This document shows positions 1 to 64,000 of a stretch of DNA of 64,000 nucleotides, in pieces; within the stretch, counting starts at the first letter, position 1; each line of letters starts with the position of its first letter. Source of the DNA: Neisseria canis (lineage in GTDB: Bacteria > Pseudomonadota > Gammaproteobacteria > Burkholderiales > Neisseriaceae). Made by a program: the position numbers and the translations under genes. The notes beneath the pieces are model-generated. The model searched no databases. It had not been told where the DNA came from and worked only from the letters and a program-made list of their open reading frames with translations. Location: assembly GCF_900636765.1 (NCBI RefSeq), contig NZ_LR134313.1, positions 2,356,001 to 2,420,000 of the forward strand, given 5' to 3'.

Positions 1-1754
1 TCACCTTCGCTTCCGCTGTATACGGACCTTCCGGCAATTCGTTCGGCACGTCCACTTCGTAGGTACCGTCCGGTTTAACCGTGGTGGTCACCACTTGGGT
101 GTTGCCGTCTTTGTCGGTAACGGTCACTGTCACTTCCGAACCTGCCGGTGCATCGGTTGTACCGGTAATGGTCGGTGTGGTATCGCCGGTATTGTCCGGT
201 GCGTCTACCGTGATTTGTGGGGCAGTAGTGTCTACGCTGCCTTCATCTTTAGCCGTACCTTCATTACCCGCAGGATCTTTCACCTTCGCTTCCGCTGTAT
301 ACGGACCTTCCGGCAATTCGTTCGGCACTTCCACTTCGTAGGTACCGTCCGGTTTAACCGTGGTGGTCACCACTTGGGTGTTGCCGTCTTTGTCGGTAAC
401 GGTCACTGTCACTTCCGAACCTGCCGGTGCATCGGTTGTACCGGTAATGGTCGGTGTGGTATCGCTGGTATTGTCCGGTGCGTCTACCGTGATTTGTGGG
501 GCAGTAGTGTCTACGCTGCCTTCATCTTTAGCCGTACCTTCATTACCCGCAGGATCTTTCACCTTCGCTTCCGCTGTATACGGACCTTCCGGCAATTCGT
601 TCGGCACTTCCACTTCGTAGGTACCGTCCGGTTTAACCGTGGTGGTCACCACTTGGGTGTTGCCGTCTTTGTCGGTAACGGTCACTGTCACTTCCGAACC
701 TGCCGGTGCATCGGTTGTACCGGTAATGGTCGGTGTGGTATCGCTGGTATTGTCCGGTGCGTCTACCGTGATTTGCGGCGCTGTAGTGTCGATCGAACCC
801 GGGTCGGTTGCGGTCGCTTCATTACCCGCAGGATCTTTCACCTTCGCTTCCGCTGTATACGGACCTTCCGGCAATTCGTTCGGCACTTCCACTTCGTAGG
901 TACCGTCCGGTTTAACCGTGGTGGTCACCACTTGGGTGTTGCCGTCTTTGTCGGTAACGGTCACTGTCACTTCCGAACCTGCCGGTGCATCGGTTGTACC
1001 GGTAATGGTCGGTGTGGTATCGCCGGTATTGTCCGGTGCGTCTACCGTGATTTGTGGGACAGTAGTGTCTACGCTGCCTTCATCTTTAGCCGTACCTTCA
1101 TTACCCGCAGGATCTTTCACCTTCGCTTCCGCTGTATACGGACCTTCCGGCAATTCGTTCGGCACTTCCACTTCGTAGGTACCGTCCGGTTTAACCGTGG
1201 TGGTCACCACTTGGGTGTTGCCGTCTTTGTCGGTAACGGTCACTGTCACTTCCGAACCTGCCGGTGCATCGGTTGTACCGGTAATGGTCGGTGTGGTATC
1301 GCTGGTATTGTCCGGTGCGTCTACCGTGATTTGCGGCGCTGTAGTGTCGATCGAACCCGGGTCGGTTGCGGTCGCTTCATTACCCGCAGGATCTTTCACC
1401 TTCGCTTCCGCTGTATACGGACCTTCCGGCAATTCGTTCGGCACTTCCACTTCGTAGGTACCGTCCGGTTTAACCGTGGTGGTCACCACTTGGGTGTTGC
1501 CGTCTTTGTCGGTAACGGTCACTGTCACTTCCGAACCTGCCGGTGCATCGGTTGTACCGGTAATGGTCGGTGTGGTATCGCCGGTATTGTCCGGTGCGTC
1601 TACCGTGATTTGTGGGGCAGTAGTGTCGATCGAACCCGGGTCGGTTGCGGTCGCTTCGTTACCCGCGGGATCTTTCACCTTCGCTTCCGCTGTATATGTA
1701 CCTTCCAGCAAATCTTTCGGTACATCTACCGCATAAGTGCCGTCATCTTTAACT
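1..1754. repeat. 279-bp tandem repeats (six full copies plus a partial one)
   Basis: Units begin at about 80, 359, 638, 917, 1196 and 1475 and are almost identical. Each encodes one 93-residue Ig-like domain on the minus strand. Two linker variants occur: GTAKDEGSV (in the units near 80, 359 and 917) and ATATDPGSI (near 638, 1196 and 1475). The interleaving of variants points to recombination between copies. Period 279 is divisible by three, so copy-number change keeps the frame. Confidence 0.95.
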
Positions 1755-3562
1755 GTGGTGGTTACTAATTGAGTCACACCCTCTTTATCGGTAATCGTAA
1801 CCGTTACCACAGAACCCGGAGGCACATCATCAGACACCTTACCGGTAATGGTCGGTGTGGTATCGCTGGTGTTGTCCGGTGCGTCTACCGTAATTTGTGG
1901 GGCAGTAGTGTCGATCGAACCCGGATCGGTTGCGGTCGCTTCGTTACCCGCGGGATCTTTAACCTTCGCTTCCGCTGTATATGTACCTTCCGGCAAATCT
2001 TTCGGTACATCTACCGCATAAGTGCCGTCATCTTTAACTGTGGTGGTTACTAATTGAGTCACACCCTCTTTATCGGTAATCGTAACCGTTACCACAGAAC
2101 CCGGAGGCACATCATCAGACACCTTACCGGTAATGGTCGGTGTGGTATCGCTGGTGTTGTCCGGTGCGTCTACCGTAATTTGTGGGGCAGTAGTGTCGAT
2201 CGAACCCGGATCGGTTGCGGTCGCTTCGTTACCCGCGGGATCTTTAACCTTCGCTTCCGCTGTATATGTACCTTCCGGCAAATCTTTCGGTACATCTACC
2301 GCATAAGTGCCGTCATCTTTAACTGTGGTGGTTACTAATTGAGTCACACCCTCTTTATCGGTAATCGTAACCGTTACCACAGAACCCGGAGGCACATCAT
2401 CGGACACCTTACCGGTAATGGTCGGTGTGGTATCGCTGGTGTTGTCCGGTGCGTCTACCGTGATTTGTGGGGCAGTAGTGTCGATCGAACCCGGGTCGGT
2501 TGCGGTCGCTTCATTACCATCCTTATCTTTGATAACAGCATCTGCTGTGTATGTACCTTCCGGCAAATCTTTCGGTACATCTACCGCATAAGTACCGTCA
2601 TCTTTAACCGTGGTAGTTACTACTTGGGTATTGCCATCTTTATCTTTGATAGTAACAGTTACTTCAGAGCCCGGAAGAACATCCTGAGTTACAGTTCCGG
2701 TAATGGTCGGAGTAGTATCGCTAGTGTTATCGGGCGCATCTACAGTAATACCAATAATACTGCCTGGATCTTCCGCTGTTGCAGTATCTTCAGGTGACGA
2801 TTTATCTACTACTGTAGCTGATGCTTTATAAGGCCCGCTCGGCATTTCATCTGTTGGCTCTACAGAATACGTTCCATCTGCTTTAACCGTTGTAGTTAAA
2901 GTATGTGTTTTTCCATCAACAGTATTGCCATTAGCATCTTTAGCAACTTCCGTTACTGTTACCGTTACGACACTACCTTCCACTGCATTTGTTGTACCAG
3001 TAATAACCGGTGTCTTGTCTGCTGTTTGATCAGGAGCAGATACTGTGATTTTTAGAGCATCCTCTGGTGTATCGTCATCACCGCCTCCACCTGCAGCAGC
3101 GGCCAAACCGGCTACAGGAAGAGCAGCCAACGCCCATAGAGGATTCGGAACCCACAATGCACTTGCTACAATCTCACCACCTAAAGCTTGACCTGCAGCC
3201 ACTTCATCGGCCAACATCGTAACAGCTTCTTCCTGCAGCGTACTTTCAGGAATGTAAGGGTACATATTACCGTTTTCATGTAGACCAACCAAAAGGTTGT
3301 CTGCACCATTATTGCCGTAGAATCCTTCAATAATGAGATCCGGATTCTCAATATTCGTACCTTCGAATGCAATTTCCAAATTTTCACCCACACGTTTGGT
3401 CATAATATTTTCAGGACCAAAAGATGTAGCATCATCAATAAATTGATAGTTTACATTTTCTTGGGCAGGAATTCGAAGAGGTGTACCTGTTGCTGTTTGT
3501 AACTGTACTGTTTCAACAGTTGACTTAGCATCATTAATATTTAGCGTAATGCTTCTAGACAT
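1..3562 (-). CDS. giant Ig-like repeat adhesin, type I secretion type, N-terminal part
   Basis: Starts at the complement of 3562 and stays open to the left window edge, so about 1187 residues are visible and the C-terminus is missing. Residues 1-130 form an N-terminal module resembling the BapA-prefix type of large type I secreted adhesins, ending in a Trp/Ala/Gly hydrophobic stretch and a GGGGDDD linker. After that come about eleven Ig-like units of 93-95 residues with recurring motifs VDAPDNT, TPTITG, VTVT, DGTYxVDVP and DPAGNEATATDPGS. This architecture is known from Bap-like surface proteins that mediate adhesion and biofilm formation; function here is inferred. The start follows the lipoprotein gene by 18 bases, so the two are likely co-transcribed. 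The repeats are nearly identical at DNA level, so copy number could vary or be mis-assembled. Confidence 0.85.
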   Translation of the reverse strand, partial: MSRSITLNINDAKSTVETVQLQTATGTPLRIPAQENVNYQFIDDATSFGPENIMTKRVGENLEIAFEGTNIENPDLIIEGFYGNNGADNLLVGLHENGNMYPYIPESTLQEEAVTMLADEVAAGQALGGEIVASALWVPNPLWALAALPVAGLAAAAGGGGDDDTPEDALKITVSAPDQTADKTPVITGTTNAVEGSVVTVTVTEVAKDANGNTVDGKTHTLTTTVKADGTYSVEPTDEMPSGPYKASATVVDKSSPEDTATAEDPGSIIGITVDAPDNTSDTTPTITGTVTQDVLPGSEVTVTIKDKDGNTQVVTTTVKDDGTYAVDVPKDLPEGTYTADAVIKDKDGNEATATDPGSIDTTAPQITVDAPDNTSDTTPTITGKVSDDVPPGSVVTVTITDKEGVTQLVTTTVKDDGTYAVDVPKDLPEGTYTAEAKVKDPAGNEATATDPGSIDTTAPQITVDAPDNTSDTTPTITGKVSDDVPPGSVVTVTITDKEGVTQLVTTTVKDDGTYAVDVPKDLPEGTYTAEAKVKDPAGNEATATDPGSIDTTAPQITVDAPDNTSDTTPTITGKVSDDVPPGSVVTVTITDKEGVTQLVTTTVKDDGTYAVDVPKDLLEGTYTAEAKVKDPAGNEATATDPGSIDTTAPQITVDAPDNTGDTTPTITGTTDAPAGSEVTVTVTDKDGNTQVVTTTVKPDGTYEVEVPNELPEGPYTAEAKVKDPAGNEATATDPGSIDTTAPQITVDAPDNTSDTTPTITGTTDAPAGSEVTVTVTDKDGNTQVVTTTVKPDGTYEVEVPNELPEGPYTAEAKVKDPAGNEGTAKDEGSVDTTVPQITVDAPDNTGDTTPTITGTTDAPAGSEVTVTVTDKDGNTQVVTTTVKPDGTYEVEVPNELPEGPYTAEAKVKDPAGNEATATDPGSIDTTAPQITVDAPDNTSDTTPTITGTTDAPAGSEVTVTVTDKDGNTQVVTTTVKPDGTYEVEVPNELPEGPYTAEAKVKDPAGNEGTAKDEGSVDTTAPQITVDAPDNTSDTTPTITGTTDAPAGSEVTVTVTDKDGNTQVVTTTVKPDGTYEVEVPNELPEGPYTAEAKVKDPAGNEGTAKDEGSVDTTAPQITVDAPDNTGDTTPTITGTTDAPAGSEVTVTVTDKDGNTQVVTTTVKPDGTYEVDVPNELPEGPYTAEAKV
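1755..3060. repeat. 285-bp tandem repeats grading into diverged Ig-like units
   Basis: Units start at 1755, 2040 and 2325. The first two are practically identical over 285 bp (95 residues) and the third has drifted. A further unit at 2610-2888 and one to about 3060 are more diverged. These copies lie closer to the N-terminus of the adhesin. The gradient from diverged (N-terminal) to identical (more C-terminal) suggests homogenisation of the inner repeats. Confidence 0.9.
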
Positions 3563-3580
3563 AGTCTTTCACCTTAATGG

Positions 3581-4489
3581 TTAGTTGTTTTTCTCGCCGT
3601 GCAGAATAATTTCCACTCTACGGTTCGGTTGGTCACATGCTTTGCGCGCTGTAGCATCTTTAGGATGCTTGGCTCGGCAGTCTGTTACGATAAGATCATT
3701 TTCTCCGCGCCCTTCGGAAGTAATCAGATTCGGATCCAATCCGCTTCCAGACAAGGCTTCTTTTACTGTTTTAGCGCGAGCTAAAGACAGTCTATTGTTA
3801 TACTGATCATTACCCTCAGGATCAGTATAGCCAATAACTTGAATACCGCTTATACGGCCAGGATTTTGTTTGATATCCTCAGATACAGCAGCAATCTCCT
3901 GCTTACCTTTGGGCAACATATCCTTATAGCCTGAACGGTCAAATTTAAACAAGGCAGAAGCTTGTAAAGTATATTTCTTCAATACTGTTGAACACTGCTC
4001 TGCTGTTTGCACTCTTGACAGAGTGTGATGTTGGCTCTGAACGCCTTTCATTTCTTGCTCTGCCTGCTCAGGAGAAACAGCTTGCAATGCAGGACGGCCG
4101 TTTTCTCCTTTGACGATTTTGAAGAATGAAACGGCTGCTTCGGGCAAATTATAGTAATCACCTGAATTTGCTTTTTCGTTATAAGCTACGTCTCTATTGG
4201 CAAACTCAGCAAAAAATCTTTGGTTTTGAGCACATACAGTTTCTTGACGATATGCGTTTGGCTGCAATGAACCCAAATATTGACCATTCACATAAACATT
4301 AACGGTAGGGCCTTCGATAGCATCTGCTTGGCGGTAGAACACAACCGAAGATTTATCATCCGGCACACTGGTGCTATAAACGGTATCTGTCGTATCAGTC
4401 CAAACTTCACGGTTTGCATTTTTGTAAACACAACCTGTTGCAAGCAACGGCAGCATCAATAACCACAGTTTTTTATGCTGAATCATCAT
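3581..4489 (-). CDS. OmpA-family outer-membrane lipoprotein
   Basis: A 302-residue protein with a lipoprotein signal peptide: hydrophobic LWLLMLPLLATGC with the lipidated Cys at 20. The C-terminal third (about 170-298) is an OmpA-like peptidoglycan-binding domain, with FKFDRSGY, then IQVIGYTDPEGN, NNRLSLARA and RRVEI in the expected order. The middle part is not recognised. It ends 18 bases before the Ig-like adhesin gene and is read in the same direction, so it is probably the first gene of that operon. OmpA-like lipoproteins often accompany type I secreted adhesins, so a role in anchoring or export of the adhesin is an inference. Confidence 0.85.
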   Translation of the reverse strand: MMIQHKKLWLLMLPLLATGCVYKNANREVWTDTTDTVYSTSVPDDKSSVVFYRQADAIEGPTVNVYVNGQYLGSLQPNAYRQETVCAQNQRFFAEFANRDVAYNEKANSGDYYNLPEAAVSFFKIVKGENGRPALQAVSPEQAEQEMKGVQSQHHTLSRVQTAEQCSTVLKKYTLQASALFKFDRSGYKDMLPKGKQEIAAVSEDIKQNPGRISGIQVIGYTDPEGNDQYNNRLSLARAKTVKEALSGSGLDPNLITSEGRGENDLIVTDCRAKHPKDATARKACDQPNRRVEIILHGEKNN

Positions 4490-5128
4490 TATAAATCTCC
4501 ATTTAATTTAAGCACCGCAATGTTAGAAGTGAATGTGTACCTAAATTACATTTGGTTTAAACACAAGAAACCTTAATTTTACGCGACGACACCAAATCGA
4601 CTTAAATTTTAGTAAAGGACTGTAGGACTCTTTAACAAGCTCATGTGATGAAAGTGCATTGACTTCGTAAAGTTATCCTAGCAAAATCCCAAAACAATTT
4701 TTAAGAGAATGATATGAAATGGCACCGAGATAGATTAATGACATTAAATAACAAAGCACCTATCCCATGTCGAAGCAAAAATAAACGGCCTCCATACTAG
4801 ATAAATGGCATTATACTAAAAATGATTTATCTTGCATATTTTTAGGAAATTTAGTTCATCTTTTAGATAGCTTCCAACTATCATTTTTTTTATTATTTAA
4901 AATCATAAAGTTATAAAATTTATATTTACAAATACAAAACAGAACCCGAACCCTATTTAAATAAACGATTAATTTACATAGAGTTGCATTTTTGACACAC
5001 AACAACAAAAAACGTTTACAGACGCAAGCTTTCCTTCAAGCTATTTTTGAATCAATATTTTGATTAACTTAATTCATGATTTGAACAAATATTTCAGCCA
5101 GTTGATTAAATAAATTTCTTTATCCACC
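4490..5128. other. AT-rich intergenic region
   Basis: About 640 bases between the divergent lipoprotein and smc genes. It is very AT-rich, has no DUS copy and contains no convincing gene. It probably carries the promoters for both directions. The only candidate small frame is 28 codons at 4714-4800 (+), starting MKWHRDRLM, preceded by AAGAGA. I do not call it a gene. Confidence 0.6.
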
Positions 5129-8100
5129 ATGCGCCTTACACATATCAAACTCACCGGTTTCAAATCTTTCACAGACCCTACGACCATTCATGTGCCGGGA
5201 CAATTAGTTGCCGTTATCGGCCCTAACGGCTGCGGCAAATCCAATGTAATTGATGCGGTTCGCTGGGTTTTAGGTGAGGCTTCTGCCAAGCAACTGCGTG
5301 GAGAAAGTATGCAGGATGTAATTTTTAACGGTGCGGCAACACGCCGACCCGCACCCCGTGCATCGGTTGAACTGGTATTTAACAATGCAGACCAATCTTT
5401 GCAGGGACCTTGGGGAAAATATACAGAAGTAAGCATTAAGCGGCAGTTAACCCGACAAGGAGAATCCACTTATTACATCAATAACCAAGTGGTGCGCCGC
5501 CGCGACATCACGGATTTATTTTTAGGTACGGGTGTAGGCGCGCGCGGTTATGCAGTTATCGAGCAAGGCATGATTTCCCGAATCATTGAAGCCAAGCCTG
5601 AAGAATTGCGTGCTTATATAGAAGAGGCCGCCGGCGTGTCCAAATATAAGGAGCGCCGCAAAGAAACCGAAGCCCGTCTGAAAGACACCCGGGAACATCT
5701 GCAACGCCTTTCCGATTTACAAACAGAACTTGCCCGCCAAGTTGAAAAACTGGAAAAACAGGCAGAGACCGCCGAACGCTATCAAACACTGACCGAACAA
5801 CTTGCCCAACAACAAGACTTATTAGATTACACCCAATGGCAGCAATCTCTCGCAGCGGCCGACAAAGCTACCCAACAACACCGTATCTCCCAACAAAAGC
5901 AAGACGAAACTGCCAAACAAAACCAAGCAGCCGGAGAAGCATTGCACGCATTGCGTGACGAAGAACACAAGCAGCAGCAGCAAGCCCAAGAAACAAGCAA
6001 CCAACGGGCTATGTTGCGGGAGCAGATTGCCCGCCTGGAAGAGCAATTGCGCTCCCAACACAACCTGCAACAAAGAATCCAGCGCGACCGCCAAGCCGCC
6101 CAAGCTCAGTTGCAGCGCATTTATTCAGAAAAACAAAATATTCTCAACGAGCTGGAAACTCTAGAAACCGATTTGGAAGACAAGCAGGTCGAGCTGGCAG
6201 AATGGGCGATGCAGGTTGCGGAAAGAGAAGAAAGCCTGCCCGAACTAGAGACCGCGCAAAATACACTAAGCGCTTCTTTCCAAGCCCAACAAGACGAGCT
6301 GAACCGCATCAAAAGAGAACTTGCGCTCAAACAGCAACGGCTTGCCCACGCCAGCCAAACACTGAAGCAGCACGACACACGCAAAGAACGCCTGAATCAA
6401 GAAGCACAATCCCTCAATTTGCCACCCGAAGCAGAAATTTCAGCCGCACAAGAACAAGCCGAAATACTGCAAGCAGAGCATGAACATTATGAACAGCAGC
6501 TGTTAGACAGTGAAGAACGCTATGCCTGTCTGAAAGAAAACGTTCAGACAGGCATAAGTGCATACAACGACTTATACCAAAAACACATCACACTTCAAGC
6601 CGAACAGCAAGCTATCGGCACATTGCTGCAAAACAGCAGCCCAAACCATGACTTTTGGCAGCAGACACCCCACGCTACCGCACCGGCATTATGGGAACAC
6701 ATCAAAGCGCCTGATGACTGGCAGCACGCATTAGCCGCCTTTCTTGAAACAAAATTACAAGCAAAAGCCCTAAATGCTGAAAGTAATTTACCCACACCCT
6801 TGCCGCAAGGCTCTGCAGCATGGTTTTACACCGACTTGTCCTCAAGCCGCAAAACCCAACCGGCACAGGCATTGATCAACCAAATACAAGCCACACAGCC
6901 CTACCAAGCTGCGCTTACATACTGGCTCGACGGCGTTTTATGTGCGCCATCTCTGGATTACGCCCTGCAAAATCGGGAGCGCTTACAAGGCCATCAACGC
7001 TGGCTGACACCCGAAGGCCATCAAATTGATGCCATCGGCGTCGTGCTTTATGCCGAAAAAAACGGACAGAACCTGATTGAGCTGAAAAACCGCCAAGATT
7101 CGCTCAACGAGCAACTCCAAGCCATCGCACCTCTCCTGAAACAGGCCGAGCAGAATAAACAAGAAGCCCAAACTACTATCGAAGCGCATGAAACACAACA
7201 CAAAACATTGCAGGCACAACACCGCCAACATGCCGCACAACTGCACGCAGCACAAGCCAAAGCCACCGAATTGCTCACGCGCACCAACCAAGGGCAGCTT
7301 AGGCGCGAGCACATTGAGCAAGAGCTGCTGCTGCTTGAAGAAGATCAAATCACACTCGAACACAGCAGCGACAGTCTGCAAAACGACATAGAATCGCTCA
7401 CCGAAGCCGCCACCGAATTAGAAAGCCAACAAAATGCACTAAACAGCACACGCCAAAGCCGGCAAAACGAGCTCAAGCAGGCCCAACTCGCCCTACTTGA
7501 AGCAAACCGCCGCTACGGCGTGGTTGAAGTGGCCGTACACAAACAACAGCAGCGCAAACAATCACTGGAGCAGCACATCGCCACACTCGAACAGCAAACA
7601 TTAGATTGGCAAGAACGGCAAACAGAGCTCGCGCTGGCCTATGAAACCGAAGAGCAAGACTGCGAACAGCGCGAAAAACTCGAAGTGCTGACCGAACAAG
7701 TTGCCGTTTTAGAAGAGCAATACCTTGCCATACAGGAATGCCTGTCTGAAACCCAGCAGCGAGGCCGCGAACTGTATGCCAAGCAGCAAACGCTTGCCGC
7801 AGCCCTGCCCCAGCTGCAGGCCGCCACCCAAACCGCCCTGCTGCAACAGCAAGAAGCCTTAATCAATGCCAAACGCCATCACCAAAACTTGGAAGAGCGG
7901 CATGCCGATTTCGATGCGCTTGCCAAACTGGCCGGGAAATCCGGTTTGAAAGAGCTTTCCGGCGGCATCCGCAGCCTGGCGCAACAAATCGAAGCATTGG
8001 GTGCCGTCAACCTCGCCGCCCTTAAAGAGCTGGAAGAAGCGCGCGAACGCGACGGCTATTACCGCAGCCAAAGCGAAGACGTCCAATCCGCCATCGATCT

Positions 8101-8611
8101 ATTGGAAGAAGCCATCGGTCAGATTGACAACGAAACCAAACAGCGCTTCAAAGAAACCTTTGATGCCGTAAATGAAAAAGTACAAACCTTCTTCCCGACC
8201 TTGTTCGGCGGCGGCGAAGCCACTTTACATATGATAGGCGATGACTTGCTCACCGCAGGCGTATCCATTATGGCGCGCCCGCCCGGCAAGAAAAACAGCA
8301 CCATCCACCTGCTTTCCGGCGGCGAAAAAGCGCTAACCGCCATGAGCCTCGTGTTTGCCCTGTTCAGCCTCAACCCTGCACCTTTCTGTCTCTTAGACGA
8401 AGTAGACGCACCGCTTGACGATGCCAACACCGGCCGTTTCTGCAACCTGGTTAAAGAAATGTCGGCGCAAACCCAGTTTCTCTATATTTCACACAACCGC
8501 CTCACCATGGAAATGGCCGAGCAGCTCATCGGCGTTACCATGCAGGAAAAAGGTGTATCGCGCATCGTGGCGGTGGACATCCAGCAAGCCCTCAGCATGG
8601 CGGAGGCCTGA
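5129..8611 (+). CDS. smc: chromosome segregation SMC ATPase
   Basis: Full-length 1160-residue SMC protein, which with ScpA and ScpB compacts and segregates the chromosome. The N-terminal ATPase half has FKSF and the Walker A GPNGCGKSN at about 31-39. Two long Gln/Glu-rich coiled coils flank a hinge at roughly 500-650. The C-terminal half has the ABC signature LLSGGEK followed by Walker B FCLLDEVDAPLDD. ATG is at 5129 and no strong Shine-Dalgarno sequence is visible. Two DUS sites lie inside the coding region: an inverted pair at 6522-6555 encoding YACLKENVQTGIS, and a single copy near 7738. An inverted DUS pair follows the stop. Confidence 0.97.
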   Translation: MRLTHIKLTGFKSFTDPTTIHVPGQLVAVIGPNGCGKSNVIDAVRWVLGEASAKQLRGESMQDVIFNGAATRRPAPRASVELVFNNADQSLQGPWGKYTEVSIKRQLTRQGESTYYINNQVVRRRDITDLFLGTGVGARGYAVIEQGMISRIIEAKPEELRAYIEEAAGVSKYKERRKETEARLKDTREHLQRLSDLQTELARQVEKLEKQAETAERYQTLTEQLAQQQDLLDYTQWQQSLAAADKATQQHRISQQKQDETAKQNQAAGEALHALRDEEHKQQQQAQETSNQRAMLREQIARLEEQLRSQHNLQQRIQRDRQAAQAQLQRIYSEKQNILNELETLETDLEDKQVELAEWAMQVAEREESLPELETAQNTLSASFQAQQDELNRIKRELALKQQRLAHASQTLKQHDTRKERLNQEAQSLNLPPEAEISAAQEQAEILQAEHEHYEQQLLDSEERYACLKENVQTGISAYNDLYQKHITLQAEQQAIGTLLQNSSPNHDFWQQTPHATAPALWEHIKAPDDWQHALAAFLETKLQAKALNAESNLPTPLPQGSAAWFYTDLSSSRKTQPAQALINQIQATQPYQAALTYWLDGVLCAPSLDYALQNRERLQGHQRWLTPEGHQIDAIGVVLYAEKNGQNLIELKNRQDSLNEQLQAIAPLLKQAEQNKQEAQTTIEAHETQHKTLQAQHRQHAAQLHAAQAKATELLTRTNQGQLRREHIEQELLLLEEDQITLEHSSDSLQNDIESLTEAATELESQQNALNSTRQSRQNELKQAQLALLEANRRYGVVEVAVHKQQQRKQSLEQHIATLEQQTLDWQERQTELALAYETEEQDCEQREKLEVLTEQVAVLEEQYLAIQECLSETQQRGRELYAKQQTLAAALPQLQAATQTALLQQQEALINAKRHHQNLEERHADFDALAKLAGKSGLKELSGGIRSLAQQIEALGAVNLAALKELEEARERDGYYRSQSEDVQSAIDLLEEAIGQIDNETKQRFKETFDAVNEKVQTFFPTLFGGGEATLHMIGDDLLTAGVSIMARPPGKKNSTIHLLSGGEKALTAMSLVFALFSLNPAPFCLLDEVDAPLDDANTGRFCNLVKEMSAQTQFLYISHNRLTMEMAEQLIGVTMQEKGVSRIVAVDIQQALSMAEA
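6522..6555. repeat. inverted DUS pair inside smc
   Basis: ATGCCTGTCTGAA and its reverse complement face each other with a short loop, forming a terminator-like hairpin inside the coding sequence. It falls in the first coiled coil, just before the hinge. Confidence 0.9.
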
Positions 8612-8629
8612 GCACCGCAAATCTAAAAT

Positions 8630-8674
8630 ATGCCTGTCTGAAACCTCACTCGGAGCAGATTTTCAGACAGGCAT
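8630..8674. terminator. inverted DUS pair after smc
   Basis: Two DUS arms separated by a loop of about 18-20 bases, starting 18 bases after the smc stop. The long loop makes it a weaker hairpin than the other DUS pairs. Confidence 0.6.
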
Positions 8675-8707
8675 TTGTCTATCTAATAAATAGTTAATCA
8701 TATAATT

Positions 8708-8721
8708 TTGATATGTATCAA
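8708..8721. promoter_or_regulatory. perfect FNR-type site upstream of bacteriohemerythrin
   Basis: TTGATATGTATCAA matches the FNR consensus TTGAT-N4-ATCAA at all ten fixed positions. It lies about 150 bases before the bacteriohemerythrin start. A TATAAT at 8701-8706 overlaps its left edge, so the site could either activate a downstream start or repress that one. The site is seen; regulation by FNR is inferred. Confidence 0.7.
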
Positions 8722-8868
8722 AATCCAAGCAAACCCGCCATACCGCCATCTTGAATTCGCCTTATCCGCATCCTAAAATAATACAAATAAATAGTTGAAA
8801 CTATCATTCGACCAAACATCACCGTATTAAAAACATTTACAAACAACCATCACGAATAGAGAGTAACT

Positions 8869-9270
8869 ATGTCATTTGTACAATGGACTGTTGACCTGGC
8901 AACCGGCTTTGACGATATAGACGAGCAGCACCAACAATTAATCAACCGCATCAACAATTTTTACGATGCCGACCAAACCAAAGACCGCGACCTGATTGCC
9001 AAAGCCCTCAAAGAGCTTATCGACTACACAACCTACCATTTCCAACAAGAAGAAAAAATGCTGGAAGATGCGGGCTACCATTTGCTGGAGCAGCACAAAA
9101 AAGTCCACATCAACTTCCTAAGCCGCGTTGCCACTTACCAAAGCCGTTTTGAAAACGGCGACGACATCGGCGAAGAGCTGCTTACCCTGTTGGACGGCTG
9201 GCTGTTCCGCCATATCCGCATCAACGACCACGGCTACGTCGATCCGGTTAAAAAGTCCGGCGTCAGATAA
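8869..9270 (+). CDS. bacteriohemerythrin
   Basis: A 133-residue single-domain hemerythrin, a non-haem di-iron protein that binds O2 reversibly and may serve oxygen delivery, storage or sensing. The di-iron ligands can be assigned: H21 (DEQH), H57 and E61 (HFQQE), H76 and H80 (HKKVH), H115 (WLFRH) and D120 (RIND). Length is normal for the family. The start is preceded by GAGAG. It is a single-gene unit ended by an inverted DUS pair. The FNR-like site upstream suggests control by oxygen. Confidence 0.95.
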   Translation: MSFVQWTVDLATGFDDIDEQHQQLINRINNFYDADQTKDRDLIAKALKELIDYTTYHFQQEEKMLEDAGYHLLEQHKKVHINFLSRVATYQSRFENGDDIGEELLTLLDGWLFRHIRINDHGYVDPVKKSGVR

Positions 9271-9328
9271 ACCAAGCGTAAAACCGCGAAAAACAGGTTT
9301 GGATGCAAAGGTTTACGCATTTATAATC

Positions 9329-9358
9329 ATGCCTGTCTGAAAACATTCAGACAGGCAT
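9329..9358. terminator. inverted DUS pair terminator
   Basis: ATGCCTGTCTGAA, a 4-base loop and the reverse complement, followed by TT. It lies after bacteriohemerythrin. A TATAAT at 9322-9327 with TTGGAT 17 bases upstream directly precedes it and could start transcription of the next gene. Confidence 0.8.
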
Positions 9359-9384
9359 TTCAGCATATAACACATTATTCACAT

Positions 9385-10014
9385 ATGGAAAAACACACCG
9401 AACTCATCCCGCCGCACATGCACACCCGCCGCCTGCTGTTGGCTGCCGGCGCCGCGGCGCTGCTCACACCCAAAACCACTTTGGCCGGCATGCAGCGCGA
9501 AGAAACGCTTTCCGACGACGTGGCTTCCGTGATGCGCGGCGCCATCAACAATGTCAACCCCGCCCGTTTGGTATTCACAAACAGGCAAGACGGAGAGCGT
9601 TGGTTAAACGACATGTCGGCAAGGCTCGCACGCTTCATCCCCAACGCGGAAGAACGCAAACGCCTGCTGGTCAATATCCAATACGAAAGCAGCCGCGCCG
9701 GATTGGACACCCAAATGATACTCGGGCTGATCGAAGTAGAAAGCGCATTCCGGCAATATGCCATCAGCAATGTCGGCGCGCGCGGCTTGATGCAGGTTAT
9801 GCCGTTTTGGAAAAACTACATAGGCCAACCCTCACACAACCTGTTCGACATCCGCACCAACCTGCGCTACGGCTGCACCATCCTTCGCCATTACAGCAAC
9901 CGTGAAAACGGCAATATCGCCCGTGCACTCGCACGCTTCAACGGCAGTTTGGGCAGCAATAAATACCCCAACGCCGTTATCGGCGCTTGGCGCAACAGAT
10001 GGCAATGGTCTTAA
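9385..10014 (+). CDS. lytic transglycosylase, SLT domain
   Basis: A 209-residue periplasmic murein-cleaving enzyme. The N-terminus has a twin-arginine pair in HTRRLLLAAGAAALL, so export could be by Tat or Sec. The SLT domain shows LIEVESAF with the catalytic Glu at about 119, GARGLMQVMP at 131-140 and the later FNGSLGSNKYP. It is probably monocistronic. Which neisserial Ltg paralogue it corresponds to cannot be decided from sequence alone. Confidence 0.88.
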   Translation: MEKHTELIPPHMHTRRLLLAAGAAALLTPKTTLAGMQREETLSDDVASVMRGAINNVNPARLVFTNRQDGERWLNDMSARLARFIPNAEERKRLLVNIQYESSRAGLDTQMILGLIEVESAFRQYAISNVGARGLMQVMPFWKNYIGQPSHNLFDIRTNLRYGCTILRHYSNRENGNIARALARFNGSLGSNKYPNAVIGAWRNRWQWS

Positions 10015-10177
10015 GCTTTTTGATAAACTTTGATAATCAACCCGCCCGCCGGATATACCCGCACAGCCGCCGCAAGCTTAATGCCCAAAGCCCCTGCATC
10101 CGGTTTCAAATAATCCCAAACAGCCTTATAATCCCGCCATCTCTTTTTCAGACAGGCATCCGCCCCGCATAATCATT

Positions 10178-11560
10178 ATGGCAAGAGCAAAGCAAAACCG
10201 CATGTACCCCGAAGAATGGCGCGCCAGCACATCCATGGCTTGGGTTTATGCCCTACGCATGCTGGGTATGTTTCTCGTATTACCCGTATTGGCACTTCAT
10301 GCGGCAGACTTGGCAGATGCGGAAAACAAAATGCAGGTAGGCCTCGCCATGGGCATCTACGGCCTCACCCAAGCATTGTTCCAACTGCCTTTGGGCATAG
10401 CTTCCGATAAATTCGGTCGCAAAAAGGTAATTTATTTCGGCTTAATCGTATTTGCCGCAGGCAGCTTTTTGGCTGCTTGGGCCGATTCATTACCCATGCT
10501 GATTATTGCACGCGCATTGCAAGGAGCAGGCGCGGTGAGTGCAGCGGTAACCGCGCTGGTGGCGGACTTAACGCGCGAAGAAGTGCGCACCCGCGCAATG
10601 GCCATGATCGGTTTGAGCATCGGGCTTACCTTTTCTTTCAGCATGGTGTTATCACCCGTCTTAACCCGCTTTCTCGGCGTTCCCGGGCTGTTTATCCTAA
10701 TGGGTTGTCTAACCTTGCTGAGCATAGGCGTAGTTGCTTGGATGACTCCCAACCCTACCCAATCCAAAATACATGAAGATGCCCAAGCCCAACCGGCCCA
10801 CTTTTCCGAAGTTTTGAAAAACGGCCAGCTGCTGCGCCTAAATTTCGGCATTTTCGCCTTGCAATCGGGCCTGATGGCATTGTTTACCACCCTGCCTTTC
10901 GCATTGTCCCAACTCGGGCTGGACAAGGTTCAACATTGGAAAGTTTATCTGCCGGCCACACTGATCGGCCTGATTCTGATGGTGCCCGCCATCATCATCG
11001 GCGAAACGCGCAACAAGCTCAAACAAGTTTTCCTGCTCGGCATCGGCCTGATCATCGTATCGCAAATCGGACTTTTATTCGGCCTGAATTCTTTGTGGCT
11101 GATCGGCTTGTGGCTGGTATTCTATTTCATCGGCTTCAACATTCTGGAAGCCAGCATGCCTTCGCTGGTTTCCAAAATTGCACCGAGCGAACTCAAAGGC
11201 ACGGCAATGGGCATTTATAATACATTGCAATCCATTGCCCTCTTTGCCGGCGGCGCCATAGGCGGCCTGCTGTTTCATCATCACGGCTACACAGGCGTAT
11301 TTATATTTTGTAGCGCATTAATGATTTTATGGTTTACCATAGCTTTATTTTCCCCCGCGCCCAAGCCGGTTAAAAATGTGAGCTTTAAAGTGGGAACAAT
11401 TTGGGCCAACCGCCGGCAGGATTTACAATCGGCTTTACAGTCCGTTTCAGGAATCGAACGCATCAGCTTCAGTGCAGACGGAGAAACCGTTTTTATCAAA
11501 GCATTGCAAAAAGGTTTTGACGAAGAGGGTGCGAAAAAAATCATCTCAGGAGCAGAATAA
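10178..11560 (+). CDS. MFS transporter, YajR-like
   Basis: A 460-residue major facilitator with twelve predicted helices. The family motif appears as DKFGRKK after helix 2 (about residue 85). After the last helix there is a soluble tail of about 65 residues (VKNVSFKVG to KKIISGAE) with the alpha/beta pattern of the YAM domain of YajR; substrate is unknown. The stop codon overlaps the ssb start by one base (TAATG), so the two genes are translationally linked. A DUS copy lies just before the gene near 10148. Confidence 0.85.
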
Positions 11561-12060
11561 TGTCATTAAACAAAGTCATTCTTATCGGCCGCCTCGGCCG
11601 AGACCCCGAAGTGCGCTACATGCCCAACGGGGAAGCCGTAGCCAATTTTTCCGTTGCCACCAGCGAAACATGGAACGACCGCCAAACCGGCCAGCGCGTT
11701 GAGCGCACCGAATGGCACAACATCACCATGTACCGCCGCTTGGCTGAAATTGCCGGCCAATATTTGAAAAAAGGCAGCCAGGTTTATTTGGAAGGCCGCA
11801 TCCAAAGCCGCAAATATACCGACAAAACCGGCGTTGAGCGCACCGCCTACGACATTATCGCCAGCGAAATGAAAATGCTCGGCAGCCGCGACAGCGGTGG
11901 CAGCAGCGCACCCTACGACGACGGAGGCTATCAGCAGCCGGCCGCCCAACCCGCATACCAACAACCCGCCGCCGCAGAACCTCCGGCCGCTCCGCGCCGC
12001 CAAGCGCCTGCTGCTCCTGTGGCTCCGGTTGACGATATCGACGACGATATCCCGTTCTAA
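11560..12060 (+). CDS. ssb: single-stranded DNA-binding protein
   Basis: A 166-residue SSB that protects single-stranded DNA in replication, repair and transformation. The OB-fold occupies about 1-110, starting [18 protein letters not shown]. It is followed by a Pro/Gln/Ala-rich flexible linker and ends in the acidic partner-binding tip DDIDDDIPF. The start overlaps the stop of the MFS gene by one base. Confidence 0.97.
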
Positions 12061-12167
12061 ATCTTCGGGTATAAACATACCTCAGCCGATACCAAACCGG
12101 CAATATGTTATTTTTGTATAACTTTGGCTTATTTCAGACAGGCATATGTTAAATTCACTCAGAGAGA

Positions 12168-12250
12168 TTGCTATTTCCCCCTGATTTGATACAATGCCAG
12201 CCTAAAACGAATATTGAGCAAGCCGCCGATTACGCGCGGCTTGCGTTTTT
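12168..12250 (+). ncRNA. GraL-like short leader transcript before greA
   Basis: A promoter candidate TTGCTA (12168-12173), 16-base spacer, TACAAT (12190-12195) is followed by a strong intrinsic terminator at 12218-12250. That terminator has a 9-bp stem GCAAGCCGC/GCGGCTTGC and a T5 run. Initiation near 12202 would give an RNA of about 50 bases ending well before greA at 12419. In E. coli the greA leader is known to make such short terminated RNAs (GraL). The arrangement is seen; the identity is inferred. Confidence 0.5.
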
Positions 12251-12418
12251 ATTGATTAAATACACGCTGTCGCAAACTGCCCTTTGCAACCACATACAGC
12301 GTTACACCAATGAAGCTGCCCGCCGGTATCCGGCGCCGGTTTGGCCGGTGTTTCCAGTGTGTGGATGCAATGGGTTTTACTATTATCAGGCTGCGCAGCC
12401 AACGGAGAAAAAACAGTT

Positions 12419-12895
12419 ATGAAGAAAACCCCTTTAACCGTGCGCGGAGCGGAAATGTTGAAAGCCGAATTGCAGCATTTGAAGAGCGTTGCCCGCCCTG
12501 CCGTGATTGAAGCGATTGCAGAGGCCCGTTCACACGGCGACTTATCGGAAAATGCAGAATATGAAGCTGCGAAAGAGCGGCAGGGTTTTATCGAAGGCCG
12601 CATCGCCGAAGTGGAATACAAACTTTCCCATGCACACATCATCAACCCTGCCGAAATCCATGCAGAGGGCAAAATCGTGTTCGGTTCAACTGTAACGTTG
12701 GAAGAAGTGGAAAGCGGCGAAGAAGTCCGCTATCAAATCGTGGGTGAAGACGAGGCGGATCTTAAAGAAAACAAAATTTCTGTCAGCTCTCCTATTGCGC
12801 GTGCTTTAATCGGCAAAGAAGAAGGCGATGTTGCCGAAGTGCAGGCACCCGGCGGCATCCGCGAATACGATATTGTAGCGGTAGAATATATTTAA
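12419..12895 (+). CDS. greA: transcript cleavage factor GreA
   Basis: A 158-residue factor that rescues backtracked RNA polymerase by stimulating transcript cleavage. The N-terminal coiled coil carries the catalytic acidic tip in the motif [14 protein letters not shown], and the C-terminal domain ends in [10 protein letters not shown]. The start at 12419 is preferred over an upstream in-frame start at 12341. It gives the usual [10 protein letters not shown] beginning and has GGAGA ten bases upstream. Its paralogue greB is at 16544-17032. Confidence 0.96.
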
Positions 12896-12921
12896 ACCGC
12901 ACCAAACACGCACACAAGCAA

Positions 12922-12950
12922 ATGCCTGTCTGAAACGTTCAGACAGGCAT
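12922..12950. terminator. inverted DUS pair terminator after greA
   Basis: Compact 13-base arms with a 3-base loop, followed by TTGTT. Confidence 0.8.
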
Positions 12951-13002
12951 TGTTGTATTTTGCTCTTTTGTCATATTTCTCCGTGCGTTTGTTTATGCAT
13001 GG

Positions 13003-13031
13003 TTGACAGCTTATTTTTCATATAGTTTAAT
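13003..13031 (+). promoter_or_regulatory. sigma-70 promoter of the DUF4149 gene
   Basis: TTGACA at 13003-13008, 17-base spacer and TTTAAT at 13026-13031, 38 bases before the start codon. Confidence 0.6.
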
Positions 13032-13068
13032 TCACAGAATTTAAAAAAATTTAACAAAGAGATTAATC

Positions 13069-13566
13069 ATGAATCGTTTTGCTGCGCTCATTGCAGGCAG
13101 TTGGCTGGGGATGCAGATTATGGCAGGCTATGTGGCCGCCCCTATTTTATTTAAGAGTTTGGACAGGGTTCCCGCCGGAGATATTGCCGGCAAGCTGTTT
13201 ACCGTAGTCGGCTATTACGGCTTGGCTGCCTGGTTTTTGGTGTATGCCGTTGCCCGCATACAGTCCCGCAGCAAAAAGCCCCAACGTTGGATTGCACTGC
13301 AAATTGTTCTCTTAGGCATCAACCAGCTTGCAGTAACGCCGGTTATCGAAACAGTGAAGCAAGGTCAACACCATCCCTTACTTGCCATTTCCAACCTTTT
13401 CATTTCACCTTCCAACCAAGCAGACGCATTAACCGAATTTGCTTTCTGGCACGGCCTTTCCAGCCTGATTTATATGGCGACGTCTGTTTTGGGTCTGCTG
13501 CTGCTTTCTGTTTTTCTAAGGCTGGGTTTCGGGGATAAGAAAACCCGGTCCCCTGAAGCCATATAA
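13069..13566 (+). CDS. DUF4149 membrane protein
   Basis: A 165-residue protein with four hydrophobic segments (about 5-28, 45-66, 80-97, 125-150), matching the DUF4149/TMEM205-like family of unknown function. It has a recognisable promoter and sits alone between two inverted DUS pairs, so it is probably monocistronic. Confidence 0.75.
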   Translation: MNRFAALIAGSWLGMQIMAGYVAAPILFKSLDRVPAGDIAGKLFTVVGYYGLAAWFLVYAVARIQSRSKKPQRWIALQIVLLGINQLAVTPVIETVKQGQHHPLLAISNLFISPSNQADALTEFAFWHGLSSLIYMATSVLGLLLLSVFLRLGFGDKKTRSPEAI

Positions 13567-13612
13567 GACAATCCCATCGCCTGATTTAAATTTATCAAAC
13601 CTATACAACATC

Positions 13613-13644
13613 ATGCCTGTCTGAAAACCTTTTCAGACAGGCAT
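13613..13644. terminator. inverted DUS pair, bidirectional terminator
   Basis: Lies between the convergent DUF4149 and queA genes. A third DUS arm at about 13657-13668 touches the queA stop. Confidence 0.8.
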
Positions 13645-13670
13645 TTGATTATAAATTTCAGACAGGCATA

Positions 13671-14699
13671 TCAATCTTGCGCCCGCCCCAATATCATGGC
13701 ATCGCCATAGCTGAAAAAACGGTATTGCTCCCGAATGGCATGAGCATAAATGTCGCGTATATGCTGAGTACCCGAAAACGCGCTGACCAGCATCAGCAAA
13801 GTGGATTTCGGCAGATGAAAATTGGTAATCAGCCGGTCAACCACTTTAAAACGATAACCCGGCGTAATAAAAATATCCGTATCTCCCTGCCCCGCCTGCA
13901 ACACGCCCGAACGTGCGGCAGATTCCAACGCACGCATTGATGTGGTACCCACCGACCACACGCGGTGCCCGGCTTGGCGGGCTTGGCGGATTTTTTCCAC
14001 CGTGGTTTCAGACACCTCATACCATTCGCTGTGCATTTTATGTTCGGCGATATTATCCACCCGTACCGGTTGGAACGTGCCGGCTCCCACATGCAGCGTT
14101 ACCTCTGCCATTTCCACTCCCTTAGCCGCCAGCCCGGCCAACATGGCTTCGGTGAAATGCAAACCTGCCGTCGGCGCAGCCACCGCACCCTGCTCTTTCG
14201 CATAAACCGTTTGGTAGCGGCTGTCGTCATTCGCACCCGCAGCGCGCTCGATATAAGGCGGCAGCGGAAGATGGCCGTGCTGCTCCAAAAGTTCGTAAAC
14301 ATTCGGTCCTCCCTCAAAACGCAGGCAGAACAATTCGCCTTGACGCTCTTCCATCACAGCTTTAATCCCGCCCTCAAACCACAGCTCCGCACCGGGTTTC
14401 GGCGATTTGGAAGCGCGTATATGCGCCAAAGCGCGGTGTTCATCGAGTACGCGCTCTACCAGCGCTTCGATTTTCCCCCCGCTGGCTTTCTGCCCGAACA
14501 AACGGGCTTTAATCACTTTGGTATTGTTAAACACCAGCACATCGCCCGGCTCGAGCCACATCGGCAAATCGGCAAACATCTTGTCTTGCGGCGGCATGCC
14601 GGACAAAGCCACCAGCAGCCGGCTGTTGCCGCGTTCTTCGGGCGGATGCTGGGCAATCAATTGCTCCGGCAATTCAAAGTCGAAATCAGAAATATGCAT
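13671..14699 (-). CDS. queA: tRNA preQ1(34) S-adenosylmethionine ribosyltransferase-isomerase
   Basis: A 342-residue enzyme of queuosine synthesis that transfers the ribosyl part of SAM to preQ1-modified tRNA. It starts [19 protein letters not shown] as is typical. Family motifs include [34 protein letters not shown] and [17 protein letters not shown]. It is full length. No tgt is adjacent. It appears to be transcribed alone. Confidence 0.97.
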
Positions 14700-14823
14700 G
14701 AAACGTCAATTCACTTTTAATTGATAAATTTTTAATTGTAAATAGCAAACAATACGGCAAAACCAATCTTCCGCCGCGCCGACCAATTCATAATAAAGCG
14801 GCCGCCGGCCAGACAGAAACACA

Positions 14824-14854
14824 ATGCCTGTCTGAAAACTTTTCAGACAGGCAT
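14824..14854. terminator. inverted DUS pair terminator after ubiA
   Basis: Arms ATGCCTGTCTGAA and reverse complement with a 5-base loop. On the minus strand it lies 15 bases past the ubiA stop. Confidence 0.8.
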
Positions 14855-14868
14855 ATCAATCACGCCTT

Positions 14869-15807
14869 TTACACAGACCAGCCCAGCTGCCTGAACAAGC
14901 CGCACAGAAACCACCAGCAATAATGCAGCCCTATGCCGACAAACCATGCCAAACCGATGCGGTTGTTTTCCAAAAACGTGCGGAAACACACTTGCCGGTC
15001 GCGCGTTTTAATCGCCTTATACTGCTGCCACTGCCAATACACCACCAGCGGCACCGCCAGCCAATAAGGCCAAGTTGCTTTAATCTGAATGCCCAAAATC
15101 ACCATCAACACGGTAAACCAGAAATGGCAGAGCATCACGGCGGCAATATCGTGCTGGCCGAAAGTGATGGCGGAAGTTTTGATGCCGATTTTCAAATCAT
15201 CTTCTTTATCGGCCATCGCATAAATCGTGTCGTAAGCCAGCGTCCACAACACATTGGCAGTAAACAGCAGCCAAGCCACCGGCGGCACGGTTTCCTTTAC
15301 CGCGGCAAACGCCATCGGAATGCCGAATGAAAAAGCCAAGCCGAGATAAAACTGGGGCAGCGGAAAAAACCGCTTGGTGAACGGATAAGTAATCGCCAGA
15401 AAAAGGGCGGGAAGGCTCATCAGCCAAGTCAGGCTGTTGAGCGGCAGCAGGCAGAGTGCCGCCAACATACAGAGAATCAATAGAAGCAACAAGGCTTCGC
15501 TTTTGGTTACCAAACCCTTGGCAAACGGGCGTGATTTGGTACGCTCAACCGCGCCGTCAATATCGCGGTCGGCAAAATCGTTAACCACACAACCTGCGCT
15601 GCGCATGAGAAAAGTACCCATCGAAAAAGCGGCCAGAATCGTCAAATCCGGCACGCCTTCCGAAGCAATCCACAAAGCCCAGAGCGTGGGCCAGAGCAAA
15701 AGCAAAGTGCCTATCGGCTTTTCCACACGCATCAAACGGCCATATATCAGCATACGGCCGACGGCATAACGCGGGAGCATTTGTAACAGTAAGCGTTTTA
15801 TTTCCAT
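14869..15807 (-). CDS. ubiA: 4-hydroxybenzoate polyprenyltransferase
   Basis: A 312-residue integral membrane prenyltransferase that attaches the polyprenyl tail to 4-hydroxybenzoate in ubiquinone synthesis. It has about eight hydrophobic helices. The first Mg-diphosphate motif is NDFADRDID at 76-84, and the second aspartate-rich region is [12 protein letters not shown]. It follows ubiC, whose product is its substrate, with a 235-base gap containing a hairpin. The start may be the given ATG or an internal Met near residue 19. Confidence 0.96.
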
Positions 15808-15905
15808 TTTCTGTATTTGTTTTCCGTATTACGGCTGCTGCTGTTATTTTTATCGACAGCCATGTATTTATCGTAAGTTGTTCATTTATTGATTGTTTTT
15901 GTTAT

Positions 15906-15930
15906 ATGCCGCATTTATCCAATGCGGCAT
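15906..15930. terminator. hairpin between ubiC and ubiA
   Basis: Perfect 9-bp stem ATGCCGCAT/ATGCGGCAT with a 7-base loop. It is not a DUS and has no clear T-run. It could act as a partial terminator or RNA-processing site between the two ubi genes. Confidence 0.4.
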
Positions 15931-16042
15931 GAATTATATAATAAATTCATGCCGCTATGCTGCTCAAAAAGCAAAAGAATATCAATTTGTGCAAGCAGGC
16001 CGCGCTGTTGCCGGCAAAACGGGCAACCGGCCATCAAACACT

Positions 16043-16531
16043 CTATTCAAAGTCCTCCAGAAAGCATTCCACCAAGCCCAAACGGCTGCCTTTCAAATCG
16101 AACACCGATCGCCGCGCGGCAATAGGCCTGCTGCTTTCGTGCGGCAAAACAATATGGGCGCAGCCGCAATATTCAAAAGGCGTGCGCACCAAAGGCAGCG
16201 CGCCGTTAAACAATCGCTCGCCCAAAGGCTGTGTGCCGCAATCCAACACTTCGTGCCACACGGCGTCATCCGCTTCACAGACACTACGCGCCCACACAAC
16301 CGGCATGCCGCTCAGACACAACAATACTTCGCGCGAAAACACGTGGGCGGGGAAATGCCTGTCTGAAAACCATCCGCGGCTTTCAGACAGGCCTAAATGT
16401 AAAAGGCGCACGGAAAATGCCGCATCCCATGATCTGAGTGCGGCGGTTAAAGAAGGCTGCTGCATCAGCCATTGCAGTTTTTCAGACAGGCCTTTGGGCA
16501 GCTGCTCCTGCCAGTTTAATGTTTGCTGCAT
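16043..16531 (-). CDS. ubiC: chorismate lyase
   Basis: A 162-residue enzyme that releases 4-hydroxybenzoate and pyruvate from chorismate, the first committed step of ubiquinone synthesis. Family features are WDAAFSVRLL, the central VWARSV, GTQPLGERLF and the C-terminal Glu in LVECFLEDFE. It lies 12 bases downstream of greB and upstream of ubiA. Three DUS sites fall inside only 489 bases and two of them form a hairpin. They encode parts such as GLSESRGWFSDRHFP, so the protein has accommodated the uptake signals. Confidence 0.9.
   Translation of the reverse strand: MQQTLNWQEQLPKGLSEKLQWLMQQPSLTAALRSWDAAFSVRLLHLGLSESRGWFSDRHFPAHVFSREVLLCLSGMPVVWARSVCEADDAVWHEVLDCGTQPLGERLFNGALPLVRTPFEYCGCAHIVLPHESSRPIAARRSVFDLKGSRLGLVECFLEDFE
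16355..16394. repeat. inverted DUS pair inside ubiC
   Basis: ATGCCTGTCTGAA at 16355 faces TTTCAGACAGGCCT at 16381. The right arm has one changed base. A further single copy lies near 16479. Confidence 0.85.
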
Positions 16532-16543
16532 GAGAACGCCCCG

Positions 16544-17032
16544 CTAATCAATCTTTATGTATTCAACCGACAAAATCTCAATCTCTTCATTGCCTTCCGG
16601 CGTACGCAACACCACTTCGTCGCCTTCGCGCGCCTTAATCAGGCATCTGGCCAGAGGAGAAATCCAGGAGATTTTGTTTTGTGCAGTGTCGATTTCGTCC
16701 ACGCCGACAATTTTTACCGTTTGCTCGCTGCCGTCGCCGCGCAGCAATAAAACGGTTGCACCGAAAAACACTTGGTCGGTGGCTTCGCGCGTTTCGGGGT
16801 CAACCACTTGTGCGGCTTCCAAACGCTTGGTCAGGAAACGTATGCGGCGGTCGATTTCCCGCATGCGGCGTTTGCCGTAGAGATAATCGCCGTTTTCGCT
16901 GCGGTCGCCGTTGCCCGCCGCCCAGTTGACGATTTGCACGATTTCCGGACGCTCTTTATTGACCAGCTGGTAAAGCTCGTCTTTCAAAGCCTGCCAGCCT
17001 GTGGGAGTGATATAATTGGGCGTGTCGCTCAT
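16544..17032 (-). CDS. greB: transcript cleavage factor GreB
   Basis: A 162-residue GreA/GreB-family factor. The basic, Arg-rich coiled-coil tip region GDRSENGDYLYGKRRMREIDRRIRFLTKRLE identifies GreB rather than GreA. The C-terminal FKBP-like domain ends ILSVEYIKID. It is the first gene of a greB-ubiC-ubiA run on the minus strand. Confidence 0.95.
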   Translation of the reverse strand: MSDTPNYITPTGWQALKDELYQLVNKERPEIVQIVNWAAGNGDRSENGDYLYGKRRMREIDRRIRFLTKRLEAAQVVDPETREATDQVFFGATVLLLRGDGSEQTVKIVGVDEIDTAQNKISWISPLARCLIKAREGDEVVLRTPEGNEEIEILSVEYIKID

Positions 17033-17127
17033 AATGGAGAAACATTTGTCAAAATTTAAACGCGTATTTTACTTCATCCGCAGCCAAAAAAGAAAACCGT
17101 CTGGTTCAAATACATCGTTCATAAACA

Positions 17128-17160
17128 ATGCCTGTCTGAAAGCCCTTTTCAGACAGGCAT
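17128..17160. terminator. inverted DUS pair terminator
   Basis: Lies downstream of the NCS2 permease gene on the minus strand and upstream of greB. Confidence 0.8.
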
Positions 17161-17176
17161 TGTCCTATTACACCGA

Positions 17177-18571
17177 TCAAGCGTCCAATTCGTCGGTCAG
17201 ATACACCTTCTCGCCGGTATCCCGGGGCATAATCAGGTTCATCAGCAAAGCCGCCACCCCGCCCATACAAATCGGATTTTGAAACAACTCTTTCAGCGGC
17301 AGCAAGGCAAACACTTCAGGCTTAAAGCTCACACCCAAGCCCAAGCCGATGGAAGTTGCCGCAATCACGGCTTCGCGACGGTTGATGCCGTTAGTCATAA
17401 TAATGCGCACACCCGCAATCGCAATCAGGCCGAACATCAACACCATAGCGCCGCCCAACACCGGGCTGGGAATCGTGGTAAATGCACGGCCGACAACCGG
17501 AAACAGCCCCAGCACCACCAAAATCGCCGCAATATACTTGCCCACATGGCGCGAAGCCACACCGGTCATCTGAATCACACCGTTGTTTTGCGCAAACGTG
17601 GTCAGCGGCAGCGACCCCAGCGCAGTGGCAATCACCGACACCAAACCGTCGGCAAACACACCGCCGCGCAAGCGTTTCTGAAACTCATCGCCTTCATATT
17701 CCTCGCCCGACACCATCGCCGTTGCGGTTAAATCGCCCACCGCTTCAAAAATACTCAGCAAATACACCAAACCGGCCACCAAAAACGGCACCCATTGGAA
17801 ATCGAAACCATATTTAAACGGCACGGGAATCGTCACCAAAGGCAAATCCTTCAACACCGAAAAATCCACCATGCCCAAAAACAGTGCCGCGATATAGCCC
17901 GCGATCATCCCCACCGCAATACCGCTCATGCGCAGCAGCGGATTTTTCAAGCTGTTGAAAAACAAGACCACTGCCAGCACAAACGCCGCCAGAGCAATAT
18001 TCTGCCAAGCACCGAAGCTGCCGTCGTTCAAAGCCGCATAACCGCCTCCGAATTCGGTAATCGCCACGCCTATCAGGCTCAAACCGATCATCATCACCAC
18101 CACACCGCTCACGGTAGGCGTGATCACTTTTTTCAGATAGGGCAACAACCAAGCCGAACCCGCCACCAAAAATGCACCGACAAATGCCACGCCCAGCAGC
18201 GCCGAAACCATCGCATGTTCGTCCAAGCCCTGCTCTTTCATGCCCAAGCCCAGCGAAATCATCACGCCGACAAACGAAAAGTTAACCGATTGGATCGACA
18301 GCAAACCCGAACCGATCGGCCCGAAACGGTTGACCTGCAAATAAGTGCCGATGCCCGAAGCCACCATCGCCATCGACACCAGATAAGCCGTCATCTCAGG
18401 CGGCAGTTTGAGCGCACCGCCCACAATCAGCGCCGGTGTAATCATCGGCACAAAAATCGCCAGCAGATGCGTAATCGCACTCAGCAAAGCATTGGCAAAC
18501 GGCGGTTTGTCTTCCAAGCGATAAACCAAATCCGGCGTATCCACACCCTTTTTAAACGGGGCTCCCATCAA
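17177..18571 (-). CDS. NCS2-family xanthine/uracil permease
   Basis: A 464-residue nucleobase:cation symporter with about 12-14 hydrophobic segments. NCS2 features include THLLAIFVPMITPALIVGGAL near the start, SIQSVNFSFVG, the substrate-site region IFEAVGDLTATA and TFAQNNGVIQMTGVASR. It carries purines or uracil across the inner membrane; the exact substrate cannot be read from the sequence. It is transcribed alone, divergent from dapA. Confidence 0.88.
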   Translation of the reverse strand: MMGAPFKKGVDTPDLVYRLEDKPPFANALLSAITHLLAIFVPMITPALIVGGALKLPPEMTAYLVSMAMVASGIGTYLQVNRFGPIGSGLLSIQSVNFSFVGVMISLGLGMKEQGLDEHAMVSALLGVAFVGAFLVAGSAWLLPYLKKVITPTVSGVVVMMIGLSLIGVAITEFGGGYAALNDGSFGAWQNIALAAFVLAVVLFFNSLKNPLLRMSGIAVGMIAGYIAALFLGMVDFSVLKDLPLVTIPVPFKYGFDFQWVPFLVAGLVYLLSIFEAVGDLTATAMVSGEEYEGDEFQKRLRGGVFADGLVSVIATALGSLPLTTFAQNNGVIQMTGVASRHVGKYIAAILVVLGLFPVVGRAFTTIPSPVLGGAMVLMFGLIAIAGVRIIMTNGINRREAVIAATSIGLGLGVSFKPEVFALLPLKELFQNPICMGGVAALLMNLIMPRDTGEKVYLTDELDA

Positions 18572-18971
18572 ATCATTCCCTTAATCAAATTAAAATAAAA
18601 TTTACAAGGCTGCATTCCATACTCACGCTTCATCCGGCCCAAATTTCATCCGATAAAACAGTATGCCTTATCCAAATCAGCGGTTTGAGCATATGTAGTA
18701 AGAATGTCAAATTGTGTAACCGCGTGCATTTTATCCGAAGCACTAAAGCACTTCCATTTTTTTACCTTTCATCCGCTTTGCCTGCCGCGCAGCCGGAAAA
18801 AGCAGCGTTCCACCCGCCCGCAACCGCCGTTTATCCTTGAAAATACCGATTAACATTTGTTCTGCTATCATGCCTGTCTGAAAAAGCAGCTTCACCCTGC
18901 CGCTATTTCACAAGGCAGATAAAGTAAGCTACAATCCACCATTATTATCGACGTCTGACAAAGGTTTCACT
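18572..18971. other. 400-base divergent intergenic region (permease / dapA)
   Basis: No gene or RNA seen. It holds one DUS at 18870-18882 preceded by TATCAT. A CTACAAT about 40 bases before dapA is a possible -10 box. Confidence 0.5.
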
Positions 18972-19847
18972 ATGTTAAAAGGCAGTTTGGTCGCATTGAT
19001 TACCCCGATGCAGGAAGATGGCAGCATTGATTACAGCGCGCTGAAAAACCTGATCGACTGGCATATCGAAAACGGCACCGACGGCATCGTGGCCGTAGGC
19101 ACTACCGGCGAGAGCGCCACTTTATCCGTTGAAGAGCACAAGCAGGTAATCGAAGCCACCGTAAAACACGCCGCCAAGCGCATCCCCATCATCGCCGGCA
19201 CGGGCGCCAACAACACCCATGAAGCCATCGAGCTTTCCAAAGCCGCCAAAGCCGCCGGTGCCGACTACACCCTGTCTGTCGTTCCCTACTACAACAAACC
19301 TTCGCAGGAAGGCATTTACCGCCACTATCAAGCCATTGCCGAAGCCGTGGATATCCCGATGATTATCTACAACGTGCCGGGCAGAACGGTGGTGAACATG
19401 TCGAACGAAACCATTTTGCGCCTGGCAAAACTGCCCAATATCGTGGGTGTCAAAGAAGCCAGCGGCGACGTAGGCCGCGATATCGAGCTGATCAATGCGG
19501 CACCCGAAGGCTTCGCCGTTTATTCCGGCGACGATCCTACCGGCCTGCCTTTCATGCTCTGCGGCGGCCACGGCGTGATTACCGTTGCAGCCAATATCGC
19601 ACCCAAACTGTTTGCCGACATGTGCCGCGAAGCATTGGCCGGCAACATACCCGAAGCGCGCCGTTTAAACCGCGAACTGATTCCGCTTTACAACGTGATG
19701 TTCTGCGAACCCAGCCCCGCCGCCCAAAAATGGGCCTTAAACAAACTGGGCAAATGCAAAGCAGCCGTGCGTTTGCCGATTCTTGAACTGTCTAAAGAAG
19801 CACAAACCCAAGTTCAAGATGCTTTGGCAACACTCAAACTGATTTAA
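18972..19847 (+). CDS. dapA: 4-hydroxy-tetrahydrodipicolinate synthase
   Basis: A 291-residue aldolase condensing pyruvate with aspartate semialdehyde in lysine and diaminopimelate synthesis. The Schiff-base Lys is K161 in VGVKEASGD, the catalytic Tyr is Y133 in IIYNVPGRT and the GTTGE motif is at 43-47. It is preceded by AAAGG. It lies 20 bases before bamC, an arrangement also known in E. coli, so an operon is likely. Confidence 0.97.
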
Positions 19848-19867
19848 CCCCCGACAGGAATGATTAT

Positions 19868-20989
19868 ATGAACCGCATGAAACCGGCCGTATTGGCCATC
19901 GCCTTAATCGGCCTGGCCGCCTGTTCCAGCAACAAAGAGCAACCCAAACTCGATTACCAAACCCAAAACCGCAAAGTGGTGAATCTGGAAGTTCCCCCTG
20001 ATTTAACCAACCCCAACCAAGGCAACCGTTACAGCCTGCCCACGGGCGGTGCCGTACGCGCCAGCGACATGCAGCGCACCAACACCCAGCAGCCGGCCAA
20101 CCAAGCGGTATTGCAAGGTGTTCAAGGCGTCGAGCTGAAACGCGACGGCAACCAGCGCTGGCTGCAAGTGAGCGGCAAACAACCTGCCGAAATCTGGCCG
20201 CTGCTGAAAGCTTTCTGGCAGGAAAACGGTTTTGTCATCAAATCAGAAGAGCCTGCGATCGGCCAAATGGAAACCGAATGGGCCGAAAACCGCGCCAAAA
20301 TCCCGCAAGACGGTCTACGCAACCTATTTGAAAGAGTCGGCCTCGGCGGCATTTATTCGACCAGCGAGCGCGATAAATTTACCATCCGCATCGAACGCGG
20401 TGCCGACGGCGCAACCGACGTATTCTTTGTCCACAAAGGTATGAAAGAGGTATATACCAATAAAAACAAAGACACCACTACATGGGAGCCGCGCCCCAAC
20501 GAACCTGCTTTGGAAGCCGCTTTCTTAGGCCGCTTCATGCAGTATTTGGGCGCCGATCAGCAACAAGTCGAGCGTGAATTGCAGCAACAGCAAAACGCCG
20601 GCAAAGCCGAAGCCAGCGAATTGGCCAAACTGGATGGCAACAGCCTTTTGGTAAGCGGCGATTACCAGCGCAACTGGCGCCGCACGGGCTTGGCGCTCGA
20701 CCGCATCGGCCTGACCGTATTGGGCCAGAATGTCGAAAAACATGCTTTCTTAGTGCAGCCCGTGCCGGATGAGAGCGCTTCCAAAGGCAAAAAAACCGGC
20801 ATGTTTACCCGCATTTTCGGCAAAGGAAAAAAAGACGATGCCGCCAAGCAAGCCCTGCCTGAGCTGATTGTGTTTGTAGAACCTGTTCAAGGCGGCTCGC
20901 GCATCCAAATCCTCAACAAAGACGGCAGCGCATACCGCGGCAAAGAAGTGTCGAACTGGCTCGGCAGCCTGCAAAACGAACTGCGTTAA
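19868..20989 (+). CDS. bamC: outer-membrane assembly lipoprotein BamC
   Basis: A 373-residue lipoprotein of the beta-barrel assembly machine. The signal peptide ends at LAACSS with the lipidated Cys at 19. It is followed by an unstructured segment and the typical VPPDLTNP motif that contacts BamD. Two helix-grip domains occupy about 95-215 and 245-370. It is co-directional with dapA and ends at an inverted DUS pair. Confidence 0.93.
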   Translation: MNRMKPAVLAIALIGLAACSSNKEQPKLDYQTQNRKVVNLEVPPDLTNPNQGNRYSLPTGGAVRASDMQRTNTQQPANQAVLQGVQGVELKRDGNQRWLQVSGKQPAEIWPLLKAFWQENGFVIKSEEPAIGQMETEWAENRAKIPQDGLRNLFERVGLGGIYSTSERDKFTIRIERGADGATDVFFVHKGMKEVYTNKNKDTTTWEPRPNEPALEAAFLGRFMQYLGADQQQVERELQQQQNAGKAEASELAKLDGNSLLVSGDYQRNWRRTGLALDRIGLTVLGQNVEKHAFLVQPVPDESASKGKKTGMFTRIFGKGKKDDAAKQALPELIVFVEPVQGGSRIQILNKDGSAYRGKEVSNWLGSLQNELR

Positions 20990-21009
20990 TTTTGCGCAAG
21001 GCAAGCGCA

Positions 21010-21041
21010 ATGCCTGTCTGAAAATCTTTTCAGACAGGCAT
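21010..21041. terminator. inverted DUS pair after bamC
   Basis: Thirteen-base arms with a short A/T loop, 20 bases past the bamC stop. Confidence 0.8.
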
Positions 21042-21096
21042 TATGTTTAAAGCTAAAATACGCCTCTTATCATCTTCACAAACCCTTCCAAATAAA

Positions 21097-22146
21097 ATGT
21101 TAGTTCTCGGCATCGAATCTTCCTGCGACGAAACCGGCGTCGCCCTCTATCATACCGAACGCGGCCTTATCGGCAACCAGCTCCACACCCAAATGGCAAT
21201 GCATGCCGAATACGGCGGCGTTGTGCCCGAGCTTGCCAGCCGCGACCACATCCGCCGCTTGGTGCCGCTCACCCATGCCTGTCTGAAAGAAGCCGGCCAA
21301 ACATTCGGCGATATTGATGCCGTTGCTTTCACACAAGGCCCCGGCTTGGGCGGCGCGCTCTTGGCCGGCTCAGGCTATGCCAACGCTTTGGCCTTTGCAC
21401 TGGGCAAACCTGTGATTCCGGTGCACCATTTGGAAGGCCATTTGCTCTCGCCGCTTTTGGCAGAAGACAAACCCGACTTTCCCTTTGTCGCCCTGCTTGT
21501 TTCAGGCGGCCACACCCAGCTGATGGCCGTGCGCGGTATCGGCGATTACACTTTGCTGGGCGAAAGCGTGGACGATGCCGCCGGCGAAGCCTTCGATAAA
21601 ACAGCTAAGCTGCTCGGCCTGCCCTATCCCGGCGGTGCCAAACTTTCCGAACTGGCCAAACTCGGCCGCCCCGATGTGTACACGTTTCCGCGCCCTATGC
21701 TGCATTCTCACGATTTGCAAATGAGCTTCTCCGGCTTAAAAACCGCCGTGCTCACAGCCGTGCAAAAAGCAGAGGCCGCTTCTGAAAACGGCAGCCTTTC
21801 CGAGCAAACCCGTAACGATATCTGCCGTGCGTTCCAAGATGCCGTGGTTGACGTATTGTTTGCCAAAGCCAAACAAGCACTTATCGACACTGGCTTCCGC
21901 ACACTGGTCGTGGCAGGCGGCGTGGGTGCAAACTGGAAACTGCGCGAATCTTTGGCCGCACTCAGCATCAAACCCGCACCTAAAACCAAGCCGGAAGCTG
22001 TGAAAGTGTTTTTCCCGCCACTGCCGCTCTGCACCGACAACGGCGCTATGATTGCCTTTGCCGGCGCCATGCATTTGCAAAAGTCTGCCCAAGCAGGCGC
22101 GTTCAACGTGAAACCGCGCTGGCCGCTGACCGATATCGTGAAATAG
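21097..22146 (+). CDS. tsaD: tRNA threonylcarbamoyladenosine transferase TsaD
   Basis: A 349-residue catalytic subunit of t6A37 synthesis; its partner tsaB is at 40448-41125. ATG at 21097 gives the standard [18 protein letters not shown]. An upstream in-frame start at 21043 lies at the edge of the DUS hairpin and is less likely. Metal-binding HxxGH (HHLEGH) and the kinase-like SGGHT are present, with the late [12 protein letters not shown]. One DUS lies in the coding region near 21276 (ACLKEAG). Confidence 0.96.
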
Positions 22147-22159
22147 AGCATACGGCCTT

Positions 22160-22189
22160 ATGCCTGTCTGAATGTTTTCAGACAGGCAT
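22160..22189. terminator. inverted DUS pair, bidirectional terminator
   Basis: Sits between the convergent tsaD and pta genes. Confidence 0.8.
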
Positions 22190-22205
22190 TCTCTATATTT
22201 TCACA

Positions 22206-23687
22206 TTATTTCGCCATTTGCTCCGACTGAATCGCAGTCAGCGCGATGGTGTACACGATATCCTCCACCAAAGCACCGCGCGACAAATCGTTTACAGGCT
22301 TGCGCAAACCTTGCAGCATGGGGCCTACGCTCAATACGTTGGCATTGCGCTGCACCGCTTTGTAAGTACAGTTACCCGTGTTCAAATCCGGGAAAATAAA
22401 CACGGTGGCTTTGCCTGCAACCGGGCTGTTGGGCGCTTTGGATTTGGCAACGCTGGCAACGCTCGCCGCATCGTATTGCAACGGGCCGTCCACCGCGATG
22501 TCGGGGCGTTGCTGTTTCACCAGTTCAACGGCAGCGGCCACGGCTTCCACATCCGGACCTGCGCCTGATGTACCGGTTGAATAGGAAATCATGGCCACGC
22601 GCGGCTCAATGCCGAACGCTTTGGCCGAATCGGCCGACTGAATGGCGATTTCGGCCAATTGCTCCGGCGTCGGGTTCGGGTTAACCGCGCAGTCGCCATA
22701 CACCAGCACTTGACCGGGCAGCAGCATGAAAAATACGCTGGACACGATGCTGGCGCCCGGCGCGGTTTTAATCAGCTGGAATGCGGGGCGGATGGTGTTG
22801 GCGGTGGTGTGGATCGCGCCGGAAACCAAGCCGTCCACATCGTTTTGCGCCATCATCATGGTGCCGAGCACAACGGTGTCTTTCAATTGCTCGCGCGCCT
22901 GCTCGGGCGTTAAACCTTTGCTTTTGCGCAGTTCGCACATCGGCGCAACATATTGTTCGATTAAAGTATCGGGATCGATGATTTCCACGGAATCCGGCAA
23001 TTCCACGCCGATTTCCTGAGCCACGGCCAACACGGCCGGGCGGGGCGCAAGCAACACGCAACGGGCAATACCTTTTTCATGGCAAATCGCAGCGGCATGC
23101 ACGGTGCGCGGCTCCGCACCTTCCGGCAACACGATGCGTTTGTCGGCTTTGCGCGCCGATTCCATCATATTGAAGCGGAATTGCGCGGGCGACATGCGCG
23201 GCTCTTGCGGCGCAACCAGTTTGGACACACCTTCCAGCGCGTCGGGCTTGCCCAAATAAGGCAGGCCGGCATCTTTAGCCGCTTCCGCACTGCCGCCGAT
23301 TACGCCCATGATTTCTACGTTTTTACCGGCAAACGATTGTTTGGCAAGCTTCAAGCGGGTTGCCGTGCCGCATTCGTTGCTGGAAGCAAACACCACGCGC
23401 GCATTAAAAGATGTGGCGAGCTCCACATTTTGCACGGATAAAAATGCGCGTTCGGCATCATTTTGAATACCCTGAATCACCACGTTCGGTTTATCAAGCT
23501 CTGCTACGCGGCCGACCAGCAGGTCGAACCAATCATCAGATTTGCCGGCACCAATCAGCTGCTCGGCTTCGGAAGCATCGGCCAGCGGATTAAACACCAC
23601 CGCATCAGGCAGGCCTGAAGCCACGGTTTTCGCAACGGATGCCATATCCACATGAACGCATACGGGTACAATCAAAATATTTGCCAT
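22206..23687 (-). CDS. pta: phosphate acetyltransferase
   Basis: A 493-residue enzyme converting acetyl-CoA and phosphate to acetyl phosphate. The C-terminal catalytic domain (about 170-490) shows [10 protein letters not shown], the [14 protein letters not shown] region, SYSTGTSG and [17 protein letters not shown]. The N-terminal part resembles a shortened regulatory region, so the protein is smaller than the roughly 700-residue enteric form. No ackA is adjacent. Confidence 0.93.
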
Positions 23688-23944
23688 AACGCATTTCCTT
23701 TTGTATTTAGAGGGTTAATCTACATCATTTCAACAAGGTGCAAATATACTCTAAAAAGGCAGAAAATCCTACTTGTTTTGATTTTATGATGACAGCCATC
23801 CGCGTTGCTGATAGGCTTCGGTTTAAGCCGGATGCCTGTCTGAAAAATAAGCAGCGCTGCGCTTGGCGGGAAACCGTATTCAGCCGATAAAACAATACCG
23901 TACACTTTTCAAATCAGACATACTCTCAACTTAAAGGACACGCC

Positions 23945-24952
23945 ATGATTCCCGTTTCCGTATTAAACCTCGTGCCCTTGCGCAAGGGGCAAAACCGCGC
24001 CCAAGCCATCGAGGCCATGATCGAGCTGGCGCAAGAAACCGAAAGAATAGGCTACACGCGCTATTGGATTACCGAACACCACAATATGCCCAGCCTTGTC
24101 AGCTCCGCTACCCAGGTTTTAATCGGCCACACGCTTGCCCACACCGACAGCATACGGGTGGGCAGCGGCGGCGTGATGCTGCCCAACCACAGCCCGCTGT
24201 TGGTGGCCGAACAATACGGCACGCTCGCCACCATTTACCCCGACCGCGTCGATTTGGGCATAGGCCGCGCACCGGGCACCGACCGCCCCACCGCCAACGC
24301 CCTGCGCCGCAACGAACACAATCTTCCGCTGAGCTATCCGAACGATGTTCAAATGCTGCAACGCTTTTTCCGTTCAAGCGACGAACAGGGCTATGTGCGT
24401 GCATTTCCCGGCGTCGGGCTGCATGTTCCCATCTATATGCTCGGTACCAGCACCGAAAGCGCCAAATTGGCAGCGGAGCTCGGGCTGCCTTTCGTATTTG
24501 CCGCACATTTCGCACCGCACCTGCTGGAATCCGCACTGGATATTTACCGGCGCGAATTCAAACCTTCCGACGTATTGGAAAAGCCTTATGTGATTGTGTG
24601 CCTCAACGTGATTGCGGCAGACACCGATGAAGAAGCCCGTTTTCTTTCCAGTACGCAACAGCAGTTTTTAGCCAACACCATCAAAAATACCCATCTGCCG
24701 CTCCAGCCGCCCGTGCCTGAAACGCAGATTGAATGGAGCAGCGAAGAAGAGCGCGCAGCGGTAAACGAGATGCTCTCCTGTTCGCTGATCGGCAGCAAAG
24801 AAAGCGTAGCCGCCCAATTGGAAGTTTTGCAAACCCACTTGCGCGCCGACGAAATCATGGTGGTCAGCTATATTTACGACAAGCAGAAGCAATACCGTTC
24901 TTACCGGCTGTTTCACGAAATCGCATCTTCGTATCAGCCAAGTCCGCTGTAA
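23945..24952 (+). CDS. luciferase-like flavin-dependent oxidoreductase
   Basis: A 335-residue LLM-class protein of the YhbW type. It has VLNLVPLRKG, the YWITEHHNMP motif, GSGGVMLPNHSPL and DLGIGRAPGTDR, which line the flavin site in this family. The physiological substrate is unknown. It is preceded by AAAGGA and a lone DUS near 23832, and ends at an inverted DUS pair. Confidence 0.88.
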   Translation: MIPVSVLNLVPLRKGQNRAQAIEAMIELAQETERIGYTRYWITEHHNMPSLVSSATQVLIGHTLAHTDSIRVGSGGVMLPNHSPLLVAEQYGTLATIYPDRVDLGIGRAPGTDRPTANALRRNEHNLPLSYPNDVQMLQRFFRSSDEQGYVRAFPGVGLHVPIYMLGTSTESAKLAAELGLPFVFAAHFAPHLLESALDIYRREFKPSDVLEKPYVIVCLNVIAADTDEEARFLSSTQQQFLANTIKNTHLPLQPPVPETQIEWSSEEERAAVNEMLSCSLIGSKESVAAQLEVLQTHLRADEIMVVSYIYDKQKQYRSYRLFHEIASSYQPSPL

Positions 24953-24960
24953 AAACAATC

Positions 24961-24992
24961 ATGCCTGTCTGAAAACTTTTTCAGACAGGCAT
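24961..24992. terminator. inverted DUS pair, bidirectional terminator
   Basis: Lies between the convergent oxidoreductase and rarD-like genes. Confidence 0.8.
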
Positions 24993-25022
24993 TTGTTTAA
25001 TGAAAACCTGTGTGGCTTTGCG

Positions 25023-25934
25023 TTAAACCACCGGCGCGCCCAAAACTTCCCTGCGGCTGCCGCGCATCTTCACATAGCCGTCATACATGCTCAAACCCAG
25101 CCCCAGCCAGATAAAGCCGTAAGTAACCACCGAATCGGCCGACACCTGTTCGCCGAGCAGCGTGGCCGCCAGCACAAACAACAAAATCGGTTCGAGATAG
25201 CTCAGCATGCCGAACAACGTTACCGGAAGCAGGCGGTTGGATTGCAGGTTCAGCAGCATCGCCGCTGCGCTTACCACGCCCAACATGGGAATCAGCAGCC
25301 ATTGCTTGGAAGGCTCCAGCCACACATCCACCCCGCCGGTATAAAACAGATAAAACACCGCCACCGGCGCAATCACCGACAAATCCACCAGCAAGCCCGC
25401 CAGCTCCGGCACATTCAAATGGCGGCGCAGCAGATAATAAACAGGATACGAGCCGAACACCCACAGCGTTACCCAAGAAAACGCATGAGTATGCCAAATT
25501 TCATAAAGCACACCGCAGCCTGCAGCGGCCACCGCCAGCCATTGCAGGCGGCTGACTTCTTCATTCAAAAACACCCGTCCGCACAGCACCATCATCAGCG
25601 GAAAAAGGAAATAACCCACCGCCACGTCCATGCCGTAGCCATTCAACGGCCCCCACATAAACAGCCAAAGCTGGCTGGCCAAAACCGGCGTGGGCAGAAT
25701 CAACAGCAGCCATCTGCGCCAGTTTTTACCCGTTTCGCGGGCAAAGCGAAACACCTCGTGCCTGCCGTTACCCAGCCACAAAATCAGGCACAACACGCCC
25801 AACATCGCCACCATGCGCCATGCAAATACATTTGTGCCGCTCATCGGCTGCATCCAACCGCCGTAAAGATAAAGCACGGCAAACAAAATATTGGATACCA
25901 CGCCTGCAATCAGGCCTTTTTTTATTGTGTTCAT
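25023..25934 (-). CDS. RarD-type DMT transporter
   Basis: A 303-residue membrane protein of the EamA family with about ten helices. It starts KKGLIAGVVSNILFAVLY and has NVFAWRMVAMLG, as in RarD proteins. The substrate is unknown. It is divergent from an Lrp/AsnC-type regulator across an AT-rich 147-base gap, which makes control by that regulator likely by analogy with other exporter/Lrp pairs. Confidence 0.85.
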   Translation of the reverse strand: MNTIKKGLIAGVVSNILFAVLYLYGGWMQPMSGTNVFAWRMVAMLGVLCLILWLGNGRHEVFRFARETGKNWRRWLLLILPTPVLASQLWLFMWGPLNGYGMDVAVGYFLFPLMMVLCGRVFLNEEVSRLQWLAVAAAGCGVLYEIWHTHAFSWVTLWVFGSYPVYYLLRRHLNVPELAGLLVDLSVIAPVAVFYLFYTGGVDVWLEPSKQWLLIPMLGVVSAAAMLLNLQSNRLLPVTLFGMLSYLEPILLFVLAATLLGEQVSADSVVTYGFIWLGLGLSMYDGYVKMRGSRREVLGAPVV

Positions 25935-26081
25935 TTTAATGTTCTTATTCTGAAATCAAGATAATGTTTGGAATCAGCATTTTAATGCTTGAATGCAGAA
26001 AAATTTTTTCCGTTTTATCCATTTTGTGAAATAATTTATCTAAATTTAATCCATTATGAAAAATTTTATCAAATATTCAAA

Positions 26082-26546
26082 ATGTATAACCCGGACAAAC
26101 TGGACCGCCAAATTCTCAACATCTTGCAAAGCGACGCCACCCTCTCGCTCAACGAACTTTCCTCGCAAGTCAACGCTTCCGTTGCCACCTGCCAGCGGCG
26201 CATCCTCAACATGAAACAGCAGGGCATCATTCTGAAGCAGGTTGTTTTGGTTAACCCCGCCGCCGTCGGCCGCAGCCTCAGCGTGTTTGTATCGGTGGAA
26301 ATGGCCAGCCAAAACACCGCGCAGCAAGACGCTTTCGTGCGCCGCATCAACGAAGAACCCGACGTGGCCGGCTGCTACGAAGTATCCGGCGCCTATGACT
26401 ACATGCTGCTCGTTCACGCCAAAAACATGGAGGAATACCATCAATTCACCCGCCGCGCACTCAATTCGGAAAACAACGTACGCAGCTTTACCAGCCAGTT
26501 CGTGATGAACTTCAACAAAGTCGAAACCAAAATCGCGCTTGAATAA
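26082..26546 (+). CDS. Lrp/AsnC-family transcriptional regulator
   Basis: A 154-residue regulator with an N-terminal winged helix (LDRQILNILQSDATLSLNELS, recognition helix SVATCQRRILNMKQQG) and a C-terminal ligand-binding RAM domain (SVFVSVEMAS to NEEPDVAGCYEVSGAYDYML). ATG at 26082 is chosen because it gives the usual family start; an in-frame extension to 25989 is low-complexity and AT-rich. It is divergent from the rarD-like gene. Confidence 0.9.
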   Translation: MYNPDKLDRQILNILQSDATLSLNELSSQVNASVATCQRRILNMKQQGIILKQVVLVNPAAVGRSLSVFVSVEMASQNTAQQDAFVRRINEEPDVAGCYEVSGAYDYMLLVHAKNMEEYHQFTRRALNSENNVRSFTSQFVMNFNKVETKIALE

Positions 26547-26547
26547 A

Positions 26548-26581
26548 GCATGCCTGTCTGAAAACTTTCAGACAGGCATGC
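26548..26581. terminator. extended inverted DUS pair
   Basis: Perfect stem starting GCATGCCTGTC, extending the DUS arms outward on both sides, directly after the regulator stop. Confidence 0.8.
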
Positions 26582-26680
26582 TCACTATGTAACGATACCG
26601 TCATACTCGGGCTGATTTTCAAGTTTATCTAAGATATAACCAAACAACCATTAAGCCGCAAAGTCGGCCCGCTTATCCGC

Positions 26681-26697
26681 TATAATGCCTGTCTGAA
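26681..26697 (+). promoter_or_regulatory. -10 box fused to a DUS before recC
   Basis: TATAATGCCTGTCTGAA: the last two bases of a perfect -10 hexamer (26681-26686) are the first two of the DUS. The recC ATG is 32 bases downstream. No good -35 box is visible. Confidence 0.5.
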
Positions 26698-26718
26698 AAC
26701 ACTTTCCAAGCCAAGCCC

Positions 26719-29700
26719 ATGCTCTATCTTTACCAATCCAACCGCCTTGAAGACCTTGCCGAGCTTTTACAGGCTGTCAAAACGCGCCAACCTTTGCGCC
26801 ACCTGCTCGCCTCGGAAGAAATCATCGTGCAGAGCCAGGGCATGCGGCGTTTTCTCAGCAGGCATCTGGCGCGCGAAACCGGCATCGCCGCCAACCTCAA
26901 ATTCAGCCTGCCCGCCGGTTTGGCTTGGCGGCTGATGCGCGACACCCTGCCCGACATCCCCGCGCTCAACCCGTTTTCCCCCGAAGTAATGCGCTGGCGG
27001 CTGCTCGACTTGTTTTCAGACAGGCATTTCCATCATGCCCCCGAGTTTGCACTCAGCCGCGCCGCCCTCGGCGCCTACCTGCAACGGGGCGGCAATGCCG
27101 CCTACCAACTGGCCGGTCAGATGGCCGATATTTTCGACCAATATCTGATTTACCGCGCCGACTGGCTGGATGCCTGGCAGGCAGGTAAAACGCTCGGGCT
27201 GGGCGGCGACGAAGCCTGGCAGGCAGAGCTTTGGCGCTTTCTCGACGACGGCTCGCAAACCGCGCCGCACCGTGCCGCCTTGTGGCAGCAGTTTCTCGGC
27301 GCATTGGATAAAGCCAAGCTGCCCGAACGCTTTTTCGTGTTCGGCATCGCCACCCTCGCGCCGCTTTATCTGGAGCTGCTGCAAGCCCTCTCCCGACATT
27401 GCGACATCCATGTTTTCGCGCTCAACCCGAGCAGCGAATACTGGGGCAACATCATCGAGCCGGCACAAATCCTCAAAAGCGGCGCCGACATTGATTTAAG
27501 CCAAAGCGGCCATCCGCTGCTGGCTTCGCTCGGCAAACAGGGGCGCGACTTTTTCGACGCGCTGATAGAAGCAGGCGCGCAAACCGAGCTGGCCGTTTAT
27601 TCCGATGCCGCCGCGTCCGAAAGCCTGCTGCACCGCCTGCAGCACGACATCCAAACCCTCAGCCTGCCCGCCGCTGCCGAAACACCGTCCGAACCCGACG
27701 GCAGCATCCGCATCGTGTCCGCCCACAGCCCCTTGCGCGAACTGCAGATTCTCAAAGACCACATTCTGCGCGTTCTAAACGAGCACCCGGGCTGGCAGCC
27801 GCACGACATCGCCGTGCTCACCCCCAACATCGAACCGTACAGCCCCTACATCGAAGCCGTGTTCGGCCGCCAAACCGGCGGCGGCCAAGCTTTGCCCTAT
27901 TCCATTTCCGACGTCAAACTCAGCCGCCGCCAGCCGCTTTTACACGCGCTGGAACAAACGCTGGAATTGCTGGAAAGCCGCTTTGAAACCGACAAAGTGC
28001 TGCCGCTTTTGGAAAACGAAACCGTGCTGCGCCGCTTCGGCCTCAGCCGCCAAGACCTGCCGCTGCTGCACGAAACCGTGGCGCAGCTCAACATCCATTG
28101 GGGCATGGGCGGCGAGATGCGCGGCGGCAGAGATGCCTTGTTCACTTGGCAGCAGGGGCTCGACCGCCTGGTACTCGGCTGGATGATGCCCGGCAACACC
28201 GGCACCTTGTGGCAAAACATCAGCGCCCTGCCCGGCAACTTAAACCTGCTCGAACCCCTGAGCCGTTTCGCCGCCTTCTTCCGCACTTTGGCAAACATCC
28301 GGCGCGCTTGGCAGCGGGCGGCCGACGTGCCCGAGTGGACGCAACGCGTGCGCCGCCTGACGGCGCATCTGTTCCAACCCGAAAGCGGCGACCAACATGC
28401 CGTGCAGCAAATCGAACAAGCCCTTGCGCAATGGCAGGAAGAAGCCGCATTGGCCGGTTTCAGACAGGCATTGCCCCAACACACCGCCATCCGCCACATC
28501 ACCCGTTTTCTCGAAAGCCGCAGCGAAGCCGGCTTCCTGCGCAGCGGCATCACCTTTTGCAGCATGGTGCCGATGCGAAGCCTGCCCTTTAAAATGCTCT
28601 GCCTTATCGGCCTGAACGACACCGACTTCCCGCGCAACACCCGCGCTTCCGGCTTCGACCTGATTGCCCGCCATCCGCGCAAAGGCGACCGCGCCCGCCG
28701 CGACGACGACCGCTACCTCTTCCTCGAAGCCCTGATGAGCGCGCGCGAAATCCTCTATCTTTCCTATCAAGGCCGCAGCATACAGAATAACGACCTGCTC
28801 GCCCCTTCCGCCCTGCTGCCCGAGCTTATCGACACCCTCTCCGCCATGACCGGCCTGCCACCCGAACAATTGTCGGAGCAAATGATTGAAAACCACCCGC
28901 TGCAAGCCTTTTCGCCGCAATACTTTGTTTCAGACAGGCATTACACCAACAGCCGCAGCGACTATGCCGAAGCGCTCAACCGCCCGCAAAAGCCCGTGCA
29001 GCCGTTTTTCAGCCGACCTTTGGCTGAGCCCGAAACCGCCTGCACCGTCAGCCACGGCCGCCTGATACAGTTTTGGCGCAATCCCGTGCGCGCGTGGCTG
29101 CAGCAAAACCTCAACTGGCGCGAGCCTTATATTGACGAAGCTTGGGATTCCGCCGAACCCTTCACGCCCGAGCACTCAAGCCGCATCACCGCCGAATACA
29201 CCGCCGCCCGCCGCCACAATCGGGATTTCAACCTCACCGCCGAGCGGCTGGCCGCCGAAAGCATGCTGCCCGCGGGCGAGTTGGGCAAACTTTGGCGCAA
29301 CGAATTTGAAGCCAAAGCCAAATCGCTCGATACTGCGTTGGTGCAAAGCCCCAAGCTGCCCGCCGCGCCCTACACGCTCACGCTCGGCAAACACACGCTG
29401 GAAGGCAGCCTCGGCAAACTTTACCGCCACGGGTTGATTGATTTTCAAAACGAACAGCCCAACGCCCCGCGCAAAATCGAGCTGATGCTGGAGCACCTGA
29501 TTTTCAACGCCGTGCGCCCCGACGGCACGGAAAGCTTCCAAAGCCACTGGCTTCTGCCCGACGATCCGGTTTTCCTGCCCGAAATTCCGCAGGAAGAAGC
29601 CCAAAACCTGCTCGCCCTTTGGCTGGATTACTACGTTCTCGGCCAAACCCAGCCGCTGCCCTTCTTCCCCAAAACCAACCTTGCCGCCGCCGAAGCATGG

Positions 29701-29958
29701 TTAAACCCCGGCAAAGACGATCCTGCCGACAAAGCCAAAAAAGAAGCCTATAAAGCCTACAACGGCTCCAAAATGAGCACCGGCCAGCGCGAATATACCG
29801 AAGTGGATCTGGTGTTCGGTTCCGCAGACGAAGCGCCGCCGGAGCAGCAGCTTTTTTGGGTGCTCACAGAGCAAATGCTCGTTCCCACATTAAGCGCCTG
29901 CCCCCGCTTGCAGGAAAATGAAGGCAATAAAACCGAAGCCGAAGCCGAAGCCAAATAA
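26719..29958 (+). CDS. recC: exodeoxyribonuclease V gamma subunit
   Basis: A 1079-residue subunit of RecBCD, which processes double-strand ends and recognises Chi; in Neisseria it also supports transformation. It starts MLYLYQSNRLEDLAELL as is typical. It has IIVQSQGMRRFLSRHLA, ISDVKLSRRQP and CLIGLNDTDFPRNTRASGFD, which place it in the helicase-like family without an active ATPase. Three DUS sites are tolerated inside the gene (near 27014, 28456 and 28926). recB and recD are not in the window. Confidence 0.95.
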   Translation: MLYLYQSNRLEDLAELLQAVKTRQPLRHLLASEEIIVQSQGMRRFLSRHLARETGIAANLKFSLPAGLAWRLMRDTLPDIPALNPFSPEVMRWRLLDLFSDRHFHHAPEFALSRAALGAYLQRGGNAAYQLAGQMADIFDQYLIYRADWLDAWQAGKTLGLGGDEAWQAELWRFLDDGSQTAPHRAALWQQFLGALDKAKLPERFFVFGIATLAPLYLELLQALSRHCDIHVFALNPSSEYWGNIIEPAQILKSGADIDLSQSGHPLLASLGKQGRDFFDALIEAGAQTELAVYSDAAASESLLHRLQHDIQTLSLPAAAETPSEPDGSIRIVSAHSPLRELQILKDHILRVLNEHPGWQPHDIAVLTPNIEPYSPYIEAVFGRQTGGGQALPYSISDVKLSRRQPLLHALEQTLELLESRFETDKVLPLLENETVLRRFGLSRQDLPLLHETVAQLNIHWGMGGEMRGGRDALFTWQQGLDRLVLGWMMPGNTGTLWQNISALPGNLNLLEPLSRFAAFFRTLANIRRAWQRAADVPEWTQRVRRLTAHLFQPESGDQHAVQQIEQALAQWQEEAALAGFRQALPQHTAIRHITRFLESRSEAGFLRSGITFCSMVPMRSLPFKMLCLIGLNDTDFPRNTRASGFDLIARHPRKGDRARRDDDRYLFLEALMSAREILYLSYQGRSIQNNDLLAPSALLPELIDTLSAMTGLPPEQLSEQMIENHPLQAFSPQYFVSDRHYTNSRSDYAEALNRPQKPVQPFFSRPLAEPETACTVSHGRLIQFWRNPVRAWLQQNLNWREPYIDEAWDSAEPFTPEHSSRITAEYTAARRHNRDFNLTAERLAAESMLPAGELGKLWRNEFEAKAKSLDTALVQSPKLPAAPYTLTLGKHTLEGSLGKLYRHGLIDFQNEQPNAPRKIELMLEHLIFNAVRPDGTESFQSHWLLPDDPVFLPEIPQEEAQNLLALWLDYYVLGQTQPLPFFPKTNLAAAEAWLNPGKDDPADKAKKEAYKAYNGSKMSTGQREYTEVDLVFGSADEAPPEQQLFWVLTEQMLVPTLSACPRLQENEGNKTEAEAEAK

Positions 29959-29961
29959 ACA

Positions 29962-29993
29962 ATGCCTGTCTGAAAAAGTATTCAGACAGGCAT
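29962..29993. terminator. inverted DUS pair, bidirectional terminator
   Basis: Follows recC and faces the convergent DUF2254 gene. Confidence 0.8.
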
Positions 29994-30073
29994 TCATCCA
30001 TATAAATAACAAACCGTATGCCCGTCATACCCGGGCTGGATTGGCTATCAAACGTGTGGCTCGACTCCCGCTT

Positions 30074-31324
30074 TTACGATTCCGCAGTCCCGAACAAAGC
30101 CTCCCGCTTGCCGCGTAAAACCGCCACGTCCGGTTCAAAGCCCAGTTCCTGCTCCGCGCGCTTGAACGCCAAAGCCGACATCTCTTGCGCAGCACGCGAC
30201 ACTTCCGTTTCGGGAACCGATTTCCAAATCGCGGCCAACACTTTCTGCATCACCAGCCCCACTTCCAAAATGCCTGCGCCGTCGCGGGCGAGCGGAGCGA
30301 AACCGTCGCGCACCCAGTCGCCGCAATCCAAAGGTTTAATGGCCAGCCGGTCGTAATTTTTCTCACTTTCTCCCTCATCCGGCCGGGTGTCCAGCAACAG
30401 GCGCATCATTCGGGTCATCACATTAATCGCCGTGCCCGGATCGTTTACCGCAGGAGAAAGCGCACGCTGTGCAGCCTCGCTCATCACGATAAAGCCCCAG
30501 CTCGGGTCTTGCGCATAGCTGCGCTCCACTTCAAGCACGAAGCAGTTGTGCAAATCCGCCGCCTCTTCCCCGCCTTTGTCCACCATTGCCAGCACCGTGC
30601 CGGGCATAATCAGCTCGCCGGGGCGCACGGCGATATAAATGTGCCAGTCCTGCGCTTCGGCTTTGCTTTGCAAAGTCGCCATATCGATGTGGGTGAGGTA
30701 GCCGCTGGATTGTGCTTCAACCATTACACTTTTCTGCCCGATATTGCCGTTCCACGCCGCCCCCATATTCGGATGGTTACGGTAGTTCAATAAAGAAGCT
30801 TCGGCAGCAGTGTGGATTTTGTTCAAAGTGTTGCCCATGCGCCCCAGTTGCGACAAAGTGTGTACCCAGCGTATCAACGTAACAATCAGATAAACCAGCA
30901 CCAAAATCGTGCTGACAAACAGCACAAAACGGCCGTTTTGCCCGTAAAACTCCATGCCCAACGCCGTTCTTGCCACAATCGCATAAATAAAGGCAGAAAT
31001 AAAGCTGGCAATCGCTATACGCGTGTTGTTGTCGCCCATTACCAGTTCGGTTGCACGCGGCGTCGCCCCGCTGGCGGCAGAAGAGAATGCCGACACCATA
31101 ATCGAAAGCGAAAACGTGCTTACGGCCAGCATACTCGAAGCAATCACATCCAGCAGCCCTTCCAGCGTACTCAATCCGATTTTCGGCAGAATGTCTTCCG
31201 GCAGGTAAATATTGAACAAGCGCGCCATAAATGCAAACAGCACCGCAAACAAAGCGCCCAAAGTCGGGTTAATCCACAATTTGTTACTCGGTTTTTTAAA
31301 CGCCAGCAACCATCTGTACATCAT
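30074..31324 (-). CDS. DUF2254 membrane protein
   Basis: A 416-residue protein with four hydrophobic segments in the first half (about 18-36, 52-75, 105-125, 135-158) and a soluble C-terminal half. Features such as STFSLSIMVSAFSSAASGATPRA and SPAVNDPGTAINV match the DUF2254 family of unknown function. The start at 31324 (MMYRWLL) is preferred. It has AAGGAA upstream, and the longer frame to 31552 would overlap the divergent phoH start. Confidence 0.85.
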   Translation of the reverse strand: MMYRWLLAFKKPSNKLWINPTLGALFAVLFAFMARLFNIYLPEDILPKIGLSTLEGLLDVIASSMLAVSTFSLSIMVSAFSSAASGATPRATELVMGDNNTRIAIASFISAFIYAIVARTALGMEFYGQNGRFVLFVSTILVLVYLIVTLIRWVHTLSQLGRMGNTLNKIHTAAEASLLNYRNHPNMGAAWNGNIGQKSVMVEAQSSGYLTHIDMATLQSKAEAQDWHIYIAVRPGELIMPGTVLAMVDKGGEEAADLHNCFVLEVERSYAQDPSWGFIVMSEAAQRALSPAVNDPGTAINVMTRMMRLLLDTRPDEGESEKNYDRLAIKPLDCGDWVRDGFAPLARDGAGILEVGLVMQKVLAAIWKSVPETEVSRAAQEMSALAFKRAEQELGFEPDVAVLRGKREALFGTAES

Positions 31325-31534
31325 TTTTCTTAATTCCTTCCGATTAACCGCCCGTTCGTACACAAAAACGGCGGCATAATTGCAAACGCCGTAATGTAAC
31401 ACAAACCGCACAATCGGCACCACGCGGCATAACTTTGCCGATGATGCACCGAACGGCTTGATTTTTCGGCACATAAACCCAATAAACCCTGTATCCGTCC
31501 ATAATATATTTAGAGAAAGACTTGTCACAACAGT

Positions 31535-32509
31535 ATGAGCCATACCGTACACCTGAAATTTGAAGACATCGACAATATCGTGCTCCAGCGCCTCACCGGC
31601 GCACTGGACGCCAACCTCGACACCTTAGCCAAAGCGCTCGATATCGAAATCAGCCGCCGCTTCAGCGACTTCACCTTTATCGGCGAACTCGCGCACGCCG
31701 GCCGCCGCGCACTTCTGGCGCTGGCCGAAACCGCCGAAAGCCGCGATTTGGCAGACAACGACATCCAACTGGCCGCAGTTGAAGCCAAAACCGCAGATGC
31801 GCAACACATCGAGCAGCGGCAAGACAAACAATACTATCTGCAAACCAAACGCGGCAGCATCGGCGGACGTACGCCCCGTCAAAACGGCTACATCCGCGCC
31901 CTGCTCAATCACGATATCGTGTTCGGCTTAGGCCCCGCCGGCACGGGCAAAACCTATCTTGCCGTTGCCGCCGCCGTCGATGCTATGGAAAAGCGCCAAA
32001 TCGAACGCATCGTTTTGGTGCGCCCCGCAGTGGAAGCCGGCGAAAAACTGGGCTTTCTGCCCGGCGATTTGGCGCAAAAAGTCGACCCCTACCTGCGCCC
32101 GCTCTACGACGCCCTTTACGATTTGATGGGTTTCGACCGCGTTACCAAACTTTTGGAAAAAGGCTTGATCGAAATCGCCCCGCTGGCCTACATGCGCGGC
32201 CGCACGCTTAACGGCGCGTATGTGATTCTCGACGAAGCGCAAAACACCACACCCGAGCAGATGAAGATGTTCCTCACCCGCATCGGCTTCGGCGCCAAAG
32301 CCGTGATTACCGGCGACTTGAGCCAAATCGACCTGCCCAAAAACATCAAATCCGGCTTGAAAGACGCCAAAGAAAAACTGCGCGACATCGAAGGCCTGTA
32401 TTTCCACACCTTTACCAGCGAAGACGTGGTGCGCCACCCGCTCGTGCAGAAAATCGTCGAAGCCTACGACGCTGCCGACGAACGCGCCAACTCATCCATG
32501 CCTGTCTGA
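31535..32509 (+). CDS. PhoH-like ATPase
   Basis: A 324-residue PhoH/YbeZ-family P-loop NTPase associated with RNA metabolism. Walker A is [13 protein letters not shown] (about 131-143), Walker B is [11 protein letters not shown], and there is a Ser/Thr-rich GDLSQIDLP sensor region. The last codons, ATG CCT GTC TGA, are the DUS itself, so the uptake sequence supplies the stop codon and the C-terminal Met-Pro-Val. The usual partner ybeY is not next to it. Confidence 0.92.
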
Positions 32510-32557
32510 AAACGGGCAACATAAAGTTCTAAGAAGTGACAAACCATCGGAACCAGC

Positions 32558-33157
32558 ATGCAAAACTTAAACTACCCTTTAAATTTCCAGTTCAAAATCT
32601 TCACACCTTCCAACGACTTCACCGTTACCGACAACAGCGGGCAGGAAGTGGCTTACACGCGGCAGAAAATTTTCCGCATTAAAGAAGCCGTTGAAGTTTA
32701 TGAAAACAGCCGCCGCGAGAAAGTGCGCTACACGCTTAAGGCAGACCGCATCATTGATTTCAACGCGGTTTATTCCCTGCGCGACGAGCAAACCGGCGAA
32801 TTGGTCGGCAAGCTCAAGCGCGAGGGTGTGCGTTCGCTCTGGCGCACCAGCTATATGTTGTTGGACGCGGCCGGTAATACCGTGTTTACCGTAAAAGAAG
32901 AAAACCCCTGGATTGCCGTGGCCGACGGCGTGCTCAGCGAAATTCCGGTTATCGGCATGATCAGCGGCTATTTGCTGAACCCCACTTATAACGTAACCGA
33001 CGCGCACGGCAGGAAAGTGTTTGTGTTGCAGAAAACCGCTTCGCTTATGGAGCGCAGATTCAGCCTGCAGAAAACAGGCGATGCCACGCCCGAGCAGGAA
33101 ACGCTGGTGGTATTAGGCTTGATGATGCTGATGCTGCAAGCCCGTGGAAACGGCTGA
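32558..33157 (+). CDS. LURP-one-related / scramblase-like protein
   Basis: A 199-residue protein with the tubby-like beta-barrel pattern of the LURP-one-related family: NFQFKIFTPSNDFTVTDNSG, then YTRQKIFRIKEAVEVYE and a hydrophobic segment IPVIGMISGYLL. Its role is not known. It lies 48 bases after phoH in the same direction and is probably co-transcribed. Confidence 0.75.
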   Translation: MQNLNYPLNFQFKIFTPSNDFTVTDNSGQEVAYTRQKIFRIKEAVEVYENSRREKVRYTLKADRIIDFNAVYSLRDEQTGELVGKLKREGVRSLWRTSYMLLDAAGNTVFTVKEENPWIAVADGVLSEIPVIGMISGYLLNPTYNVTDAHGRKVFVLQKTASLMERRFSLQKTGDATPEQETLVVLGLMMLMLQARGNG

Positions 33158-33191
33158 TAAACTATCAAAACTGTCTGAAGCTGCATAAACA

Positions 33192-33223
33192 ATGCCTGTC
33201 TGAAAACATTTTCAGACAGGCAT
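33192..33223. terminator. inverted DUS pair, bidirectional terminator
   Basis: Lies between the convergent LURP-one and symporter genes. Confidence 0.8.
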
Positions 33224-33242
33224 TGCCATATAAGGCCAAGCG

Positions 33243-34187
33243 CTAAGATTTGTGCTCTTCTTTCTCCGCCTTCGCCGCCCAATAAGAAGCCAAAAGCGAG
33301 CCGGAAATATTGTGCCACACGCTGAAAATAGCGCTGGGCACGGCAGCAAGCGGGCTGAAGTAGGCTGCCGCCAGCGCCGCGCCCAAACCCGAATTCTGCA
33401 TGCCCACCTCAATCGCCAGCGTTTTTTGCGAATCGTAAGGCAGCCTGCACAATTTGGCCGCCAGAAAGCCCAGCAGATAGCCGATGCCGTTGTGCAGTAT
33501 TACCACACCCAAAATCAACAGTCCGCTTTCCGCAATTTTCGGCTTACTCGCTCCGATTACCGCGCCGATAATCAACACAATCGCCGCCACCGACACCACC
33601 GGCAGAATGCCCGCCGCCGCCTCGGTTTGCTTTTTAAACAGCACATGCGCCGCAATGCCGAGCACCACGGGCAGCAACACGATTTTCAGAATCGACACAA
33701 ACATCGAAGCGGCGGAAATATCGAGCCATTTATGCGCCAAAAGGTAAAACACGGCGGGCGTAAGCAGCGGCGCCAGCAGCGTGGAAACCGACGTTACCGC
33801 CACCGAAAGCGCCACATTGCCTTTGGCCAGATAAGTAATCACATTCGATGCCGTGCCGCCCGGGCAGGAGCCGACCAAAATCACGCCCACGGCAATTTCC
33901 GGCGGCAATTTTAAAGCTACCGCCAGCGCATAGGCCACCAACGGCATAATCACAAACTGCGCCGCCACACCGGCCAGCACGGCTCTCGGATGCCGGCACA
34001 AAATCTTGAAATCGGCGGGCGCCAAAGTCAGTCCCATGCCGAACATCACAATGCCCAAAAGCCACGGCACAACCGGCAGCACCCATTTAAACGTTTCGGG
34101 CGCAAAAAAGCCGACGGCTGCAAATAAAGCCGCCCACAGGGCAAAAGTTTGGCCGACAAAGCGGCCTATGCGGTTGAGCATTTCCAT
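33243..34187 (-). CDS. bile acid:sodium symporter family transporter
   Basis: A 314-residue, ten-helix BASS transporter very like the structurally studied N. meningitidis ASBT homologue. Shared signatures are [33 protein letters not shown] and the sodium-site motif EVGMQNSG. It takes up a bile-acid-like or other organic anion with sodium; the natural substrate in Neisseria is uncertain. Monocistronic. Confidence 0.93.
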
Positions 34188-34264
34188 CTCAAATATCCGT
34201 ATCGGTTAAACAAAGCGCGTAAGGATACCCTGTTTCCCGATGCAGCAAAAGCCCGTCATAACGA

Positions 34265-34298
34265 ATGCCTGTCTGAAAACAGGTTTTCAGACAGGCAT
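34265..34298. terminator. inverted DUS pair terminator
   Basis: Lies after the acetyltransferase gene on the minus strand. Confidence 0.8.
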
Positions 34299-34320
34299 TT
34301 CTACAGTAACGGACGCAACC

Positions 34321-34899
34321 TCAAATACCGAGCTTCTCTGCCAAACGCGCTTTGGCTTCGGGCCACTCTTCGCGGGTCATGCTGTACATCACGGTATCGC
34401 GCACGCTGCCGTCGCGGCGGGTTTGGAAGCCGCGCAACACGCCGTCTTTTTTCGCACCCAGCCGCTCGATGGCCTGCTGCGAGCGGGTGTTGAGAATGTC
34501 GGTGCGCCAGCCTACGGTGCGGCAGCCCAGCGTTTCAAACGCATGTTGCAGCAGCAGGTATTTGCAGGTGGTGTTGGCGCGGCTGCGCCAGTAGCTTTGG
34601 GCATACCATGTGTGGCCGATGTCGAGCCGGCCTGCGGGGATGTTGATGTCGTGGTAGCCGGTGCTGCCGATAACTTGACGGTTGGTTTCGTCAATCACGG
34701 CGAAAGCCAAGCGGTTTGGCGTGTTCAGGGCGGTTTCGATATAAGCGGCCACGCGTTCGGGCTCGGGTGCGGAGGCAAACACCAGCCGCCACAATTCACC
34801 GTCTTCAGTCGCTTGGCGCAAGCCTTGCTCGTGCTGCGCGCCCAATGGCTCCAAGCGGATGCGGTTGAGGCTGAGCGTGATGGGTTCGGGAGGTTTCAT
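34321..34899 (-). CDS. GNAT acetyltransferase, RimJ/RimL type
   Basis: A 192-residue N-acetyltransferase. It begins with the beta-strand LNRIRLEPL typical of the RimJ/RimL group and has IGSTGYHDI, GHTWYAQSYWRS and NTRSQQAIERLGAKKDGVLRG. Substrate unknown. It is single-gene and bounded by DUS pairs on both sides. Confidence 0.85.
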   Translation of the reverse strand: MKPPEPITLSLNRIRLEPLGAQHEQGLRQATEDGELWRLVFASAPEPERVAAYIETALNTPNRLAFAVIDETNRQVIGSTGYHDINIPAGRLDIGHTWYAQSYWRSRANTTCKYLLLQHAFETLGCRTVGWRTDILNTRSQQAIERLGAKKDGVLRGFQTRRDGSVRDTVMYSMTREEWPEAKARLAEKLGI

Positions 34900-34921
34900 T
34901 TTTTATCCTTGCTTGATGCGG

Positions 34922-34954
34922 ATGCCTGTCTGAAACCGTTTTTCAGACAGGCAT
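34922..34954. terminator. inverted DUS pair terminator
   Basis: Lies after the peroxiredoxin gene on the minus strand; a T-rich tail follows on the plus side. Confidence 0.8.
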
Positions 34955-34960
34955 TTTTGT

Positions 34961-35395
34961 TTATTTGCTCACGGCTTCCAACACTTCCTGCGCGTGTCCC
35001 GCCACTTTCACTTTTCGCCATTCGTGTTCGATTTCGCCTTGTTTATTGAGCACGAAAGTGCTGCGTTCGATGCCGAGCGATTCTTTGCCGTAGAGCTTTT
35101 TCAGCTTAATCACGTCAAACAGCTTGCACACGGTTTCGTCTTTGTCGCTCAGCAATTCAAACTGAAAGCCTTGTTTGGCGCAGAAATTCTGGTGCGACTT
35201 CACGCCGTCGCGCGAAATGCCCACCACGGTGTAGCCGAGCGCTTTGAATTGGTCGAGGCGCGCGTTGAAATCCAGCCCTTCGGTGGTGCAGCCGGGTGTG
35301 CTGTCTTTCGGGTAGAAATATACAATCAGCGGCAGATGTTCGGCCGACGCAAAATCGTTGCCGGAGCTGGAGGGCAGGGTAAATTCGTATTTCAT
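34961..35395 (-). CDS. bcp: BCP/PrxQ-type peroxiredoxin
   Basis: A 144-residue thiol peroxidase that reduces hydroperoxides with thioredoxin. The peroxidatic Cys is C36 in [10 protein letters not shown]. The resolving Cys of E. coli BCP, five residues later, is absent; C72 (NFCAKQGF) could serve as the resolving residue as in other PrxQ enzymes. The start at 35395 ([12 protein letters not shown]) has AAGGAT upstream and is preferred over the 34-residue longer frame. Divergent from nupC. Confidence 0.9.
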
Positions 35396-35487
35396 GCTTA
35401 TCCTTACAATGCGTTGGTTTTGACAATACCTGCAATATATCACAAGCCTGCCCGCACACATAAAAACCCAACTTTCAGACAGGCTTG

Positions 35488-35493
35488 TATAAT
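35488..35493 (+). promoter_or_regulatory. -10 box of the nupC-like gene
   Basis: TATAAT, 34 bases before the ATG, directly after a one-mismatch DUS arm (TTTCAGACAGGCTT) in the divergent gap. Confidence 0.45.
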
Positions 35494-35527
35494 GCACTTA
35501 AATCTGACTTGCATAAGGAACAGGCAT

Positions 35528-36805
35528 ATGGTTGTATTACACAGTTTGCTGGGCATGGCGGTGTTGGTTGCCATTGCCGTTTTGCTCTCTACCGACCGCC
35601 GCGCCATCAATATCCGCACGGTAGCAGGCGCGTTTCTGATTCAGGTGGCTTTGGGTGCGCTGGTGCTTTATGTGCCGCAGGGACGCGATATGCTGCAAAC
35701 CGCTTCCGAAGCGGTGGGCAAGGTGATTGCTTACGGCAACAACGGCGTGAATTTCCTGTTTGGCGGCTTGGTGTCGGAAAAAATGTTTGAGGTGTTCGGC
35801 GGCGGCGGTTTCGTGTTTGCCTTCCGTGTGTTGCCGATGATTGTGTTTTTCTCGTCGTTGATGGCGGTGCTGTACTACATCGGCGTGATGCAGCTGCTGA
35901 TTAAAATCATCGGCGGCTTCCTGCATAAAGTGCTGGGCACATCCAAAGCCGAATCCATGTCGGCCGCGGCCAATATTTTTGTGGGGCAGACCGAAGCGCC
36001 GCTGGTGGTGCGTCCGTATATCCGCAGAATGACCGAATCGGAGCTGTTTGCCGTGATGAGCGGCGGCTTGGCTTCGGTGGCAGGCTCGGTGCTGGCGGGC
36101 TATGTGCAGATGGGCGTGCCGCTGCCCTATCTGATTGCCGCGTCGTTTATGGCCGCCCCCGGCGGGCTGCTGTTTGCCAAACTGTTGGTGCCCGAAACGG
36201 AGCAAACGCCAAACGAGGCGGAAGTGTTGGCGGAAAACGAAGATGAAAAACCCGCCAATGTGATCGACGCAGCCGCCGGCGGCGCGGTTACCGGCGCGCA
36301 GATTGCCATTGCAGTAGGCGCTTCGCTGCTGGCTTTTGTGGCTTTGATTGCCATGATCAACGGCATCATCGGCGGCGTGGCAGGCTGGTTCGGCCACGGC
36401 GGTTTGACTTTGCAGCAGATTCTGGGCTGGGTGTTTTCGCCGCTGGCCTGGGTAATCGGCGTGCCGTGGAGCGAAGCGGGCATCGCCGGCTCGCTGATCG
36501 GGCAGAAAGTGGTGATTAACGAATTTGTGGCCTATTCCGAATTTGTGCAGTATCTGCAACCCGAATCGGCAGTCAAACTCGGCGACACCACCAAAGCGAT
36601 TATTTCTTTTGCTTTGTGCGGCTTTGCCAACTTGGGTTCGATTGCCGTATTGGTCGGCGGCCTGAGCATCATGGCGCCCAACCGCCGTAAAGACGTGGCG
36701 CGGCTGGGCATCAAAGCAGTGGTGGCCGGCTCTCTGTCAAACCTGATGAGCGCCGTGATTGCCGGTTTGTTTATCGGTCTGTCGGGCGCATCGGTGCTTG
36801 GCTGA
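35528..36805 (+). CDS. concentrative nucleoside transporter, NupC family
   Basis: A 425-residue CNT-family symporter. It has the re-entrant-loop motif [29 protein letters not shown] and the second repeat [13 protein letters not shown] with [16 protein letters not shown]. It imports nucleosides with Na+ or H+. ATG at 35528 is chosen because AAGGA lies upstream and it begins the first helix ([14 protein letters not shown]). A frame open far upstream to 34994 is antisense to the peroxiredoxin gene and is not real. Confidence 0.92.
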
Positions 36806-36817
36806 AGTAACAACCCG

Positions 36818-36850
36818 ATGCCTGTCTGAAACCCGATTTCAGACAGGCAT
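36818..36850. terminator. inverted DUS pair terminator after nupC
   Basis: Thirteen-base arms, followed by TTTATATTT on the plus strand. Confidence 0.85.
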
Positions 36851-36873
36851 CTTTATATTTAACCGCCCCGCGT

Positions 36874-37840
<967 letters not shown>

Positions 37841-37880
37841 AACAAAAGTAAAGATATTCAAAAATAAAAATCAACAGCCA

Positions 37881-37922
37881 ATTTAGAAAATATACTTAAA
37901 TTACAACATATATTTTCTAAAT
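37881..37922. terminator. AT-rich hairpin at the end of the bacteriocin cluster
   Basis: Perfect 14-bp inverted repeat (37881-37894 with 37909-37922) and a 14-base loop. It lies between the end of hemF and the stop of the small membrane protein, so it may terminate in either direction. It is not a DUS. Confidence 0.5.
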
Positions 37923-37927
37923 TGCAT

Positions 37928-38086
37928 CTACCTATTAACAAAATACTTTTCCGTAATAAAAGCAAAAACAATAGTAGCAATCAAACAGGATATGACTATT
38001 TGTATTAAACCAGCTCCCAATAAATAAGAAACAAATGCAGAAATGATAAAAAATACAGCATAAAAAACGATCTTTTTGATTTTCAT
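37928..38086 (-). CDS. 52-residue two-helix membrane protein, candidate bacteriocin immunity protein
   Basis: Begins ATG at the complement of 38086 and ends TAG at 37928-37930. The product starts MKIKKIVFYAVFF and ends EKYFVNR. It has a basic N-terminus and two hydrophobic segments (about 6-22 and 25-44) separated by a Gly-Ala-Gly turn. This size and topology are common for class II bacteriocin immunity proteins. It lies directly downstream of the bacteriocin precursor, separated by a terminator hairpin. Codon use is very AT-rich, unlike hemF. The Shine-Dalgarno is weak (GAG about ten bases upstream). Function is inferred from position and topology only. Confidence 0.6.
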   Translation of the reverse strand: MKIKKIVFYAVFFIISAFVSYLLGAGLIQIVISCLIATIVFAFITEKYFVNR

Positions 38087-38125
38087 AATTGAACTCAACT
38101 TAAGTTATTCGATTATAGAAACAAA

Positions 38126-38170
38126 ATTAGCAAGCAAAAGATGCAAAGATCGCATCTTTTGCTTGCTAAT
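38126..38170 (-). terminator. strong intrinsic terminator after the bacteriocin gene
   Basis: Perfect 19-bp stem (38126-38144 with 38152-38170) and a 7-base loop, followed on the minus strand by TTTTGTTT. It starts four bases after the bacteriocin stop. It would limit read-through into the small membrane-protein gene. Confidence 0.85.
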
Positions 38171-38173
38171 AAA

Positions 38174-38425
38174 TTACCACCAGCCTGCGACAGTATAAGC
38201 AGCAGCGCCTCCTAAAGCTCCTCCAACGAACCCAACCGCAGCACCAGGAATAGCACCAGGCCCGAAAGCAGCACCAGCAACACCTCCTGCAATACCAGTA
38301 GAAACAGCACCTGTAGCAGTATATCTACCAAACTCTTTCCAACTCCATGCACCACCAGCAATCAAATCCAATTCAGCCATAGTTAATTCACGGGCACCAA
38401 ATTCATTTATCACTAAAGTTTGCAT
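38174..38425 (-). CDS. class II bacteriocin precursor with double-glycine leader
   Basis: An 83-residue precursor. Residues 1-25 form a classic double-glycine leader (ARELTMAELDLIAGG), which is cut after Gly25 by C39-peptidase ABC exporters. The mature 58 residues begin AWSWKEFGRY, are rich in Gly and Ala with repeated small-xxx-small motifs (GIAGGVAGAAFG, GFVGGALGGAAAY) and end in GWW. This is the composition of membrane-permeabilising class IIb-type peptides (lactobin/cerein-like). AAGGAGA lies eight bases before ATG. A strong terminator follows, then a candidate immunity gene. No exporter or second peptide gene is recognisable nearby. Target and activity are unknown. Confidence 0.85.
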   Translation of the reverse strand: MQTLVINEFGARELTMAELDLIAGGAWSWKEFGRYTATGAVSTGIAGGVAGAAFGPGAIPGAAVGFVGGALGGAAAYTVAGWW

Positions 38426-38496
38426 AGTAATCTCCTTAAAAAAATTAAAAATAAATATAGTATTCGACTATCACAAATTAAGCAGAAAGAAATTAT

Positions 38497-38649
38497 TTAT
38501 TTCTTTCCATATTTAAGAATAAAAAATCTCAATATTTTAAAGAGCTCTTTTATTCTTAAATTCTTTTTATGGAATACTGTACCAGCATAAATTATTCCAT
38601 AATCATAAATAGTGACAAGTCGAGTGTCGTTAAGTTCAAATTTTTTCAA
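38497..38649 (-). CDS. possible 50-residue basic ORF or gene remnant upstream of the bacteriocin
   Basis: A frame open from a TGA upstream to TAA at 38497-38499. It has no ATG; the first usable start is TTG at 38649. The product would be LKKFELNDTRLVTIYDYGII and then a Lys/Arg-rich helix ending FFILKYGKK. The TTG sits inside a one-mismatch DUS (GCCTGTTTGAA). It may be a real small gene with an unusual start, the 3' remnant of a longer gene, or chance. Not recognised. Confidence 0.25.
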   Translation of the reverse strand: MKKFELNDTRLVTIYDYGIIYAGTVFHKKNLRIKELFKILRFFILKYGKK

Positions 38650-38676
38650 ACAGGCTTTTTCAATTCAACCCAAAGT

Positions 38677-38737
38677 GAATTAACTTAAAAATTGAATGCC
38701 TATCATATTCAGATTTGACTCGAATATCTCCCTTTGC
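38677..38737. repeat. degraded copy of the Correia-like palindromic element
   Basis: GTGAATTAACTTAAAAA followed by TCATATTCAGATTTGACTCGAATATCTC aligns base for base, with about ten differences, to the left half of the element at 47280-47421. Confidence 0.6.
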
Positions 38738-38804
38738 GTCGATTATGACTAAATAATCAGATTACTCTTTAAACAGCTCCCCATTATTTCAGTTTGCGCT
38801 TCAT

Positions 38805-39012
38805 GGCCGCGCGGCCACTTACTTTCTTTGCTTCGCCAAAGAAAGTAAGCAAAGAAAGGCGACCGCGATTGCCGGTTTGCTGCGCAAACTGCCCTCATTG
38901 CGCGGGATTTTCGGGGCGGCCGCTAGTCGCTTCGCTCCGGGAGCGGCCTTGTTCCCCCGAAACCCTCGCTCCGTTCGGCGGCGCCAGCGGGCAAGCCGTT
39001 GTAACAAAGGTT
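38805..39012. repeat. GC-rich foreign-looking patch with a perfect hairpin
   Basis: About 200 bases of high GC embedded in AT-rich sequence. It opens with a 13-bp inverted repeat CTTACTTTCTTTG / CAAAGAAAGTAAG (38818-38830 with 38837-38849, 6-base loop). It continues with short palindromic GGCCGC-type motifs (such as GGGGCGGCCGC and GGGAGCGGCC). Similar AAAGAAAGTAA-rich blocks occur in other proteobacterial genomes as unannotated repeats (recollection). I see no gene in it. Confidence 0.5.
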
Positions 39013-39078
39013 ACCGAAACCCAAGATATTCAGGACGAATGCTTGTATAGCGAATAAACTTATTTTTATTATGTTTTT

Positions 39079-39156
39079 CGTCATGCTCGGGCTTGACCCG
39101 AGCATCTTCTAAGGTTACAGGAATTCAAGATGCTTGGGTCAAGCCCGAGCATGACG
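39079..39156. repeat. palindromic repeat, TCATGCTCGGGCTTGACC type
   Basis: A 78-base palindrome of two facing copies of CGTCATGCTCGGGCTTGACC. It matches the core of the 142-bp element at 47280-47421, but with GC instead of AT at the variable position. It lies just after the udg-like stop on the minus strand. Confidence 0.75.
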
Positions 39157-39173
39157 AACGTAGTCAATTCCGC

Positions 39174-40007
39174 CTACTTCAACACTTCCCTCAAGCGCTT
39201 CAATTCCACCCACGCTTCGGCCTTTTGCAGCGGATGGCGCAACAGGCGGGCGGGATGGGGAACGGTAAACACAGGCAGGCCGCCGCACAGTTCGGCCATC
39301 GTATCCGCCTGCTCGGGTGCGGTGAAAAACTGGCCGAGAAACAATACGGCCTGCGGCCCGGCAAGCTCGAGTTCGGCACGGATGCGCGGCAATGCGCGGG
39401 CGAGTTTGGCGGCGTCGGGATTGGGGTTGAACTCGGTAGCGTCAAGCCAGCTGGTGGGGTGGGTTTGCTGCATGTCCATGCCGATGGCGGCCAGCATATT
39501 GGCCAAAAGTTCGCCCACTTTGCCGCTGAAAAGCCGTCCTGCGATATTGTCTTCCGGCGACGGGCAGATGCTCACAATCATGAGCTTGGCCGGGCGAACG
39601 GTTTCAGACAGGCGTTGTTTGTGGCGGGCTACGGTGTTGTCGGGGTCGGGTTGCGGCTCTGCCGGAACAACCTGTTTCGCCGCCTCTTCGGCTGCGGCTT
39701 CCCGTTCTTTCTGGCGCAGGGTTTTCAAGCCCAATGAGGCCAACGTGGCGGCATGTGCACCTGAAATCGGCACGGCCGGCGCGGCAGGTTCGGGCGGCAC
39801 AGGCCGGGCGGCTTGCGGAACCGGTTTGGCCACCGCTTTTTCCGGTGCAGCAACTTGTTTTGGAACCTGCGGCAAAGCCGCTGTTTTGACAGCTTCAACC
39901 ACGCCCGCTTGTTCGGATTCGGCGGGCAGCACCACGGCGCCGCGTTTCAGCCACATGGGGCCTAATCCGAGCGCTTCGTGCAGGTGAAGATAGCGGCTGC
40001 TCAGCAT
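39174..40007 (-). CDS. uracil-DNA glycosylase-like protein
   Basis: A 277-residue protein with a Pro/Ala-rich region (about 30-90) and a C-terminal UDG-superfamily fold (about 140-277). The glycosylase motif B is intact as PHPARLLRHP. Motif A, usually GEAPG followed by ED, is replaced by SICPSPED before NIAGRLFSGKVGELL. The catalytic acidic residue of family 4 enzymes therefore seems missing or moved, and no iron-sulfur cysteine set is visible. Activity is doubtful. It overlaps rimI by seven bases at the end of a tsaB-rimI-udg operon. Confidence 0.8.
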   Translation of the reverse strand: MLSSRYLHLHEALGLGPMWLKRGAVVLPAESEQAGVVEAVKTAALPQVPKQVAAPEKAVAKPVPQAARPVPPEPAAPAVPISGAHAATLASLGLKTLRQKEREAAAEEAAKQVVPAEPQPDPDNTVARHKQRLSETVRPAKLMIVSICPSPEDNIAGRLFSGKVGELLANMLAAIGMDMQQTHPTSWLDATEFNPNPDAAKLARALPRIRAELELAGPQAVLFLGQFFTAPEQADTMAELCGGLPVFTVPHPARLLRHPLQKAEAWVELKRLREVLK

Positions 40008-40444
40008 GTTTTCTCCATAATCAGGGCGTCTTCGCGCCGGTTGCCGGGCAGGGAATAATAATCGCGGCGGCGGCCTGTTTGGGCAAATCCGTGTTTCAGG
40101 TATAAAGCTTGCGCGTTTTCGTTGCCGGCGCGCACTTCCAGATAATAATGCGTTGCACCTTCTTTAATGCCTGTCTGAAACCATTCTGCCATCAGGGCGG
40201 TGGCGATGCCGCGGCCGCGGTGTTCAGGCGCGGTGGCAATCAGGTGCAGCTCGGATGTTTCAAACAGCGTGTGCCACACGATAAAACCCAACACAATGCC
40301 CTGCTGTTCGGCCAACAGCACGGTTTCGTGTTGATTGGCCAGCGCACCGGCAAACTGCGCTTCTGACCACGGCGAAGGGTTGCACATGCGGTCGATAGCG
40401 GCAAGCATCGGGCAGTCGGCAGCGGCGGCGGGGCGGATGTTCAC
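40001..40444 (-). CDS. rimI: ribosomal-protein-alanine N-acetyltransferase
   Basis: A 147-residue GNAT enzyme that acetylates the N-terminus of ribosomal protein S18. The acetyl-CoA loop is the Q/R-x-x-G-x-G/A variant HRGRGIATALM (about 75-85). It is followed by YYLEVRAGNENAQALYLKHGFAQTGRRRDYY. It is three bases from tsaB, the usual partner. A DUS inside encodes WFQTGIK. Confidence 0.92.
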   Translation of the reverse strand: MNIRPAAAADCPMLAAIDRMCNPSPWSEAQFAGALANQHETVLLAEQQGIVLGFIVWHTLFETSELHLIATAPEHRGRGIATALMAEWFQTGIKEGATHYYLEVRAGNENAQALYLKHGFAQTGRRRDYYSLPGNRREDALIMEKTC

Positions 40445-40447
40445 GGT

Positions 40448-41125
40448 TTACCCCTGCGCTTTGCGCTCGGCCTGCTCTTTTGCGGTGAGCGCGATTTTGT
40501 TGCGCACATAAAGCAGCTCGGCAGCCGCTGCTTCTTGAGCGGGATAGCAACCGCTTTGCGCCAAGTTCAAATAGGTTTCGGCAGTGGGCATATCGGGCAC
40601 GCCGTCAAACGGCGGCGGCTCGGGCAAAGCGAAAGCATTGCCGATGCCTTGCGGTGTTTTGGTGTTTGCAGGTAAGTCGGTGTCTGCCACTTTGCCTACT
40701 TGGTAATCGCTCAGGCGGCGGCGGTGTTTGGTATCGAACCATGCGTAAAACACTTCGCCCATGCGCGCGTCGGTTGCGGCCAATACGCATTCTGCATCGG
40801 GAATCTGGTAGGCAACGGCATCCAAGCAGGGGATGCCGATTAATAACGTGCCGTAAGGCGCAGCCAAGCCTTGCGCCACCGCCGCGCCGATACGCAGGCC
40901 GGTAAACGCGCCCGGGCCTTGCGCATACACGATTGCGCCCAAGTCGGCAGCCGCAATGCCCGCCTGCTCAAACAATCGGCCGATTTGCGGCAAAATCAAA
41001 TCGGATTGGCGGTTGCCCGCTTCTTCATGAAACAGGAATGTTTGCCCGTTGGCACGCAGGGCGAGGGATAAACAGGATGTGCTGGTGTCGATGGCCAGCA
41101 CGGGCTTGGAAAAATCGGCTTGCAT
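40448..41125 (-). CDS. tsaB: tRNA threonylcarbamoyladenosine biosynthesis protein TsaB
   Basis: A 225-residue ASKHA-fold partner of TsaD (21097-22146) in t6A synthesis. It starts VLAIDTSTSCLSLAL and carries the conserved GPGAFTGLRIGAAVAQGLA at about 71-89. It is the first gene of tsaB-rimI-udg. Its promoter region at 41126-41160 contains TATAATGCCTGTCTGAA on the minus strand. Confidence 0.94.
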   Translation of the reverse strand: MQADFSKPVLAIDTSTSCLSLALRANGQTFLFHEEAGNRQSDLILPQIGRLFEQAGIAAADLGAIVYAQGPGAFTGLRIGAAVAQGLAAPYGTLLIGIPCLDAVAYQIPDAECVLAATDARMGEVFYAWFDTKHRRRLSDYQVGKVADTDLPANTKTPQGIGNAFALPEPPPFDGVPDMPTAETYLNLAQSGCYPAQEAAAAELLYVRNKIALTAKEQAERKAQG

Positions 41126-41283
41126 GGTTGTTCGGATTCTGTTTTCAGACAGGCATTATAGCATTGGGGCAGGGTTTCGGAGGCGGCAAAATGGGGTAGA
41201 ATGCCTGATTGTTTTTTCAGACAGGCCTATCACGGCAAACATGCCTGTCTGAAATCTTTCCCACTTTCAACACAGTTCAAATC
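41126..41283. promoter_or_regulatory. divergent promoter region with clustered DUS sites
   Basis: Between tsaB (minus) and gluQ (plus). On the minus strand, TATAAT at 41160-41155 is fused to a DUS. A one-mismatch DUS (TTTCAGACAGGCCT, near 41217) and a perfect one (near 41241) lie before gluQ. Confidence 0.45.
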
Positions 41284-42171
41284 ATGTATATCGGACGTTT
41301 CGCCCCCAGCCCTACCGGCCTGCTCCACATCGGCTCGCTGCTAACCGCGCTGGCCTCTTATGCCGACGCCAAATCGCAAGGCGGCAAGTGGCTGGTGCGC
41401 ATGGAAGATTTGGATCCGCCGCGCGAAATGGCCGGCGCGGCCGACGATATTTTGCGCACGCTGGAAGCGTTCGGCTTTGAATGGGACGGCGAAGTGGCAT
41501 ATCAAAGCCGCCGCTATGCCTTGTATGAAGCCGCGCTGGCCGATTTAAAACGGCGGAACCTGGTTTATCCCTGCTATTGCAGCCGCAAACGCTGGCAGGC
41601 AGCGGCAACCTCAGGCGCAGACGGCTTTGTGTACGACCGTCATTGCGCGGTACAGGGCTACACACCGCCGCCAAACGCGAAAACGCCCGCCTGGCGGCTG
41701 CGCGTGCCGGATGAAACCGTGGGGTTTGACGACGCAGTAATCGGGCATTATGCGCAGAATCTGGCGCGCGACATCGGCGATTTTGTGCTGCTGCGCGCCG
41801 ACGGCTTTTGGGCTTATCAGCTTGCCGTGGTGGTGGACGATGCCGAGCAAGGCATCACGCATATCGTGCGCGGGCAAGACTTGCTGGTGTCCACGCCGCG
41901 CCAGATTTGGCTGCAACGCTGCTTGGGCGCACCCACGCCACATTATGCCCATTTGCCGCTGCTGGTGAACTCTTTGGGGCAAAAATGGTCGAAGCAGACA
42001 GTAGCTCCGGCACTTGATACGCAAAACCGCGGAAATTTGCTGCGGCAGGTAATGGCTTATCTCAACCTGCCCGCCGCCCCGGCAACGGATAATCCGCGCG
42101 AATTGCTAGATTGGGCCGTGTCTCATTGGAACATAGGCAGCGTGCCGAAGGCAGCAATCAATACGGAATGA
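41284..42171 (+). CDS. gluQ: glutamyl-Q tRNA(Asp) synthetase
   Basis: A 295-residue truncated glutamyl-tRNA synthetase that attaches Glu to queuosine-34 of tRNA-Asp. The start [25 protein letters not shown] has the HIGH-like HIGS. Zinc-binding cysteines appear in [10 protein letters not shown] and RHC. KMSKS is degenerate (KWSKQ) and the anticodon-binding domain is absent, as expected. The internal ATG at 41284 is chosen; the open frame to 41209 reads through DUS sites. It depends on queuosine made via queA at 13671-14699. Confidence 0.93.
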
Positions 42172-42641
42172 CGGTTCGGGCTGCCACACCCGAACCCGCT
42201 TTATCATTTTCAGACAGGCATTGTTATATCTGGCCGACCTTATATAACAACAACGCCTGTCTGAACGTATATTTAAACAGACCAATAAATAGTATCTTAA
42301 ATAACTATTATTAAGGTAAATAAAACATTAAAAACAAATTCAGAAGATATAGTTTTGTTTTAAGTTAGGTTTTATAAAAATAAACCGTTTCCATGTGTTT
42401 TTTGTTTAATTTGTATTTATTTGCTTGGTATAATCGTATAGCATGTAAGCACATTTCGGGATGCGCGGTTATTCATATATCGGATTAACCTTTTGGCTTT
42501 TAACGTTTTGCGGTGTTTCAGACAGGCCTGATTCAAAAACCGAAGCCGTTAGCCGCATCCCACAATAGTAAAACAACTTTAATAACACGGCTGATCCGAA
42601 TCGTTACGGCCGGCCCGACAAATAAACAGAGAGGTTAGTAT
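42172..42641. other. intergenic region upstream of the RTX gene
   Basis: About 470 bases, AT-rich from 42260 to 42440. It contains one perfect DUS arm near 42210, variant DUS arms near 42254 and 42520, and a good -10 candidate TATAAT at 42429-42434. No small gene stands out. The distance from that -10 to the RTX start leaves a leader of about 200 bases. Confidence 0.5.
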
Positions 42642-44330
42642 ATGAGCGTTACACAATGGTTCGAAGTAAACGGCTACGACAGCCGCACATCGAAAGAACA
42701 AGGCGGCTTCAACACCAATAAGCAAGCCATCACGTTCAAAGGCCAAGTCGATCCGGCCAGCACCGATGTGAAAATCTACACCTACCGGACAGCCAAAGAA
42801 AACAACGGCGAAACCGCAATACGGGAATATTTTACAACCATTGATAAAAGCCAAATTAAAGCAGACGGCACATTCACCGTCTACGGCCTTACCGAAATGA
42901 GCGGCGAAGTGCGCTTCGAGCTGCAAGCGGCATCTGCTTCGGGCAACATTACCGCAACCCGCATCGCCGGTACGGTGGAGGGCAACAACCAAAGCATGCA
43001 GGTCATTTCCGAAAACGGCGTGATGTATCCCGACTTCAAGGGCAACTGGCACAGCTACTCGCGCGACATCGACATTAAAGGCAAAGTAGAAGCCGGCAGC
43101 CAAAACGTGCGCGTTAAAGTGGATCGGGAACACTACACCATCAATGACATCGATAACGAAGGCAACTTTACCCTATCCCTGAAAGATTTGAACGCCGGCC
43201 AGCACACGTTTGTTTTAAAATCCACCGATGCCGACGATAATCAGGGCAAAGACATCTACACCATCAGCACGGGCCGAAAATACGGCGGCGGCGCAGTGGT
43301 GATTGATCAGGACGACAACGCATTTATGCGCAAAGGCCAAAAAAGCCTGAGCGGCAACGTATTAACCGATTATTTCGTTGAAAAAGGCGGAAAAAACCCC
43401 GGCATATTGAGTTTCAGCGTTAAAGGCAAAAGTGCGGCCGTGGGCGAAGAATTAACCATCGACGGCGTAGGCACCATCCAAATAGATTTCGGCGGCGGAT
43501 ATGTGTTCAAACCAGCAGAAGGTTTCAGCGGCCGCGTGCCCGACATTATTTACCAAGTAGCCAACGGCACGGATACCGATTATTCGGTATTGTCGATCCG
43601 CGTAAACGAAACCGGCGGCAATGCTTACGGTGAAAGCATCATAGTAGCCGACAATGCCGACGGCGCCAACAATGTGCTGCAAGGCCGCTTGGTTAACGAT
43701 GTGTTGATCGGCGACACCCGCAACACGTTCACCAAAGGCATGGGAGACGACAAAGTCGTGTACACCGTTAAAGCCACCAACGACACCATCGAAGGCAACA
43801 ACGGCCACGACATCCTGTTCGGCGACAACATCAGCACCGAAAAACTCGACTTTACCGCGCCCGACGGCAGCACGGCCTACGAAGCCCTGCGCGCCTATGT
43901 GGATCAGCAGCTGGGCAACAACAGCGATGATGCCGTGCGCAGCTTTATCGCAGGCAACTGGGCGACCCTGCTCGACAGCAGCAGCAACGGCGGCAACGAC
44001 ATTCTGCGCGGCGAAGTGGGCAGCGACATCCTGATCGGCGGCGCGGGCGACGATTTTCTCGACAGCGGCGAAGGCTATGACAAATATGTGTTTGTGACCA
44101 ACAGCAACAGCGGCCGCGACACCATCAAAGATTTCAATCTGGAAAAAGACAAGCTGGTGTTTACCGAAGCATTGAGCGATCAAAACGCTTCCTGGAACGA
44201 TACCGCACACATGCTGACCTTTACCGGAAACAAAGACGGTCAAACTTACAAAAACACCATCACGTTCCAAAACTTCGAAACGGGTATGACATTGGAAGAT
44301 GTGTTGAAAGCACAAGAAGTATTGGGCTAA
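42642..44330 (+). CDS. RTX-type type I secreted protein
   Basis: A 562-residue acidic protein without a signal peptide. Residues 25-115 and 130-210 look like two Ig-like beta domains. Residues 215-325 resemble the VCBS/cadherin-like repeat of large adhesins (DQDDNAFMRKG, GNVLTD, GVGTIQIDFGGGYVFKPAEGFSG). RTX calcium-binding nonapeptides are at about 385-395 (GNNGHDILFGD) and 449-475 (GGNDILRGEVGSDILIGGAGDDFLD). The C-terminus, DTIKDFNLEKDKLVF, is the usual type I secretion end module. It is preceded by GAGAGG. No exporter genes are nearby. Function beyond secretion and calcium binding is unknown. Confidence 0.82.
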   Translation: MSVTQWFEVNGYDSRTSKEQGGFNTNKQAITFKGQVDPASTDVKIYTYRTAKENNGETAIREYFTTIDKSQIKADGTFTVYGLTEMSGEVRFELQAASASGNITATRIAGTVEGNNQSMQVISENGVMYPDFKGNWHSYSRDIDIKGKVEAGSQNVRVKVDREHYTINDIDNEGNFTLSLKDLNAGQHTFVLKSTDADDNQGKDIYTISTGRKYGGGAVVIDQDDNAFMRKGQKSLSGNVLTDYFVEKGGKNPGILSFSVKGKSAAVGEELTIDGVGTIQIDFGGGYVFKPAEGFSGRVPDIIYQVANGTDTDYSVLSIRVNETGGNAYGESIIVADNADGANNVLQGRLVNDVLIGDTRNTFTKGMGDDKVVYTVKATNDTIEGNNGHDILFGDNISTEKLDFTAPDGSTAYEALRAYVDQQLGNNSDDAVRSFIAGNWATLLDSSSNGGNDILRGEVGSDILIGGAGDDFLDSGEGYDKYVFVTNSNSGRDTIKDFNLEKDKLVFTEALSDQNASWNDTAHMLTFTGNKDGQTYKNTITFQNFETGMTLEDVLKAQEVLG

Positions 44331-44347
44331 CCCGTAAAGCCGAACAA

Positions 44348-44378
44348 ATGCCTGTCTGAAAAATTTTCAGACAGGCAT
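44348..44378. terminator. inverted DUS pair, bidirectional terminator
   Basis: Lies between the convergent RTX and STAS-like genes, followed by TTT on the plus strand. Confidence 0.85.
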
Positions 44379-44401
44379 TTTCAATTCATCCGGATCAGCC
44401 G

Positions 44402-44749
44402 TTAATCAGCCCGCAACCACGCCTGTGCAGACGCCGCATCGTCGAAATATTTAGGGCGCTGGTTGGTAAGCAGGCTTGAAATATGCGTACCCAAACGAAT
44501 CCACACATCATCCACCACAATCGCGATGCGGCCGAATTCGTCTTCATGTTCGCGCAAAAACTTAAGCTGTTCCACCGCCATGTCGATGGTGAAATCCTTC
44601 AGCATGGATAAATCCAACAGCAGATCCGGCCGGTGGATGCGCTTGACCGTAGAAAGCGCGGCTTCTTCAAAGCTGCGGAAATCCTCCAACGTAAACTCAT
44701 TATAGAGCGCAATGTCCAAACCGTAGTCTTGTTCTCGGATCGAAATCAT
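44402..44749 (-). CDS. STAS / SpoIIAA-like protein
   Basis: A 115-residue alpha/beta protein of the SpoIIAA-like (STAS/SEC14) family. It has a central DLLLDLSMLKDFT strand-loop, followed by RIAIVVDDVWIRLGTHISSLL and KYFDDAASAQAWL. Such proteins are small cytoplasmic ones of uncertain, possibly lipid-binding, role. AAGGAGA precedes the start. Confidence 0.75.
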   Translation of the reverse strand: MISIREQDYGLDIALYNEFTLEDFRSFEEAALSTVKRIHRPDLLLDLSMLKDFTIDMAVEQLKFLREHEDEFGRIAIVVDDVWIRLGTHISSLLTNQRPKYFDDAASAQAWLRAD

Positions 44750-44818
44750 TTGGTTCTCCTTGTCTTATTGTATTAACCGGCAAACATGATGCCTGTCTGA
44801 AACCGCTTCGGCATGCCG

Positions 44819-45676
44819 CTATTTTTTCAGCGCGCTCAACACACCGCTCAACACTATAATAACCATCCCCAGCCATTCTTGCCAGCCGATTTTATCGCCC
44901 AGCCAAAAAATACCCGCCAGCGTAGAAAACACCACCGTCAGGTAAGCCAGTGCGGCCACCGTGAATTTCCGCCCCACTTTATAAGCATGCGTCATTGCAA
45001 GTTGCGCACCCAATGCCGAAGCGCCGATGCCCAAAATATAAAGCCAAGCCGCACCCGAAGGCATATGCCAGCCTGAAACCGTTGCCCATGCCGCCCCCAT
45101 TACCGTGCCGACCAGCGAAAGATAAAACACCACCCGCCAAGCCGGTTCCCCCAACAATGAAAGCTCCCGCACCTGCAAATACGCCCAGCCCGCCAGCAAA
45201 CCGCCCAGCAAACCCACCAAAGCGGCCACCTCCTGCCCGCTCTTAAACGAAGGGTTCAGCAGCAACACCACGCCGGCAAAGCCCAGCACCAGCATCAGCT
45301 GCGTATAGGTCGGGATTTTCTCTTTCAACACCAAAAACGACAGCAAAGCCAAAAAAATCGACGAGGTATAGCTGAGCGTTACCCCCGTAGCCAGCGGCAG
45401 GTGGACAACCGCATAAAAAATGCAAAACATGCCCAAAGTGCCCGAAACACTGCGGTTGAGGTGTGCTTTCAAATGCGGCGTGGCAAATGTTTTGCCTTGC
45501 GCTTTGGCAATCATACCCAACACCAGCGCCGAAAACGCCATGCGCCAAAACACCAGCTCGCCCGTGCCGAAACCGTGCTTCTGACCCATTTCTTTAATCC
45601 ATAAATTCATCAGCGTAAAGAGCGCGGCAGCCACAACCATCCAGCCCGAGCCGAGAACATCGCGTTGATCAGCCAT
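44819..45676 (-). CDS. EamA-family DMT transporter
   Basis: A 285-residue, ten-helix drug/metabolite transporter with two EamA repeats (FWRMAFSALVLG to LSFLVLKEKIP, and GLLGGLLAGWAYLQVREL to LGDKIGWQEWLGM). The start at 45676 (MADQRDVLGSG) has AAGGAT upstream. The IS element begins only 34 bases upstream of this start, so the insertion may have replaced or altered the promoter. Substrate unknown. Confidence 0.85.
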   Translation of the reverse strand: MADQRDVLGSGWMVVAAALFTLMNLWIKEMGQKHGFGTGELVFWRMAFSALVLGMIAKAQGKTFATPHLKAHLNRSVSGTLGMFCIFYAVVHLPLATGVTLSYTSSIFLALLSFLVLKEKIPTYTQLMLVLGFAGVVLLLNPSFKSGQEVAALVGLLGGLLAGWAYLQVRELSLLGEPAWRVVFYLSLVGTVMGAAWATVSGWHMPSGAAWLYILGIGASALGAQLAMTHAYKVGRKFTVAALAYLTVVFSTLAGIFWLGDKIGWQEWLGMVIIVLSGVLSALKK

Positions 45677-45710
45677 ATCCAAAATCCTTATCCGACCGCA
45701 CATCTTAAAC

Positions 45711-46585
45711 TGTAAGAAACTCTAGCGTTGTTTACAGTATTTGAAAGACAATACTGCCATGAACATCCATAAAAACACCCGCCTTACCCCGCACCAACGC
45801 CAAGCCGTTTGGCGCGCCTATACGCAGGATAAAATCACCGTTACCTCACTGGCCCGGCAATACCAAGTCAGCAGGGTTACCATTTACCGCATCCTAAAGG
45901 CGGCACGGCTGCAGCTGCTCGCACCACAAAACAGCACCAACAACCGTTTCAAACAGGCCAAATACGGAATGAAGCGTTTGGCAAAAGTGGAAAAAACATC
46001 GAAGAAAAGCTCAAGAAACAGGCCAAACGCTACAACAAATCCTATCCCGGCGAAATGGTGCATTTCGACACCAAACGACTGCCTTTGTTGCAAAACCAAA
46101 AAGCAACCGCCTCGAGAGATTACCTGTTTGTCGCCATTGACGACTATTCCCGCGAACTGTATGCGGCCATTTTGCCCGACCGTACAGCGGCTAGTGCGGC
46201 CAAGTTCCTTTTGCGTGATGTGATTGACTGTTGTCCTTATACCATCGAATGTGCCTATTCGGATAACGGCATGGAATACCGTGGCAATGCGTCGCATCCG
46301 TTTGCGGTTGCCTGTGTGCAGAACAACATCAACCAGAAGTTTACCCGTATTGCCCGACCGCAGACCAACGGTAAGGCAGAACGGGTAATCCGCACCCTGA
46401 TGGAAATGTGGCATGACAAAGTTCCGTTTATGGATTCGGAACACAGGCAGAAGGAATTGTGCCGTTTTGTGAATTTTTATAATACGGTTAAGCCGCATAA
46501 GGGCTTGAAGGGCGATACGCCTTTTGAGGTTTTACAGGCTTATTTTTCTCAATCTGTTGTGTAAACAACGCGAGGATTTCTTACA
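45711..46585 (+). mobile_element. IS481-family insertion sequence, 875 bp
   Basis: Terminal inverted repeats TGTAAGAAACTCTAGCGTTG and, on the other side, TGTAAGAAATCCTCGCGTTG share most positions, then continue TTTACA. TCTTAA lies on both sides (45703-45708 and 46586-46591), but offset two bases from the left end, so the target duplication is uncertain. It carries one transposase gene, which is frameshifted. Confidence 0.85.
45759..46564 (+). pseudogene. IS481-type transposase, frameshifted
   Basis: The first part (45759 to about 45997) encodes a helix-turn-helix (TVTSLARQYQVSRVTIYRILKAA). The DDE core continues in another frame from about 45990, with HFDTKRLP, AIDDYSREL, YSDNGMEYRG and GKAERVIRTLMEMWHDK. 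The join is at a run of six A (45991-45996). Seven A would restore one continuous frame reading KVEKNIEEKLKK. The simplest explanation is a one-base loss. Programmed slippage is possible but less likely, because this family usually has a single ORF. Confidence 0.8.
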
Positions 46586-46596
46586 TCTTAACATGT

Positions 46597-46633
46597 TTCA
46601 GACAGGCGTCGTCTGCTTTATGCCTGTCTGAAA
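46597..46633. repeat. outward-facing DUS pair
   Basis: TTTCAGACAGGCG and ATGCCTGTCTGAAA with 11 bases between. They flank rather than follow a gene, just outside the IS right end. Confidence 0.7.
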
Positions 46634-46809
46634 CGCCCTGCCCGCCCGCTGCATTTGTATCAAAAACGCACATTACTCCTGCGAACTTTCTGCATAATGG
46701 CGTAAATTAGCGTTAAACCTGTTTGCCTTGTACTGCCCCCAACATAGTATAAGTCTGTACCGGTAGCAAGGGTGTTGCCGGGAACCATCTTTCTTGGAGA
46801 GAATAAACT

Positions 46810-47208
46810 ATGAAAATAAAATCTTTACTGTCTGTTTGCGCCATCGCTGCTTTGGCCGCCTGTACCACGCCTGAGTCAAACCACGGTCACAATCACCAAG
46901 GCCACAACCACGGCCACGATCATAGCCACGATCAAAACCAAGCACCGAGCGGAAACGCAACCAAATTTTCATGCCGCAACGGTTTAGCCGTCCAAATCCG
47001 CCCGATGGGCAACGATAAAATCGAATTGACATTGGATGACAAGCGGGCCGTTCTCAGCCAAACCCGTTCCGGTTCCGGCGAGCTTTACACAGGTAAAACC
47101 GGCCTCTTCGGCAGCGGCGCACAATGGCATTCAAAAGGTAACGAAGCCTTTTTCAGCTTTGCCGATCCTTACGGCAACAAAGTAGACACTTCCTGCAACG
47201 CTATGTAA
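46810..47208 (+). CDS. His-rich MliC-type lysozyme inhibitor lipoprotein
   Basis: A 132-residue outer-membrane lipoprotein. The lipobox is LAAC with Cys18. Residues 25-40 hold eight His in sixteen positions (NHGHNHQGHNHGHDHSH), a likely zinc or other metal-binding tether. The rest (about 52-130) is an MliC-like domain with C55 and C129 as the probable disulfide, LAVQIRPMGNDKIELTL and a SGSGELYTGKTGLFG loop like the lysozyme active-site inhibitor motif. GGAGAGAA precedes ATG. Metal binding and lysozyme inhibition are inferred from family and composition. Confidence 0.78.
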   Translation: MKIKSLLSVCAIAALAACTTPESNHGHNHQGHNHGHDHSHDQNQAPSGNATKFSCRNGLAVQIRPMGNDKIELTLDDKRAVLSQTRSGSGELYTGKTGLFGSGAQWHSKGNEAFFSFADPYGNKVDTSCNAM

Positions 47209-47222
47209 GCGGCTGATTGTTC

Positions 47223-47252
47223 AAAACGCATCCTGTTACAGGATGCGTTTTT
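47223..47252 (+). terminator. intrinsic terminator, not DUS-based
   Basis: Perfect stem AAAACGCATCCTG with a 3-base loop and its complement, ending in T5. It follows the lipoprotein gene. Confidence 0.92.
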
Positions 47253-47279
47253 ATTACGGGGAAATATCGGCAAAGCATC

Positions 47280-47421
47280 TACAGTGAATCAACTTAAAAA
47301 ATAATATGCTCGTCATACTCAGGCTTGACCCGAGTATCTCTTAAATTTACCGTAACTCAAGATACTCGGGTCAAGCCCGGGTATGACGGTATCGTTCTTA
47401 AACTTAAGTAAATTGACTATA
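47280..47421. mobile_element. Correia-like MITE, 142 bp, long form
   Basis: Ends are imperfect inverted repeats: TACAGTGAATCAACTTAAA on the left and, read inward, TATAGTCAATTTACTTAAG on the right. The core is two facing TCATACTCGGGCTTGACCCG-type palindromes. TATAGT ends recall the neisserial Correia element termini (TATAGTGGATTAAC). No coding capacity. Confidence 0.75.
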
Positions 47422-47440
47422 TTTTCAGACAGGCATCGAT

Positions 47441-48091
47441 TTATGCCATCCCCAAACTGCCTGCATCCATACGCCATATTTCATCCGCCAACGCTTCCGC
47501 ATCCTGCATATCATGCGTAATCAGAATCAGCGGCACGCCCTGCTCTTTGGCCAATTCGTTCACTTCCTGCCGCATTTGCGCGCGCAAATCCGTGTCGAGC
47601 GCGGAAAAAGGCTCGTCCAGCAGCAGAAGCTTCGGCCGGTTGGCCAAAGCGCGCGCCAGCGCCGTGCGCTGCTTTTGCCCGCCGGAAATTTCTTCGGGAT
47701 AGTGCGCAGCCACATGTGCAAGCTGCATACGCTCCAGCCACGGTGCGGCCTGCGCCAGAGCCTGCCGCTGCTTGGGATTGGCCAGCCCGCTGTTGAGACC
47801 GAACGCAATGTTTTGCGCCACGGTTAAGTGTGGAAACAGCGCATAATCCTGAAACACCAGCCCCACCCGCCGCTCTTGCGGCGGCAGGTGTTTTTTGCCG
47901 TCGAACCAGCTTTCGCCCTGTATTCGGATATGCCCCGAATCCGCTTTCAGCAATCCCGCCAAAATATTGAGCGTGAGCGTTTTGCCCGAGCCGGACGCGC
48001 CGACAATGGCGATATTGGATGCGTCGGACTGCAAAGCGGCATCCAGCCCGAACGCGGCAAATGTTTTCCGCACCGAAAAATCAAACCGCAT
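47441..48091 (-). CDS. modC: molybdate ABC transporter ATP-binding protein
   Basis: A 216-residue ATPase with Walker A GASGSGKT, signature EEISGGQKQRTALARALA, Walker B LLLLDEPFSALD and H-loop ITHD. It is short; the C-terminal molybdate-binding regulatory domain of enteric ModC is missing. The start at 48091 overlaps the modB stop (TGATG) and has GGAGGG upstream; the longer frame to 48151 is not used. Part of modA-modB-modC. Molybdate serves the molybdenum cofactor of enzymes such as the Nar nitrate reductase encoded at the right end. Confidence 0.9.
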   Translation of the reverse strand: MRFDFSVRKTFAAFGLDAALQSDASNIAIVGASGSGKTLTLNILAGLLKADSGHIRIQGESWFDGKKHLPPQERRVGLVFQDYALFPHLTVAQNIAFGLNSGLANPKQRQALAQAAPWLERMQLAHVAAHYPEEISGGQKQRTALARALANRPKLLLLDEPFSALDTDLRAQMRQEVNELAKEQGVPLILITHDMQDAEALADEIWRMDAGSLGMA

Positions 48092-48765
48092 CACGCCCTC
48101 CTTCCTTTGCCGCCCGCCACCCGCCCGATGGCCAGCAAAATCACCACGCACACCGCCGAAATCAGCAATACCAAACCGTTGGCCAGCGGGTCATTGCCTG
48201 CCTGAACCGCTTCGTAAACAGCGATGGAAAGCGTTTGCGTTTCATTCGGAATACTGCCCGCCACCATCAGCGTGGCACCGAACTCGCCCAAAGCCCTTGC
48301 AAACGCCAGCAGCACGCCGGCCAAAATGCCGCGCCAAGCCAACGGCAGACTCACACGGAAAAACACGGCAGCGGCACCCAAGCCGAGCGAACGGGCGGCC
48401 TGCTCAAGCTGCGGATTCACATTTTCAAAAGCCGCCCTCGCCGGTTTGAAAATCAAAGGGAAAGTCACCACCATGGCGGCAACCACCGCGCCTTGCCAGG
48501 TAAAAATCAACGTGATACCGAAATGCTCCTGCAACCAAGCGCCCAAAGGCCCTTTGCGGCCGAGCAGTACCAGCAGGTAATAGCCGAGCACGGTCGGCGG
48601 CATCACCATAGGCAAAGTGAGCACCGTATCCAGAAAATCGCGCCCGAAAAATTTCAGGCGCGCCAGTGCAAAACCCGCAGCCGTACCTAAAACCACGTTA
48701 AACAGCGTGGCCAGCCCGGCTACTTTCAGCGAAAGGTAGAGGGTTATCAAGATGGATTCAGTCAT
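48091..48765 (-). CDS. modB: molybdate ABC transporter permease
   Basis: A 224-residue inner-membrane permease with five to six helices. It has TLPMVMPPTVLGYYLL and the ABC-coupling EAA loop ARALGEFGATLMVAGSIPNET, typical of ModB. It overlaps modC by one base. A 242-base gap with DUS copies separates it from modA. Confidence 0.93.
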   Translation of the reverse strand: MTESILITLYLSLKVAGLATLFNVVLGTAAGFALARLKFFGRDFLDTVLTLPMVMPPTVLGYYLLVLLGRKGPLGAWLQEHFGITLIFTWQGAVVAAMVVTFPLIFKPARAAFENVNPQLEQAARSLGLGAAAVFFRVSLPLAWRGILAGVLLAFARALGEFGATLMVAGSIPNETQTLSIAVYEAVQAGNDPLANGLVLLISAVCVVILLAIGRVAGGKGRRA

Positions 48766-49007
48766 AAGGGTAAGTGAAACGTTTTCAGACAGGCATAATG
48801 CGTATGGTCAATACAGTCATACCGGATTCAACCCAAGCATGGCGGAGCCAACCAATAAACTTATTTTTCATACAAGTCAGCCAAACCGCAGCATATTAAG
48901 TTGCTTAGATTAAGCGGCTGCTCCAAGCGCATCCTGCCGCAACCATAATGGATTTCAGACAGGCATTGCGCCTGCCGGACACAATGCCTGTCTGAAAACA
49001 GCCGTGC
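48766..49007. other. modA-modB spacer with DUS copies
   Basis: Contains DUS arms near 48783, 48953 and 48981 and a faint relic of the TCATACTCGGG repeat near 48817. The last two arms form an outward-then-inward pair just after the modA stop, so modA and modB may not be fully co-transcribed. Confidence 0.5.
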
Positions 49008-49757
49008 TTAAGGCCGGGTAAAACCGTATTTCCGCAAAACCGCCTGCCCTTTGGCAGAAAGCACATAATCGGCGAAGCGTTTGGCTTCGACCTGCTGCTT
49101 GCTGTCTTTCGCTACGGCAATCGGATAAGTAACCGGTTTCTCCAGCGGCACAGTCCACAGCACTTTCACTTTGTCTTTCTGAATCTGCGCATCGGTGTTG
49201 TACACAAAACCCGCTTCCACCTCGCCGCGCGCTACATAATCAAGCGCCTGACGTACGTTTTGGGTGTTGATGATTTTCGGCGTGATCGAAGTCCACACGC
49301 CTGCTTTTTCCAAAGCGGCTTTGGCATAACGGCCTGCCGGCACGCTTTCCGGATTGCCCACGGCAATGCGCTTCACGCTGCTTTGCTGCAAATCTTTCAA
49401 ACCCTTAACAGCCAGTTTGCTGTCGGCAGGCGCCACAACCACCAGCGTGTTGCGGGCAAAATTTTTACGTGTGGCGGGCACGATCAGGTTTTGCCCGCCG
49501 GCCATATCCATGGTTTTCTGGTCGGCAAACGCCAACACGTCAACCGGCGCACCTTTGGCAGCCTGCTGCAATAACGCGCCGGAAGCGGCGGTGTTCAATT
49601 TGATTTTGGCATCGGGATGCTGCTTTTGGTATTGCCCGGCAATTTCTTTAAACGCATCACTCAGGCTGGCGGCAGCAGACACGGTGATTTCCGCGGCAGA
49701 GGCGGCCGGCACGGCGGCAATTAAAGCCACTGCAAAAGCTGTTTTGCGAAAGTTCAT
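49008..49757 (-). CDS. modA: molybdate-binding periplasmic protein
   Basis: A 249-residue substrate-binding protein. The signal peptide ends PAASAAEITVSAAASLSDAF. Oxyanion-binding residues lie in AASLSDAF, NTAASGALLQQ and the VARGEVEAGFVYNTDA region. It delivers molybdate to ModBC. Confidence 0.93.
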   Translation of the reverse strand: MNFRKTAFAVALIAAVPAASAAEITVSAAASLSDAFKEIAGQYQKQHPDAKIKLNTAASGALLQQAAKGAPVDVLAFADQKTMDMAGGQNLIVPATRKNFARNTLVVVAPADSKLAVKGLKDLQQSSVKRIAVGNPESVPAGRYAKAALEKAGVWTSITPKIINTQNVRQALDYVARGEVEAGFVYNTDAQIQKDKVKVLWTVPLEKPVTYPIAVAKDSKQQVEAKRFADYVLSAKGQAVLRKYGFTRP

Positions 49758-49915
49758 GTTTTTCCTTTTTTGGTATCGGTTTCATAAGCAGGGCGTTTAT
49801 AACACGCTCAAAACGTGCTTTTTATACCACTTTTTAGCTAATACTAAAGTAGTAGTTTTGCCTTCCGGATGCGTGATTCTTTAAATTGATTAACCGCAGT
49901 CTCTTGAAAAAGAAT

Positions 49916-49946
49916 ATGCCTGTCTGAATGTCTTTCAGACAGGCAT
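49916..49946. terminator. inverted DUS pair
   Basis: Lies between the RTX protease stop (50055) and the modA promoter; it abuts the Correia-like element whose left TATAG overlaps the DUS end. Confidence 0.75.
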
Positions 49947-50035
49947 ATAGCGAATCAGCTAAAAATAGTACACTCGAGATACTCGGGTCAAGCCCGAGTA
50001 TGACGGTATCGCTATTATGTAAGCAGATTAACTAT
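49946..50035. mobile_element. Correia-like MITE, 90 bp, short form
   Basis: TATAGCGAATCAGCTAAAAA at the left, a single ACTCGGGTCAAGCCCGAGT palindrome and TGTAAGCAGATTAACTAT at the right. It is directly joined to a DUS pair. Confidence 0.7.
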
Positions 50036-50054
50036 CTCAAGCTAAACCAACCGT

Positions 50055-53000
50055 TTATGCAACGATAAACACGTTTTGCGCCGTTTGGTTGTCGTCCAAC
50101 GCGAGTTTGGCAAACGCAACCGCGTTGCCGCTGCCCGAGCCGTCGGCATCATAATAAAGCGTGCCTTTATCGTAAACCAAACGCGTTTCCGCCGTGGCCT
50201 TGTCCGCACCGAATGCCAGCATGCCGTCGGTAACCGAATCCATGCCGAATACAAGGCTGCTCAAGCTGATTTTATCTTCGCCGGATTGGAAATCGGTAAT
50301 GGTGTCGATTGAACCGTCCAGCGCGGCATCAAACACAAAGGTATCCGCGCCGGCGCCGCCGGTAAGCATATCGCTGCCTTTTCCGCCGTTCAGCACGTCA
50401 TCCCCCGCTTTGCCGTCGAGTACATTGTCGGTGCCGTTGCCGACAATGCGGTTGGCTTCATCGTTACCTATGCCGCGCACAGCGGTTTGCCCCAGCAAGG
50501 TAAGATTTTCGATATATCCGGCAAGCTCGAAGTTGTTTGTGCTGAACACGGTGTCGGCGCCGGCGTCTGCACCTTCCGTTATGCGGTCGTGCTCACTGTC
50601 GACATAGTAAGTGTCATTGCCTGCACCGCCTGCCAGCGTATCGTTACCTGCGCCGCCGTCGAGAATGTCGTTGCCGTCTTCGCCGTTTATCGTGTCGTCG
50701 CCCGCGCCGCCTTCAATCAGGTTGTCGGCTTTATTGCCGGTTAAAGTATCGCCGAACTCTGAGCCGATCAGGTTTTCAATCTGCGTGCCGTAGCCGATAA
50801 AGGATTGGCCGGAATGGTAAACATCAGCCATGGTTTCTTCTACATAACGCCCCTCTGCCACCGACCATATTTTTCCGTTTTCCACACCGAAAGCTTCGCG
50901 CAAATTAACCGGCTCGTTTTTCTCATGGATCAGATGAGGGCTTTTTTCACCGATATAGTTCCACGCTCCGGGCTGCAAACTTGCGGTTACACCCGCCCAA
51001 GCATCCGAAGCGTCGAATGTATCGGTGCCGCTGCCGTCCCAAATATACACACCGCCGTCGCTGCTGCTGCGGCTGAATTTGGAGAAGGTGTAAATGTCGT
51101 TACCGCTGCGCTGGCCTCGGTTAACACCGAAATTGTAATGCATGGCAGCCAAGTCAAACACACGCAGATCAGGCGTGCCCACATCGTCTTGCTGCGTATA
51201 CGACATCAGGGTATATGTGAGTTCGTCTTCATCCTTGGGCAAATCTTCGCTTTTGTTCAGAGAGCTTTTGCTGTCGGGATTGTCGCTGCTGTCTTCATTG
51301 AAAGGATGCTCGAAGCCGAAAGTATGCATCACTTCATGCAACACGGTAACCGCGCCGTCGTAGCTGCCGAAAGCATCATCACTCGTAAATACTTTGGTCG
51401 ATAAGTGTACGTCGCCTCCCGCATAAGCATAGCCGGCGATATGGTCGCTATCCCCCGGCGTTCTTTCGGTTGACGTCATGTCATCGAAATAGAGCACCAT
51501 ATTGGCCGATTCCACATCGGTGGTTTCGACAAGCGTGATGCCTGCGTATTCGGTGTATTTTTCAAACAATGCCCGGATATCGTTTTTCTGCTGCTCGCTG
51601 AAAGGCTTGCCGCCGTTGAGCACTTTATCCATGCTGCGGTCATATTTACTGTCCGGGTCAAAGGCATAGGTTACATATAAGGAGCTGCCCGGGCCGTGCC
51701 AGTTGAACGTATTGTCAAGGTAGCCGAAAGCAAGCCCTTTGTCCTGGAAGCTGCCGTCGCCCAATGAACGGATAAAATACGGCAGCTCGGCATTGCCCGA
51801 TTCGCCGCTTTCAGCACCGTTTGGCGTTTCTTTCACGGCATAAACATCGCTGTCTGAAGCAGATATGGTTTTGCCCGCTTGATTTGTTGTGGTCAGCACA
51901 GCGCTTAAGGTGTGGTCGGCATCGGCATACAGATCGCTGTTTTTCACATTCACGCTGAATGTTTTGTCTTCGCCTACCGAAGTGCGGTAGTCGGTGCCGT
52001 TTACCGTAACCACCACGCTGTCGCCGGCTTTGCCCGCACCGCTAACCGTGCCGCCGATGGCGGTAACCAGCATGTCTCCGGCATTTTCCGCCACTTGGTA
52101 CTGGCCGGCATCGTTGGTAAACAGCGGGTTGTCCGCGAATTCAACGCCCACCTGCGATAAATCGGCATTGTCCGGAATGCCTTCATAAAGATTGTAATTA
52201 CCGTTGCCGTACTCGCTCAAAAAAGGAAACGGGCTTTCGATATATTTCACCAAAACCTGCTCGCTGGCTACTTTGGTCAAATCGTTTGCGTTGGCTTTAA
52301 AGCGGAACGAGCCGTCTTCGCCGACTGTTGCGCGGTAAGTTTGATTGCCGATATAGATTTCAAGCCCGCTGATCCAGCCTTTTTGAATATATTGCTGCAA
52401 CCCGGCATCCGCGCTTACCAGCTTGCCGCTGAATGTAACAATCTCATCGGTGCCGCTTTCTCCAACCACATCATTTTTACCTACCACCGGATTCAGGCGG
52501 ATTTGTGCGGCCACTTCGTCTTGCAGCGCATAATTGCGGCTGGCGGCTTCTTTGCCGTTTACCGATGCGGTAATGTTGTGCTTGCTGTTGTTTACCAAAT
52601 CGGCCGCTTCCACTTTTACACTAAACGTACCGTTCGATGAAACCGCGGCATGATAAGCTTTGCCGTTTACATTAATCTGCACTTTGTCTCCCGCTTCGAC
52701 GCCTTCTGCACGGCCGCTGATGCTTACCGGAGCCTGTGCTTCACTCATGCTCAACACGCCGTCTCCGGTAACTTCGTCCAGCTTCAAAGTGATTTTACGT
52801 TGGCTGTTTTCACTGGTCGGTTCGCCGCCATCAGAACCACCCGCAGCTGCAAGCACACCCGCACCGAGCAACACGCCCGCACCGATTGCCGCTTTTTTGC
52901 CGATACCTACTTCTTTTGCATGTAAAGAACCGTCCTGAATCGGTTGCAGCACGGCTTCGCCGTTCACAAAATCGGCATGATGTTGGTAATATCCTTCAAT

Positions 53001-53216
53001 TTTTGCTATCGGATGAGCGTTTTTGTTATTCGGCAATAGCAATAAATCATCGCCTTCCCGCTTGACCGTTATATCAGCCAAGCTGCCATCCCCGTTGTAC
53101 AAGGTAAATGTTTCGCTGCCTCGAGCCTCGATTTCTACAGGCATTAAAGCATTTGTATAAACCAATTCCGAGCTATTGTCTGCACGGTTAATCTTCAGTT
53201 GATAGTTTTTATTCAT
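50055..53216 (-). CDS. large RTX metalloprotease, serralysin-like, with BapA-type N-terminal module
   Basis: A 1053-residue secreted protease candidate. Residues 1-130 are a BapA-prefix-like module ending in an Ala/Gly hydrophobic stretch (KKAAIGAGVLLGAGVLAAAGG). Residues 140-465 hold about three Ig-like domains. A zinc metalloprotease domain follows, with HEVMHTFGFEH at 627-637 and the Met-turn LMSY at 670-673, the serralysin (M10) pattern. RTX nonapeptides run from about 815 to 960 (GGAGDDTINGEDGND, GGAGNDTLAGGAGND), and the C-terminus ends NVFIVA as in type I substrates. Classical serralysins are about 480 residues and lack the long N-terminal extension. The exporter is not in the window. 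Confidence 0.88.
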   Translation of the reverse strand: MNKNYQLKINRADNSSELVYTNALMPVEIEARGSETFTLYNGDGSLADITVKREGDDLLLLPNNKNAHPIAKIEGYYQHHADFVNGEAVLQPIQDGSLHAKEVGIGKKAAIGAGVLLGAGVLAAAGGSDGGEPTSENSQRKITLKLDEVTGDGVLSMSEAQAPVSISGRAEGVEAGDKVQINVNGKAYHAAVSSNGTFSVKVEAADLVNNSKHNITASVNGKEAASRNYALQDEVAAQIRLNPVVGKNDVVGESGTDEIVTFSGKLVSADAGLQQYIQKGWISGLEIYIGNQTYRATVGEDGSFRFKANANDLTKVASEQVLVKYIESPFPFLSEYGNGNYNLYEGIPDNADLSQVGVEFADNPLFTNDAGQYQVAENAGDMLVTAIGGTVSGAGKAGDSVVVTVNGTDYRTSVGEDKTFSVNVKNSDLYADADHTLSAVLTTTNQAGKTISASDSDVYAVKETPNGAESGESGNAELPYFIRSLGDGSFQDKGLAFGYLDNTFNWHGPGSSLYVTYAFDPDSKYDRSMDKVLNGGKPFSEQQKNDIRALFEKYTEYAGITLVETTDVESANMVLYFDDMTSTERTPGDSDHIAGYAYAGGDVHLSTKVFTSDDAFGSYDGAVTVLHEVMHTFGFEHPFNEDSSDNPDSKSSLNKSEDLPKDEDELTYTLMSYTQQDDVGTPDLRVFDLAAMHYNFGVNRGQRSGNDIYTFSKFSRSSSDGGVYIWDGSGTDTFDASDAWAGVTASLQPGAWNYIGEKSPHLIHEKNEPVNLREAFGVENGKIWSVAEGRYVEETMADVYHSGQSFIGYGTQIENLIGSEFGDTLTGNKADNLIEGGAGDDTINGEDGNDILDGGAGNDTLAGGAGNDTYYVDSEHDRITEGADAGADTVFSTNNFELAGYIENLTLLGQTAVRGIGNDEANRIVGNGTDNVLDGKAGDDVLNGGKGSDMLTGGAGADTFVFDAALDGSIDTITDFQSGEDKISLSSLVFGMDSVTDGMLAFGADKATAETRLVYDKGTLYYDADGSGSGNAVAFAKLALDDNQTAQNVFIVA

Positions 53217-53348
53217 AGCCTTCTTTCTAACGGTTTGATTAATTTAACTTCTTCTTATTTACAAAAAATATTTATAACAAATACTCAATATCAATGGTAT
53301 CCCATACCGATACCCGGCATCCCATTTAGATATTCTGTTTTTGAATTA

Positions 53349-55580
53349 TTATTCATGCTTAAACGGCTTTTTCTGCCAATACGGTTTGCTTGAATCCGGC
53401 TCCAAATCGGAAGACCTCTCTTCTTTTTTCACAAACCAGAATTGTTGTACACCATGCAAATCCGTGCGCATCAGTCGGATACCGTGCGCGCGCAAGCGGT
53501 TTTTCACCGCTTCGGCAGGATGCCCGTAAGCGTTGGCAAAACCGCTGGACGCTATGGCATATTGCGGCGCAACCACATTCAAAAATGCGCTTGAAGACGC
53601 GCTGTTGCTGCCGTGATGGCCGAGTACCAACACATGGCTGTACAAGTCTTCGCCATATTGCCCGACCAACGACTGCTCGCCCCGCCGGCTCAAATCGCCC
53701 GTAACCAGCAACGCTTTTTCAGCCGCCACCACACGCAAAATACAGCTTTGTTCGTTATCGTCATCTGATTTTTCAGACAGGCTTAGCCATTCGAAATGCA
53801 CGCCGTCCCAGTTCCAAGCTTTGCCCTCATGGCAAGGCCGTGCATTCGGATAAAATCCGGGCTGACCCGCCCATACCACTGTCGGGCTGAATGCCTGTCT
53901 GATAAGTTCGGCTCCGCCGTCGTGGTCGTTATCGTGATGGGAAAATACCGCGGCATCCAGCCTGCGCACACCCATTGCACGCAGGCTCGGAATCAGCTGC
54001 GTTTGCGCCGCAGCTTCCGTTCCGGTATCGAACAGCAGCGTTTTGGAAGCGGTGTGAAAGCTGACGGCCAGCCCCTGCCCGACATCCCACACCGTAATCT
54101 TTACAGCACCATGCGGCACGGCAGGCGGGCGGTAAAAAACGAAACCGGCCAACACGATAAACGCCCACGGCCTCAGCCCCATCCCGCGCGGCAACAACGC
54201 TGCCGATACAGCTGCCGCCGCCAACCACAACAAGCCCGCAGGCGCTGCGGCAACGCTCCATTCCGGCGCCCGGTCGCCCAGCCAGAACAAGGCATGCATC
54301 GTGTATTGACCTGCACCGGCCGCGAAAGTTTGCAAAGGAATGAAAGGAAATGCGGATGCCGCCAACGCCAACGGCACCAACACCCACGAAAACCAAGGCA
54401 CGGCGAGCAAATTTACCAGCGGGCTGATTAAAGGCAAAGCGGCAAACATAAACCCCAGAGCCACTAAAGACACCAGCAGCAAGGCATACTGACCGCGCCA
54501 AAACACCCGCCACCCTTTTTCTTCCAACCGCCAAGCGCTTATCCACAATAAAGCGGCCACCAAACCGAACGAAAGCCAAGTGCCCACACCCAACACCGCC
54601 AGAGGGTCAAACAGCAACACGGCCGAGAGCGCCGCCCACCAGGCAAACCAAACGGACTGCCCTTTTCTCGAATGCCAAATCCAAGCAAATGCAGCCAGCA
54701 TCAATACAGTGCGCTGCGTCGGCACGCCGAACCCTGCCAGCAGCGCATAAAGACACGCAGCCGCCAAACCGGCCGCCAACACCACCGTGCGCGGCCTTTT
54801 AAACGAAAACGGCAGCCGGCGCAGCACCAACCGCGCCAACCATGCCGCCATCAAACCCACCATACTGACATGCAGGCCGGATATGCTGACCAAGTGGGTC
54901 AAGCCCAAAGGGCGGAACGCCTGCCAAGCCCGGTTCGGCAGCGCACCTTGCTCGCCTATGCTCAAAGCACGCATCAGCGCCACGCCTTGCTCGAAACCCT
55001 GCACCTGCTGCCAATTGCCGCTGATTGCCACACGCAGCCCAAGCACACCGCCCGCAGGATCCTGCCCGACCTGTTCGCGCGCCTTCCCGACCGTGCCCAA
55101 AGCATCCAAACCATTGGCCAACGCCCACGCTTCCCGATTGAAACCGCGCAGGTTCACCTCGCCCACCGGCGCCCGCAGCCTCACATTAGCCCGCCACACA
55201 CTGCCCACAGGCCAATCCCGCAACGAATAATCGGAAAGCTGAACCCGCCGTTGCCGCCCGCCCGCATCCTGCACTTGCGCTTCAAACCTTACCCGCCGCT
55301 CTTCCCGCTGAGGCAGGCCGGTTACTTTCAACGTTAGCGTATCTGCCGCAAACCGCCCGACAGGCCATTGGTTTGCCAAAGCAAGCTCAGTGCGCCAGAT
55401 ACCGTATGCCATACCCAACAACGCCGCCAACAGCACAACAGCCACACCGCTGCGCCGCGCAACCAGCAGCAAACCCGTGCCTGCAGCAGCCGTTACATAC
55501 CATGCAGGCACGGCCGGCAACGCAAAAGAAGCCGCAACTCCCAACACCCATGCGGGCAGACAGCGTTCGATTCGGTACAC
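53349..55580 (-). CDS. comEC: ComEC/Rec2-type DNA uptake channel
   Basis: A 743-residue inner-membrane channel that imports single-stranded DNA in transformation (ComA in pathogenic Neisseria). The OB-like periplasmic domain is at about 60-200. The competence domain has THLVSISGLHVSMVGLMAAW and many helices. The C-terminal metallo-beta-lactamase-like domain has FSHHDNDHDGGAE and GHHGSNSASS. GTG at 55580 is chosen because AAGGGA lies just upstream. The ATG at 55643 lies in the DUS hairpin, and AT-rich promoter-like sequence separates the two. Two variant DUS sites occur in the gene. Confidence 0.92.
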   Translation of the reverse strand: MYRIERCLPAWVLGVAASFALPAVPAWYVTAAAGTGLLLVARRSGVAVVLLAALLGMAYGIWRTELALANQWPVGRFAADTLTLKVTGLPQREERRVRFEAQVQDAGGRQRRVQLSDYSLRDWPVGSVWRANVRLRAPVGEVNLRGFNREAWALANGLDALGTVGKAREQVGQDPAGGVLGLRVAISGNWQQVQGFEQGVALMRALSIGEQGALPNRAWQAFRPLGLTHLVSISGLHVSMVGLMAAWLARLVLRRLPFSFKRPRTVVLAAGLAAACLYALLAGFGVPTQRTVLMLAAFAWIWHSRKGQSVWFAWWAALSAVLLFDPLAVLGVGTWLSFGLVAALLWISAWRLEEKGWRVFWRGQYALLLVSLVALGFMFAALPLISPLVNLLAVPWFSWVLVPLALAASAFPFIPLQTFAAGAGQYTMHALFWLGDRAPEWSVAAAPAGLLWLAAAAVSAALLPRGMGLRPWAFIVLAGFVFYRPPAVPHGAVKITVWDVGQGLAVSFHTASKTLLFDTGTEAAAQTQLIPSLRAMGVRRLDAAVFSHHDNDHDGGAELIRQAFSPTVVWAGQPGFYPNARPCHEGKAWNWDGVHFEWLSLSEKSDDDNEQSCILRVVAAEKALLVTGDLSRRGEQSLVGQYGEDLYSHVLVLGHHGSNSASSSAFLNVVAPQYAIASSGFANAYGHPAEAVKNRLRAHGIRLMRTDLHGVQQFWFVKKEERSSDLEPDSSKPYWQKKPFKHE

Positions 55581-55642
55581 GTTTTCCCTTGTTAAAAAAT
55601 AAAAAAAGATATTATCGCCAAGTTTATCATTCTTATACAACA

Positions 55643-55673
55643 ATGCCTGTCTGAAACATTTTCAGACAGGCAT
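55643..55673. terminator. inverted DUS pair terminator
   Basis: Stem extends to CAATGCCTGTC and complement; it separates the DMT transporter gene from comEC on the minus strand. Confidence 0.85.
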
Positions 55674-55681
55674 TGTTATGC

Positions 55682-56557
55682 TCACAAACCCAACAGCGCA
55701 CTGATTTGCGGCCAATAAAACAAACAGCCGATAGCACACACCGCCACCGCAATACCCGCCGCATTGATGCTGCTGATTTTTTCCTTAAACGCCAGCGCCC
55801 CCACCAGCGTGCCCAGCACAATCACACCGATATTCATTCCCGCAAACACCAAAGTCGGGCTTTCGCTCATCACCTGATGGGCGCGCACATAAGTAAAGAT
55901 ATTGGCGAAATTCAACACCCCCAAAATCATGCCGCCGAGGATGCCCGCTGCCGTCCACTTCACGCCTTTGGCAAACAGATAGCCGAACATCAACATTCCC
56001 GCCAAACAAAAAGCCACCAAAAGATTGCCCGAAAAGGCCGTGCCGCTTTTGGCCACCTGTTTGAACAGAATATCAATTACACCATAGCCCGCCCACACGC
56101 CGAGCAGCAGGCCCGCATTTGCCAGCAGCCCGCCCGATTTTTTACCGCCGCCCGATTTCCACAGCAAACAAAACAAAGCCGTAAACGCCAACGCCAATCC
56201 TACAGCCCGCCCCTGCGTGAGCGTTTCACCGAAAATCAGAAACGACGCGCCAACCGGCAGAAACAGCGACAACCTCTGCGCCGCATCCGACCGCACAATA
56301 CCCGCCCGTTCGACCGAGCGCCCCATCACCACAAAAACCGAAGGCAGCAGCACACCCAACGCACCGAACACCCACCAAGTGGGCAAAAAGCTGCGCCAGG
56401 CCCCCAAATCGGGCTTCAGAAAAACCATACACAGCGCGATTGCTACCAAATAATTCACGGCCACCGCCTGTTCGATGTCGATTTTTTTGGAACGCGCCAT
56501 TTTCAGCAAAACCGACACGGCCACGCTGCAAACGATACTGCTGATTAGAAAAACCAT
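55682..56557 (-). CDS. DMT-family transporter
   Basis: A 291-residue, ten-helix EamA/RhaT-like protein. It has RSKKIDIEQAVAVNYLVA and FAGMNIGVIVLGTLVGALAFKEKIS. Substrate unknown. A DUS arm lies 20 bases upstream of the start. It is one of three DMT transporters in the window (also 25023-25934 and 44819-45676). Confidence 0.8.
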   Translation of the reverse strand: MVFLISSIVCSVAVSVLLKMARSKKIDIEQAVAVNYLVAIALCMVFLKPDLGAWRSFLPTWWVFGALGVLLPSVFVVMGRSVERAGIVRSDAAQRLSLFLPVGASFLIFGETLTQGRAVGLALAFTALFCLLWKSGGGKKSGGLLANAGLLLGVWAGYGVIDILFKQVAKSGTAFSGNLLVAFCLAGMLMFGYLFAKGVKWTAAGILGGMILGVLNFANIFTYVRAHQVMSESPTLVFAGMNIGVIVLGTLVGALAFKEKISSINAAGIAVAVCAIGCLFYWPQISALLGL

Positions 56558-56762
56558 ATTGCTACCCCTTTAAAAGTTTTCAGACAGGCATGTCACTGAT
56601 TGTGACCCAGCTTGGAAAACAGCACATCCGCCATACTCGGGTTTGGCGGTATTGTTGCCATGCAATTCGACAGGCCGCTCAATGCCCCACTTTAAAAACA
56701 ACCGTATTCCGGCCTGCTCCAACTCGAGATTCGGCACGGCTTAACAAAACATCCACAACAAA

Positions 56763-56786
56763 ACCGGGCTTTCCGCCCGGCTGGAT
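56763..56786 (-). terminator. intrinsic terminator of the DUF4870 gene
   Basis: CCGGGC stem with a GGAAA loop on the minus strand, followed by TTTTGTTG, about 25 bases past the stop. Confidence 0.85.
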
Positions 56787-56805
56787 TTATTTTTCAAAAG
56801 CGTTG

Positions 56806-57219
56806 TTAAAACCAGCTTTTCACAGATACCTGCTGATTCTCGTTAAACTTGATAAAGCCCGCCACCACACGGTAAATAAACCAAATCCATACGATACATA
56901 GCACAAGCAGGCCGCTAATGACGAATAACGACCCAATCAAACAGATACCGATCAGTTTGCCGGCTAAAACCACCCAAAACGTTTTAATCAGATACTGCAT
57001 ATGGCCGTAACAAACCGTTCCGGCCGTTTCGTCCCGTTTCAGATAGGCAATAACCACACCTGCAATAGATATGACGCTTACAGGAAACGAGAGAAAATAA
57101 AGTATATAAACTATCCAAGTATATTTGTATGCTTCATCAGAGGACGCAGGAATAGGCAAATTGCCGCAAATGCGCCCCCGCTCTGTTTTTTCCTGTTTGC
57201 TTATGGGCGTTTCAATCAC
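56806..57219 (-). CDS. DUF4870-like membrane protein
   Basis: A 137-residue protein with a short charged N-terminus and about three hydrophobic segments (34-60, 80-100, 100-122). The pattern AGVVIAYLKRDE, then HMQYLIKTFW, is that of the DUF4870/TIC20-like small membrane proteins. It lies 27 bases after ybaK and is likely co-transcribed with it. Role unknown. Confidence 0.7.
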   Translation of the reverse strand: MIETPISKQEKTERGRICGNLPIPASSDEAYKYTWIVYILYFLSFPVSVISIAGVVIAYLKRDETAGTVCYGHMQYLIKTFWVVLAGKLIGICLIGSLFVISGLLVLCIVWIWFIYRVVAGFIKFNENQQVSVKSWF

Positions 57220-57246
57220 ATTCTGCCTTTCACGGTTATATGGATT

Positions 57247-57729
57247 TCAATCAACCGCCACATTCACGCTGACAGTGTTCAGGCTCATCAAAGCCCGCGG
57301 GGAAACGGCCACAAGAAAACCGCGCTTGCCGCCGTTGATATACATTTTCTCCAAAGCCCAAATGCTTTCTTCCACATAAACCGGCAGCGCGGTTTTGGTG
57401 CCGAAGGGGCTGGTTCCGCCCACCAAAAAACCCGTCCATTTATTCACCTGCTTCGGGTCGGCCGGTTCGATATGTTTCATGCCTAGTGCACGCGCCAGGT
57501 TGCGGGTGGAAATCTGCTTGTCTCCGTGCATCAGCACAATCAGCCCTTTTTTCGCTTCGTTTTGCAGCACGATGGTTTTCACCACTTCATGCTCTGCCAC
57601 GCCCAAACAGGCGGCAGAATGCGATGTGCCACCGTGTTCGACATAATCGTAAAGCTTAGGTTCAAAATGAATATTGTGTTCGCGCAAAAAGCGCACGGCA
57701 GGGGTAATCGGATAATCGGGCTTGGCCAT
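57247..57729 (-). CDS. ybaK: Cys-tRNA(Pro) deacylase YbaK
   Basis: A 160-residue editing protein that hydrolyses mischarged Cys-tRNA-Pro. It starts TPAVRFLREHNI and has the catalytic Lys in QISTRNLARAL/ADPKQVNKWTG together with the GGTSPFGTK loop, the YbaK signature. It is convergent to nothing on this side and divergent from ridA. Confidence 0.93.
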   Translation of the reverse strand: MAKPDYPITPAVRFLREHNIHFEPKLYDYVEHGGTSHSAACLGVAEHEVVKTIVLQNEAKKGLIVLMHGDKQISTRNLARALGMKHIEPADPKQVNKWTGFLVGGTSPFGTKTALPVYVEESIWALEKMYINGGKRGFLVAVSPRALMSLNTVSVNVAVD

Positions 57730-57805
57730 AGCAAAATGTTCAAAACAATAACCGGCCTTATGTTAACATAGCTTTTCACTTAACCACCGCTCTCAAAGGA
57801 AAAAG

Positions 57806-58162
57806 ATGACCATCCAATATTTCGGCCAAACACCCCGCCTTTCGGAAGCCACCGTTGCCAACGGTTTCGTGTTCCTTGCCGGCATGGTGCCGGAAAACAC
57901 CGAAGCCGGCGCCACCGAGCAAACCCGCAACGTGCTCGAACAAATCGACCATTGGCTCGCCCAATGCGGTTCGGATAAAAACCATATTCTCGAAGCCACC
58001 ATTTTCCTGCCCGACTTGGCCGACTACGATGCAGTGAATATCGCATGGGATGCCTGGGTCAACCCGCAACGCGCTCCCGCCCGCGCCTGCGTGGAAGCCA
58101 AACTCGCCAAACAGGAATGGAAAGTGGAAATCAAAGTTTCCGCCGTTCAGATTCAGAAATAA
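57806..58162 (+). CDS. RidA/YjgF-family enamine/imine deaminase-like protein
   Basis: A 118-residue Rid-family trimer-forming protein. It has VFLAGMVPEN, ILEATIFLPDLADYDAVN and the key Arg in RAPARACVEAKLA, which binds the substrate carboxylate in active RidA. It may belong to a Rid subgroup other than the archetype. It ends at a large DUS-containing hairpin. Confidence 0.88.
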   Translation: MTIQYFGQTPRLSEATVANGFVFLAGMVPENTEAGATEQTRNVLEQIDHWLAQCGSDKNHILEATIFLPDLADYDAVNIAWDAWVNPQRAPARACVEAKLAKQEWKVEIKVSAVQIQK

Positions 58163-58172
58163 CCTTCATGCC

Positions 58173-58222
58173 AAACCAACCGTGCCTGTCTGAAAATAGT
58201 TTCAGACAGGCACGGTTGGTTT
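58173..58222. terminator. extended 23-bp DUS hairpin
   Basis: AAACCAACCGTGCCTGTCTG pairs with its complement over 23 bp around a 4-base loop. The DUS 12-mer is perfect, but G replaces A in front. It lies between convergent ridA and GST genes. Confidence 0.9.
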
Positions 58223-58236
58223 CAATATACAGGCTT

Positions 58237-58848
58237 CTATTCCCCCTGCTGCGCCAACAGGCCTTCATCAATTTCATCAGCCCGCAATGCCGCAGGACGT
58301 TTCCGATGGCGTTCGGCAAACGCAACAAAAGCCGGGCGGGGCTCCAGCAGCTTGAATTGCAGATACCAGCCCACATAGGCAGCCACCATAAGGTCGGCGG
58401 CGGTAAACGTGCCGCCGGCCAAATATTCCCTGTTTTTCAGCGCAGATTCCAATGCATCAAGCAAATCGGCTTCTGTGCCGAAACCCGCACTCTCGGGCGG
58501 CGGCATAGCCGCACCTCTTTTGGCAAACATCAATTGCTCCAGCGGCGCCATAAAGCTGATCCAGCGGTAATAAGTGCCGCGTTCAGGGCTGCCCGGCGGC
58601 GGCGCAAGCTGCTTTTCCGGCACCAAATCGGCCAGATACATGCAGATTGCCGCCGTTTCAGTAACCACCGTATCGCCGTGCTTCAGCGCAGGTACTTTGC
58701 CCATCGGGTTAATGGCGCGATATTCGGGCGATTTCATGCTGCCGCCGTATTCAAGCAACAAGGTTTCATAAGGCAATCCGGTTTCTTCCAGCATCCAGCG
58801 CACAATTCTGCCGCGCGACATGGGGTGTGTATAAAAGCTCAGTTTCAT
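58237..58848 (-). CDS. glutathione S-transferase family protein
   Basis: A 203-residue GST. The thioredoxin-like N-terminal domain has FYTHPMSRGRIVRWMLEE, the cis-Pro in GKVPALKHGD and the glutathione-binding ETAAICMYLAD. The all-helical C-terminal domain follows (YLAGGTFTAADLMVAAY). The substrate is unknown. A Shine-Dalgarno GGAG lies upstream. Confidence 0.9.
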   Translation of the reverse strand: MKLSFYTHPMSRGRIVRWMLEETGLPYETLLLEYGGSMKSPEYRAINPMGKVPALKHGDTVVTETAAICMYLADLVPEKQLAPPPGSPERGTYYRWISFMAPLEQLMFAKRGAAMPPPESAGFGTEADLLDALESALKNREYLAGGTFTAADLMVAAYVGWYLQFKLLEPRPAFVAFAERHRKRPAALRADEIDEGLLAQQGE

Positions 58849-58945
58849 TTTCCGCTCCTCAATTCCGTTAACAAATTTCTATAGCATAATCTGGGGCATG
58901 TCGCTATCTGGCTTGTACAGCGGCTTTTTAAAGAAAATTTGTAAG

Positions 58946-59036
58946 TATAGTTAATCAACTTAAAAACTGTACGCTCCCATACTCGGGTCGAGCCCGGGTA
59001 TGACGGTATCGTTATTATGTAAGCGGATTGACTATA
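58946..59036. mobile_element. Correia-like MITE, 91 bp, short form, intact
   Basis: Clean inverted ends TATAGTTAATCAACTTA and, read inward from the right, TATAGTCAATCCGCTTA, with a central ACTCGGGTCGAGCCCGGGT palindrome. It is bounded by TA on both sides. It is the best-preserved copy and defines the family ends. Confidence 0.8.
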
Positions 59037-59152
59037 CAAAGCAAAAAGCGCACCAAGGTTGAACGTATCGCAAGCATTTTTCACGCCGCTGCGCCAGCTA
59101 ATGATACGGTTCAGTATAACAGCTTGTCATGACAATTTCTGTCAGCAGCAAA

Positions 59153-59184
59153 ATGCCTGTCTGAAACCCTTTTCAGACAGGCAT
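59153..59184. terminator. inverted DUS pair upstream of pdxA
   Basis: Thirteen-base arms in the 393-base gap between GST and pdxA. That gap otherwise holds only the Correia-like element and promoter-like sequence. Confidence 0.7.
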
Positions 59185-59241
59185 TGCCACGCAATTGATG
59201 ATATAGTCCGTTTAACTCTTTTCCTCAGAAAGCCCTGCGCC

Positions 59242-60228
59242 ATGCAACCCACATTAGCCATTACCTCGGGCGAACCTGCCGGTATCGGCCCCGATATCTG
59301 CCTTGATTTGGCACACGCCAGCCTGCCCTGCCGCGCTGTAGTTTTGGGCGACATCAACCTGCTTCGGCAACGCGCGCAAATGCTTGGCAAATCCATTGAA
59401 ATCAAGCCCTACGATCTGCAAGGCCTGTCTGAAAAAGGCGTGTTGGAAGTGTGGCACATCCCTTTAAACGCCGCTTGCGAAGCGGGCAAGCTGAACGTTG
59501 CCAACGCATCTTATGTGCTCGACCTTTTAGACACCGCTTACGAAGGCATAGAACGCAAACAATTCGCCGGCATGGTTACCGCCCCGCTGCACAAAGGCAT
59601 CATCAACGATGCGGGCGGCCCGTTTTTCAGCGGGCACACCGAATACCTGGCCGAAAAATCCGAAGCCAAACAAGTGGTTATGATGCTGGCAGGCGGCGGC
59701 CTGCGCGTTGCACTGGTCACGACCCACCTGCCGCTGAAAGACGTGGCCGCCGCTATCAGCCGGCCGCTGCTGCACGATATTGTCCGCGTGCTGCATCACG
59801 ACCTGAAACACAAATTCGGCATTGAATCACCCAACATCCTCGCCGCAGGCCTCAATCCGCACGCCGGAGAAGGCGGGCATTTGGGGCGCGAAGAAATCGA
59901 CGTCATCATCCCCGCATTCAAAGCCCTGCAGGCAGAAGGCATCAACATCTGCGGCCCCTACCCCGCCGACACGCTGTTTCAGCCCTTTATGCTGGAACAC
60001 GCCGATGCCGTGCTCGCCATGTACCACGACCAAGGCTTGCCCGTGTTGAAATACGCGGGTTTCGGCAACAGCGTCAACATCACCCTCGGCCTGCCGTTTA
60101 TCCGCACTTCGGTTGATCACGGCACCGCCCTCGAACTGGCAGGCACAGGCAAAGCCCGTTCCGGCAGCCTGATTGCCGCAGTACACACGGCTTATGAAAT
60201 GGCTACCGCGCAAAATTCATATCTGTAG
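59242..60228 (+). CDS. pdxA: 4-hydroxythreonine-4-phosphate dehydrogenase
   Basis: A 328-residue dehydrogenase of pyridoxal phosphate synthesis. It has ITSGEPAGIGPDI at the start, the metal-binding HTEYLAE and LNPHAGEGGHLG, and MYHDQGLPVLK. ATG at 59242 (MQPTLAITSGEPAG) is chosen over the longer frame from 59059, which runs through the DUS hairpin. A DUS variant in the gene encodes GLSEKG. Confidence 0.96.
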   Translation: MQPTLAITSGEPAGIGPDICLDLAHASLPCRAVVLGDINLLRQRAQMLGKSIEIKPYDLQGLSEKGVLEVWHIPLNAACEAGKLNVANASYVLDLLDTAYEGIERKQFAGMVTAPLHKGIINDAGGPFFSGHTEYLAEKSEAKQVVMMLAGGGLRVALVTTHLPLKDVAAAISRPLLHDIVRVLHHDLKHKFGIESPNILAAGLNPHAGEGGHLGREEIDVIIPAFKALQAEGINICGPYPADTLFQPFMLEHADAVLAMYHDQGLPVLKYAGFGNSVNITLGLPFIRTSVDHGTALELAGTGKARSGSLIAAVHTAYEMATAQNSYL

Positions 60229-60478
60229 TTATCCGGCTGGCGGCAAGAAATATGTTTCCAACACAAGCCTGTACCTTGCTTTCGGTATAAACCCGCACCA
60301 AAACAATTACAAACCAAAACATAAAATTCCATTTTTTAACTTATGTTTCAAAAAAATCACTTTAAAAACGCTCAAACAACCTTTCGTCAAAAAAGAAAAC
60401 CGCTTGCAAATCATTTTATTTAAAGGGAGTTTAAAACTCATCAGGTTTTATTTACATCAAAATTTTTTTCACATTAAA
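60229..60478. other. AT-rich intergenic stretch after pdxA
   Basis: About 250 bases, strongly AT-rich, with long A and T runs, no DUS and no convincing small gene. Confidence 0.5.
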
Positions 60479-60508
60479 TTGTAAAATTAATTAAAAAGTT
60501 GTTATAAT
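60479..60508 (+). promoter_or_regulatory. sigma-70 promoter of the small membrane-protein gene
   Basis: TTGTAA at 60479-60484, 18-base spacer and a perfect TATAAT at 60503-60508. The expected start near 60515 gives a leader of about 150 bases. Confidence 0.65.
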
Positions 60509-60547
60509 CCACCCACAAGCTTCAAATCATTTACTCTACATAAAAAA

Positions 60548-60642
60548 TTATAGTTGTGTCTCTCAAATGGTTATAAGGGGCCATATACAGCCCGCGCTAT
60601 CAGCAGTGCATCACTTTCAGGTGGGCGGATACGCAACTATAA
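60548..60642 (+). promoter_or_regulatory. structured 5' leader, possible cis-regulatory RNA
   Basis: A closing stem TTATAGTTGTGT (60548-60559) pairs with ACGCAACTATAA (60631-60642) over 12 positions with one G-U. Inside are a stem ATGG/CCAT and a stem GCCCGC/GTGGGC that encloses an AGTG-CAT-CACT hairpin. This multi-branched fold precedes the start codon by 25 bases. It matches no riboswitch class I know. Confidence 0.45.
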
Positions 60643-60667
60643 CCAAACACAAACAGGAAATATCGTT

Positions 60668-61084
60668 ATGAATATACTTGGATGGGAATACAGAAAAACT
60701 GATGGGCGCTATTGGTGGCTGCTCGGCATATTGGCGCTGGTCGGCGGCATGGTGGGCATGCTTCCTGTGATTGTTGCGCTGTCATTCAACCCCGGCGTAC
60801 AAGCCGCCCGCAACCCCGATATGCTGCTTAACCTGGCCTTGATGGGCTGGCGTTTCGGCTTCCTGCCCTCAGTGCTCACTTGGGCCGTGTGGTTTATTAT
60901 GGATCTGAAGCGCGGCGTTTTCGGCACATTGGTAACCATAGCCACCGCCGCATCCACTTCCCTGCTCACAGGATGGCTGATCTACGAACTGAGCTTCACG
61001 CAAGGTTTGTTGGCCGGCTTGTGCGGCGCATTTGCAGGATGGGCTTTCTCTCTATGCCTGCCTGAATCCAGAAAGAGAGACTGA
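60668..61084 (+). CDS. 138-residue membrane protein, not recognised
   Basis: Starts ATG at 60668 with AGGAAA upstream; MNILGWEYRKTDGRYWWLLG. It has four hydrophobic segments (about 17-37, 54-78, 87-107, 108-128) and ends in a charged ESRKRD tail. I do not recognise the family. It has its own strong promoter and a long structured leader, and is followed by a DUS-pair terminator, so it is a self-contained unit under likely RNA-level control. Confidence 0.75.
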   Translation: MNILGWEYRKTDGRYWWLLGILALVGGMVGMLPVIVALSFNPGVQAARNPDMLLNLALMGWRFGFLPSVLTWAVWFIMDLKRGVFGTLVTIATAASTSLLTGWLIYELSFTQGLLAGLCGAFAGWAFSLCLPESRKRD

Positions 61085-61140
61085 CTGCAAAATCCTTAAA
61101 CTCTTGTGTTGCTGTATTGAATAGGGTCGCCACCAATAAA

Positions 61141-61174
61141 ATGCCTGTCTGAAAAACACTTTTCAGACAGGTAT
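61141..61174 (+). terminator. inverted DUS pair with one changed base
   Basis: The right arm ends GTAT instead of GCAT; T-rich sequence follows. Confidence 0.75.
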
Positions 61175-61215
61175 TTCTTCATTCAAGCACATGCGATGAA
61201 GCTGCGATGAAGCTG

Positions 61216-61345
61216 CATAGTTAATCCACTTACATAATAACGGTACCGTCATACTCGAGCTTGTCTAGAGCAAATAAACTGACGATTAATCGGTTCTATT
61301 GCCCCAAACCCTAAAAAAATGCCCGGGTTCCAACCCGAGCATAAC
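61216..61345. repeat. degraded Correia-like element
   Basis: CATAGTTAATCCACTTACAT and ACCGTCATACTCGAGCTTG match one half of the family. A second palindrome fragment GCCCGGGTTCCAACCCGAGC lies at about 61322. The far end is eroded. It fills most of the gap before the narI stop. Confidence 0.6.
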
Positions 61346-61387
61346 AACCAGTCTGTTTGGTTTTTCACTTACTTATGATTAGGAATC

Positions 61388-62071
61388 TTAACGGCGGCGC
61401 ACCAACTGCCACGCACGGCCGAGGTAGGCGACGCTTGCGAAGCCGCTCCACACATGCACCAAGCGGGTGAAGGGAAAAATCACAAACAAGCCCATACCCA
61501 TCACCATATGCAGTTTGAACAGGAAGTTCACGTCTTCGATATGGCCGGCGGCATCACCGCGGAAGGTAACGATGTGCTGCGCCCAAGTCATCAGTTTCAC
61601 CATTTCGTGGCCGTCGGTATGGCCCATGCTCACGAAGATGGTCAGCAAACCCAAGCCTAAGGTGATAATGAGCCAAATCAGCACCAATTTGTCGCGCCAA
61701 GTGCTGTTGACGGCCAAGCGGTCGCATTTCAGACGGCGTTGCAGCAGGATAATCAAACCGATCATCGCCATCACGCCGAAGATGCCGCCCATCACCATCG
61801 CAAAAATCTGCTTGGCTCCGTGGGAAATGCCCAGCGCGTCCCAAAACCATAAAGGCGTGAGCAGGCCGAACAAGTGCCCGAAAAACACGGCCAAAATGCC
61901 GACGTGAAACAGAATGTTGCCCACGCGCAATTGGCCTTCATACAGGATTTGGCTGGATTCGCTTTTCCACGAATATTGTTCGCGGTCGAAGCGCACGAGG
62001 CTGCCGAAGAAGAAAATCGCGAGGGCAATGTAGGGGAAGATGCCGAAGAAGAATTGGTGCAGGGTATTCAT
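61388..62071 (-). CDS. narI: respiratory nitrate reductase gamma subunit
   Basis: A 227-residue di-haem cytochrome b that passes quinol electrons to NarGH. It has five helices, with haem-ligating histidines in the ILFHVGILAVFFGHLFG helix and the KLHMVMGMGLFVIFPFTRLVHVW helix. It starts two bases after narJ ends. It contains GCCGTCTGAA (61728-61737), a core of another DUS dialect. Confidence 0.95.
   Translation of the reverse strand: MNTLHQFFFGIFPYIALAIFFFGSLVRFDREQYSWKSESSQILYEGQLRVGNILFHVGILAVFFGHLFGLLTPLWFWDALGISHGAKQIFAMVMGGIFGVMAMIGLIILLQRRLKCDRLAVNSTWRDKLVLIWLIITLGLGLLTIFVSMGHTDGHEMVKLMTWAQHIVTFRGDAAGHIEDVNFLFKLHMVMGMGLFVIFPFTRLVHVWSGFASVAYLGRAWQLVRRR
61728..61737 (-). other. foreign-dialect DUS core in narI
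   Basis: GCCGTCTGAA on the minus strand, the 10-mer shared by AT-DUS and AG-DUS; the flanking bases fit neither 12-mer fully. Confidence 0.6.
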
Positions 62072-62073
62072 GT

Positions 62074-62742
62074 TTATGCTCCTGTTTGGGCCGTCTGAAA
62101 AGCGGCTTTAGGATAAAACTGTACGGTTTCGACGCTCGGTTTCAGCAGCGGCTCGGTGCCGGAAATATCGGGGCCGAACGTTTCCATCGCTTCGTCCATA
62201 TCGCGCACGGGCGGCTCGATGAGGGGCTGCGGCGCTACCGGGCTGAGGGCTGTGATGCCTTGCAGCAGCACGGCATAGGGCGAACCGTTTTTCTCGAGTT
62301 TGCCGCCGATGTGGGCGATCACATGCACGGCATCGCCCAACAGTTTTTGCGCGTGTTCGGGCGCCACTTGGCTCAGGTATTCCAGCAATACGGGCAGGTA
62401 ATCGGGCAGCTCATCGTTGCCCAACTCGAAACCGTGGTTGCGGTATTCTTGCAGCAAGTCCACCATGGCGCTTCCGCGGTCGCGGTCTTCACCGTACACA
62501 TGCTCGAAAATGTAGAGCGCATGGTTGCGGTTGCGGTCGAAAGTGGCGACGTAGTTTTCCTGTAATTCGCGCAGGCTGTGGCTGTTTAAATAGTCTAAAA
62601 AGCTGTTCAGACGGCCTGCTTGCGTTTGCAGCTCGGGCCATTCTTGTAAGGCCGTCTGAAATTCAGACAGGGCTTCGATCAGCTCGGCTTCGGGGTAGCA
62701 CAGCAGCGCGGAAAACCATTTGTAAACAGGATTCGCGCTCAT
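62074..62742 (-). CDS. narJ: nitrate reductase assembly chaperone
   Basis: A 222-residue TorD-family chaperone that inserts the molybdenum cofactor into NarG. It starts NPVYKWFSALLCYPEAELIEAL and has the family YVATFDRNRNHALYIFEHVYGEDRDRG. It overlaps narH by one base (TGATG). Two perfect AGGCCGTCTGAA sites lie inside it, and a one-mismatch copy overlaps its 3' end. Confidence 0.95.
   Translation of the reverse strand: MSANPVYKWFSALLCYPEAELIEALSEFQTALQEWPELQTQAGRLNSFLDYLNSHSLRELQENYVATFDRNRNHALYIFEHVYGEDRDRGSAMVDLLQEYRNHGFELGNDELPDYLPVLLEYLSQVAPEHAQKLLGDAVHVIAHIGGKLEKNGSPYAVLLQGITALSPVAPQPLIEPPVRDMDEAMETFGPDISGTEPLLKPSVETVQFYPKAAFQTAQTGA
62088..62099 (+). other. AG-DUS-like site (11 of 12) at the end of narJ
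   Basis: GGGCCGTCTGAA; differs from AG-DUS AGGCCGTCTGAA at the first base. Confidence 0.75.
62606..62617 (-). other. perfect AG-DUS in narJ
   Basis: AGGCCGTCTGAA on the minus strand, all 12 bases. Confidence 0.85.
62649..62672. other. perfect AG-DUS facing a partial TG-wadDUS in narJ
   Basis: AGGCCGTCTGAA at 62649-62660 is followed directly by TTCAGACAGG, a 10-base match to the resident dialect in inverted orientation. The two dialects form a mixed hairpin. Confidence 0.8.
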
Positions 62743-64000
62743 CAGCGTACTCCTTCTTCACGGTTTTTCTCGGCATCTTTGCGCAGGCCGTGGAAGATAA
62801 TCGGCGCGCCTTTGCGTTTGCCGAACAAGCTCTCTTCGCTGCTGCCGCCGGAGCAGCCGTTGCCGAAGGTAAAGCCGCAGCCGGCTTTGTCGCCGAAGCT
62901 GTTTTCCACCATTTCTTTGTGCGAAGTCGGAATCACAAAGCGGTCTTCATAATTGGCAATCGCCATGATTTGATACATGTCCTCCACCATCTCGGGCGTG
63001 AGGCCGGTGCCTTCCAGCGTTTGCGCCAGCGTTTCGCCGTGAACCACTTGTCCGCGTTTGAAACGGCGCATGGCAATCATGCGTTCGAGCGCGAATTTGA
63101 TCGGCTCGACTTTACCTGCGGTGAGCAGGTTGGCCAGATATTTCAGCGGGATGCGCATTTCGTCCACGCTCGGGATGATGCCGTTTTCGCCCACCAAACC
63201 GTTTTCGATGGCAGATTGAATCGGCGAGAGCGGCGGGATATACCAAACCATCGGCAAGGTGCGGTATTCGGGGTGCAGCGGGAACGCCACTTTCCACTCC
63301 ATCGCCATTTTGTACACCGGCGATTGTTTGGCCGCATCAATCCAACTTTGGCTGATGCCCTGTTTCAAGGCTTCTCGTTGTATTTCGGGGTCGTGCGGAT
63401 TCAAGAACACGCCCAATTGCTGTTCGTACAAATCTTGCGGGTTGGCTACCGAAGCGGCCTGTTCGATTTTGTCTGCGTCATACAGCAGCACGCCCAAATA
63501 ACGGATGCGGCCTACGCAGGTTTCGGAACACACGGTCGGCTGGCCGCCTTCGATACGCGGGTAGCAGAACGTGCATTTTTCGGCCTTGCCCGAAGTCCAG
63601 TTGTAGTAGATTTTTTTGTAGGGGCAGCCGGATACGCACATGCGCCAGCCGCGGCATTTGTCTTGGTCGATCAACACGATACCGTCGTCTTCACGCTTGT
63701 AAATGCTGCCGGAAGGGCAGGACGCCACGCAGGTCGGGTTCAAACAATGCTCGCACAGGCGCGGCAGATACATCATGAAGGTTTGCTCAAACGCAGCGTG
63801 CATGTCTTTCTGAATGCCTTCAAACAGCACGTCTTTCGCCCGCTTCTCAAACTCGCCCGCCAAATCGTCTTCCCAGTTCGGACCCCATTCCACTTTGTCC
63901 ATTTTTTTGCCGGTGAGCACGGAAATCGGACGCGCGGTCGGCGGCGTTTTCATTTTCGGCGCGTTTTGCAGATGCTCGTAATCGTAGGTGAACGGCTCGT
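62742..64000 (-). CDS. narH: respiratory nitrate reductase beta subunit, N-terminus outside the window
   Basis: At least 419 residues, open through the right edge; an ATG at 63953 is internal, because the sequence upstream (YDYEHLQNAPK) is typical NarH. It is the iron-sulfur electron-transfer subunit. Cys clusters are visible as CEHCLNPTCVASCPSG, CRGWRMCVSGCPYK (the Trp for Cys marks the [3Fe-4S] cluster) and CTFCYPR with CSETCVGR. narG should lie further right. Operon narGHJI. Confidence 0.95.
   Translation of the reverse strand, partial: EPFTYDYEHLQNAPKMKTPPTARPISVLTGKKMDKVEWGPNWEDDLAGEFEKRAKDVLFEGIQKDMHAAFEQTFMMYLPRLCEHCLNPTCVASCPSGSIYKREDDGIVLIDQDKCRGWRMCVSGCPYKKIYYNWTSGKAEKCTFCYPRIEGGQPTVCSETCVGRIRYLGVLLYDADKIEQAASVANPQDLYEQQLGVFLNPHDPEIQREALKQGISQSWIDAAKQSPVYKMAMEWKVAFPLHPEYRTLPMVWYIPPLSPIQSAIENGLVGENGIIPSVDEMRIPLKYLANLLTAGKVEPIKFALERMIAMRRFKRGQVVHGETLAQTLEGTGLTPEMVEDMYQIMAIANYEDRFVIPTSHKEMVENSFGDKAGCGFTFGNGCSGGSSEESLFGKRKGAPIIFHGLRKDAEKNREEGVR

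Follow-up and report, generated by a model that had tools for sequence, protein, structure and literature searches.

A pair of small genes in Neisseria canis probably constitutes a chromosomal class II microcin-like bacteriocin cassette, accompanied by its immunity gene and served by a remote exporter; we place the probability of this reading at roughly 0.75. The pair lies in the window, the whole 64,000-nucleotide stretch of DNA analyzed here, and coordinates without a prefix are window positions. The cassette is an addition to a known kind rather than a new kind, as some relatives of the precursor are already named bacteriocin in databases.

The precursor gene (38174-38425, minus strand) encodes 83 residues from an ATG start. 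An earlier, sequence-only reading had described it as carrying a textbook double-glycine (GG) leader and a Gly/Ala-rich mature peptide with GxxxG motifs. Both descriptions held. Specifically, the leader ends ELTMAELDLIAGG, and its conserved positions are listed in the table below. Among 1000 dinucleotide-preserving shuffles of the surrounding 792-bp AT-rich island, an ORF of 83 aa or more arose in 49, and an ORF of 40 aa or more carrying a GG-leader motif arose in none. The mature peptide has a predicted mass of 5.47 kDa and a pI of 8.5, with Gly or Ala at 30 of 58 residues and 8 GxxxG motifs. It ends in AAAYTVAGWW, and inspection by eye found no Gly/Ser tail. The further suggestion of a class IIb (two-peptide) system was not borne out: a single GG-leader ORF and no partner peptide were found in the island.

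Features of the cassette and its island in the window, with the evidence for each
Feature	Position	Strand	Evidence
AT-rich island, 792 bp, absent from the hemF-UDG site of relative G033	37846..38637		Edges from BLAST
Candidate immunity protein, 52 aa, two predicted helices	37928..38086	-	ORF with ATG, AlphaFold model, HMM from 9 relatives
Terminator-like hairpin between precursor and candidate immunity gene	38126..38170	-	19-nt perfect inverted repeat, T-rich tail
Predicted mature peptide, 58 aa + stop	38174..38350	-	Sequence; core-only HMM from nine relatives
Double-glycine leader, precursor residues 1-25	38351..38425	-	L-12, L-7, I-4, G-2, G-1 read from sequence; relatives with similar leaders
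Likely ribosome-binding site AAGGAGA of precursor	38431..38437	-	By eye, 5 nt upstream of ATG
Right island edge, resembles decayed copy of the uptake-sequence hairpin of G033	38625..38658		Score 31; 1 of 2000 mononucleotide shuffles as high

The Pfam model Bacteriocin_IIc (PF10439) matched the precursor with an E-value of 1.5e-4 and 22.1 bits, below its curated cut-off of 27.1. PF10439.16 is assigned to the precursor in the precomputed annotation of the protein database, and Bacteriocin_IIc matched 8 of 10 precursor-family members at E ≤ 0.1. The MccV profile gave a weak match (E 0.077). A structure model of the precursor (mean pLDDT 48.6) and a search of solved structures with the precursor profile (best E 0.16) were set aside.

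Homologues of the precursor were identified using profiles of increasing depth. Besides the precursor itself, a protein search with its sequence alone yielded a single further protein, encoded on a contig of 1043 bases, and a DNA scan of named genomes returned one locus, in N. wadsworthii 9715 (G048), where a homologous precursor is followed by a 59-residue hydrophobic ORF. A three-row profile yielded 12 matches in 8 of 83 Neisseriaceae genomes, most with a small two-helix-type gene beside them. A 10-row profile matched at least 112 proteins, query included, at E ≤ 0.001 among the 7990 candidates sharing most words. A few of the matched Neisseria proteins are already named "Bacteriocin" (N. 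wadsworthii) or "bacteriocin" (N. yangbaofengii), and matched proteins of N. mucosa and N. sicca (E ≤ 0.001) are called "Blp family class II bacteriocin"; these are source names only, and nothing on an immunity gene, a link to an exporter or the history of the site accompanies them. An HMM built from nine relatives, excluding the window's own letters, ranked the precursor first of 1201 window ORFs (E 8.4e-24), the relatives themselves having been found with profiles that contained the window sequence. The corresponding core-only HMM, with the leader removed, also ranked it first of 1201 (E 4.2e-13).

The homologous genes vary in state and setting. A comparison of the precursor in two relatives showed 11 synonymous versus 2 non-synonymous changes in 90 codons. 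One copy, in G018, looks frame-shifted near its end, and that of G061 lies at a contig edge. One copy in G029 has a stop right after the leader and an open adjacent immunity frame, as expected if protection were kept for itself. The location differs in G048 and G033, whose homologous cassette follows a gene that by eye looks pncB-like. The 3' part of the pncB-like gene recurs in L092 (415-1626 and 6573-6983), approximately 5 kb further downstream; other genes, one of them transposase-like by eye, separate the copies. Carriage by phage or plasmid was unsupported: tblastn with the precursor found no match among 50,697 phage and 72,556 plasmid records.

The candidate immunity gene lies downstream of the precursor, and an alternative TTG start four codons upstream of its ATG would extend the product to 56 aa. 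The AlphaFold model of this hydrophobic 52-mer contains helices at residues 2-22 and 27-49 (mean pLDDT 85.4), in agreement with the two-helix membrane protein that had been proposed. Its size, position and two predicted helices fit the immunity proteins of class II microcins, which span 51-216 aa and have membrane helices. Searches of Pfam, NCBIfam and PHROGs gave no convincing known family, and the best match, ThrE (E 0.0073), was taken as a generic membrane match. The nearest relative is a G051 protein with 35% identity (BLASTP E 3e-10 for that single comparison). An immunity HMM from nine relatives ranked the 52-mer first of 1201 window ORFs (E 7e-4), and the 52-mer is no longer found once two G051-type rows leave the HMM. 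As judged from these alignments, the homology of the immunity proteins is weak.

We also evaluated how closely the immunity gene accompanies the precursor. A protein search with a six-row immunity alignment found 13 proteins at E ≤ 0.01 among 55 candidates. With 11 rows, there were 11 matches in 7 of the 83 genomes, all seven being among the 8 precursor genomes; the eighth is G061. Eight of the 11 lie 90-159 bp (between match edges) downstream of a precursor match on the same strand. The other three are away from precursor matches: two are in the G051 exporter cluster, one of them with an internal stop, and one is alone in G029. Conversely, 4 of the 12 precursor matches have no immunity match. 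These are the frame-shifted-looking copy in G018, that of G061 and two from G051; behind one of the latter stands a 91-residue membrane-type ORF unmatched by the immunity model. Because the model was seeded by position, from precursor neighbours, the informative part of this result is the absence of immunity matches in the 75 precursor-free genomes. The immunity sequences of G048 and G033 are separated by 4 synonymous and 2 non-synonymous changes, one of them at the stop; these are too few to show selection.

A strong terminator had been claimed after the precursor. Indeed, a terminator-like hairpin separates the two genes, with 2 overlapping terminator-like sites found at the hairpin versus 0.6 expected. 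The fold of the precursor-to-immunity gap scored -31.6 versus -11.0 (sd 2.8) for 200 mononucleotide shuffles. Hairpins were predicted in this gap in all seven cassettes folded, and one precedes the 91-residue ORF of G051. Their folds were approximately 2.5 to 9 standard deviations stronger than 200 mononucleotide shuffles in the 6 cassettes with a usable control.

The sequence-only reading saw no exporter nearby and suggested a remote C39-peptidase ABC transporter. Such a system is present. The genome, a single contig of 2,569,389 bases, contains one C39 peptidase match. The match lies in an ABC transporter of 697 residues, which combines a C39, a membrane and an ATPase domain and has an intact frame. 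It adjoins a gene for an HlyD-type adaptor, and a gene for a TolC-type channel lies across a run of peptides. HlyD_3 and OEP scored above their Pfam cut-offs and TIGR01844 (TolC) above its own; the HlyD models of NCBIfam matched below theirs. Residues 11 to 691 of the exporter align with the solved "ABC-type bacteriocin transporter" 4ry2. Exporter residues C26, H99 and D115 are 73 and 16 residues apart, as are those of the catalytic triad reported for CvaB, Cys32/His105/Asp121 (PMC9746304). The exporter is at C1:0.102 Mb and the window cassette at C1:2.394 Mb, approximately 0.28 Mb apart if the contig is circular. With this exporter in the genome and GG-leader homologues that mostly have a small gene beside them, the proposed pairing of bacteriocin and immunity protein is supported, their functions remaining putative.

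Inspection by eye and a motif search located nine GG-leader ORFs around the exporter, two at the remote site C1:1587377-1587717 and one in the window. The two remote ORFs are adjacent to each other, beside a purC-like gene (named by eye; L012 5378-5718), and a similar-looking pair, compared by eye, occurs inside the G018 exporter cluster (L088 7135-7460). The resemblance may reflect the movement of a second cassette between this remote site and the exporter cluster.

Across the 83 genomes, C39 matches were present in 39. They occurred in 6 of the 8 precursor genomes and 33 of the 75 others, with no clear excess. CvaB-like exporters, defined as C39 matches above 115 bits by a line drawn after seeing the list, were found in 13 genomes, one with an internal stop. 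These occurred in 6 of the 8 precursor genomes versus 7 of the 75 others (Fisher p = 1.1e-4, a value that ignores kinship and follows a post hoc line). Inside the exporter clusters of G051 and G018, the TolC-type and HlyD-type genes enclose members of the precursor family, which ties the family and the exporter together directly; in G018 this member is the copy that looks frame-shifted. Weighing against such a tie, G033 and G061 have a precursor and no C39 match, and G033 also has no TolC-type gene of the cluster. G033, a close relative, keeps the precursor-immunity cassette (L015, L056) and is possibly a non-producer that stays immune.

The composition of the island had been contrasted with hemF and rimI on either side. 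The AT-richness stood (31.9% GC versus 52.6% for the window); the right-hand neighbour proved to be a UDG-family gene (39174-40007, minus strand), with rimI beyond it. Among the window's sliding 792-bp stretches, 0.3%, the island included, had a GC content as low. Another AT-rich stretch of the window, 3901-5600, overlaps a lipoprotein-like ORF by eye (within 3584-4507, minus strand).

Two relatives were informative about the history of this site. Their hemF genes are 97% (G048) and 96% (G033) identical to that of the window, and in both the window's UDG gene is matched behind hemF. In G033, the island is lacking, and a hairpin of two inverted wadDUS uptake sequences occupies the site. The G048 site is filled by a different insert. 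It encodes another GG-leader peptide, of 40 residues (L055 2468-2590, minus strand), and two uptake-sequence hairpins flank it, one intact and the other decayed. As there are two different inserts at one site, gain of the island here is favoured over its loss in G033. At the left island edge, a decayed uptake-sequence hairpin was rejected (score 14 versus a shuffle mean of 13.7). The window contains 69 exact wadDUS 12-mers, all of them outside the stretch from 37.53 to 40.16 kb. Earlier work describes both the wadDUS dialect and terminators with inverted pairs of uptake sequences (PMC3630211).

Repeats had been reported to border the island. This was rejected, as they lie outside it: the stretch 38638-39162, which holds the element 38755-39030, is also present in island-free G033, and the element is inverted at the hemF-UDG site of N. 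wadsworthii. This 276-bp element is repeated and occurs at 4 places in the genome, the present one counted. At 39077-39158 there is a hairpin with 32-nt arms, whose near-palindromic core has 5 window matches with up to 3 mismatches on both strands, places possibly being counted twice. As a general cassette site, hemF was unsupported: in 30 hemF loci with 1.5-kb flanks, taken from 54 genomes with a hemF match, the motif search found GG-leader ORFs in 2. The window's UDG gene was matched by nucleotide BLAST in the flanks of only three of these 30 loci.

By analogy with class II microcins, the cassette would function as follows. The genome has a single C39 ABC exporter, whose C39 domain would recognize the precursor leader and cleave it behind Gly25, and the 58-residue glycine-zipper peptide would exit through the adaptor and TolC-type channel. 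Sensitive related bacteria would then be attacked at the inner membrane, where the peptide would insert or bind a receptor and break the barrier. In the producer's inner membrane, the 52-residue two-helix protein would block the peptide. Owing to the intergenic hairpin, transcripts of the precursor would outnumber those of the immunity gene. Finally, the cassette would have been gained at the hemF terminator, perhaps via transformation.

The peptide might act on the producer's own population rather than on competitors, through autolysis or sibling lysis in stationary phase. Precedent comes from the Nap GG peptides of Neisseria, which are encoded in an AT-rich island, as is the window peptide, and are described as promoting autolysis without antimicrobial activity (PMC11798529). 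We consider this role improbable here, given that the genome's only C39 match is an ABC transporter with HlyD and TolC types, unlike the napP/FapF-like channel, that the core is 58 aa versus 36, 16 and 31 aa for the Nap mature peptides, and that a linked small gene lies beside 8 of 12 precursor matches. The cassette could also be a relic, acquired and since deprived of expression or export. The distance to the exporter and the broken precursor copies in G018 and G029 would fit such a history, as would the lack, by eye, of a strong ribosome-binding site at the immunity ORF and the chance level of promoter-like sites (3 found versus 4.3 expected). Decay of this sort is nevertheless very unlikely in view of the intact frames of both genes and of the exporter, the good ribosome-binding site on the precursor and the few protein changes relative to synonymous ones in the precursor between two relatives.

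GG-leader pheromones exist, and the precursor might be a secreted signalling peptide, with the small membrane protein as its partner or receptor. The leader shows a weak match to BlpC (E 0.065), and ComC is matched by one member of the family (E 0.0092). The BlpC match is limited to residues 12-32, the leader and first core residues, and a 58-aa core is long for a pheromone. Pheromones were raised as a role for meningococcal GG peptides by the NeMeSys authors (PMC2784325). The island has no ORF longer than 83 aa and therefore no kinase gene, and overall we judge signalling to be very unlikely indeed.

Returning to the bacteriocin reading, a broader scheme is conceivable, if doubtful. Some Neisseria may have a dispersed microcin arsenal, in which many peptides share one C39 exporter and small units, each a bacteriocin-immunity cassette, travel by natural transformation between the exporter cluster and intergenic uptake-sequence terminator sites. 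The hemF-UDG site, where sister genomes have different cassettes or none, would be an example; the dispersed-cassette arrangement is only partly shown by the present data.

A literature search, mostly outside subscription journals, found no recognized description of the precursor family, its immunity partner or the hemF site. The family, and a chromosome site with gene pairs coming and going, seem little described. Work on meningococcal GG peptides cites what is reportedly a 2004 screen by Dirix and others. Approximately ten class II microcins are counted as validated, most from E. coli (PMC9746304). A homologous family with a recognizable immunity partner in Neisseria, a DNA-uptaking genus, would add a second, tractable lineage, and peptides of narrow spectrum that act on relatives of Neisseria are of interest in their own right. 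With the hemF-UDG site island-free in one relative and otherwise filled in another, cassette exchange is directly testable.

The Nap peptides of gonococcus and meningococcus share with the present cassette the genus, GG peptides and an AT-rich island, of 38% GC in their case. That island is described as containing napI, similar in part to an immunity protein, the C39 peptidase gene napP and a FapF-like channel (PMC11798529). They differ in being short cationic peptides with a C39 peptidase and FapF-type channel alongside, whereas here the core is 58 aa and the C39 domain is part of an ABC transporter. Their reported lack of detectable antimicrobial activity means that GG peptides of Neisseria are not all antimicrobial (PMC11798529). 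By description, the C39 ABC units of meningococcal strain 8013, for which a bacteriocin role was thought more likely in 2009, share with the present cassette the genus, a C39 ABC transporter with adaptor, and glycine-rich GG peptides. The description of these units used here mentions neither an immunity partner nor a remote cassette (PMC2784325).

McbC/McbI of Moraxella catarrhalis likewise comprises a GG bacteriocin followed by a small immunity gene, there tested with mutants. By description, its genes differ in overlapping each other directly downstream of the secretion genes and encode 101 and 74 aa (PMC2761928).

Class II microcin systems are described as comprising a precursor, an immunity protein, a C39 transporter, an adaptor and TolC (PMC9746304, PMC10233263). 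A GG leader, a C39 transporter with the triad, a membrane fusion protein and a TolC-type channel are all present here. The Gly/Ser-rich C-terminal siderophore motif of class IIb (siderophore) microcins was absent by eye. Gene proximity is lacking in the window genome and is seen in G051 and G018, where family precursors are inside the exporter cluster. The described class II microcins are from Enterobacteriaceae (PMC10233263), whereas the present cassette is from Neisseria. Relative to the class IIa-type microcin V (CvaC, Cvi, CvaA, CvaB, TolC), the N. canis cassette differs in being chromosomal and far from its exporter, the known genes being described as in close proximity to theirs (PMC10233263). 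It shares with microcin V the GG leader, a core of more than 5 kDa, an adjacent small membrane immunity candidate, a C39 ABC transporter with the same triad spacing, an adaptor and a TolC-type channel.
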